From the NCBI RefSeq assembly GCF_022899355.1, contig NZ_JALJCK010000004.1, positions 1 through 64,000 on the forward strand: a stretch of 64,000 bases of DNA, in the 5' to 3' direction. Position numbers and translations under genes: made by a program. The stretch comes from Shinella yambaruensis. GTDB taxonomy: Bacteria > Pseudomonadota > Alphaproteobacteria > Rhizobiales > Rhizobiaceae. Each line of letters starts with the position of its first letter. The stretch's first letter is position 1. Below, one piece after another: positions 1 through 64,000 of the stretch. Below the pieces are notes generated by a model. It saw only the letters and a list, made by a program, of their open reading frames with translations, did no database searches and was not told where the DNA came from.

Positions 1-112
1 CCCGCTGCCGCGACCTTCTCCCCGCGGGGGAGAAGGGGAAAGACGCGTCGCCTCATTCCATATGCAATTCGCCTGCCGCTTGCGGGGAGAGGGTTAGGGT
101 GAGGGGCACTTT
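1..112. repeat. RIME1-like palindromic intergenic repeat
   Basis: The stretch holds a short perfect hairpin of the kind CCTTCTCCCC/GGGGAGAAGG near position 15-40 and ends in a GAGAGGGTTAGGGTGAGGGG-like tail. The same two modules occur again at 44499-44636. This matches the Rhizobium-specific intergenic mosaic elements known from Rhizobiaceae. It lies just downstream of the binding-protein gene and may act as its 3' hairpin. No gene is seen in it. Confidence 0.6.
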
Positions 113-156
113 TTGGTCCGCCGGAGCGCCCTTCGATCCCCTCGCGAGGCGTGCGG

Positions 157-1383
157 CTACTTCTTCCACGCCTGCCGCGGCAGGATCGGCTGGCTGGCGC
201 CGGCGCGGTCCGCGGGCGCGATGCCGACGAACTGGCCGTTCTGCCACTGGCCGGTCCACCAGAGCGTGCGAAGCTGGTTGTCTTCCATCTTCGTCTCGCC
301 GAGCACGGTCTGGAAGGTGCCGGCCGACAATTCCGCGGAAACGGCCTCGCGGTCGAGGCCCTTGCGCTTGATCGCCTCCTGCAGCATCTGCAGCGAGGCA
401 TAGGTGATGACGCTGCCCCAATAGTCGGGACCCTGGCCGGTCACCTCCTCGTGGCGCTTGCGATAGGCGGCGTTCGCCTCGTTCGCCGGGTCGATACCGC
501 CGAGGCTCATGATGCCGGTGGCGTTGTCGCCATTGTTCTTGCCATAGACCGGAAAGCCCGTGCCGACGCCGAGATAGAGCAGCTTCGGATTGAAATCGGC
601 GACCTGAGACTGCTGGGTCAGCGCGAAGGTATCCGGCGGATAGGAGAAGGCGACGAAGCTGTCGGCGCCGCTCGCCTTCGCCTCGTTGATCATCGGCGTG
701 AAGTCCGACGTGCCGACCGGGTAGGTCTTGTCGTAGACGAGTTCGATGCCGGCGTCCGCGAAGGCCGGCCGCGCGGCGGTCACGAGGTCGATGCCGAAGC
801 CGTCGGCGACCGAGACCATGGCGACCTTGTTGTTGAGCGTGCCGTCGGCGGCGGCCTTTTTGATGAGGCCGGCGAGCGCGCCCGCATAGTCGTGGCCGCC
901 GCCGAGCATCCAGAAGCTCCTCTTCCAGCGCTTGACGAAATCCGGCGCCTTGTCGGTGACGGAGGAGACGGCGAGCTGCGGGTAGCCGTAGCGGTCGAAG
1001 AGTGGCGCGGCCGCAAGGTTGAAGCCCGTGCCCCAGGGCGCGAGGATGAAGTCCGCCTCGTCCTGCGTCGCCAGGCGCTCGACGGCGCGCACCAGTTCCT
1101 CGGAAGCGGACCGGTCGTCATATTCGATCACCTCGATCGGCAGCTTCGTGCCGTCGGGCAGTTCCAGCCCGCCGGCATCGTTCACGTCCTTCACCCAGAG
1201 CTGGTAGTTCGGCAGCGTCGTGATGCCGGCGCCGCCGGCATTGGGGCCGGTCTTGGAAATGGCATAGCCGATCTTCACCGAAGTGCGGTCCTGGGCAAGC
1301 GCGCCCGGTGCGATGCCCGTTGCCAAGAGGGCGGAGGCAGCCGCCATCATGCGCAGGACGTGCCTGCGTTGCAGAGATTTCAT
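157..1383 (-). CDS. Periplasmic ligand-binding protein of an amino-acid-type ABC transporter
   Basis: A 408-residue protein of the Leu/Ile/Val-binding (Peripla_BP_6) family. Residues 1-30 form a signal peptide with paired arginines (QRRHVLRMM) and an Ala-rich core ending near ALAQ, so export by Sec or possibly Tat is expected. The mature part opens with the typical strand VKIGYAISKTGPNAG. The ATG is preceded by GGGAGG at a good distance. No permease or ATPase gene is adjacent in the window, so the partner transporter and ligand are unknown. The gene is divergent from an AraC regulator at 1565, with a 17-bp dyad between them, which suggests the regulator controls it. Confidence 0.85.
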   Translation of the reverse strand: MKSLQRRHVLRMMAAASALLATGIAPGALAQDRTSVKIGYAISKTGPNAGGAGITTLPNYQLWVKDVNDAGGLELPDGTKLPIEVIEYDDRSASEELVRAVERLATQDEADFILAPWGTGFNLAAAPLFDRYGYPQLAVSSVTDKAPDFVKRWKRSFWMLGGGHDYAGALAGLIKKAAADGTLNNKVAMVSVADGFGIDLVTAARPAFADAGIELVYDKTYPVGTSDFTPMINEAKASGADSFVAFSYPPDTFALTQQSQVADFNPKLLYLGVGTGFPVYGKNNGDNATGIMSLGGIDPANEANAAYRKRHEEVTGQGPDYWGSVITYASLQMLQEAIKRKGLDREAVSAELSAGTFQTVLGETKMEDNQLRTLWWTGQWQNGQFVGIAPADRAGASQPILPRQAWKK

Positions 1384-1522
1384 CGTCGATTCCTCCCAAA
1401 AGGCCTGCTCTTCGGCAGGCGTCGCGCCAAGGCGGGCAGCGGCCGCATTCTCCTCCGGGCCTGCTGTCGCTTCTTGACGGATGAAAGGTTAGCCGCAGGC
1501 GGGGCAGGGCGGAATAGACTTT

Positions 1523-1539
1523 TACAAGAGATACTTGTA
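1523..1539. promoter_or_regulatory. Dyad operator candidate between divergent genes
   Basis: TACAAG-AGATA-CTTGTA is a perfect 6-bp inverted repeat with a 5-bp spacer, in the 181-bp space between the binding-protein gene and the AraC gene and 26 bp upstream of the latter's ATG. It is a plausible regulator-binding site. Function is inferred from position and symmetry only. Confidence 0.4.
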
Positions 1540-1564
1540 CTTTTCACGGCAAGGAGATCTCGCC

Positions 1565-2464
1565 ATGCCCTTCCAGGACGCCCTCGCGCCGCAGCATCGC
1601 GCCGCGGCCACGACGCCGCCGCTGCCGACGGAGGCGCGGCTCTTCCGCGGGGCGCTGTCGCAATCCGGCTGGACCTTCCGCGGCGGGCGCAACCGCGTCT
1701 TCCTGCTCCTGTCCGGCAGCGGGCGGGTGTCGCTCGGCCCGGCGGATCTCGGACTTTCCGGCCCCTCCATCGTCTGGGCGCCGGCCGGCGAGCGTGGCAC
1801 GGTGCTCTTCGATGCCGGCGCGGAGGGGGCGGCGCTGGCGATCCCGGAGCTGGCGCTCGGCCCCGCCATGCCGACGGGCGCGATCTTCGCCGACGTGCGC
1901 GATGCCATCGCCCGGCCGATCCTCGGCGCCAAGCTGGCGCTGGCGGATGCGAGAAAGATGCTCCAGACGGTGGAGACGATCGAGGCGGAACTGCGCGAGA
2001 ACGCGGCGGGCATGCAGGAGGTGGTGCGCCATCATCTCGCCCTCCTGCTGATCGCCATCTGGCGCCGCGCCAATCCGGCGACGGAGAAGCCGAAGCCTTC
2101 GCCGCGCGCCACCGTGCGCAGCTTCCTGCATCTCGTGGAACTGCACATGCGCGAGCAATGGCCGCTCGCCCACTATGCCGCCGTGCTGGGCGTGACGCCG
2201 GACCGGCTGAACACGGCGGTGCGGCGCGCCACGGGGCGTTCGCCGATGGAGCTGATCCATGCGCGGCTGATGATGGAGGCGGAAATGTTGCTCGACGGGT
2301 CGAGCCTGCAGATCGCCGAGGTCGCCGAAGCGCTCGGCTTTCGCGATGCAGCCTATTTCAGCCGGTTCTTCAAGCGGCTGGCCGGCGTCTCGCCGCGCGC
2401 CCGGCGGGCGGGGCTCGCCAGCCGGCAGGTGCGCGCGGAAACCTCCTATGCCGCCTGGCCGTAG
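1565..2464 (+). CDS. AraC-family transcriptional regulator
   Basis: A 299-residue protein. Residues about 190-285 form the double helix-turn-helix of AraC/XylS regulators, including the second helix pair IAEVAEALGFRDAAYFSRFF. The N-terminal half is a cupin-like sensing domain without clear specificity. The start is the ATG at 1565, which has AAGGAGAT 7 bases upstream; an in-frame ATG at 1535 lacks this. It is divergent from the periplasmic binding protein at 157-1383 and likely regulates it. Its stop codon touches a dispersed palindromic repeat. Confidence 0.88.
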   Translation: MPFQDALAPQHRAAATTPPLPTEARLFRGALSQSGWTFRGGRNRVFLLLSGSGRVSLGPADLGLSGPSIVWAPAGERGTVLFDAGAEGAALAIPELALGPAMPTGAIFADVRDAIARPILGAKLALADARKMLQTVETIEAELRENAAGMQEVVRHHLALLLIAIWRRANPATEKPKPSPRATVRSFLHLVELHMREQWPLAHYAAVLGVTPDRLNTAVRRATGRSPMELIHARLMMEAEMLLDGSSLQIAEVAEALGFRDAAYFSRFFKRLAGVSPRARRAGLASRQVRAETSYAAWP

Positions 2465-2564
2465 AGCAATTCCAGCAAAAGTGCGCAGCGGTTTTGCGTC
2501 CGGAATTGCGTAAAAACAAAGAGATAGAGCATTTTCGCGATTCAAGGAAAAGTGGAAACGCTCT
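2464..2564. repeat. Dispersed ~100-bp palindromic repeat, copy 1 (full length)
   Basis: This copy starts with AGAGCAATTCCAGCAAAAGT, continues with a GCGGTTTTGCG segment and an A-rich middle, and closes with a second dyad ending GGAAACGCTCT. The ends AGAGC and GCTCT are complementary, so the whole can fold as one hairpin. Related copies lie at 2949, 53137, 53907 and 62670-62834. Confidence 0.75.
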
Positions 2565-2568
2565 AAGC

Positions 2569-2913
2569 TCAGAAAAGCGTTTCGTAGATCTCCGGCTTGA
2601 AGCCCGCCGTCAGGGCGCCGCCGCGGTCGAGGATCGGGCGCTTGATCATCGAGGGCTGCGCGAGCATCAGCGCGATCGCCTTCCTTGCATCGAGATCCTG
2701 CTTGTCGGCATCCGGCAGGGCGCGGAAGGTGGTGCCGGCGCGGTTCAGCACGGTCTCCCAGCCGAGCGCGTCGACGAAGCGCGTCAGGCTTGCCGCATCG
2801 ATGCCTTCGGCCTTGTAGTCGTGGAAACGGTAGGCGACGCCCTTTGCGTCGAGCCAGGTCCGGGCCTTCTTCATCGTGTCGCAGTTCTTGATGCCGTAGA
2901 TCGTGACGGTCAC
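2569..2913 (-). CDS. ArsC/Spx-family (YffB-like) thioredoxin-fold protein
   Basis: A 114-residue protein of the arsenate-reductase-like family. The N-terminal TIYGIKNCDTMKKA holds the single conserved Cys of the CDT motif, and the family signatures KRPIL and the closing GFKPEIYETLF are present. YffB-type members have no proven arsenate reductase activity and their substrate is unclear. The GTG at 2913 is chosen because AAGGAG lies 6 bases upstream; the longer ATG start at 2964 has no such site and would begin inside a repeat. A repeat copy lies on each side. Confidence 0.85.
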   Translation of the reverse strand: MTVTIYGIKNCDTMKKARTWLDAKGVAYRFHDYKAEGIDAASLTRFVDALGWETVLNRAGTTFRALPDADKQDLDARKAIALMLAQPSMIKRPILDRGGALTAGFKPEIYETLF

Positions 2914-2948
2914 GCCTGTCTCCTTCGTTTGATGGTCGCCGCCTTCAT

Positions 2949-2990
2949 AGAGCGATTCCGGCAAAAGTGCGCAGCGGTTTTGCGCCCAGG
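2949..2990. repeat. Dispersed palindromic repeat, copy 2 (5' half only)
   Basis: AGAGCGATTCCGGCAAAAGT followed by GCGCAGCGGTTTTGCGCCC matches the first 40 bases of the repeat at 2464. It fills the space between the ArsC-like gene and the YitT gene, overlapping neither. Confidence 0.65.
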
Positions 2991-2992
2991 CG

Positions 2993-3613
2993 TCACGTCA
3001 CGCCGAGATAGCGGCCCGGGCGGTGGTTGATGGCGAGCGTCATGTTGACGACGACGGCACCGAGCACGGAGAGCGCGAGGCGGTCGAGCGGGATGACGAA
3101 GACGGCGGCGGCAAGGATGGCAAGGTCCACGGCGAGCTGGAAATAGCCGGCCCGGATGCCGAAACGGTCCTGCAGGTAGATCGCCAGCACGTTGATGCCG
3201 CCGAGCCCCGTGCGGTGGCGGAAGAGGATGAGCAGGCCCGTGCCGGACAGCGCCCCGCCCATGACGGCCGCATAGAGCGGATCGAGATGGGAGAAGGAGA
3301 CGAGCTCAGAGGTTAGCCGGGTAAAGATCGAGACGAGCGTGACGGCCGCGAAGGTGCGCAGGGTGAAGGCCCAGCCGAGCTTTCTGACCGCGAGGACGTA
3401 GAAGGGCAGGTTGATGGCGAAGAACAGCCACCAGAAGCCGATGCCGCTGGCATATTGCAGGAGCAGGGCAAGGCCCGCCGTGCTGCCGGCGAGCAGCACG
3501 GCCTTGGTGTAGATCACCACGCCGAGCGCCATGAACATCGTGCCGACGACGATGGCGATGGCATCCTCGCAGGCGGAATGGCGCTCGGGCCGGGCGGCTG
3601 TTTCGACAGACAT
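2993..3613 (-). CDS. YitT-family membrane protein
   Basis: A 206-residue integral membrane protein with about five or six hydrophobic segments (e.g. AIVVGTMFMALGVVIYTKAV, LAILAAAVFVIPL). It matches the YitT_membrane family, whose transport role is not established. The start is the ATG at 3613, seven bases after the stop of the aminotransferase gene, so the two are probably co-transcribed. An ATG 39 bases further upstream would overlap the aminotransferase end and is less likely. Confidence 0.8.
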   Translation of the reverse strand: MSVETAARPERHSACEDAIAIVVGTMFMALGVVIYTKAVLLAGSTAGLALLLQYASGIGFWWLFFAINLPFYVLAVRKLGWAFTLRTFAAVTLVSIFTRLTSELVSFSHLDPLYAAVMGGALSGTGLLILFRHRTGLGGINVLAIYLQDRFGIRAGYFQLAVDLAILAAAVFVIPLDRLALSVLGAVVVNMTLAINHRPGRYLGVT

Positions 3614-3620
3614 CGTGTCC

Positions 3621-4790
3621 TCAGAGGCTCCGGAACTTCTCGATGACGGCATCGACCTCGGCCGATTTGAGGCCGGCGATGTTGATGCGGCCGGAGGTCG
3701 GCATGTAGATCGCGTGCTCGGCGCGCAGCTTCAGCACGTCCGCCTCCTCCAGCGGCAGCAGGGAGAACATGCCCTCCTGCTCGCGGATGGCCGTCAGCAC
3801 CTGCCAGCGGCCGGAAAGGCCGGCGGCGAGGCGCTCGCGGATCGCGGTGATGCGCAGCCGCATGGTCTCGATCTCCGCCATCCAGTCCGCCTTCAGGGCC
3901 TCGTCGCCGAGGATCGTCGCGACGATGGCCGCGCCATGGTCCGGCGGCATGGAATAGCTGGTGCGGGCGAGGGCGGCGAGGTTGCTGCGCACGGACAGCG
4001 CCGTCTCGGCGCTGCCGCAGGCCGCATAGATCGCCCCGGTGCGCTCGCGGTAAAGGCCGAAGGACTTCGAGCAGGAGACGGCGACCAGCGCTTCCGGCAC
4101 GGCGGCCAGCAGTGTGCGCAGCCCGGCGGCATCCTCGTTGAGGCCGCGGCCGTAGCCCTGATAGGCGATGTCGACGAGCGGCAGCAGGCCGCGCGCGGCG
4201 ACGAGATCGGAGACGGCGCGCCACTGCTCTGCCGAAAGGCCGGCGCCCGTCGGGTTGTGGCAGCTGGCGTGCAGCAGCACGGCATCGCCCGGCGCGGCGC
4301 CGGAGAGCGCGTCCATCATCCGGTCGAAGAGCACGGTCTGCGAGGGGACGTCGAAGAAGGGATAGGTGACGACCTCCAGGCCCGCCGCCTTGAAGATGCT
4401 GGCATGGTTCGGCCAGCTCGGCAGGCCGAGCCAGATGCCCTTCGTGCCCATGCGCGCCATCAGGTCGGCGGCAAGGCGCAGCGCGCCGGAGCCGCCCGGC
4501 GTCTGCAGCGCGGCGGTGGCGCGGCCGCGGCCGGCGTCCCCCGTCGTCAGCGCCCAGAGGCGCTCCAGGAAGACCGGGTCGCCTTCCGGGCCGACATAGG
4601 CCTTGGTCGGCTGCGTCTCGACGAGACGCCGTTCCGCCGCCTTCACCGCGCGGAAGATCGGCGTCGCGCCCGTCTCGTCGCGATAGACGCCGACGCCGAG
4701 GTCCACCTTGCCGGCGCGCTCGTCCGCCCGGAAGAGGCCGATCAGGGCAAGCAACGGGTCGTCGGGCTGGCGGGCGAGGGCGTCGAACAT
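3621..4790 (-). CDS. Aromatic/aspartate-type amino acid aminotransferase (class I)
   Basis: A 389-residue PLP-dependent aminotransferase of the AspC/TyrB type. Visible motifs are the cofactor-binding CHNPTG, the Schiff-base lysine in SCSKSFGLYRERTGA and the substrate-carboxylate arginine near SGRINIAGL. It transfers amino groups from aspartate or aromatic amino acids to 2-oxoglutarate in the cytoplasm; the preferred substrate cannot be read from sequence. It is divergent from an Lrp regulator at 4940, a common arrangement for self-contained amino-acid control, and is followed by a YitT gene in the same operon. Confidence 0.88.
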   Translation of the reverse strand: MFDALARQPDDPLLALIGLFRADERAGKVDLGVGVYRDETGATPIFRAVKAAERRLVETQPTKAYVGPEGDPVFLERLWALTTGDAGRGRATAALQTPGGSGALRLAADLMARMGTKGIWLGLPSWPNHASIFKAAGLEVVTYPFFDVPSQTVLFDRMMDALSGAAPGDAVLLHASCHNPTGAGLSAEQWRAVSDLVAARGLLPLVDIAYQGYGRGLNEDAAGLRTLLAAVPEALVAVSCSKSFGLYRERTGAIYAACGSAETALSVRSNLAALARTSYSMPPDHGAAIVATILGDEALKADWMAEIETMRLRITAIRERLAAGLSGRWQVLTAIREQEGMFSLLPLEEADVLKLRAEHAIYMPTSGRINIAGLKSAEVDAVIEKFRSL

Positions 4791-4939
4791 GGCCGGGTTC
4801 CTTGTGCGGTGTGTCTCTCAAGCGGTTTAGGCCAAAGCCGTCGCAAAATCGACCATGATATTGCGGACAAGGCGCAAGAAGCTTTTGCCTTCTTGCTTGC
4901 CGCTGCTAGATTGATGCAGGTTTTTGCGTGGGGCGGGAC

Positions 4940-5419
4940 ATGGACAGGAAGCCGGGCGACGAGGTGGCGCTGGACCAGACGGATCGGCGCATCATCCGCC
5001 TGCTCGTCGAGGATGCCGGGCTCTCCAACAACCGGCTCGCCGAGAAGGTCGGCCTCTCGCCGGCGCCGCTGTCGCGCCGGCTGGCGCGGCTGGAGGCAGG
5101 CGGCGTCATCCGCCACACGGTGATCGTCGATCCGCGCGCCGCCGGCATCGGCTTCCAGGCCTTCCTGGAGGTGACGCTGGAGCGCACGGCCCCGCGCGTC
5201 GGCGAGCGCTTCATCGATCTCGTGCGGCGCATGCCGGAGGTGGTGGAGTGCCACACGGTCGCCGGCGATTTCGATTTCCTCCTGAAGATCGCCGTGAAGG
5301 ACGTCGCCGATTATCGCCGGCTGCTGTGGAGCGAGTTCGAGCGGATCGGCGAGATCAAGACGCTGCGCTCGACCATCCTGCTCGACAGCCCGAAAATGCA
5401 GGTGAGCGTTCTTCCCTAG
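4940..5419 (+). CDS. Lrp/AsnC-family transcriptional regulator
   Basis: A 159-residue regulator. An N-terminal winged HTH (DRRIIRLLVEDAGLSNNRLA, then a recognition helix around APLSRRLARLEAGGVI) is followed by a RAM/ligand-binding domain (VVECHTVAGDFDFLLKI). The ATG at 4940 is preferred over a GTG at 4928 because a G-rich site precedes it. It is divergent from the aminotransferase gene (149-bp gap) and probably senses an amino acid to control it. The first eight codons nearly match those of the next gene at 5506. Confidence 0.88.
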   Translation: MDRKPGDEVALDQTDRRIIRLLVEDAGLSNNRLAEKVGLSPAPLSRRLARLEAGGVIRHTVIVDPRAAGIGFQAFLEVTLERTAPRVGERFIDLVRRMPEVVECHTVAGDFDFLLKIAVKDVADYRRLLWSEFERIGEIKTLRSTILLDSPKMQVSVLP

Positions 5420-5505
5420 CCATTTTCGCGGAACCTTCTTGGCCGTGAAAGGTTGCCGACGCGGGCAAAGCGCCCATATGATGGAGGGGCCACAAGGAAG
5501 GACAC

Positions 5506-6354
5506 GTGGACAGGAAGCCGAACGACAAGCTGATGCCGGCCGCATTGCTGACGGCCATCCGCAACCGCCGCGGCCATCGGCCGCCGGAGAACAATCGCCC
5601 CGGCGATACCGTGATCGCGTCCTACAACGTGCACAAATGCGTGGGCGTCGACCGGCGCTTCGATCCGGAGCGCACGGCGAACGTGATCGCCGAGATCGAC
5701 GCCGACATCATCGCCATCCAGGAGGCGGACAAGCGCTTCGGAGAGCGCTCCGGCCTGCTCAACCTCGATATCCTCGAACGGGACTGCGGCCTCGTCCCGG
5801 TGCCGATCACCGCGCTCTCCTCCACCGGCCATGGCTGGCACGGCAACATGATCATGATCCGCAAGGGCGCCGTCGGCGGCGTGCGGCAATTGAAGCTGCC
5901 GGGCGTCGAGCCGCGCGGCGCGCTGGTCGTGACGCTCGACCTGCCGGTCGGCAAGCTGCGGCTGGTCGCGGCCCATTTCGGCCTTCTGAAGCGCTCGCGC
6001 GAGCAGCAGGCCATGGCGATCCTCGCCTCCGTCGCGGAAGAAGAGGAGATGCCGACCCTGCTTGTCGGCGATCTCAACGAATGGCGCGTCGGCCGCCGGT
6101 CCTCGCTCTCGCGCCTGCAGCCGACCTTCGATCCCGCCTCCGGCGCGGTGCCGAGCTTTCCCTCCCGCTTTCCGGTCCTCGCGCTCGACCGCGCGCTCGG
6201 CCATCCGCACGATCTCGTCACCTCCGTCGAGGTGCACGACACGCCGCTTGCCCGCGTCGCGTCCGATCACCTGCCGATCAAGGCGCATATCGACCTCAAG
6301 GTCGTCTGGGAGCGCTCGTTCGGGCCTACAGATAGGGTGAGCCGAGCCATGTGA
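5506..6354 (+). CDS. Endonuclease/exonuclease/phosphatase (EEP) family hydrolase
   Basis: A 282-residue metal-dependent phosphohydrolase. Family motifs are ASYNVHKCVG near residue 40, AIQEAD (metal-binding Glu), VGDLNEW (catalytic Asp-Asn) and the C-terminal SDHLPI (catalytic His). There is no signal peptide. The start is GTG, with AAGGAAGG upstream. Its last 29 bases overlap the 3' end of the convergent cardiolipin-synthase gene. EEP members act on nucleic acids, phosphoinositides or other phosphodiesters, and the substrate here is unknown; a link to phospholipid metabolism is suggested only by the neighbour. Confidence 0.85.
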   Translation: MDRKPNDKLMPAALLTAIRNRRGHRPPENNRPGDTVIASYNVHKCVGVDRRFDPERTANVIAEIDADIIAIQEADKRFGERSGLLNLDILERDCGLVPVPITALSSTGHGWHGNMIMIRKGAVGGVRQLKLPGVEPRGALVVTLDLPVGKLRLVAAHFGLLKRSREQQAMAILASVAEEEEMPTLLVGDLNEWRVGRRSSLSRLQPTFDPASGAVPSFPSRFPVLALDRALGHPHDLVTSVEVHDTPLARVASDHLPIKAHIDLKVVWERSFGPTDRVSRAM

Positions 6355-7786
6355 TGCGCTCGACGAGGCGCTGGGCGAAGGGACGTGCCCTGAGGTCCTC
6401 GAGCGTGACCTCCTCGGCCTCGGACAGTGCGGCGGCGATGCGCTGGTCGATGAGATCGGCGAAGTCGGCGTCGATCACCTCGATATCCACCTCGAAATTC
6501 AGCCGCAGCGAGCGCGGATCGATGTTCGACGAGCCGACATAGGACCAGGCGCCGTCGATGACCGCGAGCTTGGAATGGTTGAAGGCACCGGAGGCCCGCC
6601 AGATGCGGCAGCCGTGTTTCAGCATCTGGTCGAACTGCGCCGTCATGGCGAGATCGACGAGCTTTAGGTTGTTGGAGGAGGGAACGACGATGTCGATCTC
6701 CACGCCGCGCCGCGCCGCCGTGACGATCGCGCTGATCAGCTCGCGGTCCGGCAGGAAATAAGGCGACATGATGCGGATGTGCCGCTTGGCGACGGAGACC
6801 GCCCCCATCAGCATGCGGTGGTTGGTCTCAAGGCTCTTGTCCGGGCCCGACGGCACGACGCGGGCAAGCATGCCGCTTTCCGGCGCATCCGGCGGCGGGG
6901 CGATCTGCCAGGCCTCGCCCGCCAGCTCGTCGCCGCCGGAAAAGCGCCAGTCCTCGTAGGCGATGCGGAAGAGATCGCTGACCACGGGGCCGGTCAGGCG
7001 GAAATGCGTGTCGAGCGCCGCCGCCTCGCCGGAAAACTCGGCGCAGAAACCGGCGCGGATGTTCAGCCCGCCGGTGAAGGCGACGCTGCCGTCGACGACG
7101 AGGATCTTCCGGTGGGTGCGCAGGTTCGCATAGGGCAGGCGCAGGCCCATGACGATGTTGCCGTTGAAGACGTCCGCCGGCACGTTCGCCCGCTGCAGGT
7201 CGGAGACGATCGAGGGGATCGAGTAGCGCGCGCCGACCGCGTCGATCAGCACGCGCACCTGCACGCCGCGCGCCACGGCGTCCGACAGCGCCGCAACGAA
7301 GCGCTCGCCGGCGGCATCGCGGTCGAAGATGTAGGTTTCGAGCAGGACGGAGCGTTCCGCGGCCGCGATGGCGGCCAGCATGGCCGCATAGGCCTCGTCG
7401 CCGGTCGATAGCACGCTGATGCGGTTGCCGGAGGTCAGCTTGCAGCGGCCGACCGTATCGCCGAGGCGCTGCATGGCGGCGAGCGCCCCGCCATAGGCCA
7501 CCTGCATATACGCATTCGAGACGTCGTATTCCGCCATGTGGTGCCAGCCGGCGGCGAGCAGCCCCTCGCGGCTGAGGTTCAGCGTCTTGCGGCGGATGCG
7601 GTTGACCCCGCCGATGGCATAGATGAGCGGCCCGACGACCGGCGACAGCATGATGACGCCGACCCAGCCGATCGCCGCGCGCACCTCTTCCTTGGTCATC
7701 GTGGCATGGATGGCGGCCGGCACGCCGAGGAGGATCGACAGGGCGACGAGGATATGCGGCCAGTAGGCGGAGAGCGTCTCAAACAT
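6326..7786 (-). CDS. Cardiolipin synthase-type phospholipase D protein
   Basis: A 486-residue membrane enzyme. Two N-terminal transmembrane helices (HILVALSILLGVPAAIHA and VGVIMLSPVVGPLIYAIGG) are followed by two PLD domains, each with an HKD motif: THRKILVVDGSVAFTGGLN near residue 230 and NHSKLAVIDGAWSYVGSSN near residue 410. This is the ClsA-type layout, which condenses two phosphatidylglycerol molecules into cardiolipin at the inner membrane. The length and motif spacing are normal. It converges on the EEP gene with a 29-bp overlap. Confidence 0.88.
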   Translation of the reverse strand: MFETLSAYWPHILVALSILLGVPAAIHATMTKEEVRAAIGWVGVIMLSPVVGPLIYAIGGVNRIRRKTLNLSREGLLAAGWHHMAEYDVSNAYMQVAYGGALAAMQRLGDTVGRCKLTSGNRISVLSTGDEAYAAMLAAIAAAERSVLLETYIFDRDAAGERFVAALSDAVARGVQVRVLIDAVGARYSIPSIVSDLQRANVPADVFNGNIVMGLRLPYANLRTHRKILVVDGSVAFTGGLNIRAGFCAEFSGEAAALDTHFRLTGPVVSDLFRIAYEDWRFSGGDELAGEAWQIAPPPDAPESGMLARVVPSGPDKSLETNHRMLMGAVSVAKRHIRIMSPYFLPDRELISAIVTAARRGVEIDIVVPSSNNLKLVDLAMTAQFDQMLKHGCRIWRASGAFNHSKLAVIDGAWSYVGSSNIDPRSLRLNFEVDIEVIDADFADLIDQRIAAALSEAEEVTLEDLRARPFAQRLVERITWLGSPYL

Positions 7787-7956
7787 GATGCGTGCGGATC
7801 ATCCCAAGGCGGCCTCGTCTTTGTGCGTGCCGCTTTTGCAAGCCGCGCGAGGCGGCCCGTGCGTCACGCCGGTCTCGCACCTATATATTGCTTCGGGCAA
7901 GGCGATTGCGAGGGGCGAGGCCCGCCCCGCGCAGGTTTCTTTCGGCGTGGGGCGGC

Positions 7957-9015
7957 TCAGTCCTCCAGCGTGCCGGGCTTGCGGTTCCTGCCCGTCGCCT
8001 CGCGGCAGGCGATCTTCATCAGGTCGTCGCCGCGCCGGGCGTAACGGGCGGAGCTGCGGGTGGCGATCAGCCCGTCATGACCGGCCGTCACGGCAAGCGT
8101 GCCGTCCGGCGCACCGGGCCGGGTGATCAGCGTCGCGAGCAGATCGCCGGCCTTCACCGTCTCGCCGATGTCGCGGTGGAAGAGCACGGTGCCGGGCTCC
8201 GGCGCCCGCACCATCTCGATATTGTCGAGCGGCACGGCGGGGCCGGCATAGGCCCCTGCCGCATGGGCAGGATCGGCGACGACGCCGCGGCCGGCAAGGA
8301 AGCGCCAGAGGCCCGCCGCATCCCTCTTCGCCATGTCCGGATAGACGTCGCGCTTGCCGCGCAGTTCGACGGTCACCGAGAGGCGGCCGGGGACGGTGGA
8401 AAGCGTCTCGCCGCCCTTTCGCTTGAAGGCATGGCCGACGGCCTCCTCGAAGGCGGTGCTTTCGCCGTCGGAAAGGAACACGGCCTCCATGTCGAGGGCC
8501 GCCGCAAGATCGGCCGCCTCCGGCCAGAAGGCCGTGTCGATATAGGCATATTGCAGGGATTCGTCGTCGCAGTGCAGGTCCAGCACGAGATCGGCGCCGA
8601 GCGCGGTGTGCAGCAATGTGCGCTTCAGCCGGTCGACGGCGCTGCGGCGGTCGATATCCTCCAGCAGCGTGTCCCGCTCGCCGAGCGCCACGAGCGGAAA
8701 GTCGCGGTTGAAGTTGGTCCGCGTGCCGAGATCGAACCGGCCCTCCATCTCGCCGAAATGCGCTTGCGCGAGGCCGATCGGATTGGCCTGCGGGATGACG
8801 GTGATGTCGCCGCGGATCGCGCCGTCGTCCTCCGCCTTGCGCAGCCGTTCCAGGAGGAAATGCAGGAGCGCGGTGCCCGGCAGTTCGTTGGCATGCAGCG
8901 CGGCCTGGATATGGACGGAAGGCGCCGTGGCGTCGGTCCCCTTGAAGCGGAACACGGGGATGCGCCATTCGATGCCTGCCGTATCGCCGCCGATGATGAT
9001 CTGCGAATGTTCCAC
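7957..9015 (-). CDS. Succinylglutamate desuccinylase/aspartoacylase-family zinc deacylase
   Basis: A 352-residue AstE/AspA-like protein. The zinc-binding HANELPG (His and Glu) occurs near residue 40, TRTNFNRDF follows, and DLHCD supplies the third ligand. A C-terminal biotinyl/lipoyl-like segment (GETVKAGDLLATLITRPGAP) is typical of the larger members. The start is the GTG at 9015, with GAGGAG upstream. Substrate is not clear; such enzymes remove N-acyl groups from amino acids or ectoine precursors. It stands alone, divergent from ogt. Confidence 0.8.
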   Translation of the reverse strand: MEHSQIIIGGDTAGIEWRIPVFRFKGTDATAPSVHIQAALHANELPGTALLHFLLERLRKAEDDGAIRGDITVIPQANPIGLAQAHFGEMEGRFDLGTRTNFNRDFPLVALGERDTLLEDIDRRSAVDRLKRTLLHTALGADLVLDLHCDDESLQYAYIDTAFWPEAADLAAALDMEAVFLSDGESTAFEEAVGHAFKRKGGETLSTVPGRLSVTVELRGKRDVYPDMAKRDAAGLWRFLAGRGVVADPAHAAGAYAGPAVPLDNIEMVRAPEPGTVLFHRDIGETVKAGDLLATLITRPGAPDGTLAVTAGHDGLIATRSSARYARRGDDLMKIACREATGRNRKPGTLED

Positions 9016-9153
9016 GTCGTCTCCTCGCTGCTTCGCTTTTTTGGGGACGGTTATGCGAATTGGCGCCGCCCCGCGCAAGTCCCGGCAGGAAACGGGTTGA
9101 AAGCGGCCGGGCGAAGCCCGATCTTGTGACAAAACGGGAACAGGAGCGATCCC

Positions 9154-9714
9154 ATGACCGGAAAGGCCCACTATCTGATCTTCGACACCGCCGGCGGCCC
9201 CTGCGGCATCGCCTGGACGACGGCGGGCGTCGTGCGCTTCCAGCTTCCGGGCGAGGATGCCGACACCACGCGCCGCCTGCTGCTGCGCCACCTGCCCGAC
9301 GCGGAAGCCGCCGAGCCGCCGCCGGCCGTCGCCGCGGCGGTTGCCGCCGCGCGGCGCTACTTTGCCGGCGAGGAGGCGGATTTCACCGGCGTGCCGCTCG
9401 ACCTTGCGGGCCAGAGCGATTTCTTCCGGGCGGTCTACGACGCCGCCCGCCGGGTGCACTGGGGCGAGACGACGACCTATGGCACGCTCGCCCGCGAACT
9501 CGGCGCCGGCCCGGAGGCCGCGCGCGAGGTCGGCCAGGCCATGGCGAAGAACCCGGTGGCGCTCATCATCCCCTGCCACCGTGTGCTCGCCGCCGGCGGC
9601 AAGGTCGGCGGCTTCTCCGCCCCGGGCGGCGCCTCGTCGAAACTGAAGATGCTGGCGCTCGAAGGCGTCTCCTTCGCCCCGCCGGCGCCGGCGCAGCAGT
9701 CCTTCGGGTTCTGA
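9154..9714 (+). CDS. ogt: Methylated-DNA--protein-cysteine methyltransferase
   Basis: A 186-residue DNA repair protein that moves a methyl group from O6-methylguanine to its own cysteine. The active-site motif IIPCHRVLAAGGKVGGF is complete, and the helix that flips the base (TYGTLARELGAGPEAAREV) precedes it. The N-terminal half is the small ribonuclease-like domain. An AGGAG site lies upstream of the ATG. The gene ends four bases before the convergent sigma-factor gene. Confidence 0.9.
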   Translation: MTGKAHYLIFDTAGGPCGIAWTTAGVVRFQLPGEDADTTRRLLLRHLPDAEAAEPPPAVAAAVAAARRYFAGEEADFTGVPLDLAGQSDFFRAVYDAARRVHWGETTTYGTLARELGAGPEAAREVGQAMAKNPVALIIPCHRVLAAGGKVGGFSAPGGASSKLKMLALEGVSFAPPAPAQQSFGF

Positions 9715-9718
9715 GCCG

Positions 9719-10579
9719 TCAGGCGCCGGTCAGCCCGGCCAGCTTTTCCGGGTTGCGCGTGATGTAGATCGCCGTGATGCGTCCGCCGGAAATGTCCAGC
9801 GCCGAGGTCTGCAGGTGGCCGTCGACCCGGCTGAGAAATCCCGGCAGTCCGTCGATCACGAGATGGTCGAGGAATTCCATGCGCCCGCCGAGCTTGCGCG
9901 AAAGCCCGAGATAGAGGCGCACCAGGCGATCCATCCCGTGGATCGCATTGGGAAAGGCCATCACCTTCCCGCCGCCGTCCGAGCGGAGCGTCACGTCTTC
10001 CGCCAGCATGGAGCCGAGCGCCGTCGCATCCCCCAGGCGGCAGGCCTCGAAGAAGGCCTCCACGATCGCCCGGCTGTCTTCCCGCGCGATCGCGTAGCGC
10101 GGCTGGTCGATCCGCACATGCGCGCGTGCCCGCGCGGCAAGCTGCCGGATCGCCGCGGGGCTGCGCTGCAGCGTCGCCGCCACCTCGTCCACCGGCTGGT
10201 TGAAGACATCGTGCAGGAGGAAGGTTGCGCGCTCCAGCGGCGAGAGGCGTTCCAGCGCCACCATCAGCGTCAGCGTGATGTTGTCGGCGCGCATCTCCTC
10301 GTCGGCCGGCTCGATCAGCGGCTCGGGCAGCCAGGTGCCGGGATAGGTCTCGCGGCGGAAGCGGGCGGATTTCATGGCGTCGAGGCAGAGGCGCGAGACG
10401 ATGCGGGTCAGCCAGGCGGCCGGCGCGGCCACGCGGTCGCGGTCGCTCCGGTGCCAGCGCAGCCAGGCCTCCTGCACGATGTCCTCGGCCTCCGCATGCG
10501 TGCCGAGCATCCGGTAGGCGAGGCGCAGCAGCCGCGGCCGCTGCGCCTCGAAGGTTCTGGTGGAGGGATCAGGCGGCAT
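9719..10579 (-). CDS. ECF RNA polymerase sigma factor with SnoaL-like C-terminal domain
   Basis: A 286-residue protein. Region 2 (LRLAYRMLGTHAEAEDIVQE) and region 4 (LSPLERATFLLHDVFNQPVDEVA) are followed by a C-terminal SnoaL-like domain from about residue 170. This is the layout of the SigJ-type (ECF41-like) group, in which the C-terminal domain tunes activity and no classical anti-sigma factor is encoded. It overlaps the carboxymuconolactone-decarboxylase-like gene upstream by 11 bases. ECF41 sigmas are commonly linked to such genes, so that gene is its probable target and partner. Confidence 0.88.
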   Translation of the reverse strand: MPPDPSTRTFEAQRPRLLRLAYRMLGTHAEAEDIVQEAWLRWHRSDRDRVAAPAAWLTRIVSRLCLDAMKSARFRRETYPGTWLPEPLIEPADEEMRADNITLTLMVALERLSPLERATFLLHDVFNQPVDEVAATLQRSPAAIRQLAARARAHVRIDQPRYAIAREDSRAIVEAFFEACRLGDATALGSMLAEDVTLRSDGGGKVMAFPNAIHGMDRLVRLYLGLSRKLGGRMEFLDHLVIDGLPGFLSRVDGHLQTSALDISGGRITAIYITRNPEKLAGLTGA

Positions 10580-11030
10580 CGCGCTGATCGACCGGATGCA
10601 CGGCGCGAAAGCCGACCTGCACGCGGTTCCAGATGTTGATCGCGCCGATGGCGACCGTCAGCCATGCCTGCTCGTCGGGCGTGAAGGCGGCCTCGACCGC
10701 CGCCCAGTCCGCGTCGGGGGCGTGCGTCTCGGCCACCAGCGTCAGGGCCTCGGTCCAGGCAAGCGCGGCCCGTTCACGCGGCGAATAGAGCGGCGAATCG
10801 CGCCATCCGGCAAGAAGGTGGAGGCGCATCGGGTCCTCGCCGTCCTTCAGCGCCTCCCCGACATGCATGTGGATGCAGTAGGCGCAGCCATTGATCTGCG
10901 AGGCGCGCACCTTCACCAGATGCACGAGCAGCGCGTCGAGGGGGCTCGCCTTCAGCGCCGCCTCCAGGGAAAATATCGCCTTGAAGGCCGGCTCGGCGCG
11001 TTTGAAATAGTCGGTCATGCGGGGTGACAT
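10569..11030 (-). CDS. AhpD-like carboxymuconolactone decarboxylase-family protein
   Basis: A 153-residue protein with the redox motif CAYCIHMHVGEA near residue 50. This CxxC plus His pattern is that of AhpD-type alkylhydroperoxidases rather than true decarboxylases. The start is the ATG at 11030, which has AAGGAG at the right distance; an ATG at 11051 is further upstream without a site. The 3' end overlaps the ECF sigma gene, so both are translated from one mRNA. A role in peroxide or redox response is inferred from the family and context. Confidence 0.85.
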   Translation of the reverse strand: MSPRMTDYFKRAEPAFKAIFSLEAALKASPLDALLVHLVKVRASQINGCAYCIHMHVGEALKDGEDPMRLHLLAGWRDSPLYSPRERAALAWTEALTLVAETHAPDADWAAVEAAFTPDEQAWLTVAIGAINIWNRVQVGFRAVHPVDQRDAA

Positions 11031-11159
11031 TCCAGTCTCCTTTTCGTTCACACACCGCTATGACGAGGTGGCGCCGCCGCCTGTGACATCGCCGCCCGGT
11101 TTTTTTGGAGGCGAAGACAGGTCCATGCTGGCTGCGGCCGGACGGGAAGTCAAACGGCA

Positions 11160-11188
11160 ACAGCCCCGACGCGGGGCGCCGGGGCTGT
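11160..11188 (-). terminator. Displaced guaA terminator (candidate)
   Basis: CAGCCCCG (11161-11168) pairs with CGGGGCTG (11180-11187) around an 11-base loop, with one extra A-T pair, and a T-containing stretch follows on the minus strand. It lies 52 bp past the left att copy, where the guaA transcript would end if the island were removed. It is therefore probably the original guaA terminator, now 10.6 kb away from guaA. Confidence 0.5.
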
Positions 11189-11239
11189 GCTCAATCTCGT
11201 TCTGCAGGCCGCAGGTTCAGCGCCGCGGGCGGCGATCCC

Positions 11240-11258
11240 TCACTCCCACTCGATGGTC
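11240..11258. repeat. Left attachment-site copy (att)
   Basis: TCACTCCCACTCGATGGTC repeats the guaA 3'-end sequence at 21851-21869 in the same orientation, with one mismatch (G for C at base 16). It marks the outer end of the island. Confidence 0.8.
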
Positions 11259-11480
11259 AATGGGCTTTATTTCTTATTGTGACTACTGGGGTTTTCCGTC
11301 CGCGCCCAGAGCTATACCAACCGCGATACCACCAAGGGAAAGGGCACTAGAATCCTGAATTCTATATAGTAATTCTCCCAGCCATGAGCGTGTTCGCATC
11401 ATAAACGAGCGTCGGGAGAGTGTAGGCCAAAAGGGTCTGAGTCGCCGCATAGTCATATGGCAAAGTCCGCCTTGAAGTGG

Positions 11481-11520
11481 ATTTTCAAAAATGATTGAGT
11501 CATAGAATCATATTGAAAAT
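11481..11520. promoter_or_regulatory. Inverted-repeat operator candidate of the abiE operon
   Basis: ATTTTCAAAAATGATT (11481-11496) and AATCATATTGAAAAT (11506-11520) form an almost complete dyad with a 9-bp centre, ending 26 bp before the abiEi ATG. A small TCCGC/GCGGA hairpin follows at 11521-11537. AbiEi antitoxins of the studied type bind inverted repeats upstream of their own operon and repress it, so this is the likely autoregulatory site. The 11259-11480 stretch shows no gene. Confidence 0.55.
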
Positions 11521-11546
11521 TCCGCACTAAGAGCGGACAATGAGAT

Positions 11547-12374
11547 ATGATCCGAGTCGAACGATCCGCCCTATCCTCCTACGCTTCCGGCCTGCTGGCC
11601 AGGGGCCGGGGAGTCTTTTCCGCGGACGAGGCGCAGAAGGAAATCGGCATCAGCCGGGGCGCATTCCTCGACGCCGCCGAGCGTTTGCAGCAGCGCGGCC
11701 AACTTCTCCGGCCCCGGCGCGGCTTCTATGTCATCGTGCCGCCCCAGCACGCCACGACGGGAGCGCCGCCGCCCGAATGGTATATCGACGCCCTCATGCG
11801 CCATGAGCAGCGGCCCTACTATGTGGGACTGCTGACGGCGGCGGCGGTTCACGGCGCTTCACATCAAGCCGTGATGGAGTTTCAGGTCGTGACGAACAAG
11901 CTCCTGCCCGACATCGAAGCCGGGCGGACGCGGATCGTATTTTCCTACCGCAAGGACATGGCGGCGGTGGCGGCGGGGATTGAGGATCGCAAAACGCCAT
12001 CGGGCTATATGAACCTGTCCTCACCGGAGCTGACGGCGCTCGACCTAGTGCGCTATCCGCAGTCCGGCGCTGGGCTGGATAACATCGCGACGGTGCTTTC
12101 CGAACTGGCCGAGCGGCTGCAACCTGAAAAGCTCGCCTCCTTGTCAGGCGCTTTCGAGAAGGCGGTCGTGCAGCGCCTCGGGCATCTGCTCCGAAGGCTG
12201 GGACATCCGCAGATCGCGGAAGCAATGTTAGTGGCGCGGTCGGCGCGCGGGCCGCTGCCGTGGGTCGAACTCGACCCCAAACAGGGGGGCGATCCCGATT
12301 TGTCGCCGCCGCCATCCGAACGCGATGCATGCTGGCGCGTGATCGTTCGCCAGCCGCCCGAGATCGACGAATGA
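11547..12374 (+). CDS. abiEi: Type IV toxin-antitoxin system antitoxin, AbiEi family
   Basis: A 275-residue protein. The N-terminus carries a winged helix-turn-helix (GVFSADEAQKEIGISRGAFL, then RRGFYVIVPP). The middle is the AbiEi domain (YYVGLLTAAAVHGASHQAVMEFQVVTNK), followed by a C-terminal helical domain of about residues 160-260. AbiEi represses its operon and counteracts the nucleotidyltransferase toxin AbiEii. It overlaps the toxin gene by four bases (ATGA), so the pair is translationally coupled. The pair resembles phage-abortive-infection modules. It looks intact, unlike the conjugation genes of the island. Confidence 0.88.
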   Translation: MIRVERSALSSYASGLLARGRGVFSADEAQKEIGISRGAFLDAAERLQQRGQLLRPRRGFYVIVPPQHATTGAPPPEWYIDALMRHEQRPYYVGLLTAAAVHGASHQAVMEFQVVTNKLLPDIEAGRTRIVFSYRKDMAAVAAGIEDRKTPSGYMNLSSPELTALDLVRYPQSGAGLDNIATVLSELAERLQPEKLASLSGAFEKAVVQRLGHLLRRLGHPQIAEAMLVARSARGPLPWVELDPKQGGDPDLSPPPSERDACWRVIVRQPPEIDE

Positions 12375-13231
12375 TCCCGCAGGACTATATTACCGCCTGG
12401 AGCCGCGTCGCGCCGTGGGCAAGCCAGCGACAGGTCGAGCAAGACCTCATCATTAGCCGCGCGCTTGTTGCCATCTTCTCCGATCCGTTCCTGCGGGGTG
12501 AACTGCGCTTCCGGGGTGGCACCGCGCTCAACAAGCTGCATTTCCCCACACCGCTACGCTACTCGGAAGACATCGACCTCGTGCGGACGAGCGCCGGCCC
12601 GATTGGGCCGGTCCTCGACGGTGTTCGCGCCATGCTGGAGCCGTGGCTCGGGAAAGCGAAGTCCGATCCAAGCCCCGTCGCTCCGAAACTCCGCTTTCGT
12701 GTCGATGCTGAAAACGAACCCGCCGACATGCGTATCAATCTCAAGGTTGAAATCAACACGCGCGAGCGGGAAGCCTACGATCCGCCCATCGAGATTCCGT
12801 TCGGTGTCGAAAACCCGTGGTTCATCGGCCGGACCGCAATCCCGACTTTCTCACGGGAGGAAATGCTGGCGACAAAGCTGCGCGCCTTGCTTCAGCGTAA
12901 CAAAGGCCGCGATCTGTTCGACCTCGATCACGCGCTCACCGTGTTCGAGGGACTGGATACCGCCCGGATCGTCAAATGTTTCCTGCTCTACCTTGAAAAG
13001 GCAGAGGTGACGATTTCTAGGGCTGAGGCGCAGCAGCGCATGTTTCAGAAACTCGCCAATCCGACCTTCTTCACCGACATGCGGCCGTTGCTTCAAACAG
13101 ATCGCGCCAAGACACTCACCGACGAGACGCTTAAGGCCACCTTCGTCAGGGTGATGAAGGAACTGATCGACCGGATACCTGGCGACGAATGGGCGAAGGC
13201 CGGAGAAATGCGGGAGCGGTTTGGAGTCTAA
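12371..13231 (+). CDS. abiEii: AbiEii-family nucleotidyltransferase toxin
   Basis: A 286-residue protein. The nucleotidyltransferase signature is complete: FRGGTALNKLHF near residue 48, then LRYSEDIDLV with the two catalytic acids; the helical half (EEMLATKLRALLQRNKGRDLFDLDHAL) matches the NTP_transf_AbiEii family. Known AbiEii/MenT toxins attach nucleotides to tRNA or other targets and halt growth. The start is the ATG that overlaps the abiEi stop. Its stop overlaps by three bases the stop of the convergent DUF2285 relic. No sign of inactivation is seen. Confidence 0.88.
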   Translation: MIPQDYITAWSRVAPWASQRQVEQDLIISRALVAIFSDPFLRGELRFRGGTALNKLHFPTPLRYSEDIDLVRTSAGPIGPVLDGVRAMLEPWLGKAKSDPSPVAPKLRFRVDAENEPADMRINLKVEINTREREAYDPPIEIPFGVENPWFIGRTAIPTFSREEMLATKLRALLQRNKGRDLFDLDHALTVFEGLDTARIVKCFLLYLEKAEVTISRAEAQQRMFQKLANPTFFTDMRPLLQTDRAKTLTDETLKATFVRVMKELIDRIPGDEWAKAGEMRERFGV

Positions 13232-13517
13232 GGATTCCCAGCGATGCTGTCGTGCTCAATGGCCCTCTGTTTGATGGGATAGTGCAGCAAGAGACGATAG
13301 CCGCCGCGCATCATCTTGATGCCGTGGGTGACGAGGCGGCGGGTCTTGTTCTTGCGTGTGTCGACTTCCCAATCCTCCTTCGTGCCGCTGAATCCGAGCA
13401 GCACTTCGGTGATGGTGCGGTAGCTTTCGCCGCGCAGGCGGGCGTCGAGCGCGCGCAGGGACAGAATATGCCTTTGCCGGAGCTGTATGGGTAGCGCCGG
13501 GAAATCCGGCCCCGGTC
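13228..13517 (-). pseudogene. Relic of a DUF2285-domain regulator (FseA-like)
   Basis: On the minus strand the frame ending TAG at 13228 encodes about 90 residues, running GPDFPALPIQLRQRHILSLR, RALDARLRGESYRTITEVLL, THGIKMMRGGYRLLLHYP. This matches the C-terminal DUF2285 domain found in ICE regulators; FseA, the activator of ICEMlSym excision in Mesorhizobium, carries it. It has no start codon: an in-frame TAA lies upstream, and the 5' part has been replaced by an OsmC fragment in another frame. It is therefore a truncated relic. Confidence 0.6.
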
Positions 13518-13558
13518 CACGTTACCTTGACGTTGTAATGATGCTTTCGGTCAGCCAT
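13508..13558 (-). pseudogene. Fragment of an OsmC-family gene (N-terminus only)
   Basis: The minus-strand ATG at 13558 starts MADRKHHYNVKVTWTG, which resembles the first residues of OsmC-type peroxide-resistance proteins. After about 17 residues the similarity stops and the sequence becomes the DUF2285 relic in another frame. The fragment lies directly downstream of the DMT gene on the same strand, so an original DMT-osmC pair was probably cut by a deletion or recombination. The match is short, so confidence is moderate. Confidence 0.4.
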
Positions 13559-13595
13559 CGTTCTTCCTTTTCGGTGTGGCCGTTCATCGGACAAT

Positions 13596-14492
13596 TCATG
13601 TTGAAGATCGCAACGCGATCACCATCCCGGTGGTGACAAGAGCCACGCCGGCCAAACTGAAAAGGCTCGGGACTTCCGAAAGGAGGATGAACGCGGCGAA
13701 AACGGTAATGATCGGAACGGTCGCGGTGAAAAGCGAAACTTGGCTCGCTCCGAGCAGAGCGACGGCGCGCGTGTAAACGAAGATCGAAATGGCCCCGATC
13801 AGGATACCTTGAAAGATGCTTTGCAAGAGAAGTTCCCGCCATTGCGCTTCCAGCAGCATCTTGCCCGGCAGCAGCGCGTATGTGGGCAGGAAGATCAATG
13901 CCGAGATGACCGCGACCAGAGCGGCGGCGCGGACGGCCGATAGTCCTAGATGCCGGACATAAAGGCCGTAGCCGGACCAGCAAAGCGAGGCGAGCAGCAG
14001 GCAGGTATCGCCGATCAACAATGACATGGAGGCATTTGCGAAGCCGTCCCACGCCATAGCGGCGATGCCGGAAACGATAATTGCAAGACCGGCTATCCGT
14101 CCTCCACTTGGAACACTTCTGCCGAAGGTCCAAACGAGCAAGGCGGTGGTCAAAGACAAGGTGCCGTGCAGCAAAACAGCGCCGTGCGCGGCAGGAGCGA
14201 GTGCAAATCCGGCATAGGCGAGCAGGGCGAATCCTAGTCCACCCAAGACCGCCAATGCGACGGCCTCGTGAAGCCGCAAGCCGCTCAAGCCATGCTTCAT
14301 CAGGATCGGGGAAAGCATCAGCCCGCCAATTCCAAAGCGCAACGCGGCGATGTCAGGCAGAGTTAGGACTGTCGAGAAACCCAAGCGCGACACGACCACG
14401 AAGCCGGAGAAGAGGACTACGACGCAACAGGCATAGGTGATGCCTTGCGCTCGCTCGATAGTCTGTTCGTGCGTTTTGATCTCTGTTGCCAA
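13596..14492 (-). CDS. DMT-family (EamA) membrane transporter
   Basis: A 298-residue protein with about ten transmembrane helices in two EamA repeats (e.g. TYACCVVVLFSGFVVVSRLG, IFVYTRAVALLGASQVSLFT). Such proteins export metabolites or drugs; the substrate is unknown. A TTG at 14492 with a GAGG site just upstream gives the usual family start (ATEIKTHEQTIERAQGI). An ATG at 14636 would add 48 unrelated residues. It is cargo of the guaA island and was probably followed by an osmC gene that is now a fragment. Confidence 0.8.
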   Translation of the reverse strand: MATEIKTHEQTIERAQGITYACCVVVLFSGFVVVSRLGFSTVLTLPDIAALRFGIGGLMLSPILMKHGLSGLRLHEAVALAVLGGLGFALLAYAGFALAPAAHGAVLLHGTLSLTTALLVWTFGRSVPSGGRIAGLAIIVSGIAAMAWDGFANASMSLLIGDTCLLLASLCWSGYGLYVRHLGLSAVRAAALVAVISALIFLPTYALLPGKMLLEAQWRELLLQSIFQGILIGAISIFVYTRAVALLGASQVSLFTATVPIITVFAAFILLSEVPSLFSLAGVALVTTGMVIALRSST

Positions 14493-14805
14493 GTCGAGCC
14501 TCGGTCGAATCCTGAACCGATCCCAACCTAGCGGCGAACAGCGACATAATAAAAATTGATATTTTTGAGGAAACCAAATAGATTTTGACGATATGGGATC
14601 AGTTGACATAGTCCCAGGAGGGGGCAGGCAGCGCATTCTCGACGATGGCGAACTTGCCGCTGACGGTTAGCCATCCGTGGCAGCCGGAATGGTAGCGCCT
14701 TGCTCTTTCCTCATTTCGACTCCGAACCGTATTTTTTGCGCTGCGGTGCCGCGCGATGGCGGGCGGCGCTGCGATATTTGAGGTCTCCGCGCCGCCCGCC
14801 ATCGG
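14493..14805 (-). other. Low-coding island segment with an unidentified relic
   Basis: The part at 14493-14598 is AT-richer than the surroundings and probably holds the DMT promoter. On the minus strand, 14599-14802 is open and ends HGWLTVSGKFAIVENALPAP followed by SWDYVN and a stop. This tail looks protein-like but I do not recognise it, and its upstream part shows no family. It may be a remnant of the gene that once followed traD. Confidence 0.3.
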
Positions 14806-15072
14806 TCACGCCCGATGCTGCTGCGGTTGAGTTGTGTTATGCACGCCTGTTGGACGTTCCATCTCGAATCCCATCTTTCCGAGTTTCGTCCATGTATTGC
14901 GCGCGTGTTCACCGTCTTCGCTCTTGAGCTTTTCGGTCATCCAGAGCATCGCGCCGTAGATGATGGCACGATCATCGCCGGTCAGGTTCACGATGCCCGC
15001 CTTGACGACGAGCCCGCCGAGTTCGATCAGATGCCGTGTTCTCTTGCGGTGCTCGACCTGCCAGCTTTGCAT
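14806..15072 (-). CDS. traD: Conjugal transfer protein TraD (Ti-type)
   Basis: An 88-residue protein with the TraD core RKRTRHLIELGGLVVKAGIV near residue 10, followed by a helical tail. TraD proteins of Ti-like plasmids and related ICEs are small accessory factors of the relaxosome. The ATG sits one base after the traC stop, so both are translated from one mRNA running away from the oriT-like site. The tail after residue 75 is longer than in Ti TraD. Confidence 0.75.
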   Translation of the reverse strand: MQSWQVEHRKRTRHLIELGGLVVKAGIVNLTGDDRAIIYGAMLWMTEKLKSEDGEHARNTWTKLGKMGFEMERPTGVHNTTQPQQHRA

Positions 15073-15073
15073 A

Positions 15074-15400
15074 TCATGCCGCGCCCGTTGCGCCTGATGC
15101 CGGCTGTGCGCCGCCCAATTGCGTTGGAACGCCGCCAGCGTCGCGGTCAGGCGCTGGTGCAGATCGCCGCGACCGCCCCTGAAAGAACGCAGCGCCGCGT
15201 TTCGCCCATGCCTCTCTCTTTCCGGCGTCCTTGGTTTCCGCCAGCGCGACCAGCGCGCCAGCCAGTTCCTCGGCGGTGAGGCTGTCCGCCACCGTGGCGA
15301 TCATCAGTTCGCCGAGTTGCTGCACCTTGCGAGTTTTCAGTTCCCGCGCCTTATCCTCAAGCGCCTTCAATTCCATATCGAAGTTCCGTGGCTTGCGCAT
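15074..15400 (-). CDS. traC: Conjugal transfer protein TraC (Ti-type)
   Basis: A 108-residue protein. The N-terminus MRKPRNFDMELKALEDKARE and the segment GELMIATVADSLTAEELAGAL match TraC-like conjugation proteins; the core has coiled-coil character. The end of the core (REAWAKRGAAFFQG) is typical, and a Pro/Ala/Gly-rich tail follows. The start is the ATG at 15400, which has GGAGG five bases upstream; the same frame is open far further 5' but only as the antisense of traA. It is divergent from traA across the oriT-like region. Confidence 0.75.
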   Translation of the reverse strand: MRKPRNFDMELKALEDKARELKTRKVQQLGELMIATVADSLTAEELAGALVALAETKDAGKREAWAKRGAAFFQGRSRRSAPAPDRDAGGVPTQLGGAQPASGATGAA

Positions 15401-15468
15401 TGCATCCTCCATAAGCTGTTGATGGAGCGATGATAGTTGAGCGCGTGGCCGATTGCTTCTATGTTGTC

Positions 15469-15541
15469 GGGATGGTGCGGGACCGGCTGGTCCATCCCGA
15501 GATTTTTCGAGGGAGGGCGCGCTTATACGTCGTTCCGACGT
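15469..15541. other. oriT-like region (RSF1010/pTi type)
   Basis: This lies between divergent traC and traA, where Ti-type oriT sites are located. GGGATGG (15469-15475) pairs with CCATCCC (15492-15498), with an inner GGACC/GGTCC pair. Then comes GGGAGGGCGCGCTTATACGT (15511-15530), whose complement contains ATAAGCGCGCCCTCCC, close to the conserved nick region of RSF1010 and pTi (TAAGTGCGCCCTC). A perfect ACGTCG/CGACGT dyad follows at 15527-15541. The site appears complete although the relaxase gene is broken. Confidence 0.65.
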
Positions 15542-15568
15542 GCGGCTTTCCGTGCTGATGATCGTCGC

Positions 15569-18546
15569 ATGGCGATCTATCATCTTCACGTCAAGGTCAT
15601 CGGCCGCAAGGCCGGGTCGAGCGCGGTGGCATCCGCCGCCTACCGTTCGGCCTCGCGTATGCGCGACGAGCGCATCGACCGCGTGCAGGACTTTTCCGCC
15701 AAGCGTGGTGTCGTCTATTCCGAGGTGCTGCTGCCGGATGGCGCCCCGGAGCAATGGTCCGGCCGCGAACGGCTCTGGAACGATGTCGAGGCGTTCGAGG
15801 TGCGGAAGGACGCCTAGCTTGCCCGCGAGGTGGAGTTTGCAATCCCGCGCGAGATGACGCGGGCGCAGGGCATCGAGCTTGCCCGCGACTTCGCGCAGTC
15901 GGAGTTTGTCGATCAGGGCATGATTGCCGATCTGAATGTGCATTGGGACATCGGCGAGGACGGGATGCCCAAACCCCATGCCCATGTCATGCTCACCATG
16001 CGCTCGGTGGACGAGAACGGTTTCGGCCCGAAAGTCCGGGACTGGAACCGCACCGAGATGGTGGAGCGTTGGCGCGAACGCTGGGCCGAGCATGTCAACG
16101 AGCGGTTGGCCGAACTCGACATCGACGCGCGCATCGACCATCGCAGCCTTGAGGCGGAGGGGATCGAACTTGAACTGCAGAGGCAGATCGGCGCGCCTGC
16201 GCAGCGCATCGAGGGCGAAGGGCTGGACATAGCCGACCGCGCGGACATGCACCGGGAGATCGCGCGCAATAACGGCGCGTGGATCATCGCCGATCCTTCC
16301 GTTGCGCTGGACGCGATCACGCATCAGCAATCGACCTTCACGCGGCGCGACATGGCGATGTTTGCGCACCGGCACAGCGATGGCATTGACCAGTTCAACG
16401 AGCTCATGGGGGCGATCCGCAATGCGCCCGATCTGGTCGAGCTTGGGCAGGACGGACGCGGCGAGGATCGGTTCACCACCCGCGACATGATCGAGGTCGA
16501 ACAACGGCTCCACCGTGCGGCGGAATTGATGGCCGAGAAGGAGCGGCACGAGGTCAGCGAGAAAAACAGACTCGACGCCCTTGCGCGCGCCGAGCAGCGC
16601 GGTCTTGTCCTGTCCGGCGAGCAGGCCGAGGCACTGGCGCATGTCACGGACGGTCGTGATCTTGGCATCGTCGTCGGTTATGCTGGAACGGGAAAGAGCG
16701 CCATACTCGGCGTGGCGCGCGAGGCATGGGAGGCGGCGGGCTATAAGGTGCGCGGCGCTGCCCTGTCCGGCATCGCGGCGGAAAATCTCGAAAGCGATTC
16801 TGGCATCGCCTCGCGCACCATCGCCAGCATGGAACACGGCTGGGCGCAGGGCCGCGACATGCTCACCAGCCGCGATGTGCTTGTCATCGACGAGGCGGGC
16901 ATGGTCGGCACGCGACAGATGGAACGTGTGCTGTCTCATGCCGCTGAGGCTGGCGCAAAGGTGGTGCTGGTCGGCGATCCGCAGCAGCTCCAATCCATCG
17001 AGGCGGACGCAGCCTTCCGCTCGATTCACGACCGCCAAGGCGGCGGCGAGATCGAAACCGTCCGCCGCCAGCGTGAGGACTGGCAGCGGGACGCCACCTG
17101 CGATCTGGCGACCGGTAGGGCGGGCCATGCCATCCACGCCTATGACGCGCACGACATGGTGCATGAGGCCACGACCCGCCAGCAGGCGCGTGACGAGTTA
17201 ATCGACCGCTGGGACCGCGACCGGCAGGCATCACCGGACAGCAGCCGCATCATTCTCACCCACACCAATGCCGAGGTGCGCGAACTTAACGAGGCCGCCC
17301 GCGACAGGATGCGGGAGGCTGGCGATCTTGGCGAGGACGTGCGCGTGACAGTCGAGCGCAGCGAACACCACTTCGCCGCCGGGGATCGCGTCATGTTCTT
17401 GCAAAACGAGCGTGGGCTTGGCGTAAAGAACGGCACGCTCGGCATGGTTGAGGAAGTCAGCCCGCAATCCATGACGGTTCGCGCCGATGACGGGCGAAGC
17501 ATCAGCTTTGACTTGAAAGACTACGACCGCATAGACCACGGCTATGCCGCGACGATCCACAAGGCGCAAGGCATGACCGTGGACCGGACGCATTGCTGGC
17601 GACACCCGGAATGGACGCCCACGGCAGCTATGTCGCCATGTCCCGCCGCCGTGATGGCATGGACCTGCATTATTGCCGCGACGACTTTGCCAGTTAGGAC
17701 AAGCTCATCAACACCCTGTCGCGTGACCGGGCCAAGGACATGGCGACCGACTATGAACGGCGCGACCCGACACAGGATTATGCCGAGCGGCGCGGCATCA
17801 CCTTCCGCGCCCGCGTCGTCCAGATCATGCGTAAGCTGGTGCCGGAACGGGTGCGCGATGCCGTTAATGGGATGCTCGACGGCTTGCGTTCTCTCGGTGA
17901 CGGAGTGCCTGGCCCCAACGTCGCACAGCAGCCGGAAAGGGGAACAGCCGGAAAGGCCGAGGCGGAGAGGCATACCGGGGAAGACCCTCAGGAAGTCTTG
18001 CGCAGCGCCCGCACGCGGGCGCTGGTTCGCCATGCCCGCGCGGTGGATACGATCTTCGCAGCGCAGGAACAGGGCGGCAAGGCCAGCCCAGAGCAGGTTC
18101 AGGAACTGCACGAGGCCCGCGCCGCCTTCGAGGACGTGCGGCCGTATGGCTCACACGATGCCGAAGCCGCCTACAAGAAAAACCCCGAGCTTGCGACGGA
18201 GGCGGCATCGGGCGGGGTCAATCGCGCCATCCGCGCCCTGCAACTGGAAACCGAAATCCTCACCGATCCGCAGCGCCGCGCGGATCGCTTCGTGGAACGC
18301 TGGCATGAACTCAAACACACCGGCCACCGCCAGTATGAGGCGGGCAACATCTCCGGTTACAAAGCCACCAAATCCGTCATGGGCGACATGGCAAAGAGCC
18401 TCGAACGCGACCCGCAACTGGATCCCTGCTCGCCAATCGCAAGCGCGAACTCGGCATCGGTATCGAATCAGGCCGCAGCCTTGGCCGGGAACTCGCCTTC
18501 ACCCACGGCATCGACCTCAGCAGGGGGCCGGAGTCTCGGACTGTAG
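15569..18546 (+). pseudogene. traA: Broken traA relaxase/helicase (Ti-type MobA/MobL)
   Basis: The gene would encode about 990 residues: an N-terminal relaxase (AAYRS tyrosine region, HAHVMLTMR metal motif), a helicase with Walker A VVGYAGTGKSAIL and DEAGM Walker B, and a C-terminal helical region. The lesions are an amber TAG at 15815-15817 (codon 83), where family members have Gln; a missing G after 17593 that shifts the frame; a second amber at 17695-17697, again in place of Gln; a missing A near 18422; and an extra G near 18527 that restores the ending GRSLGL. Restoring these gives one continuous TraA. With them the protein cannot be made in full, so transfer would need a relaxase in trans. 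Confidence 0.85.
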
Positions 18547-18754
18547 AACTGGCCTGCTTTGGTTATATCTATCGCGGTGCAGCAGGTGCCATAGTGGTGT
18601 CGCTAACAGGATTCCTCCAAGAGTCTTTAGCCGCTCGCCGTCCCAGATGCAGCGCCAACGACGCAGCAGTTGCGATCCTGCACGACCACCTTTCCCCAAC
18701 ACCTCGTCAGCTCTTACGGGGGGCATGCCAAGCTAATCGTCCATATAGTACTTT

Positions 18755-18779
18755 ACATTGTCCAATTTGGACACAATGT
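18755..18779. promoter_or_regulatory. Imperfect dyad upstream of parA
   Basis: ACATTGTCCAA and TTGGACACAATGT form an inverted repeat (two extra bases in the right arm) 40 bp before the parA start, and TTGTCC recurs just downstream. It could be a ParA autoregulatory site or a partition site. The rest of 18547-18818 shows no gene; traA similarity has ended. Confidence 0.4.
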
Positions 18780-18818
18780 TGTCCTTATTGAACTCGCAAT
18801 CGTCCAGGAGGGCAGGGA

Positions 18819-19841
18819 ATGGTGAAAAAATACGCGTTTTGGAACAATAAGGGAGGCACAGGCAAGACGAGTTTGGCGTTCCAGTCCATCAACCTTTATG
18901 CAGAGACACATCCTGACGAACGGATTCTCGCGGTTGATGTCTGCCCGCAGGCGAATCTTTCGGAATTGATGCTTGGCGGCCTCAACTACAAGGGAAGCGA
19001 AAAGCTTCTCGCTCAGCAGGGTCTAGTGCCCCGGTGCAGCATCGGCGGCTACTTTCAGTTGCGGCTGCCCTCACCGTACACTGTTCCGCCTTTCACGCCT
19101 GCGGACTTCATCACCAATCCCCACCAATTCAACGCAGCGATCCCTGAAAATATCGACCTCGTATGTGGTGATCCCCTGCTCGAGTTGCAGTCAAATGCGG
19201 TAAACACGCTGGCAAACAACCAAATTCCCGGCTCGAACCCGTGGATCGCGGTGATCGACTGGCTCCGTGATTTCATCGGCCCCATCGAACACGAATACAA
19301 TGTGATATTCTTCGATTGTAATCCGAGCTTCTCGCTTTATACCCAGATTGCGCTGGCAGCGTCGGAACGCTTGGTCCTGCCGGTCATGGCGGACGATTCT
19401 TCTCGGCGCGCCATTCAAAACGCCTTCTCCCTTGTCTATGGCCTGAAGCTTCCATCGGACATCTACTTGGCCTTTGCATTCGCCACCAAATTGCGTGAGG
19501 CAGGACGCGAACTCCCAAAAGTGCATCTTATCATTAAGAACCGGCTGACGCAGTATATGGGAGCCGCGTCCGCCTACGCCGCCGTGCTAACGGCGATTGA
19601 GCGCGACGTTACGGCCCTTCTCAAAACCAATCCTGAGATATTCACCTTCACCAACGTCAAGGACGGTTTTACTGAAATGCGTGATTTCGGAACGACCGGC
19701 GTTGTGGCCTTTGCTAAAGGTCAACCGATGTCGCAGGTTCAAGTTGGTAAGCAGACGGTGAATGGTCACCGCGTTCAGGTGAAGAAGGACTACCTCGACA
19801 ACGCGAAGACGGCACTAGCCGATACCGTAGCACGTCTTTGA
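18819..19841 (+). CDS. parA: ParA-family ATPase (orphan)
   Basis: A 340-residue P-loop ATPase. The Walker A is the deviant ParA type (NNKGGTGKTSLAFQ) at residues 9-22, followed by AVDVCPQANLSELM (the family usually has VDxDPQ) and Walker B VIFFDCNPSF near residue 165. The C-terminal third is unusual for plain ParA. AGGAGG precedes the ATG. ParA proteins position DNA together with a ParB partner, but no parB-like gene or replication initiator is nearby. ICEs often carry parA to stabilise the excised circle. It is lower in GC than the host genes. Confidence 0.82.
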   Translation: MVKKYAFWNNKGGTGKTSLAFQSINLYAETHPDERILAVDVCPQANLSELMLGGLNYKGSEKLLAQQGLVPRCSIGGYFQLRLPSPYTVPPFTPADFITNPHQFNAAIPENIDLVCGDPLLELQSNAVNTLANNQIPGSNPWIAVIDWLRDFIGPIEHEYNVIFFDCNPSFSLYTQIALAASERLVLPVMADDSSRRAIQNAFSLVYGLKLPSDIYLAFAFATKLREAGRELPKVHLIIKNRLTQYMGAASAYAAVLTAIERDVTALLKTNPEIFTFTNVKDGFTEMRDFGTTGVVAFAKGQPMSQVQVGKQTVNGHRVQVKKDYLDNAKTALADTVARL

Positions 19842-20184
19842 GTTGACTACGAAAGCGCTTCCGAGGTCCTGCCCGGGAGCGCTTGAAAGTTACAGGATAA
19901 GGAGGAGACCCGCCGCTAGCTGATCCTAATGATTTAACCAGTGTCGGCCTCCTGTACCTCGTGTGCGTAGCTAATCGAATCAGGCTTGATATCGACAGTG
20001 GAACTCATCTTCATACACGGTATCAACCTCCGTGGCCTGAAACCTCGGCACTAGAATTTTCCTATTTGCCGCCGTTTGCCCGCCATAGCCCTACTGCGGG
20101 TAAATAGCTCTTGCACAACGATAAATCGTTGCTCTGTCTGGTCCCTGCAATCGTCAGGAACAGCCAGCAGGAGGCAGTGCAACC
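19842..20184. other. Island spacer without a recognised gene
   Basis: No coding region is supported here. The segment begins with a 7-bp inverted repeat (AAGCGCT...AGCGCTT, near 19853-19885), later contains a small ACGATaaATCGT hairpin near 20120, and ends with the AGGAGG ribosome-binding site of the AlpA-like gene. In related ICEs this position often holds a replication or excision gene that is absent here. Confidence 0.4.
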
Positions 20185-20334
20185 ATGCGTCAACCAGACC
20201 GCATTATCCGCTTGAGGACCGTTCTCGCTCGGACCGGGCTGTCCCGTTCCACCATCGATCGCAAGATCGCCGACCCTGTCGGCTGGCGGGCCACAATATC
20301 AACGAGTGACAGAATGGACGCGAGCCTCACGTAG
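20185..20334 (+). pseudogene. AlpA-family regulator/excisionase, damaged C-terminus
   Basis: The 49-residue reading frame opens with MRQPDRIIRLRTVLARTGLS and RSTIDRKIAD, the helix-turn-helix of AlpA-like proteins. The usual segment after it (a wing ending in GWRESDINRW-like residues) is mostly missing: the sequence jumps to PVGWRA and then leaves frame, while HNINE followed by a stop can be read in the next frame. An internal deletion plus a frameshift is the simplest reading. AlpA proteins often act as excisionases (RdfS in ICEMlSym) beside the integrase gene, which lies one base away, tail to tail. Confidence 0.55.
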
Positions 20335-20335
20335 T

Positions 20336-21553
20336 TCAGAGATCGTCATCCAGTTCGTCGTCGTGGACCTCGGCGGCACGTTGCTTCGCGTCGGCGATCA
20401 ACTCCTTTGCGGATTCGCCCTTCACCCAAGCGTCGAGCATGTCAGCCCAGCACTGAAGCATGATCCTCCGCTCGGCGAGGTAGCGGTTCACATTATAGAC
20501 GGCCGCGATCCGGTTCCGGGGCGCGTGGGCCAAGCTCATCTCGATCCAACGATCATCGAACTTGGCGCGATTCAAGCCGGTCGAGAACGTGCGGCGCAGG
20601 TCGTGAACGCCAAAGCTCTGAAAGTCAGGATAAGTCTCCCGGATGCGCTCTACGACCGTGTCGATCACGCGGTTGAGCGTCGCGTTGCTGATAGGCGTAT
20701 CGCCGTCATATCGGCCGGGGTGAAGGTATCGACTGTTGCCGAACATGGTGCGGAACGCCGTCAGAATGTCGAGCGCCTGATCGCTCAGCGGGACGACATG
20801 CGCCTTGCCGGCCTTCATACGCTCGGCCGGGATCGTCCAGCGCGCGGCGGTGAAGTCGATTTCTTTCCATATGGCGTCGATGAACTCCGACTTGCGGACG
20901 CCGGTCAGCAGGACGAACTCCACCGCCAAGCGCAGCGTAGGCGCCGCCGACACATGATCCAAAGCCGCCAGGACCGCACGAACCTCGGACGGCGACAGTG
21001 CGCGGTCGCGTGGCTCGAACGTGGCGATGGCGCTGATGCGGATCGACTCAGCCGGGTTGCTCACATCCAGTCCGCTTCCTTGGGCGTGACGGAACACCAG
21101 CAACACGACCTCACGGATATGCACGGCGACGGCCGGCCCGCGCTTCTCCTTAACCTCATCACATAGGCGTTTGAGGCGTTGCGGCGTCACCTCCGCCAGC
21201 TTGAGCTTCGACAACTCGCCTGCAATCGCGCGGCCATAGACGGATCGGCGCATCGCCAAGGTGCTGTCAGCCAGTTTCTCGGCCCCCGACTTGGGATCGG
21301 CCTTATGTTTGAAGTAGGCTTCCGCCCATCCGCCGAACGTCAACGCTGCGGCCGACGCGGTGCGCTTCTCCACCTTGGCTTTCGACGGCGACTCGCCCCG
21401 CTCGACTTGATGCCTGGCCCGCGCCAGCAACGTCCTCGCCTCCGCAAGCGACACTTCCATTCCGTAGTCCTGCGCATCAGGCGCGCGTGTCAGCTTGCGC
21501 GCTGCCTCGGCGCTATATCGGCCGATGGTCAAGACCTCCTGCCGCCCGTTCAC
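20336..21553 (-). CDS. int: Tyrosine recombinase (island integrase), N-terminally frameshifted
   Basis: A 405-residue reading frame from a GTG. The catalytic domain is complete: TGVRKSEF (Arg I), HDLRRTF (His-x-x-Arg), HAPRN and the tyrosine in AVYNVNRYLAERR. Before it lies the core-binding domain (about residues 70-170). The arm-binding DUF4102 domain is cut: its first ~40 residues are encoded upstream in another frame (see 21554-21678). Whether the shortened protein starting at the GTG still works is uncertain. It is encoded on the same strand as guaA and lies just inside the right att copy, as expected for the enzyme that inserted the island. Confidence 0.8.
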   Translation of the reverse strand: MNGRQEVLTIGRYSAEAARKLTRAPDAQDYGMEVSLAEARTLLARARHQVERGESPSKAKVEKRTASAAALTFGGWAEAYFKHKADPKSGAEKLADSTLAMRRSVYGRAIAGELSKLKLAEVTPQRLKRLCDEVKEKRGPAVAVHIREVVLLVFRHAQGSGLDVSNPAESIRISAIATFEPRDRALSPSEVRAVLAALDHVSAAPTLRLAVEFVLLTGVRKSEFIDAIWKEIDFTAARWTIPAERMKAGKAHVVPLSDQALDILTAFRTMFGNSRYLHPGRYDGDTPISNATLNRVIDTVVERIRETYPDFQSFGVHDLRRTFSTGLNRAKFDDRWIEMSLAHAPRNRIAAVYNVNRYLAERRIMLQCWADMLDAWVKGESAKELIADAKQRAAEVHDDELDDDL

Positions 21554-21678
21554 CCGGTACTGATACCGGAACGAGATGACTCCGGTCGGGTAACGGCGGC
21601 GTGCATTCCGTCGCGGTCCGTCACCTTGTACAGCTTGGCCCTCGGCTTCAGATTTTTCAGTTCTTTATCCAGTAAGAT
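21554..21678 (-). pseudogene. Out-of-frame 5' end of the integrase gene
   Basis: The minus strand from 21678 reads LLDKELKNLKPRAKLYKVTD and RDGMHAAVT, the normal start of DUF4102 integrases. At 21588-21590 a run of three C (minus strand) stands where four would keep the frame into TGVISFRYQYRVNGRQEV. One deleted base therefore separates the arm-binding domain from the rest. A true initiation codon is also not obvious, since ATC stands where ATG would be expected. Between 21679 and 21850 no further gene is seen. Confidence 0.65.
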
Positions 21679-21850
21679 CGCCCATAAATCCGCATCCGGT
21701 CTGGGGGCAAACGCATACCAACATCGCTACCAACAAAGTGGCTGGGTTGGGGTGACATGCAGCGATACGGGGTAAGAAAAATAATCCTTACTATTCAACG
21801 GGGTCGCGCGATTTTTGGCACGGAGCGAGATGGTCTGAAACGACCTTAAT

Positions 21851-23413
<1,563 letters not shown>

Positions 23414-23466
23414 GGCGAGCCTTTAATGAAAATCCTGCCGCCGCGCAACGGGGAAATGCCGGATCT

Positions 23467-24111
23467 TCAGCCCTTCAGCACGACGGTCCCGTCGGCGATG
23501 GCCGCCTCCAGCCGGTCGACGGCCTCGGCGAGCTTTTCGTCGATGACATGGAGGTACTCCGTCCAGTCGCCGATATGGCTGAGTTCGGCCTTGCCGTCGG
23601 AAATGCCGCGCAGGCCGACGAGCTTGACGCCGAAGGCCTGGCAGGCGCGCAATTCCGCGAAGGTCTCCATCTCCACCATGTCCGCGTCGATGCCCGCATA
23701 GGCGGCGCCCGAGACGATGTCGGCGCCGGTCGAAAGGCGCGCCTCGGGTATGCCGGGAATGCGAAGGGGAAGCGGCACCTCCACCGGCAGGTCGAGGAAG
23801 GGCGTCGCGCCGCGGGTGAAGCCCAGCGGCGAGGCGTCCATGTCGCGATAGGAGACGGAGGTCGCCTGGTAGACGCCGGTCTGCTCCAATGTCGCCGAGC
23901 CGGCCGAGCCGAGCGAGACGACGAGGTCGGGGAGACTGCCCTCGGCTTCCAGGTGGCAGAGCGCGAGCGTCAGCTGCACGGCCGCCTCGACCGGGCCGAC
24001 GCCCGTCATGAAGGGCGTGATGCGGGCTTTCAGATGGGGGCCGTATTCGGCGTCAACGGCCATGACATAGAGGATGCGGTGCGGGCCGACGGCCTTGAGG
24101 GAAACGCTCAT
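23467..24111 (-). CDS. mtnN: 5'-methylthioadenosine/S-adenosylhomocysteine nucleosidase
   Basis: A 214-residue phosphorylase-superfamily protein. The glycine-rich SLGSAGSATL near residue 65, the substrate-binding MVEMETFAELRACQ with the ME-ME-like pair, and the late LRGISDGK are diagnostic. The enzyme splits adenine from MTA and SAH and keeps the methyl cycle going. It starts four bases inside the thioesterase gene (ATGA overlap), so the two are coupled, and guaA follows, linking adenine salvage with purine synthesis. Confidence 0.85.
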   Translation of the reverse strand: MSVSLKAVGPHRILYVMAVDAEYGPHLKARITPFMTGVGPVEAAVQLTLALCHLEAEGSLPDLVVSLGSAGSATLEQTGVYQATSVSYRDMDASPLGFTRGATPFLDLPVEVPLPLRIPGIPEARLSTGADIVSGAAYAGIDADMVEMETFAELRACQAFGVKLVGLRGISDGKAELSHIGDWTEYLHVIDEKLAEAVDRLEAAIADGTVVLKG

Positions 24112-24557
24112 CCGGCGATGTCCTCGCGTCCGCGCACCACCATCATCGTGCCCGTCATCGTGGCGATGAGCTTTGCCGGGCCATCCGAGATGGCATAACC
24201 GCGCCCGTCGGCGACGATGATGTTGGAGCCCGGCTTGGTGACCTCGCCGCGAAAGAGGAAGCGCTCGCCGCGCCCCGGCGACATGAGGTTGACCTTGAAC
24301 TCGATGGTGAGGATCGCGGCATCCGCGTCGATCACCGAATAGGCGGCATAGCCGCAGGCCGTGTCAAGCACGGCGGAGATGACGCCGGCATGGAGGAAGC
24401 CGTGCTGCTGCGTCAGCTTCTCGTCGAAGGGCAGCTCGATCTCCACCGTGCCGTGCTCGATGCGCGTCAGTTCGGCGCCGATGAGCCGCATCGCCGCCTG
24501 CCGGGCAAAGCTTCGGGTGATGCGGTCGGCGAAATCGGCCGGTGGAAAATCGGTCAT
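24108..24557 (-). CDS. PaaI-family hotdog-fold thioesterase
   Basis: A 149-residue hotdog protein. The HGFLHAGVISAVLDTACGYAA segment supplies the family HGG-like turn and catalytic acid, and IEFKVNLMSPGRGERF is the central strand. It hydrolyses acyl-CoA thioesters; the substrate is not determinable. The start is the ATG at 24557, as further 5' codons fall in non-homologous sequence. It is translationally coupled to mtnN. Confidence 0.82.
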   Translation of the reverse strand: MTDFPPADFADRITRSFARQAAMRLIGAELTRIEHGTVEIELPFDEKLTQQHGFLHAGVISAVLDTACGYAAYSVIDADAAILTIEFKVNLMSPGRGERFLFRGEVTKPGSNIIVADGRGYAISDGPAKLIATMTGTMMVVRGREDIAG

Positions 24558-24643
24558 GGTGCAACCAGGTCTGCCGGCGCGCCGCCGGGATGGGCAAGGA
24601 TGGCCGAACGTTTGCACGGCGCATGCTGCACTGCAAGCGCCTT

Positions 24644-25099
24644 TCAGTTCAGGAGGAGGATTGCCGCGTTCAGCGCCGTCGCGAAGGCCACCCAGGCGAG
24701 ATAGGGCACGAAGAGGAGCGCCGCCGTGCGATCCTGCCGCCAGGAGGCGATGATGAAGGCGGCGACGGAGATGAGCAGGCCTAGGATGATGATCATCGCG
24801 GATGCCGGGTCGCGCAGGCCGAAGAAGGCGGGCGACCAGGCGAAGTTGAAGACGAGCTGGGCGAACCAGAGGCGCATCGCCATCGAACGGCGCAGCGTCA
24901 GCCAGGTCCGGGCGCCGACCACGCCGATGATGGTGTAGAGAAGGCTCCAGGCCGGCGCGAAGAGCCAGTCGGGCGGGGTGAAGGCCGGTTTGGCGAGCGA
25001 GCGATACCATTCGTCGGGAATGTTGTTGGCTCCGATGAGGAGGCCGCCGCCGAGAACGAGGATGATGAAGGCGAGATAGACGAGGGGCTTGTTTTTCAT
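24644..25099 (-). CDS. tspO: TspO/MBR-family tryptophan-rich sensory protein
   Basis: A 151-residue membrane protein with five helices. The signatures PAFTPPDWLFAPAWSLLYTI, NFAWSPAFFG and the closing LAWVAFATALNAAI are those of TspO, which binds porphyrins and cholesterol-like ligands and modulates tetrapyrrole stress responses. It stands 86 bp upstream of the thioesterase gene on the same strand, with no sign of special regulation. Confidence 0.9.
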   Translation of the reverse strand: MKNKPLVYLAFIILVLGGGLLIGANNIPDEWYRSLAKPAFTPPDWLFAPAWSLLYTIIGVVGARTWLTLRRSMAMRLWFAQLVFNFAWSPAFFGLRDPASAMIIILGLLISVAAFIIASWRQDRTAALLFVPYLAWVAFATALNAAILLLN

Positions 25100-25142
25100 G
25101 CCCGGGAGGTAGCGCGGCGCGCGCGGCCGTCCAGGGGCGGGA

Positions 25143-26246
25143 TCAGCGTTGCGGCATCAGGCCGGCGATGTGCTGGTCCCAGGCGACGGCGTCCCGGCTG
25201 CCGGCAAAGCGGCCGTCATAGGAAGAGACCGCGAAGCCCCGCGGCGCCGCGGCGATGCCGGCGGCCTCGGCGATGGCCTCCTCCCGCAGCACCCGGCCGC
25301 TTGCCGCCTCGAGCACGACGAAACGCCCGCCGTTCGGCGAGGTGAGGCCGACAAGACCCTCGCGCCGGTTAACCGCAATGGCGCCGACATAGTTGGCAAG
25401 GCCGATCGTGGTCTCCTCCGGCAGGGAGAGGAACGCCAGGTCCTCCCCCCTGGAGAAATGGCCGACGAGCGGCGGCAGGTCGTTGCGCGGTCCCTCGTAC
25501 TGGCAGGCGAACCAGATGCGCCCCCTGTCGTCGAGGTCGATATGGCGGGTGGAAAGCTGGCGCAGCGTCTCCGGCAGCGCATGGCGCTCGACGAGCGCGC
25601 CGGTTGCGGCGTCGATCAGGGCGAGCGAGGGTTCCATGTGGTCGAGATTGAGCTTGGTGCGGCCGAAATCCGGATGGGTCTCGATGCCGCCATTCGCGGC
25701 GATCAGCAGGCGGCCGTCGTCGCTGACGGAGAGATCGTGCGTGCCGATGCCGTAGGTCGAATATTCGCCGATGCGGCGGTAGCCGTCGCCGGCGTCATAG
25801 AGGCCGATGACGCCGCGCCCGGCGTCGAAATCGTTCTCGCTGGCATAGAGGATTTTTCCATCCGGCGAAAAGCAGCCGTGGCCGAAGAAATGCCGGTCCT
25901 CGGCGCTGGCGATCGTCACGGGCGCTGCCCCGCCGCCGCGGTCGATGATCAGCGCGAAGGTACCCGGACGGCGCGCGAAGGCGACGAGGTGGCCGGTCGC
26001 GGGCGAAAAGGCCATGCCGTGGCTGCGGGCCGGCAGCGGCGTCTTCTCTATGAGTGTGCCGTCCTCGGCCAGAACCGCGATGCCGAAGCTCCCGTCGCGC
26101 TCCATGTAGCCGGACGCGAAGACGGCGTCGGTCTGCGACAGCGCGAAGGACGGACGGGTCCCGAGCGCCGCGACCCAGGCGGCGCCCGCCATGCGCAGGA
26201 AGGCGCGGCGGTCGACAAGCGCGCTCCGGGTGCCCGCGGCCCGCAT
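25143..26246 (-). CDS. DUF1513 exported protein of the imelysin locus
   Basis: A 367-residue protein. The N-terminus has a Tat-type signal (DRRAFLRMAGAAWVAAL), so it is exported folded. The mature part is a beta-propeller-like DUF1513 domain (FGHGCFSPDGKILYASENDF, STYGIGTHDLSVSDDGRLLI). Its biochemical role is not known; in many Proteobacteria it sits with imelysins and a di-haem oxidoreductase. It starts in a TGATG overlap with the stop of the imelysin gene, so it is the last gene of a coupled four-gene operon. Confidence 0.82.
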   Translation of the reverse strand: MRAAGTRSALVDRRAFLRMAGAAWVAALGTRPSFALSQTDAVFASGYMERDGSFGIAVLAEDGTLIEKTPLPARSHGMAFSPATGHLVAFARRPGTFALIIDRGGGAAPVTIASAEDRHFFGHGCFSPDGKILYASENDFDAGRGVIGLYDAGDGYRRIGEYSTYGIGTHDLSVSDDGRLLIAANGGIETHPDFGRTKLNLDHMEPSLALIDAATGALVERHALPETLRQLSTRHIDLDDRGRIWFACQYEGPRNDLPPLVGHFSRGEDLAFLSLPEETTIGLANYVGAIAVNRREGLVGLTSPNGGRFVVLEAASGRVLREEAIAEAAGIAAAPRGFAVSSYDGRFAGSRDAVAWDQHIAGLMPQR

Positions 26247-27586
26247 CAGTCGCCGTCCGCGAAGGAGAAGCCGGCGCCGAGCCCGATCGCCCCGCCATAT
26301 TCGGTGTTGAGGCGCAGGATGAGGTCACGCGTGTTGACGAGGAGGAAGGCGATCTTCTGCTGTTCTTCCGGCGTCGAGACGGCCTTTTCGATATCGGGAT
26401 CGATGGTCGGCGCGACGCGGCGCAGGGCTTTCAGCACGAAATCGACATTGCCGGCGATGGAGACGAAGTTCGGATCGATGAGATCGGCCATGCCCGATGT
26501 GTCGAACAGCGTCTGCAGGCCTTCGATATTGGCGTTGATCGAGGTCCAGGTGTTGCCGGAACGCCAGAAGACCGCCGATTTCGGGCGTGCCGTGCCGCCG
26601 TTGCGGTAGAAGGTCTCGATGCGCTGGTCGCGCACCGCCTCCGCGCCGTGAACGAGGATGCCGAGGAGCGCGGTGATCGCCTCCTTGCCGGTGCGGAAGA
26701 CCGGGTTCTGCGGGCCGGGATGTTTCCAGTCCCGCTGCACGCCGTCGGGCGCGTCCCAGGCCGCGACGAGCTGACCGGCCGTCGTCTCGATATGGCGGGC
26801 GACGGCGGCGGCATAGCGGCAGCGGAAGCTGTCCGGCGTCGCCATCAGCGTTTCCGCGCCGGTGCCGTAGAGCGCGAATTCGAGCGCGCCAAATCCCTGG
26901 ATCGCTACGCTCTTGCCGGCCATGGCCGCGGCGTCCGTATCCGCTTCGTCGGCCTTCTGCAGCAGCGCCTGCACCTGCTTCAGGCCGGTGCTCTTGCGGT
27001 CGGGGTAGAAGAGGATGCGCTCGAAGCGGTTGTCGTCGATGACCGGGCCGATGCGCACGATCTCGATGCGCCCCCAGTCGGCAACCGCCTGCCGGAAGGC
27101 ATCGTCGACCGTCTTGCGGCCGCCCTCGGAGGGCGCCTTGCAGAAGGCGGCGGTCGTTTCGGCGAGCGTGCCGGCGGAGGCCTGGAAGCTGCGGTAGCCG
27201 GGGCGGATGACCTCGTCGACCGCGCGCGTCATGATGCCGACCACGCTCTCGTCCGTCAGCGCGGGCGGCACGGGCGCCTCGCCCTCCTGCGCCGGCGCCG
27301 GCAGGGCGGCGGCGAGCATCAGGCCGGCGGCGAGAAGCAGGGTCGGCAGTCGCCGCCCCCCCTCTGCCCTGCCGGGCATCTCCCCCTCAGGGGGGGAGAT
27401 TGGATGGAGCGCTGTCTCGCCTCTCTCTAGCGGTGCGGTTTGAGCAAGGTTCTTGCTTCTTGCCGATCTCCCCCCTTGAGGGGGAGATGCCCGGCAGGGC
27501 AGAGGGGGGTGAGCCCCCCCGAAAGCAAGGGCGATGCTTTCGAAAAGCGCGGCGAAACGACGGAAAGAGGGGCGCTGGATGGGCAT
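26246..27586 (-). CDS. Imelysin-family periplasmic protein with a repeat inserted in its N-terminus
   Basis: A 446-residue frame starting at the ATG at 27586, which overlaps the upstream stop as TGATG. From about residue 85 comes a hydrophobic signal core (LPTLLLAAGLMLAAALPAPA), then the imelysin (peptidase M75) domain. The first domain motif differs from GxHxxE and reads AIQGFGALEFALYG. Residues about 27-77 are encoded by a 155-bp palindromic element, in frame. An alternative ATG at 27379, itself inside the element, would give a normal-length signal peptide (MPGRAEGGRRLPTLLLAAG) and a 377-residue protein. Which start is used cannot be decided from sequence. Imelysins are iron-regulated surface or periplasmic proteins. 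Confidence 0.78.
   Translation of the reverse strand: MPIQRPSFRRFAALFESIALAFGGAHPPLPCRASPPQGGRSARSKNLAQTAPLERGETALHPISPPEGEMPGRAEGGRRLPTLLLAAGLMLAAALPAPAQEGEAPVPPALTDESVVGIMTRAVDEVIRPGYRSFQASAGTLAETTAAFCKAPSEGGRKTVDDAFRQAVADWGRIEIVRIGPVIDDNRFERILFYPDRKSTGLKQVQALLQKADEADTDAAAMAGKSVAIQGFGALEFALYGTGAETLMATPDSFRCRYAAAVARHIETTAGQLVAAWDAPDGVQRDWKHPGPQNPVFRTGKEAITALLGILVHGAEAVRDQRIETFYRNGGTARPKSAVFWRSGNTWTSINANIEGLQTLFDTSGMADLIDPNFVSIAGNVDFVLKALRRVAPTIDPDIEKAVSTPEEQQKIAFLLVNTRDLILRLNTEYGGAIGLGAGFSFADGD
27356..27510. repeat. 155-bp palindromic element inside a coding region
   Basis: Arms at 27357-27400 and 27465-27509 are inverted copies that differ at one or two positions. Each arm contains its own small hairpin (ATCTCCCCCTCA/GGGGGGAGAT) and the CTGCCCTGCCGGGCAT block typical of RIME-type repeats in Rhizobiaceae. 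The centre (27401-27464) is unrelated. All of it is open in the imelysin reading frame. Confidence 0.8.
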
Positions 27587-29121
27587 CAGAGGCTCTCCAA
27601 AAAAGTCAGAAGGGCGTCGCGGTCGTGTTTTTCCAGCGCGGCGAAGCGGTCGCGTGCCGTCTCAGCCTCCCCGCCGTGCCAGAGGATGGCCTCGGTGAGG
27701 TTGCGGGCGCGCCCGTCATGCAGGAAGAACGTATGGCCGTTGACGGTTTTTGTAAGGCCGATGCCCCAGAGTGGCGGCGTGCGCCATTCCCGCCCGGTCG
27801 CCACGCCGACCGCCTGCCCGTCGGCAAGGCCCTCGCCCATGTCGTGCAGCAGGAAATCGGAATAGGGCCAGATGAGCTGGAAGGCATGGGCCTTGTTGCC
27901 GGCGTCGCGCCGGGTAACGAATTTCGGCTGATGGCAGCTTGTACAGCCTGTCTCGTAGAAGATGCGCTTGCCGTTCAGCGTTTCGGCGAAACTCGCCTTG
28001 CGCCGCGCCGGCACGGCAAGGTTCTCCGCATAGAAGGTGACGAGGTCCATCACCGGCGGCGGGGCTTCGGCATCGCCGAGCCGCTTCTGCACGCCGTCCG
28101 GCCGGTCGAGGCAGGCTTTTTGCGCCGGCGTGCAGTCGCCCTGGTGCAGCGGCACGTCCGGCGTCGAAAGGCCGATGTCGAAGGCGAAGGCGTCGGCGCT
28201 CTGCTGGCGCACGGTGGCCGACTGCGCCTTCCAGCCGAACCGGCCGAGCGTCTCCTTGCCCGTCTTCGGATCGATGGCGATGGCCGCCTTGCCGCTGATG
28301 CCGTCGCCATCCTTGTCGTCGGGGTCGGCAAGGGCGAGAATATCCGCCTCGTGGATCGCCTGGACGAGGCCGAGGCCGAGCATCGGCTGGGTGACGCGCG
28401 GCGAGAGCGTCGTCGTCGCATCGAGGTCGCCATAGGCGAGATCGGCGACGGAATATGTCGGCCGGCGCAGCGTGACGACCTCGCCGCCGGCAAGCGTCAC
28501 CGGTTCCTCGGTATAGTCGATCACCATGCGGCCCTCGGCCTTGAGGCCGGGTATGGCGAGATCCTGAAGCTGGCGGCCGTAGATCGGATCCGGCAGGCTC
28601 ATCTCGCGAAAACTTTTCAGCGCCGCCTCGTCCTCCGGCGTCCTTGCCGCGCGGGCGAGGCGCAGGAACATCGACGTCGCCTCGGCGGCGCCCTCCGGCG
28701 GATGGCCGCGGCCGTCCTTGATGTGGCAGGTCTGGCAGGAGCGCGCATTGTAGAGCGGCCCGAGCCCGTCGGAGGCCTGGGTGGAGGAGGGCGAGGAGAC
28801 CCAGAGTTTCTGGAAGAGCGCATTGCCGAGCTTGAACGTCTCTTCCTCCGCGAAGGTGAGGTTCTCGGAGAAGTGGGAGAAGCTGTTGACGTTGACGGAT
28901 GCAAGTGAGGTCGCCGCCCCGCCGGACATCGCCTCATAGGCTTCGGCCTTGGAAAAATCCGTCGTTAGCGCCGTCACCGCGGCGACGCGCTTGCGATCCT
29001 TTTCGGAAAGATCATCGCGCCCGCGGCCGGTGGAATGGGCAGGTCCCAGAGCGAAAACGCCCGCCACGACGGACACCGCGGCAAGAGCCGCGAGCAGAGG
29101 GCGGGCGGGGCGTTCTGTCAT
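27586..29121 (-). CDS. Di-haem oxidoreductase (DUF1111), putative peroxidase
   Basis: A 511-residue exported c-type cytochrome. A short signal peptide precedes two haem sites: SCQTCH near residue 130 and GCTSCH near residue 395. The C-terminal LWGIGLTKTVNGHTFFLHDG is the family signature. Such di-haem proteins occur with imelysins and DUF1513 proteins and may oxidise iron or thiols in the periplasm; this is not proven. The ATG at 29121 is chosen because it directly precedes the signal peptide; a further ATG at 29169 overlaps the upstream stop region. It is coupled to the downstream imelysin gene by TGATG. Confidence 0.85.
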   Translation of the reverse strand: MTERPARPLLAALAAVSVVAGVFALGPAHSTGRGRDDLSEKDRKRVAAVTALTTDFSKAEAYEAMSGGAATSLASVNVNSFSHFSENLTFAEEETFKLGNALFQKLWVSSPSSTQASDGLGPLYNARSCQTCHIKDGRGHPPEGAAEATSMFLRLARAARTPEDEAALKSFREMSLPDPIYGRQLQDLAIPGLKAEGRMVIDYTEEPVTLAGGEVVTLRRPTYSVADLAYGDLDATTTLSPRVTQPMLGLGLVQAIHEADILALADPDDKDGDGISGKAAIAIDPKTGKETLGRFGWKAQSATVRQQSADAFAFDIGLSTPDVPLHQGDCTPAQKACLDRPDGVQKRLGDAEAPPPVMDLVTFYAENLAVPARRKASFAETLNGKRIFYETGCTSCHQPKFVTRRDAGNKAHAFQLIWPYSDFLLHDMGEGLADGQAVGVATGREWRTPPLWGIGLTKTVNGHTFFLHDGRARNLTEAILWHGGEAETARDRFAALEKHDRDALLTFLESL

Positions 29122-29165
29122 GTATGGATCGGGCCGCCCCCCGGGGGGAGGCGGCCCGCCTTCTA

Positions 29166-30443
29166 TCATTGGAAGACAGCGTTAGGATTATCCAGGCTGT
29201 CGGAGCCTTCAAGCTCGATCGTGCCGAGGTCGAGCGAGGCGATCACGCGTTCGATCGTCCTGGTCTGGTCGATCAGGCTGTCGACGGCGGCCTGGACGAC
29301 CTTGTTGCCCTCTTCGTTGCCCTCACCGATCATCTGGTCGTAGGCTTCGCCGCCTTCCGCGCGGTCCACCAGCGCCTTGAAGGCGGCGTGGCTGGCGTCG
29401 AGCTTGGCCTTCATCTCCGTGTCGAGCGCGGCGTCCTTTTCCGCGACCAGCTCGGAGAGCGACGGGCCGGCGAGCTTCGAGCCGTCCGCACGGGTATATT
29501 CGCCCGTATAGACGGTCTGGATGCCGACGACATCGTAGTAGTGCGAATTGTGCGTGTTGTCGGAGAAGCAATCGTGCTCTTCTTCCGGATCGTGCAGCAG
29601 GAGGCCGAGCTTCATGCGCTCGCCGGCAAGTTCGCCATAGGAGAGCGAGCCCATGCCGGTCAGCATGGCGGTGATGCCGGCCTTCGGATCCGACGTCACG
29701 TTCTTGGCGGCGTCGCCATCCGGCGCCCAGGCCGCCACCATCTCTTCCAGATCGGTGACGAGCAGCGAGGATGCGGCCTTCAGGTAGGCGGCGCGGCGGT
29801 CGCAATTGCCGTTGGTGCAATTGGCCGTGTCATAGTCGCTCGCCTGGCGGTTGCCCGCGCCCTTGCCGGTGCCGTTGAGATCCTGGCCCCACAGCAGGAA
29901 CTCGATGGCGTGGTAGCCGGTCGCCACGTTGGCTTCCACTTCGCCCGCCTCGTGCAGTTCCTGCAGGACGGCCGGCGTGATGGTGGTGGCGTCGATCGTC
30001 TTGCCGCCGATCTCCAGCTTCGGATTGGCGATGACATTGCCGACGAAGAGGGCGTTCTCGTCGCTCTCCGTGCCGTAGCTGGCATCGACATAGTCGATCA
30101 GGCCCTCGTCGAGCGGCCAGGCGTTGACCTTGCCTTCCCAGTCGTCGACCAGCGGATTGCCGAAGCGATAGGCTTCCGTCTGCTGGTAGGGCACGCGGGA
30201 CTTCAGCCACGCCTCGCGCGCGGCCTTCAGCGTGTCGTCGCCCGGCTTGGCGATGAGCGCGTCGACCGCTGCGTCGAGCGCTTTTGCTGCGTCGAGCGAG
30301 TCGGAGAATTTGGCATGCGCGATTTCGGCATAGTGCTTGACGATCGCGGCCGGATCGGCGGCCGCATGGGCGGAACCGATGGCGAGCCCCGATGTCGCGG
30401 CAGCAAGCGCAAAGGCGGCCGCGCGGAGGAAGGAAGTGGTCAT
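29166..30443 (-). CDS. irpA: Imelysin-family iron-regulated protein (IrpA-like)
   Basis: A 425-residue periplasmic protein. The signal peptide is MTTSFLRAAAFALAAATSGL with cleavage near AHA. The imelysin motif GYHAIEFLLWGQDLNGTGKG holds the conserved GxHxxE near residue 135. A cysteine pair CTNGNC follows. The ATG at 30443 has AGGAGA upstream. It leads the four-gene operon irpA-DUF1111-imelysin-DUF1513. A TTTAGAA-type box 162 bp upstream suggests control by the iron regulator Irr. The role in iron handling is inferred from the family. Confidence 0.88.
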   Translation of the reverse strand: MTTSFLRAAAFALAAATSGLAIGSAHAAADPAAIVKHYAEIAHAKFSDSLDAAKALDAAVDALIAKPGDDTLKAAREAWLKSRVPYQQTEAYRFGNPLVDDWEGKVNAWPLDEGLIDYVDASYGTESDENALFVGNVIANPKLEIGGKTIDATTITPAVLQELHEAGEVEANVATGYHAIEFLLWGQDLNGTGKGAGNRQASDYDTANCTNGNCDRRAAYLKAASSLLVTDLEEMVAAWAPDGDAAKNVTSDPKAGITAMLTGMGSLSYGELAGERMKLGLLLHDPEEEHDCFSDNTHNSHYYDVVGIQTVYTGEYTRADGSKLAGPSLSELVAEKDAALDTEMKAKLDASHAAFKALVDRAEGGEAYDQMIGEGNEEGNKVVQAAVDSLIDQTRTIERVIASLDLGTIELEGSDSLDNPNAVFQ

Positions 30444-30604
30444 GACGTCTCCTGGTGTCCTGTTCGATGTGTCCCCCGACACCGGACGTCACGGCTTGCC
30501 TCCCTTGGCGGCCGCCGCCCGGATGGTCCGGCATCTCGCCGGGCCCGGGATTATTCAGGCGTTACTGTCATGGACCAAATAAAAACTTGTGTCAAAGTGT
30601 ATAG

Positions 30605-30620
30605 TTTAGAACGATTTCAA
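30605..30620. promoter_or_regulatory. Irr-box (ICE motif) candidate
   Basis: TTTAGAACGATTTCAA keeps the left half and centre of the rhizobial iron-control-element consensus (TTTAGAA-N3-TTCTAAA) but the right half is imperfect. It lies upstream of a TTGACA-like box on the minus strand, 162 bp from the irpA start. Confidence 0.45.
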
Positions 30621-30654
30621 GCTGTTCCGGTACACTTGACAGAGCGCAACCGCC

Positions 30655-31944
30655 TCAGGCCTTGCGGCCCATGGCGCAGAAGAAGAAGCCGTCCGTATCG
30701 GTCGAGGCCGGCGTCAGGGTGACGGTCTTGCCGTCGCGCGACCAGGGCTGCGGCTTGTCCGCGCCGAACAGCTTTTTCCAGGTGTCGGTCGCGGGCAGGA
30801 TTTCGAACTCCGGATTGGCCGCGCAGAAGCCGTGCACCTGTTCCTCGTTCTCCTGCGGCAGGATCGAGCAGGTGACATAGAGCAGGAAGCCGCCCGGCCG
30901 CACGAAGGCGCTGGCATTGGCAAGCGCTTCCTGCTGCTGGGTGAGGCGTTCCTCGAGGTTCTTTTCGGTGAGGCGCCATTTGGTGTCCGGCCGGCGGCGC
31001 CAGGTGCCGGTGCCCGTGCAGGGGGCATCGACCAGCACGCGGTCGAAGCGGCCGTTCAGCGGGGCAAGGCTGGCAATGGTCTCATGCACCTGGACATTGC
31101 GCGTGCCGGCACGCTTCAGCCGCTCGATGATCGGGGCGAGGCGCTTGCGGTCGGTGTCGTAGGCGTGCACCTGGCCCTTGTTGTGCATGGCGGCCGCCAT
31201 GGCGAGCGTCTTGCCGCCGCCGCCGGCGCAGAAGTCGAGCACCTGCTCGCCCTCCTGCGGCACGACGAGATCGGCGACGATCTGCGAGCCTTCGTCCTGC
31301 ACCTCGAACCAGCCCTTCTGGAAGGCAAGGTCGGCGGTGACGTTCGGCAGGCGCGAGGGGCCTTCGCCGGCGGGAATGCGGATGCCCTCGCGGGCGATGG
31401 CCGAGGCGACGGCGGCGTTGCGCTCCAGCGCCTTCAGCACCTTGTCGCGGCCGGCCTTCAGCGTGTTGACGCGCAGGTCCAGCGTCGGCCGGCCGGCAAG
31501 CGCCTTGGCTTCCGCCAGCCAGGCCTCGCCGAAATTGGCCTCGAAGGCGGGCTGGATCCATTCGGGAATGTCGCCCTGCACATGCGGCGCGGCGTCGTCG
31601 AGAGTGCGGGCGCGGAAGGCGGCAAGCCTTTCGCCGGAAATGGGCTCGGGGGCGAACCGGTCTCCGTCGAACTCGGCGGCAAGCGCCTCGGGGGCGAGGC
31701 CCCATTGCCGTAGGAGCACGGCATGGCCGAGGGCGGCGGGGCTGTCATCGTCCATCAGGAAGGCGTGCGACAGTTTCATGCGCAGCGCGTCATAGACGAT
31801 ATTGCCGATCGCGGCGCGGTCGCCGGAACCGGCGAAGCGATGGGAGAGGCCCCAGTCCTTGAGTGCATCGGCGACGGGGCGCCGCCGCGTCTCGATATCC
31901 GTCAGAACCTCGATGGCTCCCGAGAGCCGCCCACCCAATCGCAT
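30655..31944 (-). CDS. rsmB: 16S rRNA m5C methyltransferase (RsmB/NOP family)
   Basis: A 429-residue SAM-dependent methyltransferase. An N-terminal NusB-like RNA-binding region is followed by the catalytic domain: the SAM motif LDFCAGGGGKTLAMAAAM near residue 235, DAPCTGTGTWRRRPD (first Cys) and LYVTCSILPQENEEQV (catalytic Cys). It modifies cytosine 967-type positions of 16S rRNA. A CGGAG site precedes the ATG. The family resemblance could also fit other NOP-type enzymes, but the NusB-like half favours RsmB. Confidence 0.88.
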   Translation of the reverse strand: MRLGGRLSGAIEVLTDIETRRRPVADALKDWGLSHRFAGSGDRAAIGNIVYDALRMKLSHAFLMDDDSPAALGHAVLLRQWGLAPEALAAEFDGDRFAPEPISGERLAAFRARTLDDAAPHVQGDIPEWIQPAFEANFGEAWLAEAKALAGRPTLDLRVNTLKAGRDKVLKALERNAAVASAIAREGIRIPAGEGPSRLPNVTADLAFQKGWFEVQDEGSQIVADLVVPQEGEQVLDFCAGGGGKTLAMAAAMHNKGQVHAYDTDRKRLAPIIERLKRAGTRNVQVHETIASLAPLNGRFDRVLVDAPCTGTGTWRRRPDTKWRLTEKNLEERLTQQQEALANASAFVRPGGFLLYVTCSILPQENEEQVHGFCAANPEFEILPATDTWKKLFGADKPQPWSRDGKTVTLTPASTDTDGFFFCAMGRKA

Positions 31945-32019
31945 CCGTCATCTCCGTTTTGCGTCGTGGTAGCGGCGGAATGCGCGAAGGGCAAGCCGGG
32001 AGCCGCACAATAGCGCTCG

Positions 32020-32382
32020 TCAGCCGATGACTTCGTAACAGATCTTGGCGTGGCCGGAGCGGATCATGCCGATGTTGGAGGCGGCGGCCTTGGAGAGGTC
32101 GAGCACCCGGCCGCGGATGAACGGGCCGCGATCGTTGATGCGCACCACGACGCTCTTGCCGTTGTTCGCGTTGGTGACCTTCACCTTGGTGCCGAAGCGC
32201 AGGCTCCGGTGGGCGGCCGTCAGGAGGTTCGGGTTCATGCGCTCGCCGGAGGCGGTGCGCGAGTGCAGCGCATACCAGGAGGCACGACCGCAACCGGCGG
32301 CCTTAGCATCGGAGAATGTAACGAAGGTGGAGGAGGCTGTGACGAGCGAGGCGAGTGCGAGGCTGGAGAGCTTGAGCATCAT
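32020..32382 (-). CDS. RlpA-like double-psi beta-barrel secreted protein
   Basis: A 120-residue protein: a signal peptide of about 29 residues ([18 protein letters not shown]) and one double-psi beta-barrel domain ([40 protein letters not shown]). RlpA proteins cleave glycan strands lacking stem peptides at the septum, but this short form lacks the SPOR domain. It may be a periplasmic glycan-binding or lytic protein. It precedes rsmB by 75 bp on the same strand. Confidence 0.82.
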
Positions 32383-32743
32383 GTATCGGATGACCTTCCG
32401 GGAAAGTTGCGAATTTCCGCTGTGATGATCGCCCTATGAGGAAGCAAAAATGGCAAAAACGTGCCTCAACCCGCCGCAATTGCTGTGGGGAGGCCGTGCG
32501 ATATACAGTCCATCGCCGGCGATGGATTTTTGATCTTCGTTCGGATGGCGGAAAAGAATCTTCCGAATCAGTCACTAAACTGGATCGACTTGCAAGTTGG
32601 AATGGTCATCCGACAATCGCGCAAATTCTCGGAAAAAACTTTCAATATTAGCAGTTACTGCGCATGAATTCGGCGGCAAAAATGAGGCAGATAAATTAAA
32701 GGTTGTATTGAATCGCAAAAGCCAGCCCTGCCGGCCTCGCCCC
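32383..32743. other. AT-richer intergenic region
   Basis: About 360 bp with clearly lower GC than the surroundings and no supported gene. Short reading frames exist (e.g. 32436-32651 plus) but have no ribosome-binding site and no family resemblance. It probably holds the rlpA-like promoter and the 3' region of the SDR gene. Confidence 0.4.
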
Positions 32744-33615
32744 TCAACCGCGCCAGCAACCGGCCGCGTGGAGCTCGGCGAGCGACTGGCGATAGTCCGG
32801 GAAGCGAAGTTCGAAGCCGGCAGCACGCAGCTTGGCGTTCGAGACGCGCTTGTTCTCTGCGTAGAAAGACCGGGCCATGGGAGAAAGTTCCGCCCTCTCG
32901 AAAGGAATATCCGGCGGCACCGGCAGGCCCATCAGCCGGGCGGCTTCCGCCACCACGTCCTGTGGCGGACCGGGCTCGTTGTCGGTGATGTTCCAGAGGC
33001 CGCCGAGGGACTTCTGTGCAAGGAAGAGGGCCGAACGGCCGATATCCTCGACGCGGATGCGGTTGAACACCTGGTCCTTCTTGACGAGGCGGCGCGCGGT
33101 GCCCTCTTCCATGTTGCGCAGCGCATTGCGGCCCGGCCCGTAGATGCCGGCAAGGCGCAGCACGGCGACGGGCAGGCCCGAGGCCCTGCCGAAGTCGAGC
33201 CAGCGGTTCTCCGCCTCCACCCGCTCGACGGAGCGGGCGGAAACCGGGTTCAGCGCGGTATCCTCGTCCACCCAGCCGCCCTTGTGGTCGCCGTAGACGC
33301 CGACGGTCGAGAGGTAGCCGGCCCAGGCGAGCTCCGGCATCAGGGCGGAGATCGGCGGCATGCCGGCGCGGAACAGCGGGTCGCCCTCCTTGCCGGGCGC
33401 GATGGACTGCACGACATGGGTGGCGCGCGCCATGTCGGTCGCAAGGGCCTCGGGGATCGAGCCGCCGTCATAGAGGATCGGCGCGATGCCGAGGGCGCGA
33501 AGGCCCTCCGACTTTTCCGCCGATCGCGTCGTGCCGGAGACGGAAAAGCCGGCCGCCCTGAAGGTCTGGCCGATGGCCCTGCCGGAGAAGCCGGCGCCGA
33601 GGATCAGGAGGTGCG

Positions 33616-33619
<4 letters not shown>
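32744..33619 (-). CDS. NAD-dependent epimerase/SDR-family protein (YeeZ-like)
   Basis: A 291-residue extended SDR-like protein. The nucleotide-binding [13 protein letters not shown] starts the protein and [20 protein letters not shown] contains the active-site-like Ser and Tyr; the usual YxxxK is not intact. [12 protein letters not shown] is the sugar-nucleotide-epimerase-like segment. Substrate unknown. It begins four bases inside the queG gene (ATGA). Confidence 0.82.
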
Positions 33620-34761
<1,142 letters not shown>

Positions 34762-34771
34762 CGCCCCGTCC

Positions 34772-35464
34772 TCAGAAGTCGAGGTCCGCGTAATGCGAGA
34801 CCGGGGTGACGCCGCGCACGCGCTCGGCCAGCAGCGGGCGGAAGGAGGGGCGGGACTTCAGCCGCTGGTACCAGTCCTTGGCCTGTGGCGCGTCCGCCCA
34901 GTTGATCTCGCCCATATAATCGAGCACCGAAAGACAGGCCGCGGCGGCAAGGTCGGCATAGCTGAGGCGATCGCCGGCAAGATAGGTGCGCGAACCGGCC
35001 AGCCAGGAAAGATACTTCATGTGCTGGCGGATATTGGCGCGCGAATTGCGCAGGATCTTGCTGTCCGGCGGGCCGCCGCCCTGGTCCGGCGTCATCTGCA
35101 GCTTGAAGATGCGCTCGCGCACCAGCGGGCGCGTCACGTCCTGCTCCATCTTCTGCAGGAACCATTCCGTCAGGCGGCGGATTTCCGCGCGCTGGAAGGG
35201 GTCTTCGGCGAGCAGCCGGCGGTCGCGCTTCAGGACGCCGTGCGTCTCGTCGAGATATTCGGAGATGATGCTCGCGCCGCAGAGCGCCCGCATGCTGTCG
35301 TCGACATAGACGGGCAGCGTTCCGGCCGGGTTGAGGGCGAGGAAATCGCGCCGGTTTTCCCAGGGCTGTTCTTCGGCAAGCTCCGTCTGGAACCCGTATT
35401 CCGCCAGGATCAGGCGGACGAAGCGGGACGCGGCGGACATCGGGTGATGATAGAGTGTGGGCAT
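34772..35464 (-). CDS. Glutathione S-transferase family protein
   Basis: A 230-residue protein. The thioredoxin-like N-terminal domain shows [12 protein letters not shown] with the cis-proline and the [10 protein letters not shown] Glu-Ser-type turn that binds glutathione; a helical C-terminal domain follows ([15 protein letters not shown]). The fold is clear, the substrate is not. It starts the GST-queG-SDR operon and is divergent from uppP. Confidence 0.85.
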
Positions 35465-35603
35465 CAGGCTGCTTTGCTGGTCTTGCGGAAGGGGCTGTGG
35501 CCGGGTCGAGCGCGCATGCGGGCTGATTTGACCATGGCTGATTTGACGAACCTATAGAAATTTGGTGGTACAAACACAAGCGAATCGGGCTTTTTGCCGT
35601 ATG

Positions 35604-35644
35604 AGCCTCCCACAAAACCTCCGGGCGGGGTTTTGTGGGAGGCT
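35604..35644. promoter_or_regulatory. Strong hairpin in the uppP leader
   Basis: AGCCTCCCACAAAACC (35604-35619) and GGTTTTGTGGGAGGCT (35629-35644) are a perfect 16-bp inverted repeat with a 9-base loop, ending 51 bp before the uppP ATG. No U-run follows, so it is not a classic terminator. It could stabilise or regulate the uppP mRNA, or bind a protein. Just upstream, GGCTGATTTGAC is repeated directly at 35521 and 35536. Confidence 0.6.
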
Positions 35645-35695
35645 CGAAGCCCGCTTCATTCCGTGGCTTTCGTCCCCTTTCCCCAAGGAACCTAC

Positions 35696-36502
35696 ATGGC
35701 AGACCAGTCCATCGTCAGCGCCCTCATTCTCGGTTTGATCGAGGGCCTGACCGAATTCATCCCGGTGTCCTCCACCGCCCATATCCTGCTCGCCGGGCAC
35801 TTCCTCGGCTTCAAGTCGCCAGGCAACACCTTCGCCGTGCTAATCCAGCTCGGCGCGATCCTCGCCATCCTCTCCGTCTACGCGGCCAAGCTGCTCCGCA
35901 TCGCCTTTGCGCTGCCGTCGAGCCCGGAGGCGCGGCGCTTCGTCGCGAGCGTGCTCATCGCCTTCCTGCCGGCCGCCGTCATCGGCGCGCTGGCGCATGA
36001 TTTCATCAAGACGGTGCTCTTCGAAACCCCGATGCTGATCTGCATCGTGCTGATCGTCGGCGGCGTCATCCTCTACGTGATCGACCGCCTGCCGCTCCAG
36101 CCGCGCTATACGGATGCGATGAAGTACCCGCCGTCGCTCGCCTTCAAGATCGGCCTTTGCCAGTGCCTGGCCATGATCCCCGGCACCTCGCGCTCGGGGG
36201 CGACGATCGCCGGCGCCCTGCTGATGGGCACGGACAAGCGCTCGGCGGCGGAGTTTTCCTTCTTCCTCGCCATGCCGACCATGGTCGGCGCCTTCACGCT
36301 CGATCTCTACAAGAACCGCGACGCGCTCTCGTCCGACGACCTTCTCGTCATCGGCGTCGGCTTCGTCGCAGCCTTCGTGGCGGGTCTCTTCGTCGTGCGC
36401 TCGCTGCTCGACTTCGTCTCGCGCCGCGGCTTCACGCTGTTCGCCATCTGGCGGATCGTCGTGGGAACGCTGGGCCTGATCGGCCTTCTGATCTTCGGGT
36501 GA
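35696..36502 (+). CDS. uppP: Undecaprenyl-diphosphatase
   Basis: A 268-residue membrane enzyme of the BacA type that recycles undecaprenyl pyrophosphate for cell-wall synthesis. Diagnostic segments are [20 protein letters not shown] near residue 12 and [19 protein letters not shown] near residue 160, both holding catalytic residues. Eight or so helices are visible. The ATG at 35696 has AAGGA upstream; an earlier in-frame ATG lies before the leader hairpin and is unlikely. Confidence 0.93.
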
Positions 36503-36512
36503 AGATTGTTAC

Positions 36513-36530
36513 GGCCGGCTCTGGCCGGCC
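36513..36530. terminator. Convergent hairpin between uppP and a small gene
   Basis: GGCCGG (36513-36518) pairs with CCGGCC (36525-36530), 10 bases after the uppP stop and just past the end of the convergent small gene. It has no clear U-run, so this is a weak terminator call. Confidence 0.35.
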
Positions 36531-36535
36531 CGCCC

Positions 36536-36685
36536 TTACTTGACCGAGGCGGTCGTGCAGGGATCGACGCCGTAGGCCGGCGAACAGCCGTGCTTGCCGG
36601 CCGAGACCGTCGACGGCGCGGCAAAGGATCCGGCCACGATGATCAGAGCCGAAAATCCGAAGAAGATTGCAATTGCCTTGCCCAT
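36536..36685 (-). CDS. Small secreted protein (49 residues)
   Basis: The minus strand encodes MGKAIAIFFGFSALIIVAGS, an obvious signal peptide ending near VSA, then a mature part of about 20 residues with two cysteines (GKHGCSPAYGVDPCTTASVK). It is short, but codon use, a proper start and stop and the secretory pattern support it. Similar tiny Cys-pair proteins are common in Rhizobiaceae; function unknown. It is convergent with uppP. Confidence 0.65.
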   Translation of the reverse strand: MGKAIAIFFGFSALIIVAGSFAAPSTVSAGKHGCSPAYGVDPCTTASVK

Positions 36686-36881
36686 TACGCCGGAAGCCTC
36701 TCAAAGTCCTGAAAATACGCCGCAGAACTGTCATCAGTACGACGCGACGGGGGCGGTGTTTATTCGCTGGCCCGAAGACAATCAATATCGCGGCATGCTG
36801 AATCGCGCGTAAATGCCGCAGTGATTTTTTTAACCGCTGCATAAGTGCAACAGCCCGCCCAAAGCGCTTCGAAAAACACGG

Positions 36882-36916
36882 ACCGGCCGGCGCGGGATCG
36901 CCCCGTGCCGGCCGGT
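36882..36916 (-). terminator. Intrinsic terminator of the NDUFA9-like gene
   Basis: ACCGGCCGGC (36882-36891) pairs with GCCGGCCGGT (36907-36916), extended inward by GC pairs, and is followed on the minus strand by GTTTTTC. It lies 20 bp past the stop at 36936. Confidence 0.7.
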
Positions 36917-36935
36917 TATTTAGGATGGAAATCGG

Positions 36936-37916
36936 TCAGGCGGCGCGGTCGATCCGCGTGAACTGGCCCTGCGGCCGGTAGCGCACGAGGTAGCTCGGCA
37001 GGATCGCCTCGACGAGGACCGGCTCAATGCCGATCGCCTCCAGCGTGCGGCCCTCGCTGCGGGCGGCGTCGGAGACCACATTGTCGACACGCAGCAGCGT
37101 GACCTGGTCGGCCGTCAGCGGCGGCTTGATAAGGGGCACGAGCGAGGCGATGGAGCCGATCAGCGAGGCGATGCCGAAGGGCAGCGAGACGAGCGGGTTC
37201 TTGCGGTCGATCACGCGCAGCATGGTTTCGAGACATTGGCGGAAGGTCAGCACTTCCGGACCGCCGAGCTCGTAGATGCGGCCGCGCTCGATCGTGCCGT
37301 CCACCGAGCGGGCGACGGCCTCGGCGACGTCGGCGACGTAGACCGGCTGGAACTTCGTGTGGCCGCCGCCGATCAGCGGCAGGGCCGGGGCATAGCGGGC
37401 CATGGTGGCGAACTTGTTGAAGAAGCCGTCTTCCGGGCCGAAGATGATGGAGGGTCGCAGGATGACGGCATCGGGAACCGTGCGCAGCACCGCCGCTTCG
37501 CCGCGGCCCTTGGTGCGGGCGTAGGAGGACGCGGATTTCTCGTCGGCGCCGATGGCGGAGACGTGGGTGAGCTTCGCACCGACGGCGCGGGCGGCTTCCG
37601 CCACCGCGCGGGCGCCGAAATCCTGCACGGCGTCGAAATTGTTGCGGCCGCTCTCGAAGAGGATGCCGACACAGTTGATGACGTGGTCGGCGCCTTCCAC
37701 GGCGCGATCGACGGACTGGCGGTAGCGCAGGTTCGCCTGCACGAAGGAGATCTGGCCGACGCCGCCGATCGGCTGCAGGAAGCCGGCAAGGTCCGGCCGG
37801 CGGACGGCGACGCGGATGCGGTAGCCGCGGCGCGCCAGCGCACGCACCACATGACGCCCGACGAAGCCCGAGCCGCCGAAGACTGTGACGAGCGGCGGAA
37901 GGTTGGACAAGGTCAT
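36936..37916 (-). CDS. NDUFA9-like NAD(P)H-binding protein (complex I-associated)
   Basis: A 326-residue atypical SDR protein. The nucleotide-binding VTVFGGSGFVGRHVVRAL opens the fold; LRPSIIFGPEDGFFNKFA and YELGGPEVLTFRQCLE mark the NDUFA9 (complex I 39-kDa subunit) group. Alphaproteobacterial members are thought to relate to NADH dehydrogenase stability or ubiquinone synthesis, but this one is unproven. The ATG at 37916 has CAGGAG upstream. Confidence 0.85.
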   Translation of the reverse strand: MTLSNLPPLVTVFGGSGFVGRHVVRALARRGYRIRVAVRRPDLAGFLQPIGGVGQISFVQANLRYRQSVDRAVEGADHVINCVGILFESGRNNFDAVQDFGARAVAEAARAVGAKLTHVSAIGADEKSASSYARTKGRGEAAVLRTVPDAVILRPSIIFGPEDGFFNKFATMARYAPALPLIGGGHTKFQPVYVADVAEAVARSVDGTIERGRIYELGGPEVLTFRQCLETMLRVIDRKNPLVSLPFGIASLIGSIASLVPLIKPPLTADQVTLLRVDNVVSDAARSEGRTLEAIGIEPVLVEAILPSYLVRYRPQGQFTRIDRAA

Positions 37917-38036
37917 GAGGCTGCTCCTGAAGAACATTGTAGGTCGGTAGCGCCTACATAGCCCAAAGCGTTCGCAAGGTGAAGCGCGGCGAAGCGTCTC
38001 TTGTGCCGGGTTTTTCCGGGAGCCGGGATGGCCGGC

Positions 38037-38324
38037 TCAGAGGCCCTCGACGACCACCATTTCCGCGTCCGCCACTTCCTGGCGGATGGCGGCGGCGACC
38101 TGGTATTCCGGCGAATTGTAGCAATCGACGGCGGCCTGCAGCGAGGGGAACTCGATGATCACGTTGCGGGCGCGCACGCGGCCTTCCAGCTGCGCGAAGG
38201 CGCCGCCGCGGGCGATGAAGTTCGCGCCGTACTTTTCGAAGGCCGGCTTGGCGGCGGCGACGTAATCCTTGTAGCGTTCGGTGTCGCGCACGTCGACCTG
38301 TGCGATCCAGTAGCCCTTGGGCAT
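38037..38324 (-). CDS. DUF1330 protein
   Basis: A 95-residue protein of the DUF1330 ferredoxin-like (dimeric alpha/beta barrel) fold: GYWIAQVDVRDTERYKDYVA and NVIIEFPSLQAAVDCYNSPE are the family segments. Biochemical role not known. The ATG at 38324 has AGGGAGA upstream. It is the last gene of the pmtA-phosphatase-pyrF cluster, 16 bp after pyrF. Confidence 0.88.
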   Translation of the reverse strand: MPKGYWIAQVDVRDTERYKDYVAAAKPAFEKYGANFIARGGAFAQLEGRVRARNVIIEFPSLQAAVDCYNSPEYQVAAAIRQEVADAEMVVVEGL

Positions 38325-38340
38325 GCTTCTCTCCCTTTTG

Positions 38341-39039
38341 TTATGCTGCGCGTACGCCGTCCATTTCGGCGAGGATCGCGCTTGCTGCGGCAAGCGGATC
38401 GTCCGCCTTGACGATCGGGCGGGCGACGACGAGGTGGCTGGAGCCGGCCTTCAGCGCGTCGGCCGGGGTCATGACGCGCTTCTGGTCGCCGAGATCGGCG
38501 CCGGCCGGGCGGATGCCCGGCGTGACGATCGCCATGTCGGGTCCGACGATCTTGCGCACGGCCCTGGCTTCCTCGGCGGAGCAGACGACGCCGCCCATGC
38601 TGGCGATGCGGGCCTGTTCGGCGCGGCGCAGCACCAGCGTGTGCGGATCGTATTCGTAGCCGGCGTCAATGACGTCCTTGGCATCCATGGAGGTGAGCAC
38701 CGTGACGCCGAGGAGGCAGAGATCGGAGCCCTTGGCGGCGGCGACGGCGGCAGCCATGGCCTTCGGATAGGCGTGCAGGGTCAGCATGGACATGCCCATC
38801 TTGACGATGTTCTCGACGCCCTTGGCCACCGTGTTGTCGATGTCGAGCAGCTTCATGTCGAGGAAGACCTTCTTGCCATCCCTGGCGAGGTCGCGGGCGA
38901 ATTCCAGGCCGCCGGCAAAGACCAGCTGGTAGCCGATCTTGTAGAAGAGGGCGGTGTCGCCGAGCGTCTGGACCACCTTTTCCGCCTCCGCGATGGTCGG
39001 TACATCGAGGCCAACGATCAGGCGGTCGCGCGCGGACAT
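38341..39039 (-). CDS. pyrF: Orotidine 5'-phosphate decarboxylase
   Basis: A 232-residue TIM-barrel enzyme giving UMP from OMP. The catalytic [15 protein letters not shown] (Asp-Lys-Asp charge network) lies near residue 60, [10 protein letters not shown] near residue 110 and the phosphate-binding VARPI at the end. The ATG at 39039 is used; it lies two bases after the phosphatase gene, which indicates co-transcription. Confidence 0.95.
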
Positions 39040-39041
39040 GG

Positions 39042-39623
39042 TCAAAACCCTTTCCAAGATTCCATTGGCGTCCAGTCGCATGCGACGATGCGGTCCGCAA
39101 GGCCGAAAGCGAAAAGATTGCCGCCGCCGCCCGGCTGGTCGCCGTCCCGGCGTATGGGCGTGCCCTTGAGGTATCCTTTCAGCAGCGTGCCGACGCCGCC
39201 ATGGCCGACGAAGGCGATCGGGATTTCCGGGTCGTGACCGTCCAGCGCCCGCTCGACGGCGGCGACAATGCGCGCCTGCGCATCCACCGCGCGCTCCCAG
39301 CCGCGAAAACTTCGCTCCGGATGGGCGAAAAATTCGTCGGCCGCGGCCTCGAAGGCATCGGGCGGCAGGTAGCCGGTGGCGGAACGGTCGTTCTCGCCCA
39401 TGGCGTGGTCAGTCTCGACGGCAAGGCGGCCAGCGGCAAGGATCTCCGCCGTCTCGATCGCCTTGCGCTCGGTGCTTGCCACGAAGCGGCCGATCTGCCG
39501 CGCCCAGCCGGCCGAGGCGGCGAGCAGGGCCCGTTCGCGGCCGCGCTCGGACAAGCCCCAGTCGGGCACCGGCACGGCCGGGTCGATGGCGACCTGCGGA
39601 TGGGTGATATAAAGGGCGAACAC
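39042..39623 (-). CDS. Histidine-phosphatase-like protein without the RHG motif
   Basis: A 193-residue phosphoglycerate-mutase-like fold. It starts [14 protein letters not shown], in which THP replaces the canonical RHG, while [20 protein letters not shown] and FVGHGGVG keep the second part of the active site. The catalytic His appears present but the arginine is changed, so activity may be altered or lost. Cluster position between pmtA and pyrF (9- and 2-bp gaps) suggests co-expression. Confidence 0.8.
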
Positions 39624-39632
39624 GGCCGCCCC

Positions 39633-40235
39633 TCAATGGGTGCGGCGGTAGGTCCAGAGCTGCGCCGGCGGGATGTTGCGCACGACGAAGTCGAGATGGC
39701 TGATCTGGTAACGATCCGGCATGGCGACGACGGGGGAGAGCGGGCCATAGGAGATCTGCACGACCGGCCGGCCGGCGGGAACGCGCGAGAGCAGGTCCTC
39801 GATCAGCGCGACGCGCCTGTGCATCGGGAAATTGAGCAGCGGCACGGCGGAGATGACGCTGTCGAAGGTGGCGTCGCGAAGATCGCCGAGCGTCCTGTCG
39901 AGGTCGAAGGCATCGCCATTGATGAAGTTGACGCCGTGGAAGCGCGCGACGAGGTGATTGTAGAAATCCGTGGAGAACTCGATCGAGGTCAGCTTCTCCG
40001 GCGCAAGGCCGGTCCCGAGGATCGCCTTGGTGATCACGCCGGTGCCCGGCCCGAGTTCGAGCACGGGAAGGCCCGAGGCGGGATTGATGACGCTCGCCAT
40101 GCGGCGCGCGGTGACCGAAGAGGTGGGGATGATCGAACCGACGGCCCGCGTATTGCTCATCCAGCCCTTGAAGAACCGGATCTCGTCGTCGAATTTCTTG
40201 CCGAGCCGTTCCTTGACCTTCACGCGCAACGTCAT
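39633..40235 (-). CDS. pmtA: Phospholipid N-methyltransferase (Sinorhizobium-type PmtA)
   Basis: A 200-residue SAM-dependent enzyme that methylates phosphatidylethanolamine stepwise to phosphatidylcholine at the inner membrane. The start MTLRVKVKERLGKKFDDEIR and the SAM motif VLELGPGTGVITKAIL match the Sinorhizobium-type Pmt. The ATG at 40235 has GGGGGA upstream. It heads the cluster pmtA-phosphatase-pyrF-DUF1330 and supports assignment to Rhizobiaceae. Confidence 0.88.
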   Translation of the reverse strand: MTLRVKVKERLGKKFDDEIRFFKGWMSNTRAVGSIIPTSSVTARRMASVINPASGLPVLELGPGTGVITKAILGTGLAPEKLTSIEFSTDFYNHLVARFHGVNFINGDAFDLDRTLGDLRDATFDSVISAVPLLNFPMHRRVALIEDLLSRVPAGRPVVQISYGPLSPVVAMPDRYQISHLDFVVRNIPPAQLWTYRRTH

Positions 40236-40400
40236 GCCATCCCCCTTCATGGTAGCACTTCTACATGGCCGGGAAGGGCTTCGTGTCCGCCTGCTTCGCC
40301 CGGCCTTCTGCGAATATGTGACGCGGTTTGCGTCAAAAACAAGTCTGATTGCGCCGCCGTCTGCAAGTTTCCCCCGCCCGCGAAAGCGCTTCCTAAAAAA

Positions 40401-40426
40401 GAACCCGCCGGAGGACCGGCGGGTTC
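40401..40426 (-). terminator. Intrinsic terminator of dnaN
   Basis: GAACCCGCCGG and CCGGCGGGTTC form a perfect 11-bp stem with loop AGGA, followed on the minus strand by six T. It lies 29 bp past the dnaN stop. Confidence 0.88.
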
Positions 40427-40454
40427 CAAGGCGGTTTTCCCGATATGGTGGCGT

Positions 40455-41573
40455 CTATACGCGCATCGGCATGAGCACGTAGAGCGCGTCGTCGCCGGCA
40501 AGGTCGCGCACCAGCGTCGGCGAGCCCGGATCGGCCAGCATGAAGACGGCCTCCGTGCCGGAGAGCTGGGAGGTGATGTCGAGCAGGTATTTCGCGTTGA
40601 AGCCGATTTCCAGCGGGTCGCTGTCATAGCCGACCGGCAGCTCTTCCGTCGCGCTGCCTGAATCCGGGTTGTTGACGGTCAGCGTCAGCTGGCCGTCGCC
40701 GAGCGCCAGCTTCACGGCGCGGCCGCGCTCGGAGGAAATGGTGGAGACGCGGTCGACGGCCTGGGCGAAGGACTGGCAGTCGATCTTCAGTTCCTTGTCG
40801 TTGTTGGTCGGGATCACGCGCTGGTAATCCGGGAACGTGCCGTCGATCAGCTTGGAGGTCAGCACGATGGAGCCGATGGTGAAGCGGATCTTCGCGTCCG
40901 AGACCTCGACGGTGACGGTCAGGTCCGGATTGTCGACCAGCTTCTGCAACTCGCCGACCGTCTTGCGCGGGATGATGATGCCCGGCATGCCCTCGGAGCC
41001 CGAGGGGGCCTCGACGTCGGCGCGGGCCAGGCGATGGCCGTCGGTGGCGACGGCCCGGAGCTTCAGTTCGCCCTTGCTCTCGATCGTGTGGATGAAGATG
41101 CCGTTGAGGTAGTAGCGGGTCTCCTCCGTCGAGATCGCGAACTGGGTGCGATCGATCAGCATCTTGAGATCCGTCGCCTTGAGGCGGAACGTGTGCGAGA
41201 AGCTGCCGGCGGTGAGATCCGGGAAATCGGACTGCGGCAGGCATTGCAGCGAGAATTTGGAACGGCCCGAGGCGACCGTCATCGAGGCGCCGTCGGCGCT
41301 GGTGGCGAGCAGCACTTCCGAACCGTCCGAGAGCTTGCGCACGATGTCGTAGAGCAGGTGCGCCGGAACGGTCGTCGCGCCGGCCTGCTCGACCTGGGCG
41401 GGCGTCGCCTCGGTGATCTCGAGGTCGAGGTCGGTCGCCTTCATGTCGAGGCTCGCGCCGTCCGCGCGCAGCAGCACGTTCGAGAGGATCGGGATCGTGT
41501 TGCGCCGTTCGACCACGCGATGGACGTGGTTCAGCGACTTCAGAAGATTGGACCGCTCGAGAGTAATGCGCAT
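40455..41573 (-). CDS. dnaN: DNA polymerase III beta sliding clamp
   Basis: A 372-residue ring-forming clamp with three repeated domains. MRITLERSNLLKSLNHVHRV opens the protein, and the canonical end YVLMPMRV is present. It encircles DNA and tethers the replicase. A good 11-bp-stem terminator follows. It is divergent from rsmI with 234 bp between. dnaN is not next to dnaA or gyrB here, as is usual in Rhizobiales. Confidence 0.95.
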   Translation of the reverse strand: MRITLERSNLLKSLNHVHRVVERRNTIPILSNVLLRADGASLDMKATDLDLEITEATPAQVEQAGATTVPAHLLYDIVRKLSDGSEVLLATSADGASMTVASGRSKFSLQCLPQSDFPDLTAGSFSHTFRLKATDLKMLIDRTQFAISTEETRYYLNGIFIHTIESKGELKLRAVATDGHRLARADVEAPSGSEGMPGIIIPRKTVGELQKLVDNPDLTVTVEVSDAKIRFTIGSIVLTSKLIDGTFPDYQRVIPTNNDKELKIDCQSFAQAVDRVSTISSERGRAVKLALGDGQLTLTVNNPDSGSATEELPVGYDSDPLEIGFNAKYLLDITSQLSGTEAVFMLADPGSPTLVRDLAGDDALYVLMPMRV

Positions 41574-41807
41574 GAACTGTACCGCTTTCGACCGCTAGCA
41601 CGCCGGAGGTCCGGCGCGGCATTGCCTTGAAATCCCGGCGGGCGCCGGAAGATGTGGACGGGCAAAATGGCAGAAACATGCGGAACTTTGCAAGTGCTAA
41701 CGGCGTGGAACACAGGATAGTCAACCGCCGGACCTTGCGAGGGCCTGCCCGCTCGCCCATAAGGATGAAGACATGCGGCCGTCCAGCGGCCGGAAAGGTG
41801 ACGGGCG

Positions 41808-42734
41808 ATGCGGGACGAGGGTGCGGCAAACGGCGGGGGCGAAGGCGCGAAGACTTTCCGCCTGCACAATGCCGTGATCCCCGCCCGGCCGTTGGAGCCG
41901 GCGCTCTATCTCGTCGCGACGCCGATCGGCAATCTCTCCGACATCACGCTGCGGGCGCTCGAAACCTTGGCAGGCGCCGACGTGCTCGCCTGCGAGGACA
42001 CGCGCGTCACCCGCGTGCTGCTCGACCGCTACGGCATCGTCAACCGGCCCTATGCCTATCACGAGCACAATGCGGACGAGGCGGGCCCGCGCCTCATCGC
42101 CGCGCTGGAGGGAGGCAGATCCGTCGCCCTCGTCTCCGATGCCGGCACGCCGCTCGTTTCCGATCCCGGATACCGGCTGGCGCTGCTCGCCATCGCGGCC
42201 GGGCACCGCGTCGTGCCCATCCCCGGCGCCTCCGCCCCGCTTGCCGCGCTCGTCGGCTCCGGTCTGCCCAACGAGGCCTTCTTCTTTGCCGGCTTCCTGC
42301 CGTCCAGGGACAAGGCGCGGCGCGATCGCCTCGCCGAGCTTGCGGGCGTGCCGGCGACGCTGCTGTTCTTCGAATCCCCGCATCGCATCGCCGCGACGGT
42401 CGCGGCGGCGGCCGAGGTGCTGGGCGAGGGGCGGGCGGCCTGCGTCTGCCGCGAACTGACCAAGACCTTCGAGGAATTCCGCCGCGGAACGCTCGGGGAG
42501 CTGTCGGCGCATTATGGCGACGGCCACGCCGTCAAGGGCGAGATCGTCTTCGTCATCGGCCCGCCGGGTGCGGCGGCCGCGCCCGAGGCGGAAGATGTCG
42601 ACCGGCTGCTTGCCGCGCTCGTCAGGGACATGCCGGCCGGCAAGGCGGCCACCGAGGCCGCGCGGCAGACCGGCCTGCCGCGGCGCGACCTCTACCAGCG
42701 CCTCATCGACCTGAAGGGCGGCGATGGGCAATAG
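41808..42734 (+). CDS. rsmI: 16S rRNA (cytidine-2'-O)-methyltransferase
   Basis: A 308-residue tetrapyrrole-methylase-fold protein that methylates C1402 of 16S rRNA. Motifs are [20 protein letters not shown] near residue 33, [12 protein letters not shown] near residue 108 and FFESPHRI near residue 185. It overlaps yraN by 11 bases, the usual rsmI-yraN pair. Confidence 0.93.
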
Positions 42735-43092
42735 GCCGGCGGATCCGGGCCGGCTGAAGGCCTTTCGCCGCGGACACGTCTCCGAATACATCGCCGCGCT
42801 CTACCTTGCCGCCAAGGGCTTTCGCATCCGCGCGATCCGCTACCGAACGAAGCTCGGCGAGATCGACATCATCGCGCGGCGCGGCGACCTCGTCGTCTGC
42901 GTCGAGGTAAAGGCGCGCCGTGACGTCGACAGCGCCGTCTTCGCCGTCACCGGAACCGCGCAAGGGCGCATCCGCGCGGCAAGCGAAATCTGGCTCTCGC
43001 GCCAGCCCGACGGCCACCGCCTCTCCCTCCGGTACGACATTGTCGCCGTCCGCCCCTGGCGGCTTCCCCGGCATCTGCCGGATGCGTTTTGA
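42724..43092 (+). CDS. yraN: YraN family protein (UPF0102)
   Basis: A 122-residue nuclease-fold protein with the signature [20 protein letters not shown] and VEVKARRD (the D-ExK-like motif). Its substrate is unknown. It is usually followed in related genomes by gshB, but here a ugp transport operon lies between (43195-48512). Confidence 0.92.
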
Positions 43093-43104
43093 CCAAAAGG
43101 AAAA

Positions 43105-43143
43105 TGTAACGAAACTGACATGAAACCGTAACGCGCCCGTCAC
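43105..43143. promoter_or_regulatory. Pho-box-like direct repeats before ugpB
   Basis: Four hexamers recur exactly every 11 bp: TGTAAC (43105), TGACAT (43116), CGTAAC (43127), CGTCAC (43138). The 11-bp step and TGTnAC-like units are the layout of PhoB-binding Pho boxes. The site lies 52 bp before the ugpB ATG, so the operon is probably phosphate-starvation induced. Confidence 0.6.
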
Positions 43144-43194
43144 GGTCGCTCATTAGTGCACCCTCACACCAAATCCGGTGAAGAGGAGCAACCC

Positions 43195-44493
43195 ATGTTC
43201 AAGCCGCTTTCCCTCGCAGGTTTCGCACTCGCGTTTTCCGCCTCGGCCTCGATGGCCGCCACCAACATCACCTGGTGGCACGGCATGGCCGGCCGCAACG
43301 GCGAGGTCATCAACGAAGTCGCCCAGAAGTTCAACGCCGCCCAGTCGGCCTGTGCCCTGACACCGGTTTCCAAGGGCACCTACGAGGAAGCGCTTGCTTC
43401 CGGCATCGCCGCCTTCCGCTCGGGCGAACAGCCGAACATCCTGCAGGTCTTCGACGCCGGCGCGGCGACGATCATCAATGCTCCGGGCGCCGTTATCCCG
43501 GCCGAAGACCTGATCACCGGCGCCGGCCACCCGTTCGACCGCGAAGCCTTCATCGAGGGCGTGCGCTACTTCTACGCCACGCCGGACGGCAAGTTCGTCG
43601 GCATGCCGTTCAACTCCTCCGCCCCGATCATGTACGTGAACACCGAGGCCCTCGAAAAGGCCGGCGTCGAAGCGCCGAAGACCTGGGAAGAGTTCGAGGC
43701 GATCGCGCCGAAGCTGAAGGAAGCCGGCTACCTGCCGCTCGTCCAGTCGCAGCTCACCTGGCAGTTCACGGAAAACTTCTTCTCGCGCAACAACATCCAG
43801 TTCGCGACGAACAACAACGGCTACGATTCGGTCACCGACACGAAGATCAACATGACGGACCCGAACCTCGTCATGATGTTCACCAAGCTGAAGGCCTGGG
43901 CCGACGAGGGCTACTTCGGCTATTTCGGTGCCGGCTGGAACGACAACCAGAAGCTCTTCGAAGATGGCAAGGCCGCCCTCTGGATTGGGTCGTCCGGTTC
44001 GTTCGGCGGCCTCCAGAAGACGGCGCAGAAGCCGTTCACCGCGGCCTTCCTGCCCTATTGGCAGGGCATTGAAGGGGCCGGCACCAACTCGTTCATCGGC
44101 GGTGCCGCGCTGTTCGCCATGTCCGGCAAGCCGGACGAAGAGAACAAGTGCACGGCCGACTTCTTCCAGTTCCTGACCTCGCCGGAAATCCAGAAGTTCT
44201 ATCACCAGGCCACCGGCTACGTCGCCATCACCAAGGCGGCCTACGAGCTGGCGAAGTCCGAAGGCTATTATGAAAAGACCCCGGTCGCCGAAGTCGGCAT
44301 CCAGCAGCTCATGCTCAAGTCGGGCGACTGGTCGAAGGGCTACCGCCTCGGCTTCTACCCGCAGATCCGCGAGATCATGGAGCGCGAATACGGCCGCATC
44401 TTCGCCGGCGAAACCTCGGTCGAAGACGCCATGAAGACGATCGAGACCGAAGCGAACGACCTGCTCGCCCGCTTCGCCAAGACCGCCGGCTGA
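43195..44493 (+). CDS. ugpB: sn-Glycerol-3-phosphate-binding periplasmic protein
   Basis: A 432-residue MalE-type binding protein with signal peptide (cleavage near SMA). It keeps UgpB segments such as KGTYEEALASGIAAFRSG, MPFNSSAPIMYVN, ATGYVAITKAAYELA and KGYRLGFYPQIR. It delivers glycerol-3-phosphate (and possibly glycerophosphodiesters) to the UgpAEC pump. The ATG at 43195 has AGAGGAG upstream. Pho-box-like repeats precede it. Confidence 0.9.
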   Translation: MFKPLSLAGFALAFSASASMAATNITWWHGMAGRNGEVINEVAQKFNAAQSACALTPVSKGTYEEALASGIAAFRSGEQPNILQVFDAGAATIINAPGAVIPAEDLITGAGHPFDREAFIEGVRYFYATPDGKFVGMPFNSSAPIMYVNTEALEKAGVEAPKTWEEFEAIAPKLKEAGYLPLVQSQLTWQFTENFFSRNNIQFATNNNGYDSVTDTKINMTDPNLVMMFTKLKAWADEGYFGYFGAGWNDNQKLFEDGKAALWIGSSGSFGGLQKTAQKPFTAAFLPYWQGIEGAGTNSFIGGAALFAMSGKPDEENKCTADFFQFLTSPEIQKFYHQATGYVAITKAAYELAKSEGYYEKTPVAEVGIQQLMLKSGDWSKGYRLGFYPQIREIMEREYGRIFAGETSVEDAMKTIETEANDLLARFAKTAG

Positions 44494-44498
44494 CAGGG

Positions 44499-44636
44499 TA
44501 GGAATCCCCCTCACCCCGTCTCTGCTTCGCTCGGCGACCCTCTCCCCAAGGGGAGAGGGGGACCGCAGACGCTGCAACATCTCCCCTTCTCCCCGCCGGG
44601 GAGAAGGTGGCCGGCAGGCCGGATGAGGGGGTGTCC
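44499..44636. repeat. RIME1-like mosaic repeat inside the ugp operon
   Basis: The whole ugpB-ugpA gap is filled by hairpin modules: CCTCTCCCC/GGGGAGAGG near 44540 and CCTTCTCCCC/GGGGAGAAGG near 44590, and a closing CCGGCAGGCCGG. It resembles the repeat at 1-112. In an operon such hairpins could stabilise the upstream ugpB message. Confidence 0.7.
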
Positions 44637-44654
44637 GCCATCGAAGGATCGCCC

Positions 44655-45536
44655 ATGAAGCGCGTGCAATTCTCCTCGCCCTATCTGCCCTATCTCTTCC
44701 TCGCGCCGCAGATGGCGATCATCTTCGTGTTCTTCTACTGGCCGTCCGTCCAGGCGATCCAGTCGTCCTTCTATCTCGAGGATCCCTTCGGCTTCGGCTC
44801 CACCTTCGTCGGCCTGTCGAACTATTCGGATGCGCTCGGCTCCGTGCAGTACCAGTCGATCGCCCGCTTCACCGTGGTCTTCACCGCGCTCGTCACCTTC
44901 CTCTCGCTCGGCATCGGCATGCTGCTCGCCGTCAAGGCGGATGCGGTGCTGAAGGGCAGTGCCGCCTACAAGACGCTGCTGATCTGGGTCTACGCGATCG
45001 CCCCGCCGGTCGCCGGCCTGATGGGCATGATGTTCTTCGACCAGCATATCGGCCCGCTGGTGAAGTTCGCCGCCCTCTTCGGCTGGGACATGAAGGTCGG
45101 CCTCAACTACAACGACACCGCCATCGCCATGATCATCGTGTCGGTGTGGAAGCAGATCCCCTACAATTTCATCTTCATCCTCTCGGGCCTGCAGAGCATT
45201 CCGGCCTCCGTGCGGGAAGCTGCCGCCATCGACTGCCGCTCCGGCACGCGGCGCTTCTGGACGATGACGCTGCCGCTGCTCGCGCCCACCGCCTTCTTCC
45301 TGCTCGTCATCAACATGACCTACGCCCTCTTCGACACGTTCGGCGTCATCGACGTGATGGTGAAGGACAAGGCCGCCAACAACCCGATCACCCTGGTCTA
45401 CAAGGTCTATATGGACGGCTTCCGCGGCAATGACCTCGGCGGATCCTCGGCCCAGTCGGTCATCCTGATGATCGTCGTCTTCGTGCTCACCATCTTCCAG
45501 TTCCGCTTCATCGAGCGGCGCGTGCACTACAATTGA
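44655..45536 (+). CDS. ugpA: Glycerol-3-phosphate ABC transporter permease UgpA
   Basis: A 293-residue inner-membrane permease with six helices. The coupling EAA loop is SVREAAAIDCRSGTRRFWTM near residue 200. The ATG at 44655 (AAGGAT upstream) follows the RIME repeat directly; a GTG or ATG further 5' would lie in the repeat. It pairs with UgpE. Confidence 0.9.
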   Translation: MKRVQFSSPYLPYLFLAPQMAIIFVFFYWPSVQAIQSSFYLEDPFGFGSTFVGLSNYSDALGSVQYQSIARFTVVFTALVTFLSLGIGMLLAVKADAVLKGSAAYKTLLIWVYAIAPPVAGLMGMMFFDQHIGPLVKFAALFGWDMKVGLNYNDTAIAMIIVSVWKQIPYNFIFILSGLQSIPASVREAAAIDCRSGTRRFWTMTLPLLAPTAFFLLVINMTYALFDTFGVIDVMVKDKAANNPITLVYKVYMDGFRGNDLGGSSAQSVILMIVVFVLTIFQFRFIERRVHYN

Positions 45537-45549
45537 GAGGGCGCCCGCC

Positions 45550-46392
45550 ATGAACCGCATCCGTCTCCTCGATCACCTCGTTCTCATGCTCGGTGTCTTC
45601 GTCATGGTCGCCCCCGTGGTGGTCGCCTTCATGACCTCCACCCACGAGGCGGCCGACATCCACCGCAACGGCCTCTCGCTTGCCTGGGGCGGCCACTTCA
45701 CCGAGACCTACAACACCGTGCTGACGCGGGAAGGCGGCTTCACCGGCAAGATCACCGGCGCGCGCATGATCTGGAACTCGCTGATCCTCGGCATCGGTTT
45801 CGCCGCCGGCAAGATCGTGCTGTCGATGCTCGCCGCCTATGCCATCGTCTATTTCCGCTTCCGGCTCGGCACGCTGTTCTTCTGGATGATCTTCACGACG
45901 CTGCTCCTGCCGCTGGAAGTGCGCATCCTTCCCTCCTACGAGGTGATGAACAAGCTCTCGCTGACGAACACCTATACCGGCCTCATCGTGCCGCTGCTGG
46001 CCTCGGCCACCGGCACCTTCTTCTTCCGCCAGTTCTTCAAGTCCGTGCCGGAGGAGCTGCTGGAGGCCGCGCGCATCGACGGCGCCGGGCCGTTCAAGTT
46101 CTTCATCGACGTGCTGGTGCCGCTCTCGCGCACCATGATCGCCGCCATCTTCATCATTATGTTCGTCTATGGCTGGAACCAGTATCTCTGGCCGACGCTG
46201 ATGACGACGGACGAGCGCTTCTTCACGCTGGTGCGCGGCATCAAGCAGATCCTGCTCGTCTGGGTGGGCTCCAACATTCCCGATTACAACGAGGCCTTTG
46301 CGCTGGCGATCCTCGCCATGCTGCCGCCGGTCATGATCGTGCTGATCTTCCAGCGGTGGTTCATCAAGGGTCTTACGGAAAGCGACAAATAG
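45550..46392 (+). CDS. ugpE: Glycerol-3-phosphate ABC transporter permease UgpE
   Basis: A 280-residue permease with six helices and the EAA loop ELLEAARIDGAGPFKFFIDV near residue 180. It forms the membrane channel with UgpA. It starts 13 bp after ugpA. Confidence 0.9.
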   Translation: MNRIRLLDHLVLMLGVFVMVAPVVVAFMTSTHEAADIHRNGLSLAWGGHFTETYNTVLTREGGFTGKITGARMIWNSLILGIGFAAGKIVLSMLAAYAIVYFRFRLGTLFFWMIFTTLLLPLEVRILPSYEVMNKLSLTNTYTGLIVPLLASATGTFFFRQFFKSVPEELLEAARIDGAGPFKFFIDVLVPLSRTMIAAIFIIMFVYGWNQYLWPTLMTTDERFFTLVRGIKQILLVWVGSNIPDYNEAFALAILAMLPPVMIVLIFQRWFIKGLTESDK

Positions 46393-46404
46393 GAGGCTCG
46401 TCCC

Positions 46405-47519
<1,115 letters not shown>

Positions 47520-47523
<4 letters not shown>

Positions 47524-48512
47524 TCCGCACCACCGTCGACAGACTGACCGCCCCTACTCCGGCGGAGCGCATGGCGATAGCCGATCTCGAAAAATCCATC
47601 TCCGCGCACGATGCCCGCATGGCGCAGCTTGCCTGCATGAACGCGGTGGAGAAAGGCGGCCGGGCCGAACGCACCGAACCGCTGCCCTTCCCCTTCACCG
47701 TCGCCGCCTGGAACCTCGAACGCTGCCTCTTCCCGCTCGAAAGCGCCGAACATCTCGGCGCCACCGGTGCCGAGATCGTTCTGCTCTCCGAGATGGACGA
47801 CGGCATGGCCCGCACGCGCCAGCGCCACACCACGGCCGAGGTCGCCGGCGATCTCGGCATGGCCTATCTCTACGGCGTCGAGTTCATCGAGCTCGGCCTC
47901 GGCTCGGATACGGAGCTGGAATTCTGCAAGGACCGGTTCAACCGCCGCGGCCTGCACGGCAATGGCCTCATGGCCACCGTGCCGCTGCACGCGGCCTTCC
48001 TGCTGCGGCTGGAGGGCGAGCGCCTCTGGTTCATGGGCGAGGTCGACCAGCCGCGCCTCGGCGAGCGCATGGCGATCGGCGCCGCCGTCAACACGGAGGC
48101 CGGCCCGCTCGTTCTCGTCTCCACCCATTTCGAAAGCGCCACGACGGCCGCCTATCGCGAATGCCAGATGGTCGGCCTTATCGACGCCCTCGATGCGGCC
48201 TTCCCCGGCCACCCCGTCCTCATCGGCGGTGATCTCAACACCGGCAACCATGCCGGCGGCGACTTCGAGGCGGAAGGGCTTTTCGCCCGCGCGGCCGAGC
48301 GCGGCTTCACCCGCCATGGCGGTCCGCTGGACAGGATGACGACACGCCCGAGCCTCATCACGCGCTGGCCGGAACGGGCCATGAAGCTCGACTGGTTCTT
48401 CTCGCGCGGCCTTGCGGTTTCCGATACGCGCATCGTGCCCTCGCTCGATCCTTCCGGCCGTCCGCTCTCCGACCACGACCTCATCACCTGCCGGATCGAC
48501 GGCTTCGCCTGA
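47520..48512 (+). CDS. EEP-family phosphohydrolase at the end of the ugp operon
   Basis: A 330-residue protein whose ATG overlaps the ugpC stop (ATGA). Family motifs are [10 protein letters not shown] near residue 62, LLSEMDDGM (metal Glu), [11 protein letters not shown] (Asp-Asn) and LSDHDLITC (His). No signal peptide is seen. In E. coli the operon ends with the unrelated diesterase ugpQ; this EEP enzyme may play the equivalent role of splitting imported glycerophosphodiesters or other phosphoesters. That is inferred from position only. Confidence 0.82.
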
Positions 48513-48584
48513 CCCCGCGCGAGGCCCGTTGCCATCGTGCCGCCCGCACCCTAAATGTGTCGGGCATTCCTGAGGGGACTTTTC

Positions 48585-49529
48585 ATGGCAAAGATCAAGA
48601 ACGTCGCGGTCCAGATGGACCATGTGTCGACCATCAGCATCGCCGGCGATTCCACCTTCGCCATGAGCCTGGAGGCGCAGAACCGGGGCTACAGGCTGTT
48701 CCACTACACGCCCGACCGCCTCAGCCTGCGCGACGGCAAGGTCTATGCCGCCGTCGAGCCGATGGAACTGCGCGACGTCAAGGGCGACCACTATACGCTC
48801 GGCGCGCCCGAGCGCGTCGACCTCTCGACGATGGACGTGGTGCTCCTGCGCCAGGACCCGCCCTTCGACATGTCCTACATCACCTCGACGCATCTCCTGG
48901 AGCGCATCCACCCCAGGACGCTTGTCGTCAACGACCCCGCCTGGGTGCGCAACTCGCCGGAGAAGATCTTCGTCACCGAATTCGCCGACCTCATGCCGGC
49001 AACGCTGATCACGCGCGATCCCGCCGAAATCCGCCGTTTCCGCGAGGAGATGGGCGACATGATCCTGAAGCCGCTCTACGGCAATGGCGGTGCCGGTGTC
49101 TTCCATTCCACAAAGGACGACCGCAACCTTTCCTCGCTGCTCGAAATGTTCGGCCAGATGTTCCGCGAACCCTTCATCGCCCAGCAATACCTGCCGGACG
49201 TGCGCAAGGGCGACAAGCGCATCCTGCTCGTCGACGGCGAGCCGGTCGGCGCCATCAACCGCGTGCCTGCCGAACACGACGCCCGCTCCAACATGCATGC
49301 CGGCGGCCGCCCGGAGCCGACGGAGCTGACGGCCCGCGAAAAGGAGATCTGCACCCGCATCGGCCCGGCGCTGCGCGAGCGCGGCTTCCTCTTCGTCGGC
49401 ATCGACGTCATCGGCGACTACATGACCGAGATCAACGTGACCTCCCCGACCGGCATTCGGGAAGTCAGGAAATTCGGCGGCACCGACATCTCCGCCCTGC
49501 TGTGGGACGCCATCGAAAGCAAGCGCTGA
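48585..49529 (+). CDS. gshB: Glutathione synthetase
   Basis: A 314-residue ATP-grasp enzyme joining gamma-glutamylcysteine and glycine. Characteristic segments are [19 protein letters not shown] near residue 88, [15 protein letters not shown] near residue 158 and [19 protein letters not shown] near residue 270. The ATG at 48585 follows GAGGGGA. It probably once followed yraN directly. Confidence 0.95.
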
Positions 49530-49558
49530 GCGTCTTGCGGCCCGCCCCGGAGGGTTTT

Positions 49559-49587
49559 GCGGGACGTTCCGTTCGCGAACGTCCCGC
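49559..49587. terminator. Terminator-like hairpin after gshB
   Basis: GCGGGACGTTC (49559-49569) and GAACGTCCCGC (49577-49587) form a perfect 11-bp stem with a 7-base loop, 29 bp past the gshB stop. Only a weak T-rich stretch follows. Confidence 0.6.
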
Positions 49588-49794
49588 CTTCGTTCCGCAA
49601 ATGCAACCGGCTGCAACCGGCGCGCGGAAAATTCTCTCGCAGGTTCTATGATTGTTCTTGTTTCATTCCGGATTCCATGCCAGATTTGCAGATGCAACCC
49701 AGGGGCGGGTGCAGGGGACGTTTTCGGCGAAAACGTGTCGCGGTAGCCTTGCGCCGAGAATGGCGCAGCGCCGCGGGAACGGGCGGAGGCAATC

Positions 49795-51327
49795 ATGGTG
49801 GCGCGGGTCGGGACGATCGCATTCCAGGGCATCGAGGGCGTGCCCGTCGACGTGCAGGTCATGGTGGCGCCCGGCAAGGTGGGCATGCAGATCGTCGGCC
49901 TGCCGGACAAGGCGGTCGCCGAAAGCCGCGAGCGTGTGCAGGCGGCCCTGCATGCCTCCGGCCTTTCGCTGCCGCCGAAGCGCGTGACGGTCAATCTCGC
50001 CCCCGCGGACCTGCCGAAGGAAGGCAGCCACTACGACCTTGCCATCGCGCTCGGCCTGATGATGGCGCTCGGCGCCGTGCCGGGCGATGCGCTGGAGGAC
50101 TTTGTCGTCATCGGCGAGCTGAACCTCGACGGGACGATCGCCGCCGTCGCCGGGGCGCTGCCCGCCGCCATGGGGGCGAACGCGCTCGGCAAGGGGCTGA
50201 TCTGCCCGGCGGAAAACGGCGCGGAAGCCGCCTGGGCCGGCAGCGGCCTCGATATCCTGGCGCCGCGCAGCCTGATTGCGCTCGCCAATCATTTCAAGGG
50301 AACGCAGGTCCTGTCCCGGCCGGCGCCGGCAATCCGGGCGGCGGCGGCGGACCTGCCGGACCTTGCCGATATCCGCGGCCAGGAAAGCGCCAAGCGGGCG
50401 CTGGAAGTGGCGGCGGCCGGCAACCACAATCTGCTGATGGTCGGCCCGCCGGGCTCGGGAAAGTCCATGCTGGCCGCGCGCCTTGCCGCCATCCTGCCGC
50501 CGCTCTCGCCGCGGGAGCTGCTGGAGGTCTCGATGATCCATTCCATCGCCGGCCAGCTTTCCGGCGGCCGGCTGTCGGATCGCCGGCCCTTCCGCGCGCC
50601 GCATCATTCCGCCACCATGGCCGCGCTCGTCGGCGGCGGGTCGCGGGCAAGGCCGGGCGAGGTCTCGCTGGCCCATAACGGCGTGCTCTTCCTCGACGAG
50701 CTGCCGGAATTCTCGCCCCAGGCGCTCGATGCGCTGCGCCAGCCGCTCGAGACCGGGGAATGCATCATCGCCCGGGCGAACCACCGGGTGAGCTATCCCG
50801 CCGCCATGCAGCTCGTCGCGGCGATGAACCCCTGCCGCTGCGGCATGGCGGGCGAACCCGGCCGGACCTGCGCCCGCGGCCCGCGCTGCATGAGCGACTA
50901 CCAGGCCCGCATTTCCGGCCCGCTGATGGATCGCATCGACATCCGCATCGACGTGCCGGCCGTCTCCGCGACGGATCTCATCCGCCCGATGGCCGCCGAG
51001 GCCAGCGAGACCGTCGCCCGCCGCGTCGCCCGTGCCCGTGCCCTGCAGGTCGACCGTTTCGCCCGGCTCGGCATGGCCTCCGTCACCAGCAATGCGCGCG
51101 CCTCGACCGCGCTCGTCGAAAAGGTGGCGGAGCCCGATCCCGGCGGTCTCCAGCTCCTGCGCGATGCGGCGGAGAAGATGCATTTCTCCGCGCGCGGCTA
51201 CCATCGCATCCTCAAGGTCGCCCGCACGCTCGCCGATCTCGACGAGGCGCCGGTCGTCGGCCGCATCCATCTGGCGGAGGCGATCTCCTATCGCATCGCC
51301 GGCGAGCGGCTCTCCGCGGCGGCGTGA
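49795..51327 (+). CDS. comM: YifB/ComM-family Mg-chelatase-like AAA ATPase
   Basis: A 510-residue protein. An N-terminal ChlI-like domain (GIEGVPVDVQVMVAPGKVGM) is followed by the AAA motor: Walker A GPPGSGKSMLAARL near residue 217, Walker B VLFLDELPEF near residue 300, MNPCRCGM near residue 343 and a C-terminal lid domain. ComM promotes branch migration during natural transformation. It is preceded by a 265-bp gap holding the gshB terminator. Confidence 0.9.
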   Translation: MVARVGTIAFQGIEGVPVDVQVMVAPGKVGMQIVGLPDKAVAESRERVQAALHASGLSLPPKRVTVNLAPADLPKEGSHYDLAIALGLMMALGAVPGDALEDFVVIGELNLDGTIAAVAGALPAAMGANALGKGLICPAENGAEAAWAGSGLDILAPRSLIALANHFKGTQVLSRPAPAIRAAAADLPDLADIRGQESAKRALEVAAAGNHNLLMVGPPGSGKSMLAARLAAILPPLSPRELLEVSMIHSIAGQLSGGRLSDRRPFRAPHHSATMAALVGGGSRARPGEVSLAHNGVLFLDELPEFSPQALDALRQPLETGECIIARANHRVSYPAAMQLVAAMNPCRCGMAGEPGRTCARGPRCMSDYQARISGPLMDRIDIRIDVPAVSATDLIRPMAAEASETVARRVARARALQVDRFARLGMASVTSNARASTALVEKVAEPDPGGLQLLRDAAEKMHFSARGYHRILKVARTLADLDEAPVVGRIHLAEAISYRIAGERLSAAA

Positions 51328-51441
51328 GTTTTCGGGAAGAAGGCAGTGGTCCCGCCGAAGGAGAGTGAGAGCGTGGGCCTGGTATGCCGATGCCGTGTGC
51401 GGGCATGACTGAGGCTTGCCGATCGGGCACGGACGAACGGT

Positions 51442-52008
51442 TCACCTGCCGGCGGGCGGTCCCGCGGGGTCCTTGCAGACGGCTTCGATGCGGTGTTCGT
51501 CCGGATCGATGATGAAGGCGGCATAGTAGGTCGGGCCGTAGGGGAGGCGCAGTCCGGGCGCGCCGTTGTCGCGCCCGCCCGCGGCAAGGGCGGCCCGATG
51601 GAAGGCATCGACCGCGCCGCGGCTCGGTGCGGCAAAAGCGATGTGGAAGCCCGGCCCCGGCGCGGCGGCGGCCGTGCCGTGATCCTTCAGGCAGGGCTTG
51701 TCGCCGCCGCCGGGCGGGCCGCAGCCGATGGCCTGGCCCGGCTCGCCGCGGCGGATATCCGACCAGACCCGCGCGTAGCCAAGCAGCGCAAGAACCGCGT
51801 CATAGAACGCGGCCGCGCGAAGAATGTCGCAAACGCCGAGGGAAAGGTGATGAGAGAGGGAGCTGGGAACGGCCCGCCATGCGCACGGCGCGGCGGGCCG
51901 GAGGGCGTCAGCCGCCGAGGCCTTCGAAGAGCGCGGTGGAAAGATAGCGCTATAGAACGCGGCCGCGCGAAGAATGTCGCAAACGCCGAGGGAAAGGTGA
52001 TGCAGCAT
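51442..52008 (-). CDS. VOC-family (glyoxalase-like) protein with duplicated N-terminus
   Basis: A 188-residue frame. Residues 52-188 are a normal VOC domain (HHLSLGVCDILRAAAFYDAV...YYAAFIIDPDEHRIEAVCKD). Residues 1-50 repeat the first segment (MLHHLSLGVCDILRAAAFYS) and then read through a copy of the cysK 3' end in frame. In the proximal copy the original ATGCTG has become CTCTCT, so only the distal copy still has an ATG. Translation therefore probably starts at 52008 and adds 50 residues. Substrate unknown. Confidence 0.7.
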   Translation of the reverse strand: MLHHLSLGVCDILRAAAFYSAIFPPRSSKASAADALRPAAPCAWRAVPSSLSHHLSLGVCDILRAAAFYDAVLALLGYARVWSDIRRGEPGQAIGCGPPGGGDKPCLKDHGTAAAAPGPGFHIAFAAPSRGAVDAFHRAALAAGGRDNGAPGLRLPYGPTYYAAFIIDPDEHRIEAVCKDPAGPPAGR

Positions 52009-52062
52009 GAGGGGGGGCCAGGAACGGCCCGCCGCGCGCGCGGCGCAGCGGGCCGGAGAGCG

Positions 52063-53031
<969 letters not shown>

Positions 53032-53136
53032 CGGGTGCTCCCTCGGTTCTTGTTCCGCAAAAGATAGGAGCGAATGGCGCCGGAGACGAGTCCGGATTTC
53101 GCGACAAAAGCGCCGAAAGCGGAATAATCCCGCACT

Positions 53137-53237
53137 GAGAGCAATTCCGGCAAAAGGGTGCAGCGGTTTTGCGCCCGGACGTGCGCGGGAACAAACAGAT
53201 AGAGCGTTTTCGCGATTTCAGGAAAAGCGGAAACGCT
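53137..53237. repeat. Dispersed palindromic repeat, copy 3 (full length)
   Basis: AGAGCAATTCCGGCAAAAG to GGAAACGCTAG, same order of modules as copy 1. It fills the gap between cysK and the LysE gene. Confidence 0.75.
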
Positions 53238-53261
53238 AGCGGCGCAAAACCGGATGGTCCT

Positions 53262-53879
53262 TCACGCCGCGCGGGTCGCGATATAGGCGGCGGTGCCGGC
53301 GAGAATGCCGGCGGCGACCCGGTTCATCCGCTGCAGCGCCTTCGGCTGCCTGAGGAGAAGCCGGGCGCGCGAGGCGAGCGCGATATAGGGCACGAGCACG
53401 ACGATGAGCACCACGAAGGTCGCGGCAAGCAGCATGCCGTAGTCCTCGAGGCCGATCGCCTCGAGATCGACCAAGGTCGGCACCAGCGCGACGTAGAACA
53501 GCATGGTTTTCGGATTGCCGAGCGTCACGAACAGGCCGGAGAGAAACGATAGGGTCATGCTCGTCGAGGCGCGCGCCTCGATATCCTGCGGGATGAGGCC
53601 GCTCGTCCAGAGTTTCCAGGCGATGTAGCCGAGATAGAGCGCGCCGGCGATCTTGATCAGCATGAAGGTCGTGGTGAAGGTCTGGGCGATGAAGGCAAGG
53701 CCGAGGATGACCGCCGTCAGGTAGATCATGTCGCCGAGGATGAGGCCGAGGCCCATGAAGAAGGTGGGCCGGAAACCCGAGCCGAGCGCCCGCGCGACGA
53801 TCGCCGTGATGCCGGGACCGGGAATGATGGCGGCGATGAACAGGGCACCGCAATAGGCAAGCAGGACGGCGACGGTCAT
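53262..53879 (-). CDS. LysE/RhtB-family amino acid exporter
   Basis: A 205-residue protein with about six helices; the N-terminal IIPGPGITAIVARALGSG holds the family PGP motif and LGNPKTMLFYVAL the second signature. Such proteins export amino acids or homoserine-like compounds. The ATG at 53879 has TTGGAG upstream; longer starts would read into a repeat copy. Confidence 0.85.
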   Translation of the reverse strand: MTVAVLLAYCGALFIAAIIPGPGITAIVARALGSGFRPTFFMGLGLILGDMIYLTAVILGLAFIAQTFTTTFMLIKIAGALYLGYIAWKLWTSGLIPQDIEARASTSMTLSFLSGLFVTLGNPKTMLFYVALVPTLVDLEAIGLEDYGMLLAATFVVLIVVLVPYIALASRARLLLRQPKALQRMNRVAAGILAGTAAYIATRAA

Positions 53880-54227
53880 GACGGACTCCAAGGGACCGCG
53901 CTTTTCTAGCGCAATTCCGGCAAAAGTGCGAAGCGGTTTCGCGCCCCGAATGGCGCAAGACGAAAGCGCATCGCGCCCTGCGGTTTGCCGGCGCGCTATC
54001 TCGGCCAGCCCGTCAGGCAGGCGCTCCGCCTCGGTTCGCGCGGCGCCTTCGACATGCGGGCGTCGCCGCACGACGGAACGCGAAAACTCTTCCTCACGGG
54101 GTTTCCTGCCGGTCTTCTTGACCCCGGATCGGCCTTCCGGCCAGCGCCATCGCCCCCTGCTTACCACCCGGCCGCGCTGGCTTGTTCACACGGCGCCGGG
54201 TGATGGACACGCTGCTGGCGCCGCTGG
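53880..54227. other. Intergenic region with partial repeat copy 4
   Basis: 53907-53955 is a partial copy of the dispersed repeat (AGCGCAATTCCGGCAAAAGT, then AAGCGGTTTCGCGCCCC). The rest is GC-rich and open in several frames, but none has a convincing start, ribosome-binding site or family match. Confidence 0.5.
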
Positions 54228-55115
54228 TCAGAACGCGGCCATCGGCGCCAGCGCGAAAGGATGCTGCGGCGCGAGGTCTTCCGCCGCGCGCAGCATGAGC
54301 ACCATGTCGCCTTCGTCCGGCACGGCCGTGCCCGCCCAGACGAGGTGATCGGGCGCGAAGTGCACGGTGACGCGGGCAGGTGCGAGGTGCAGGCTCGCCA
54401 GGATGTCCGCGAGGCTCGGAATGCGCGCGCCGACGACATCGAGGAGATCGAAGCCGTCGTCCTCGCCCATCTGCCAGGCGATGACGGCCTTCGCCTCTTC
54501 CATCAGGTCGAGCCTGAGGTCCGGCATCAGTGCGGCGTTGAACAGGAACATTTCCTTCTGCCGGAGCGGCGCGAAGCGATCGGACACCGGCCGGCGGCCA
54601 TCGAGCAGGCGGTCGAGCAGCGTCAGGTCGGCCTCGCTGCCGATATCGAGCCGCCGGAGCGGCCCGTCCCGTCCGCCTGCCGGTGCCGGGCCGGAGAAAC
54701 GATGCTGCGCCAGCGTGCGAAAGCCGTGGCGATGGTAGAGGTCCGGTGTATCGGTCAGAAGCGCGACGGCCTCGAACCCTTCCGCATCGCAGTGCCGGAG
54801 CGCCGCTTCCATGACATCGCGATAGAGCCCCTTGCCGCGGTATTCCGGCCGCACGGCGCCCGATTGCAGGCCCGCGGCGCGCACGAAGGTGCCGTTTACG
54901 ACAAGGGGCAGGGAAAACGCGCTGATATTGGCGACACAGAGGCCGGCATCGTCGAACCAGGCGAAGGGCATGCTCGTCGGGTCCGGTCCGCCGAGCCGGT
55001 CCATCACCGTCACGTCGATGCCGAAGATGTCTTCGAGGAGGTCGGCAAGCGCCCGCCAGGCGGCGCCGTCGCCGAAATAGTCCGAGCGGAAGGAAAGGCC
55101 CTTGCGGTCGGGCAT
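54228..55115 (-). CDS. GNAT-family N-acetyltransferase
   Basis: A 295-residue protein. The acetyl-CoA-binding core is GLQSGAVRPEYRGKGLYRDV near residue 90 with the RGKG turn, then DLYHRHGF. The C-terminal third (about residues 170-295) is an extra domain like that of Eis/SCP2-type acetyltransferases. Substrate unknown. It starts four bases after the dut stop, so both are in one operon. Confidence 0.8.
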   Translation of the reverse strand: MPDRKGLSFRSDYFGDGAAWRALADLLEDIFGIDVTVMDRLGGPDPTSMPFAWFDDAGLCVANISAFSLPLVVNGTFVRAAGLQSGAVRPEYRGKGLYRDVMEAALRHCDAEGFEAVALLTDTPDLYHRHGFRTLAQHRFSGPAPAGGRDGPLRRLDIGSEADLTLLDRLLDGRRPVSDRFAPLRQKEMFLFNAALMPDLRLDLMEEAKAVIAWQMGEDDGFDLLDVVGARIPSLADILASLHLAPARVTVHFAPDHLVWAGTAVPDEGDMVLMLRAAEDLAPQHPFALAPMAAF

Positions 55116-55119
55116 GGCC

Positions 55120-55593
55120 CTAGCGCACGCCGGTGGAGCCGAAACCGCCGGCGCCACGGGTGGTCTCGCCCGCCGTCTCCACCTCGCGCACGGCGACCTG
55201 CGTGACCGGCGCGATCACCATCTGCGCGATGCGCATGCCGCGTTCGATGACGAAGGGCTCCTCGCCGAGATTGACGAGCAGCACCTTCACCTCGCCGCGA
55301 TAGTCGCTGTCGATCGTGCCGGGCGTGTTGAGGCAGGTGATGCCGTTCTTGAAGGCGAGGCCGGAGCGGGGGCGGACCTGTCCCTCGTAGCCGGCCGGGA
55401 TCTCGAAGACGAAACCGGTCGGCACCAGGGCGCGCTGGCCGGGCGGCAGCGTCAGCGGCTGGTCTTCCGCCACGGCGGCGCGCAGGTCCATGCCGGCGGC
55501 GCCACCGGTCTCGTAGGCGGGAAGCGCGATGCCCGCGCCATGCGGCAGGCGGAGAAGGCAGAGCGTGGGCTGGGTGGGGGCATGTGCGTTCAT
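55120..55593 (-). CDS. dut: dUTP diphosphatase
   Basis: A 157-residue trimeric dUTPase. All five motifs are present: [50 protein letters not shown] and the C-terminal arginine-glycine arm [10 protein letters not shown]. It removes dUTP and supplies dUMP for thymidylate synthesis. It is divergent from prfC. Confidence 0.95.
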
Positions 55594-55686
55594 GCGCCCA
55601 TAAGCCGGCCGCAGTCCCGCCCCGTCAATTGCATCTTCCCGGCGGAGGCTGTAAAGACCGCGGCAACTCACAGGATATTGCAGAAA

Positions 55687-57267
55687 ATGGCCGAAACCCT
55701 TGCAGAGGCGGTCTCCCGCCGCCGCACCTTCGCGATCATCGCGCACCCGGACGCCGGTAAGACCACCCTCACGGAAAAGCTGCTGCTTTTCGGCGGTGCC
55801 ATCCAGCTCGCCGGCGAAGTGAAGGCGAAGAAGGACCGCATCCAGACCCGCTCGGACTGGATGAAGATCGAGCGTGAACGCGGCATCTCCGTCGTCACCT
55901 CGGTGATGACCTTCGAATATGACGGCAACGTCTTCAACATTCTCGATACGCCCGGCCACGAGGACTTCGCCGACGACACCTACCGCACGCTGACGGCGGT
56001 GGATGCGGCCGTCATGGTCATCGACGCCGCCAAGGGCATCGAGCCGCGCACGTTGAAGCTGTTCGAGGTCTGCCGCCTGCGCGACATCCCGATCATCACC
56101 TTCGTCAACAAGATGGACCGCGAAAGCCGCGATCCGTTCGAAATCCTCGACGAGGTGGAGGAGAAGCTGGCGCTCGACACCGCCCCGGTCACCTGGCCGG
56201 TCGGCCGCTCGAAGACCTTCTGCGGCTCCTATCACCTGGCCGACCGTACCTTTCGCGGCTCGGACACGCAGGTGCAGCCGACGAGGATCGACGACCCGGC
56301 GGTGGTGGCGAAGAACCTGCCGGAAAACGAGCGGGCCGCCTTTACCGAGGAGCTGGAGCTCGCCCGCGAGGCCTGCCGGCCCTACGACCAGGAAGCTTTC
56401 CTCGAAGGGCACATGACGCCGGTCTTCTTCGGCTCGGCGCTTCGCAATTTCGGCGTTCGCGACCTCATCGACGCGCTCGGCGCCTTCGCGCCGCCGCCGC
56501 GCGACCAGGTGGCGGACGTGCGCAAGGTGCATGCCTCGGAAGACAAGATGACGGCCTTCGTCTTCAAGATCCAGGCGAACATGGACCCGAACCATCGCGA
56601 CCGCATCGCCTTCGCCCGCGTCTGTTCCGGCATGCTGGAGCGCGGCATGAAGGTGCGCCTTGCCCGCACGGGCAAGACGATCGGCCTTTCGGCCCCGCAG
56701 TTCTTCTTCGCCTCGCAGCGCCAGCTCGCCGATACGGCCTATGCCGGCGACGTGGTGGGTATCCCCAACCACGGCACGCTCCGGATCGGCGACACGCTGA
56801 CGGAAGGCGAGGCGCTGGTCTTTGAAGGCGTGCCGAACTTCGCGCCGGAAATCCTGCGCCGCGTGCGCCTGGAGGACGCGATGAAGGCCAAGAAGCTGAA
56901 GGAAGCGCTCCAGCAGATGGCGGAGGAGGGCGTCGTGCAGCTCTTCTCGCCGGAAGACGGCTCGCCCGCCATCGTCGGCGTCGTCGGTGCGCTGCAGCTC
57001 GACGTGTTGAAGGAGCGGCTTTCGGCGGAATACGGCCTGCCCGTCTCCTTCGAAATGTCGCGCTTTTCCGTCTGCCGCTGGATCTCGTCGGACAGCGCGG
57101 CGGAGCTGGACAAGTTCGTCACCCAGCGCCGCGGCGATATCGCCCGCGACCTCGACGGCGACCCGGTCTTCCTGGCGCAGGATGCCTTCTCGCTGCGCTA
57201 CGAGGCGGAACGCTATCCGGCGATCAAGATGGTCGCCATCAAGGAATACCACGTCACCAAGGCTTGA
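55687..57267 (+). CDS. prfC: Peptide chain release factor 3
   Basis: A 526-residue translational GTPase that recycles RF1/RF2. G1 [15 protein letters not shown]3 DTPGHEDF and G4 NKMD are complete, followed by domains II and III. The ATG at 55687 has only a weak ribosome-binding site (AGGA). Length is normal for RF3. Confidence 0.95.
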
Positions 57268-57302
57268 GCGGGCGGGTTGCTTGCCCACGATTTAATCCGC
57301 CA

Positions 57303-57328
57303 CCTTTTCCCCGCTCTCGGGGAAAAGG
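57303..57328. terminator. Hairpin after prfC
   Basis: CCTTTTCCCC and GGGGAAAAGG form a perfect 10-bp stem with a 6-base loop, 35 bp after the prfC stop. No U-run follows; it may be a terminator or a small palindromic repeat. Confidence 0.45.
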
Positions 57329-57411
57329 ATGCATGGCGCCGGTGGCAAACGCGCCGCGACGCCACTTTCGGCGTGACAGGCGCCGCGTCATTTGCGAAAA
57401 TCCGTTCAAGA

Positions 57412-57486
57412 CAGGGGCGTCCGCCGGAAGGCGGGCTGAGAAGCACCCTTTGAACCTGAACCGGATCATGCCGGCGGAGGGAGTCG
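57412..57486 (+). promoter_or_regulatory. TPP riboswitch (THI element)
   Basis: The conserved THI-box order is clear: AGGGGCG, then CTGAGAAGCACCC, GAACCTGAACCGGATCATG and CCGGCGGAGGGAG. This is the thiamine-pyrophosphate aptamer. It ends 55 bp before the thiD ATG, with a C/G-rich stretch that can mask the AAGGAGG site, so it probably shuts off thiD translation or transcription when TPP is high. Confidence 0.93.
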
Positions 57487-57541
57487 AACGGGTGCCGCAT
57501 CGCCGCCACCCCGAGGCCGCCCCTGCCGGGAAGGAGGCGAG

Positions 57542-58351
57542 ATGGCCGACACAATCGCAAACATTCTCTCGATCGCGGGCTCCGACCCCTCGGGCGGCGC
57601 CGGCATCCAGGCGGATCTCAAGACGTTTGCCGCGCGCGGCACCTATGGCATGGCGGCGCTGACGGCCCTGACGGCGCAGAACACGCAGGGCGTTTCCGGC
57701 GTGCATCTGGTCCCGCCCGACTTCGTGGCGGCACAGATCGCCGCGGTTTTCGCCGATATCCGGGTGGATGCGGTGAAGATCGGCATGATCGCCTCGGCGG
57801 AGATCGCCGAAGCCGTCGCCACGGCCCTGTCGCCGCATCGCGCGGTTCCCATCGTGCTCGATCCTGTCATGGTCGCCAAGGGCGGGGCCTCGCTCCTGGC
57901 GCAGGAGGCCGTGGCCGCGCTGGTGCGCCAGCTGCTGCCGCGCGCAAGCGTGCTCACGCCGAACCTGCCGGAGGCAGCCGCCCTCCTTTGTGAGGCGGAG
58001 GCCGTGGACCGGGCCGGCATGGAGGACCAGGCAAGGCGGCTGCTCGACCTCGGGCCGACGGCGGTGCTGCTGAAGGGCGGGCACCTGCCGGGCAGCGAGA
58101 GCCCCGACGTGCTCGCGACGCCCGATCGGCTGCACTGGTTCGAGGGCGTGCGCGTGCTGACGCGCAACACGCATGGCACCGGCTGCTCGCTGTCGAGCGC
58201 GATCGCCGCCGAGCTCGGCAAGGGACAGGCGCTCGTCGATGCCGTGGCGGCGGCCAAGCGCTTCATCGCCGGTGCCGTGCGCCTGTCGGATGCGTTGACC
58301 GTCGGCTCCGGCCACGGTCCGCTGCATCATTTCCACCTGTCCGGCAACTGA
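57542..58351 (+). CDS. thiD: Hydroxymethylpyrimidine (phosphate) kinase
   Basis: A 269-residue ribokinase-fold enzyme phosphorylating HMP and HMP-P for thiamine synthesis. ILSIAGSDPSGGAGIQADLK opens the protein and the anion hole with catalytic Asp is NTHGTGCSLSSAIAA near residue 210. The start is fixed by AAGGAGG. A TPP riboswitch lies upstream. No other thi gene follows. Confidence 0.95.
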   Translation: MADTIANILSIAGSDPSGGAGIQADLKTFAARGTYGMAALTALTAQNTQGVSGVHLVPPDFVAAQIAAVFADIRVDAVKIGMIASAEIAEAVATALSPHRAVPIVLDPVMVAKGGASLLAQEAVAALVRQLLPRASVLTPNLPEAAALLCEAEAVDRAGMEDQARRLLDLGPTAVLLKGGHLPGSESPDVLATPDRLHWFEGVRVLTRNTHGTGCSLSSAIAAELGKGQALVDAVAAAKRFIAGAVRLSDALTVGSGHGPLHHFHLSGN

Positions 58352-58355
58352 TCGG

Positions 58356-58973
58356 TCAGCGGTCGGACAGCGCGAGCCGGAGGCCCATCAGGCCGAGGGC
58401 GGCGGCGAAGCTGCGCTGCATCCAGACAATGACCGCCGGCCGGCTCAGCACCTGTCGGCGCAGGCCGGCGGCAAGCGCCCCATAGCCGACGAAGACGAGG
58501 AAGGTGAGGGCCATGAAGACGCCGCCGAGGAAAAGCATCTGGCCCGTGGCATCGCCGAAGGCGCTCGCCGGAATGAACTGCGGCAGGAAGGCGAGGAAGA
58601 ACAGCGAGAGCTTCGGGTTGAAGATGTTGGTGAGGATGCCCTTGCGCACGATCCTCAGCGCACTGCCGGCCGGTGCCTGCTCAGGCCCGACATCGAGCGC
58701 ATTGCTGTCCTTCAGCAGGCTCCAGGCGATGAACAGGAGATAGACGACGCCGATATAGCGCAGCACCTCGAAGGCGAGCGCGCTGGCATGCAGCACGGCG
58801 GCAAGGCCGACCACGCTGGCGAGGATATGCGGAACGATGCCGAGCGTGCAGCCGAGGGCGGCCAGGACGGCGGCGCGGAACCCGCCGCTGATGCCGAGCG
58901 CCAGCGTATAGATCACGCCGGTGCCCGGCAGAAGGATGACGACGAGCGAGGTGATGAGGAATTCGGAAGTCAT
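58356..58973 (-). CDS. LysE/RhtB-family exporter
   Basis: A 205-residue protein with about six helices. The N-terminal LPGTGVIYTLALGISGGFRA is the family entry and NPKLSLFFLAFLPQFI the second motif. It follows an AraC gene (84-bp gap) that probably controls it. Two ATGs (58985 and 58973) are close together, neither with a strong ribosome-binding site. Substrate not known. Confidence 0.85.
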   Translation of the reverse strand: MTSEFLITSLVVILLPGTGVIYTLALGISGGFRAAVLAALGCTLGIVPHILASVVGLAAVLHASALAFEVLRYIGVVYLLFIAWSLLKDSNALDVGPEQAPAGSALRIVRKGILTNIFNPKLSLFFLAFLPQFIPASAFGDATGQMLFLGGVFMALTFLVFVGYGALAAGLRRQVLSRPAVIVWMQRSFAAALGLMGLRLALSDR

Positions 58974-59057
58974 GTCTGGTTCCATGCGGGTTGAAAGGCG
59001 GCAGGGAACACCGGATGGGCGCCGGGGTCTTGAATGAAATTGCGGGGTGCGGGCCGC

Positions 59058-59852
59058 TCAGGCGCGCGCGGCGAGATAGGCGCCGGGCGTATAGCCGTAA
59101 CGGCGGGTGAAATTGCGCGTCATGTGGCTCTGGTCGGCGAAGCCGGCTTCGATGGCGGCCTCGGCAAGCGGGGTGCCGGCCGCGATCAGCCGGCGGGCGA
59201 GCTCGGTGCGGCGCTGGAGCAGGTAGGCATGCGGCGTCAGGCCGGTGAGCCGGGCGAAATCGCGCACCAGCCGGAAGCGGCCGACGCCACAATCGCCGGC
59301 AAGGTCCTCCAGCGTCGCGGCCGAAGCGGGGTCGCTGTCGAGCCGGTCGCGGGCACGACCTATGGCCGCCAGACCATCCTGCCGGGGTGCCTCTTCGCGC
59401 AGCACGGCGGCGAGCAGCAGGAGAAGCTGTTCCTCGCGGCCGAGCGCATCGGCGCCGGCGTCAAGAAGCAGGGCGAGCAGCCGGGAAACCAGGCCTGCGA
59501 TGCGCCCGTCGTCCAGCACCGGCGCGTAGAATTCCTCGCGCGGGCGCCCTTCGAAAATATCGTCCGCCGCTGCGCGGACGAGCGCCGGTTCCAGATAGAG
59601 CATGCGCCAGGCGCGCGGTGCGTCGCCGAGCGGCGCGCCGTCATGCACCTCGCCGGGGTTGACGGTGATCGTGTTGCCGGCCGCCGCCTCCACCAGACCA
59701 CGCCCGCTCGCCGATTTCTGCGCGCCGCGCTCGATGAGGCCGATGCCGTAGGTCTCGTGGGTGTGACGCGCGAAGGTATGCCGGCTGTCGGCGAAGACCG
59801 CCTCGATGCCCTCCACGCCCGTTCGCACGATCCGGAAGCGCCCTGCCGCCAT
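59058..59852 (-). CDS. AraC-family regulator with cupin sensing domain
   Basis: A 264-residue protein. The N-terminal AraC cupin (FARHTHETYGIGLIERGAQK, VNPGEVHDGAP) is followed by the double HTH from about residue 165 (AAIEAGFADQSHMTRNFTRR). This type often controls a neighbouring LysE exporter, present here at 58356. It starts three bases after the GFA gene. Confidence 0.88.
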   Translation of the reverse strand: MAAGRFRIVRTGVEGIEAVFADSRHTFARHTHETYGIGLIERGAQKSASGRGLVEAAAGNTITVNPGEVHDGAPLGDAPRAWRMLYLEPALVRAAADDIFEGRPREEFYAPVLDDGRIAGLVSRLLALLLDAGADALGREEQLLLLLAAVLREEAPRQDGLAAIGRARDRLDSDPASAATLEDLAGDCGVGRFRLVRDFARLTGLTPHAYLLQRRTELARRLIAAGTPLAEAAIEAGFADQSHMTRNFTRRYGYTPGAYLAARA

Positions 59853-59855
59853 GGC

Positions 59856-60260
59856 TCAATCCCTCGCGGCGCCGGGAAGCGCCGCCGTCTCGCCGAACCA
59901 GTCGAGGGCCGAGCGGCACCAGATCTGGCGCGTCGGTTTCAGCGCCGCACGCTGGTTGATGCTGCCCCAGCGGATGCCCCAGGTCGCGGCGTCCTCGCCG
60001 GTGCCTGTCGTGAACAGCGGCGCGCCGCATTCGGGACAGAAATATTGCAGGCGCTTGCGGCCGTTCCCGGCGGTCTTCGTGTAGAGTTTCGGTGGATTGC
60101 CGGTGAGGTGCAGGGCGTCCTTCGGAATGCTCGCGGTGACGCGATAGGGCGAGCCGGTCAGCCGCTGGCAATCCGTGCAATGACAGATGGAGACCGCCTC
60201 CGGGTCGATCTCGGCCTCGTAGGTCACGAAGCCGCAATGGCATTGGCCGTCGATCCGCAT
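59856..60260 (-). CDS. GFA/CENP-V-family zinc protein
   Basis: A 134-residue protein. Zinc-binding cysteines are GQCHCGFVTYE, CHCTDCQRLTGSPYR and YFCPECGAPLF. The family was named for glutathione-dependent formaldehyde activation, but true function is uncertain. The ATG at 60260 has AAGGA upstream; the longer ATG start at 60392 adds unrelated sequence. It leads the GFA-AraC-LysE operon. Confidence 0.85.
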   Translation of the reverse strand: MRIDGQCHCGFVTYEAEIDPEAVSICHCTDCQRLTGSPYRVTASIPKDALHLTGNPPKLYTKTAGNGRKRLQYFCPECGAPLFTTGTGEDAATWGIRWGSINQRAALKPTRQIWCRSALDWFGETAALPGAARD

Positions 60261-60639
60261 GGTCCATCCTTCCGCCGCGGGACAGGGTGGAAGGATAGGG
60301 TTTCGCGACCGCGCGTCAATGCGCCGGCGTGATGAAGGTGCCGTTCTGCAGTCCCCGCATCGCCTGTTGCACCTCGCGCGCGTGTTCATCACGATCGGAC
60401 CATGCCCCGTCCATTGTTCACGAAATCCGGCACCCGGAAAACGAACCGTTCACAAAACGCGTGTTCCCCCGGAAACCGCGCCTTTTGCCGCCGTCATCAT
60501 AATGACACGCATGGTTTCGGCCCGTTTACATTCGTTAACGCATTTTTACCCATTTGCGTTGAAAATCCGGGCAGTGCCATGGTTAATGCGTCGGGTCCAC
60601 CACCGGTTCGTGCCGGTCTTCGAAAGCGAGAATAGCGTC
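60261..60639. other. Intergenic region, no gene seen
   Basis: This 380-bp gap between the divergent GFA and glutamine-amidotransferase genes contains a lower-GC part near 60500-60590 with TTTACATTCGTTAACG-like sequence that may be a promoter. Reading frames through it have no clear start or family. Confidence 0.4.
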
Positions 60640-61461
60640 ATGTGCCGTTGGGCAGCCTATCGTGGAGAGCCGCTCTTCCTTGAGGAACTGGTGTCCTCGC
60701 CCGCCCATTCGCTGATCGAGCAATCCCATTGCGCCACCCGTGCCAAGACGGCGACCAATGGCGACGGTTTCGGCATCGCCTGGTATGGCGAGCGCCCGGA
60801 GCCCGGCCGCTACCGCGATATCCTGCCCGCCTGGTCGGATTGCAACCTCAGAAGCATCGCCAGGCAGGTGCGCTCGCCGCTCTTCCTTGCCCATGTGCGC
60901 GCCGCGACGGGCGGCGGCACGCGGCGCGACAATTGCCATCCCTTCGTCCACGGCATCTGGTCCTTCATGCACAATGGCCAGATCGCCGATTTCGAGCATC
61001 TGCGCCGGCCGCTCGAAACCATGCTGGACAACGATCTCTACACGGCCCGCACCGGCTCGACGGATTCCGAGCTGCTGTTCCTGCTCGCCCTGCAGTTCGG
61101 CCTTGCCCGCGATCCGCTCGGCGCCATGGCCGAGACGATCGCCTTCGTCGAGCGGCTCGCCGCCCATCTGGAGCGCCGCGTTCTCGTGCGCTTCACCGCC
61201 GCCTTCACGGATGGCGACCAGCTCTATGCGGTGCGCTATGCGACGGACTATGCCGCGCCGACGCTCTATGCCGCGCCGATGGGCGCGACGGGCGGCTACT
61301 GCCTGGTCTCCGAGCCGCTGAACGACGATACGGAAGCCTGGGTGGAAATCCCCGACGGCAGCGCCGTCGTGCTCGGCGAAAACGGCGTCGACGTGCGCAT
61401 CTTCTCTCCCGCCGGCCGGCCGGCGCAGGCGATGGAGAGGCGCCTCGCCCTCGTCAGGTAA
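60640..61461 (+). CDS. Class II glutamine amidotransferase (YafJ-like)
   Basis: A 273-residue N-terminal-nucleophile hydrolase. The start MCRWAAYRGEPLFLEEL places the catalytic Cys at position 2, as required, which fixes the start. NGDGFGIAWYG and HPFVHGIWSFMHNGQI complete the glutamine site. There is no synthase domain, so acceptor and pathway are unknown. The 3' end overlaps coaBC by eight bases, convergently. Confidence 0.85.
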   Translation: MCRWAAYRGEPLFLEELVSSPAHSLIEQSHCATRAKTATNGDGFGIAWYGERPEPGRYRDILPAWSDCNLRSIARQVRSPLFLAHVRAATGGGTRRDNCHPFVHGIWSFMHNGQIADFEHLRRPLETMLDNDLYTARTGSTDSELLFLLALQFGLARDPLGAMAETIAFVERLAAHLERRVLVRFTAAFTDGDQLYAVRYATDYAAPTLYAAPMGATGGYCLVSEPLNDDTEAWVEIPDGSAVVLGENGVDVRIFSPAGRPAQAMERRLALVR

Positions 61462-62659
61462 GTCGTTCGGCGATCCAGCCGGCAAGGCGGCCGGCGACAT
61501 CGTCCTTCGAAAGATCCGGCCATTGCTCGACGCCGCCGGCGGTGATCAGCTTCACGCTGTTGCGCGTGCCGCCCATGATGCCCGTTTCCGGCGAGACGTC
61601 GTTGGCGACGATGAGGTCGGCACCCTTCTTCTGCAGCTTCACGCGGCCGTTGCTCTCGACATCCTGCGTCTCGGCGGCAAAGCCGACGACGACCTTCGGG
61701 CGCTTGGCATGGTGGCCGACGGTCTTCAGGATATCGGGGTTCTCGGCGAGCATCAGCGGCGGCGGACCTTCGCCCGGCTGCTTCTTGATCTTCTCCGTGT
61801 TCGGCGTCGCCACGCGCCAGTCGGCGACGGCCGCGACCATGACGGCGATATCCGCCGGCAGCGCGGCGAGCACCGCCTGCAGCATCTCCTCCGCCCGCTC
61901 GACCTTCACCACCGTGACGCCCGGCGGATCGCCGAGCGTGACGGGGCCGGACACCAGCGTCACCTCGGCCCCGAGCCGGGCGAGTGCGGCGGCGATGGCA
62001 TGGCCCTGCCGGCCCGAGGAACGGTTGGCGATGTAGCGCACGGGGTCGATCGGCTCATGGGTCGGGCCGGAAGTGACGACGGCCTTGCGGCCGGCCAGCG
62101 GCCTCGCCCCGCCGTCGAGCAGGCCTTCCACCGCTGCGACGATCTCGAGCGGTTCGGCCATGCGGCCAAGGCCGGCCTCGCCGCCTTCCGCCATCTCGCC
62201 GGCATTGGGGCCGATGAAGGCGAGCCCGTCCCCCCGCAGCGTGGCGACATTGCGCCGTGTCGCCGGATGCGCCCACATCTTCGGGTTCATGGCCGGGGCG
62301 AGCAGCACCGGCCGGTCGGTGGCGAGCAGCACCGTGGAGGCGAGGTCGTCGGCGAGGCCATTCGCCATCTTCGCCATCAGGTCGGCCGTGGCGGGGGCGA
62401 CGACGACGAGGTCGCAATCACGCGCCAGCCGGATATGCCCGACATCCTGCTCGTCCTCGCGGGAAAACAGGTCGGTATAGACATGGCCGGCCGAAAGCGC
62501 GCCGACGGCAAGCGGCGTGACGAACTGCTGCGCGCCCGCCGTCATGACCGGGCGAACCTCCGCGCCGCGCTCGCGCAGCCGGCGGATGAGGTCGAGGCTC
62601 TTGTAGGCGGCGATGCCGCCGGACATGACGAGGAGGATGCGTTTTCCAGCAAGCGGCAT
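61454..62659 (-). CDS. coaBC: Bifunctional phosphopantothenoylcysteine decarboxylase/synthetase
   Basis: A 401-residue fusion. The flavin-dependent CoaC half starts GKRILLVMSGGIAAYKSLDL and has the catalytic PAMNPKMWAHPA near residue 125. The CoaB half begins near residue 190 (VVTSGPTHEPIDPVRYIANR) and has LIVANDVS near the end. It gives 4'-phosphopantetheine for coenzyme A. The ATG at 62659 is used; a longer frame would run through dispersed repeats. Confidence 0.93.
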   Translation of the reverse strand: MPLAGKRILLVMSGGIAAYKSLDLIRRLRERGAEVRPVMTAGAQQFVTPLAVGALSAGHVYTDLFSREDEQDVGHIRLARDCDLVVVAPATADLMAKMANGLADDLASTVLLATDRPVLLAPAMNPKMWAHPATRRNVATLRGDGLAFIGPNAGEMAEGGEAGLGRMAEPLEIVAAVEGLLDGGARPLAGRKAVVTSGPTHEPIDPVRYIANRSSGRQGHAIAAALARLGAEVTLVSGPVTLGDPPGVTVVKVERAEEMLQAVLAALPADIAVMVAAVADWRVATPNTEKIKKQPGEGPPPLMLAENPDILKTVGHHAKRPKVVVGFAAETQDVESNGRVKLQKKGADLIVANDVSPETGIMGGTRNSVKLITAGGVEQWPDLSKDDVAGRLAGWIAERLT

Positions 62660-62669
62660 GGCGGGTCCT

Positions 62670-62834
62670 AGGCAATTCCAGCAAAAGCGCTGAAGCGGTT
62701 TTGCGCCCGGAACGGCATGAAAACAAGACGCTGGAGCAATTCCAGCAAAAGTGCGCGGCGGTTTTGCGTTTGGAACAGCGAAAAAACAAGGAGATAGAGC
62801 GCTTTCGCGCTTCGAAGACGCGCGGAAAGCGCCC
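62670..62834. repeat. Dispersed palindromic repeat, copies 5 (partial) and 6 (full)
   Basis: 62670-62730 is a partial copy (GGCAATTCCAGCAAAAGCGC..., ending after the A-rich middle), directly followed at 62733-62834 by a full copy (GGAGCAATTCCAGCAAAAGT to GGAAAGCGCCC). They lie upstream of coaBC; 62835-62959 shows no gene. Confidence 0.7.
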
Positions 62835-62959
62835 GGCTCATGACGCGCACGACCAATCCTCGGCACGACGGTCGCCCCGTCCTGTCCCGTTGCGGCGGTA
62901 TTTCCAGGTCCTGGCCCGACGGCGGTTCCCCAAACCGTCCCGTCAGGCCGGCAGGGCGC

Positions 62960-63187
62960 CTAGTGGCAGACCTTCACCTTCTTGATGACGAGTTTGCCGT
63001 AGTAGTCGTATTTCTTGATCTTCTTCCAGACGCACTTCGGCTTGTGGCCGTAGTAGTGCGTGGCAAGTTCGACGGTGCCTGCCGGCCGGATCGTCGCGGC
63101 ATCCGGCATCATGCCGGCAAGCGACGGTGCGGCGGACGCGCCGAAAGACAAGGCGGTAATGGCGATGGAAACAAGGATCTTGCGCAT
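62960..63187 (-). CDS. Small secreted Lys/Tyr-rich protein
   Basis: A 75-residue protein: a signal peptide MRKILVSIAITALSFGASA with cleavage near SLAG, then a basic mature part with two cysteines (HKPKCVWKKIKKYDYYGKLV, ending KVCH). The ATG at 63187 has GAGGGGAG upstream. I do not recognise a family; similar small exported proteins occur in Rhizobiaceae. Confidence 0.7.
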   Translation of the reverse strand: MRKILVSIAITALSFGASAAPSLAGMMPDAATIRPAGTVELATHYYGHKPKCVWKKIKKYDYYGKLVIKKVKVCH

Positions 63188-63320
63188 GGACGGCTCCCCT
63201 CTGGCCCTCTGGAGAATACGGTCTTGCAATGCGAGGCGCCGGTTGTTCCGGCTTTTCTAAAGTAGCACCTTTCCCGTCCTGCGGGAACAGACACGTTGGG
63301 CCAAGTCAGGGTGGTTTGCC

Positions 63321-64000
63321 TCAGGCGCCGTCGTTTGGAATGTTCAGCACATGGCCACAGGCCTTGCAGTGCACGGCATCGGTCTCATGGCGCGAGAGGC
63401 CGCATTGCGGGCAGGGGAAGGTCACCTTGTAGGGCCGCACGATCGCCTGCGCGAGCCGCACGAAGAGCGAGATGCCGATGATCATCGTGACGATGGAGGT
63501 GAGTTTTCCCAGCGTGCCGGGCAGGGTGATGTCGCCGAAACCGGTGGTCGTGACGGTCGCGACGGAGAAGTAGAGCGCGTCGACGAAGCCTTCGAAGCCC
63601 TCCGCGCCGTAAAAGAAGTTGCTGTAGACGAAGCCGGTGACGAGGAAGAGGAAGACGAGGAAGTTCACGCAGGCCTGGATGACCTCTTCCTTGTCGCCAT
63701 GCCCGATGCGGTGCAGCAGCAGCGTCACCAGCTTGCTCTGGCTGATCGCCCAGATCCGCAGGACGCGCAGGAAGGCGAAGTTGTGCAGCTGGTTGGGAAA
63801 GAGCAGCGTGCCGAGCACGACGACGTCCACCCAGGTCATCGGCCGCATCGTCCAGTAGCGCAGGTTCGGCGCGATCAGCGCCCGCGCGCCCAGCTCGAAG
63901 GCGATGACGGCGGCGATGACATAATCGACGATGATATAGGCCGGCCCCTTGCGCAGATACGGGCCCGCGATGAAGAAGCCGAGGATTGCGATATCGACGA
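63321..64000 (-). CDS. Ion transporter/potassium channel (5' end beyond window)
   Basis: The visible 226 codons encode the C-terminal part of a voltage-gated-like channel. The pore loop SVATVTTTGFGDITLPGTLG carries the selectivity filter TTTGFGD, flanked by two helices, and an upstream helix region lies near the window edge. The protein ends with a small zinc-ribbon-like tail (CPQCGLSRHETDAVHCKACG). Selectivity for potassium is suggested by the filter; the N-terminal sensor part is outside the window. Confidence 0.82.
   Translation of the reverse strand, partial: VDIAILGFFIAGPYLRKGPAYIIVDYVIAAVIAFELGARALIAPNLRYWTMRPMTWVDVVVLGTLLFPNQLHNFAFLRVLRIWAISQSKLVTLLLHRIGHGDKEEVIQACVNFLVFLFLVTGFVYSNFFYGAEGFEGFVDALYFSVATVTTTGFGDITLPGTLGKLTSIVTMIIGISLFVRLAQAIVRPYKVTFPCPQCGLSRHETDAVHCKACGHVLNIPNDGA

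Follow-up and report, generated by a model that had tools for sequence, protein, structure and literature searches.

The DNA analysed here is a window of 64,000 nucleotides from Shinella yambaruensis. On its reverse strand, an imelysin reading frame of 446 amino acids (26246-27586) begins at an ATG, at 27586, that overlaps the TGA of a di-haem oxidoreductase gene. The frame matches Pfam Peptidase_M75 at 6.9e-51, and the neighbours of the gene are a second imelysin gene and a gene for a DUF1513 protein. Between the coupled ATG and the core of the signal peptide lies a large in-frame palindrome, whose 47-nt arms (27357-27403 and 27463-27509) are 96% complementary and 59 nt apart. The RNA of 27340-27530 has a folding energy of -135.8 kcal/mol, whereas its shuffles average -86.7 (z -10.5) and none of 200 folded as well. 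The features of the locus are listed below in the direction of the gene; signal-peptide features were judged by eye and from hydropathy, here and throughout.

27586..29169, reverse strand: di-haem oxidoreductase (DHOR) encoded upstream; its stop codon and the imelysin ATG overlap
27595..27598, reverse strand: GGAG, the probable ribosome site for initiation at the native ATG, within the last codons of the upstream gene
27584..27586, reverse strand: native imelysin ATG, over the upstream TGA
27510..27583, reverse strand: native n-region and the extra residues adjoining the element
27357..27509, reverse strand: type A palindromic element, 153 bp or 51 codons, with boundaries given by its copies; recognised by inverted repeat, fold z-score and multiple copies
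27463..27509, reverse strand: first arm in gene direction
27404..27462, reverse strand: loop, 59 nt
27357..27403, reverse strand: second arm in gene direction, with GAGG and the internal ATG
27377..27379, reverse strand: in-frame ATG inside the element (codon 70), put forward earlier as a start; predicted to be base-paired
27290..27343, reverse strand: hydrophobic core of the signal peptide and A-X-A site (APA followed by Q), by eye and hydropathy
26249..27289, reverse strand: mature imelysin (Peptidase_M75)

In gene direction the element reads HPPLPCRASPPQGGRSARSKNLAQTAPLERGETALHPISPPEGEMPGRAEGG, its first and last codons being shared with the flanks. The imelysin frame crosses it without a stop. 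The initial annotation had described a 155-bp palindrome at 27356..27510, inserted in frame between the ATG at 27586 and the signal core and adding about 50 residues. The palindrome is real and the frame is open through it; its size comes down to 153 bp at 27357-27509, which adds 51 codons. Counted to the likely cleavage site, the leader has 99 residues here versus 28-29 in all 15 insert-free orthologues of the genus, which leaves some 19 additional residues next to the element to account for. By eye, the residues ESIALAFGGAH next to the element (27510-27560) match no insert-free orthologue. The same stretch holds a small inverted repeat, CGAAAGCA/TGCTTTCG, and is perhaps a remnant of an earlier insertion.

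A search of the window at Rfam gathering thresholds gave the palindrome no Rfam identity. Its sole match was a TPP riboswitch (RF00059) at 57403-57499, which scored 60 bits (gathering score 54.3). Elsewhere at the locus, a strong G+C palindrome (29130-29158) lies just beyond position 29166, where the first imelysin gene ends; it is contained in the mechanically called start region of the di-haem oxidoreductase frame, upstream of a second in-frame ATG at 29121.

The imelysin gene was present in all 21 Shinella genomes, each time with an ATG overlapping or closely following the upstream stop codon and with GGAGAG before it. The comparison suggested in the initial annotation, with orthologous imelysins that lack the element, could be made within the genus: 15 of the 21 leaders are insert-free, have 28-29 residues and start at the same junction. 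The other six are longer (42-100 residues), and all six are in frame. Three of these carry type A (S. yambaruensis, S. granuli DSM 18401 and S. fusca). Two carry a second palindrome unrelated to type A, which we call type B: S. kummerowiae and, in opposite orientation, S. pollutisoli. The sixth, S. sumterensis, has a short insert of 13-14 residues that forms a hairpin of -15.5 kcal/mol, a raw value without shuffle control. Outside Shinella no insert was found in 10 of 10 imelysin orthologues, four of them parsed from 23 non-genus genomes with a match, plus six others.

The S. yambaruensis and S. granuli imelysins are 97% identical over core and mature part, without stops. Their loops are 96.6% identical when one is taken as the reverse complement and 55.9% as is, and by this comparison the two genes have one common insert whose loop has been inverted. 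On a tree of the mature region (24 rows, one gene), the insert label needs five changes, or four for the five palindrome carriers when the short insert of S. sumterensis is left out, and the starred branches force the same two numbers. Its clustering on the tree did not exceed that of shuffled labels, as repeated gain or loss would give. The element ATG sits at codon 70 in S. yambaruensis, S. granuli and S. fusca alike, so for these species one old gain followed by losses is possible. In the S. kummerowiae and S. fusca leaders, a stretch resembling the start of the core (LAAGL) flanks the insert on both sides, as if the target had been duplicated.

Both palindromes are widespread. A type A arm pattern matched 135 times in the 6.87-Mb S. 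yambaruensis genome and not at all in the reversed-pattern control, which corresponds to about 68 copies. From 58 loci fetched we measured 49 distinct intact copies of 117-173 bp, 24 of them exactly 153 bp. A second arm pattern, allowing up to two mismatches, found between 1 and 129 matches in each of the 21 Shinella genomes; reversed as a control, this pattern still matched once each in two genomes but nowhere in the other 19, and the lowest counts may therefore reflect chance. Type B was present in 18 of the 21 genomes, with controls at zero. When an element peptide was used in tblastn (E 0.001), 40 plasmid records were returned, from Rhizobium (17), Sinorhizobium (13), Shinella (7) and three further genera (one each). 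For the listed plasmid records from outside Shinella, the best place in each either fell where no gene is annotated or belonged to a record without annotation, the gene table being incomplete.

Type A copies are short (117-173 bp), have terminal inverted repeats with arms extending to the ends, and hold no transposase gene, as in a MITE. Among the 49 copies there was no flanking direct repeat of 2-6 nt above the level of shuffled flanks, as would be left by target-site duplication. Like the Rickettsia palindromic elements (RPE), type A is a multi-copy palindrome of roughly 100-150 bp that occurs in frame in unrelated conserved genes. Eight of the 49 measured copies are in frame within a gene or join two genes, and insert-free orthologues were found for seven of these eight sites (the pabC-like gene was left out). 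The remaining 41 were not recognised inside genes, by coding calls whose codon model was trained on this window and which short N-terminal cases can escape. Two type B-like palindromes were seen within the window itself. One, at 44506-44632, separates what by eye are a substrate-binding-type gene (43156-44493) and one of permease type; the frame at 44607-45536 begins inside it, and the ATG at 44655 (MKRVQF) is a likelier start. The other is cut by the window edge (1-110), where only part of it is present.

Signal peptides and other N-terminal leaders were hit at further loci. In a MltB-like transglycosylase gene (Pfam SLT_2), type A lies between the first residues and the core in 8 of the 21 Shinella genomes, as a 154-bp element in three and a 118-bp element in five. 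In all eight, the native ATG and the ATG of the element are a multiple of 3 nt apart. As in the imelysin gene, the S. yambaruensis and S. granuli loops are turned round relative to each other (93.3% identical as reverse complement, 58.3% as is). The signal peptide of this gene comes in two versions in the genus, a ML.WL.R. type and a ..IRK..KAS type; even close relatives such as Shinella genomes G001 and G003 differ in this respect, as though the versions had been exchanged. The leader of a NicO transporter came to light when 40 more S. fusca loci, with 34 intact copies, were scanned. That leader has type A in S. fusca and Shinella genome G008 (2 of 21) and type B in S. pollutisoli; in G012 it is longer and possibly holds a remnant, and the remaining 17 are plain. 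The native start context was identical in the six inspected closely. Within the inserts, the type A leaders of S. fusca and G008 have in-frame TTG or GTG codons, and the type B leader of S. pollutisoli has an ATG.

Elements also occur within proteins. At the first of two sites in cobN, full type A is present in 7 of 21 genomes, a decayed copy in one and a mixture with type B in one, and the other 12 have no element; gap length is divisible by 3 throughout the 21, including all nine carriers. At the second site, six genomes have full type A, two have remnants and 13 have none, and the frame is kept in 20 of 21 genomes overall and in 7 of 8 carriers, counting remnants. In ribD, four copies are full and in frame, one is out of frame (G012) and one is a remnant, with none recognised in 15 genomes (in frame: 20 of 21 overall, 5 of 6 carriers including remnants); in S. 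yambaruensis the RibD_C match is split into two stretches. Since G012 is out of frame at both the second cobN site and ribD, and both elements are homopolymer-rich, these breaks are possibly assembly errors. A glycosyltransferase gene carries type A in two of six close orthologues, and the S. yambaruensis pabC-like gene (Aminotran_4) has an in-frame copy inside it. Finally, the permease and ATPase of an ABC transporter are separate genes with overlapping stop and start in six of nine genomes. In S. yambaruensis they form one joined frame with the element, and in S. granuli and Shinella genome G010 the joined frame holds an apparent remnant.

The initial annotation had suggested that the element may donate a start codon to the imelysin gene, its ATG at 27379 opening a usable signal peptide with MPGRAEGGRR as n-region. 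If this were the main start in S. yambaruensis, it would give the compact signal peptide MPGRAEGGRRLPTLLLAAGLMLAAALPAPA, and the upstream stretch would be untranslated or only coupled. We consider this unlikely. The ATG is indeed in frame, with GAGG 5 nt upstream; it would yield a leader of compact, normal length in the S. yambaruensis, S. granuli and S. fusca imelysins, and such a leader would also arise in the MltB-like gene. Nine of ten in-gene type A sites keep the frame that holds it. Against these points, the native coupled ATG is kept in all 21 genomes, insert carriers included, and every imelysin carrier retains the frame from it. In the S. kummerowiae and S. sumterensis leaders, it is the only in-frame ATG, GTG or TTG, and so in two of the six carriers nothing else can start the frame. 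The only other in-frame starts in S. pollutisoli (TTG at codon 64, ATG at codon 75) lie inside the hydrophobic core. The element ATG is absent from type B and short-insert carriers, from both NicO type A leaders, where the element is nonetheless in frame, and from the pabC-like gene, which has ATA at the equivalent codon. Nor would internal initiation require the MltB-like distance between the two ATGs to be a multiple of 3, as it is in eight of eight carriers with two element lengths. What stands of the original interpretation is an in-frame, multi-copy rhizobial palindrome within a signal-peptide region; start donation is not supported, and with carriers that lack the element ATG and native starts that are retained, we rejected it as the main start.

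Predicted local folding pairs the GAGG and ATG of the element (unpaired 0.0), which speaks against initiation there, and pairs the native GGAG as well (0.00-0.01); the three positions of the native ATG have unpaired values of 0.99, 0.36 and 0.34. As both ribosome sites are predicted to be paired, folding favours neither start. We still prefer the native one, since a ribosome that terminates on the upstream gene would travel across its initiation site. It is possible that 27379 serves as an additional start.

We also considered the exit frame as a sign of selection for the start codon, and found a weak trend at most. The nine in-gene sites that leave the element in the frame ISPLEGEMPGRAEGG are the S. 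yambaruensis/S. granuli imelysin, the S. fusca imelysin, the MltB-like gene, the two cobN sites, ribD, the glycosyltransferase, the ABC junction and the pabC-like gene; the one that does not is NicO, in two species. In 84 readings of 42 copies taken as non-gene, a set that still included the pabC-like copy, the ISPLEGEMPGRAEGG frame was open in 58, the second in 43 and the third in 18. Among S. fusca readings with downstream coding sequence, five exit in the ISPLEGEMPGRAEGG frame and six in the second, NicO included.

Two further explanations concern the locus as a whole. The hairpin could be mainly an mRNA device, acting in attenuation, processing or stability between the coupled genes, with its translation incidental. 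It is very stable, and 41 of the 49 measured S. yambaruensis copies were not recognised in genes, as this would lead one to expect. The interiors of cobN, ribD and the glycosyltransferase gene are not regulatory positions, however, and the frame is kept there except in G012, which makes such a role improbable. It is less probable still, to the point that we give it very little weight, that the insertion disabled the gene and that the imelysin is decaying in S. yambaruensis. An unusually long leader, with an addition that varies between species, would fit such decay, but the Pfam match is full, and the 97% identity to S. granuli over core and mature part is uninterrupted by stops.

From these comparisons of sequence, type A in the imelysin gene is probably translated in frame from the native start and removed with the leader, and the ATG inside it would simply come with the sequence of the arm. 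Type A, probably a non-autonomous, MITE-like mobile palindrome, inserted in frame into the imelysin n-region at the latest in the ancestor of S. yambaruensis and S. granuli. Ribosomes ending the di-haem oxidoreductase would initiate at the overlapping native ATG and then translate the hairpin. The resulting leader, some 99 residues long, would still direct export through its hydrophobic core and A-X-A site. Signal peptidase would take off leader and insert together, and the mature imelysin would thus be unchanged. Like linkers inside other proteins, n-regions would then be places that tolerate translated palindromes. More tentatively, the n-regions of coupled or closely spaced genes for exported or membrane proteins may be preferred acceptors of translated palindromes in Shinella, with the type A start possibly a second, conditional initiation site. 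Unrelated elements would settle there repeatedly because the leader is cut off.

The best-known cases of palindromes lying in frame within proteins come from Rickettsia and Wolbachia, which are host-bound and have reduced genomes. The Rhizobium-specific intergenic mosaic elements (RIME) are named for their intergenic sites, and type A presumably resembles them, by description, in being a palindromic repeat of rhizobia. Our literature search, which lay largely outside subscription papers, found no report of such elements in genes of Shinella or other Rhizobiaceae. In the portions of PMC10969869 and PMC2229807 available to us, RPE inserts are described in frame in Rickettsia proteins, and the latter also describes an active guanylate kinase that carries one and cites a paper on Wolbachia palindromes. 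By description rather than by sequence, type A is like the RPE, which in the same portions are multi-copy palindromes of about 100-150 bp, in frame in unrelated protein genes and translated there. Unlike the RPE and the Wolbachia repeats, it resides in a genus of Rhizobiaceae, and most of its S. yambaruensis copies lie outside genes; Shinella elements repeatedly settle in signal-peptide n-regions, and the loop is inverted between S. yambaruensis and S. granuli at two loci. A Yersinia palindromic sequence with RU-2 helps form the leader of a short putative exported protein, YPO1552, in the accessible part of Delihas (2007). In Shinella, by contrast, the insertion splits the leader of a conserved protein that has retained its native start, and within the genus the same place is occupied by different elements.

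Our best reading is that the palindrome is a Rhizobiaceae counterpart of the protein-coding palindromes of Rickettsia and Wolbachia, one that appears to have settled repeatedly in signal-peptide n-regions. In-frame palindromes in Rhizobiaceae genomes of 4.7-7.0 Mb show, in the manner of a natural experiment, which parts of proteins can accommodate mobile DNA: the ribD and cobN elements are shared or reacquired across the genus, and signal peptides are hit repeatedly. The ABC permease-ATPase junction shows how an element can bring two genes into one frame. Start-site calls also become testable, since annotation could choose the element ATG. If the type A start does act as a second initiation site, its carriers would place long and short leaders on one mature protein.
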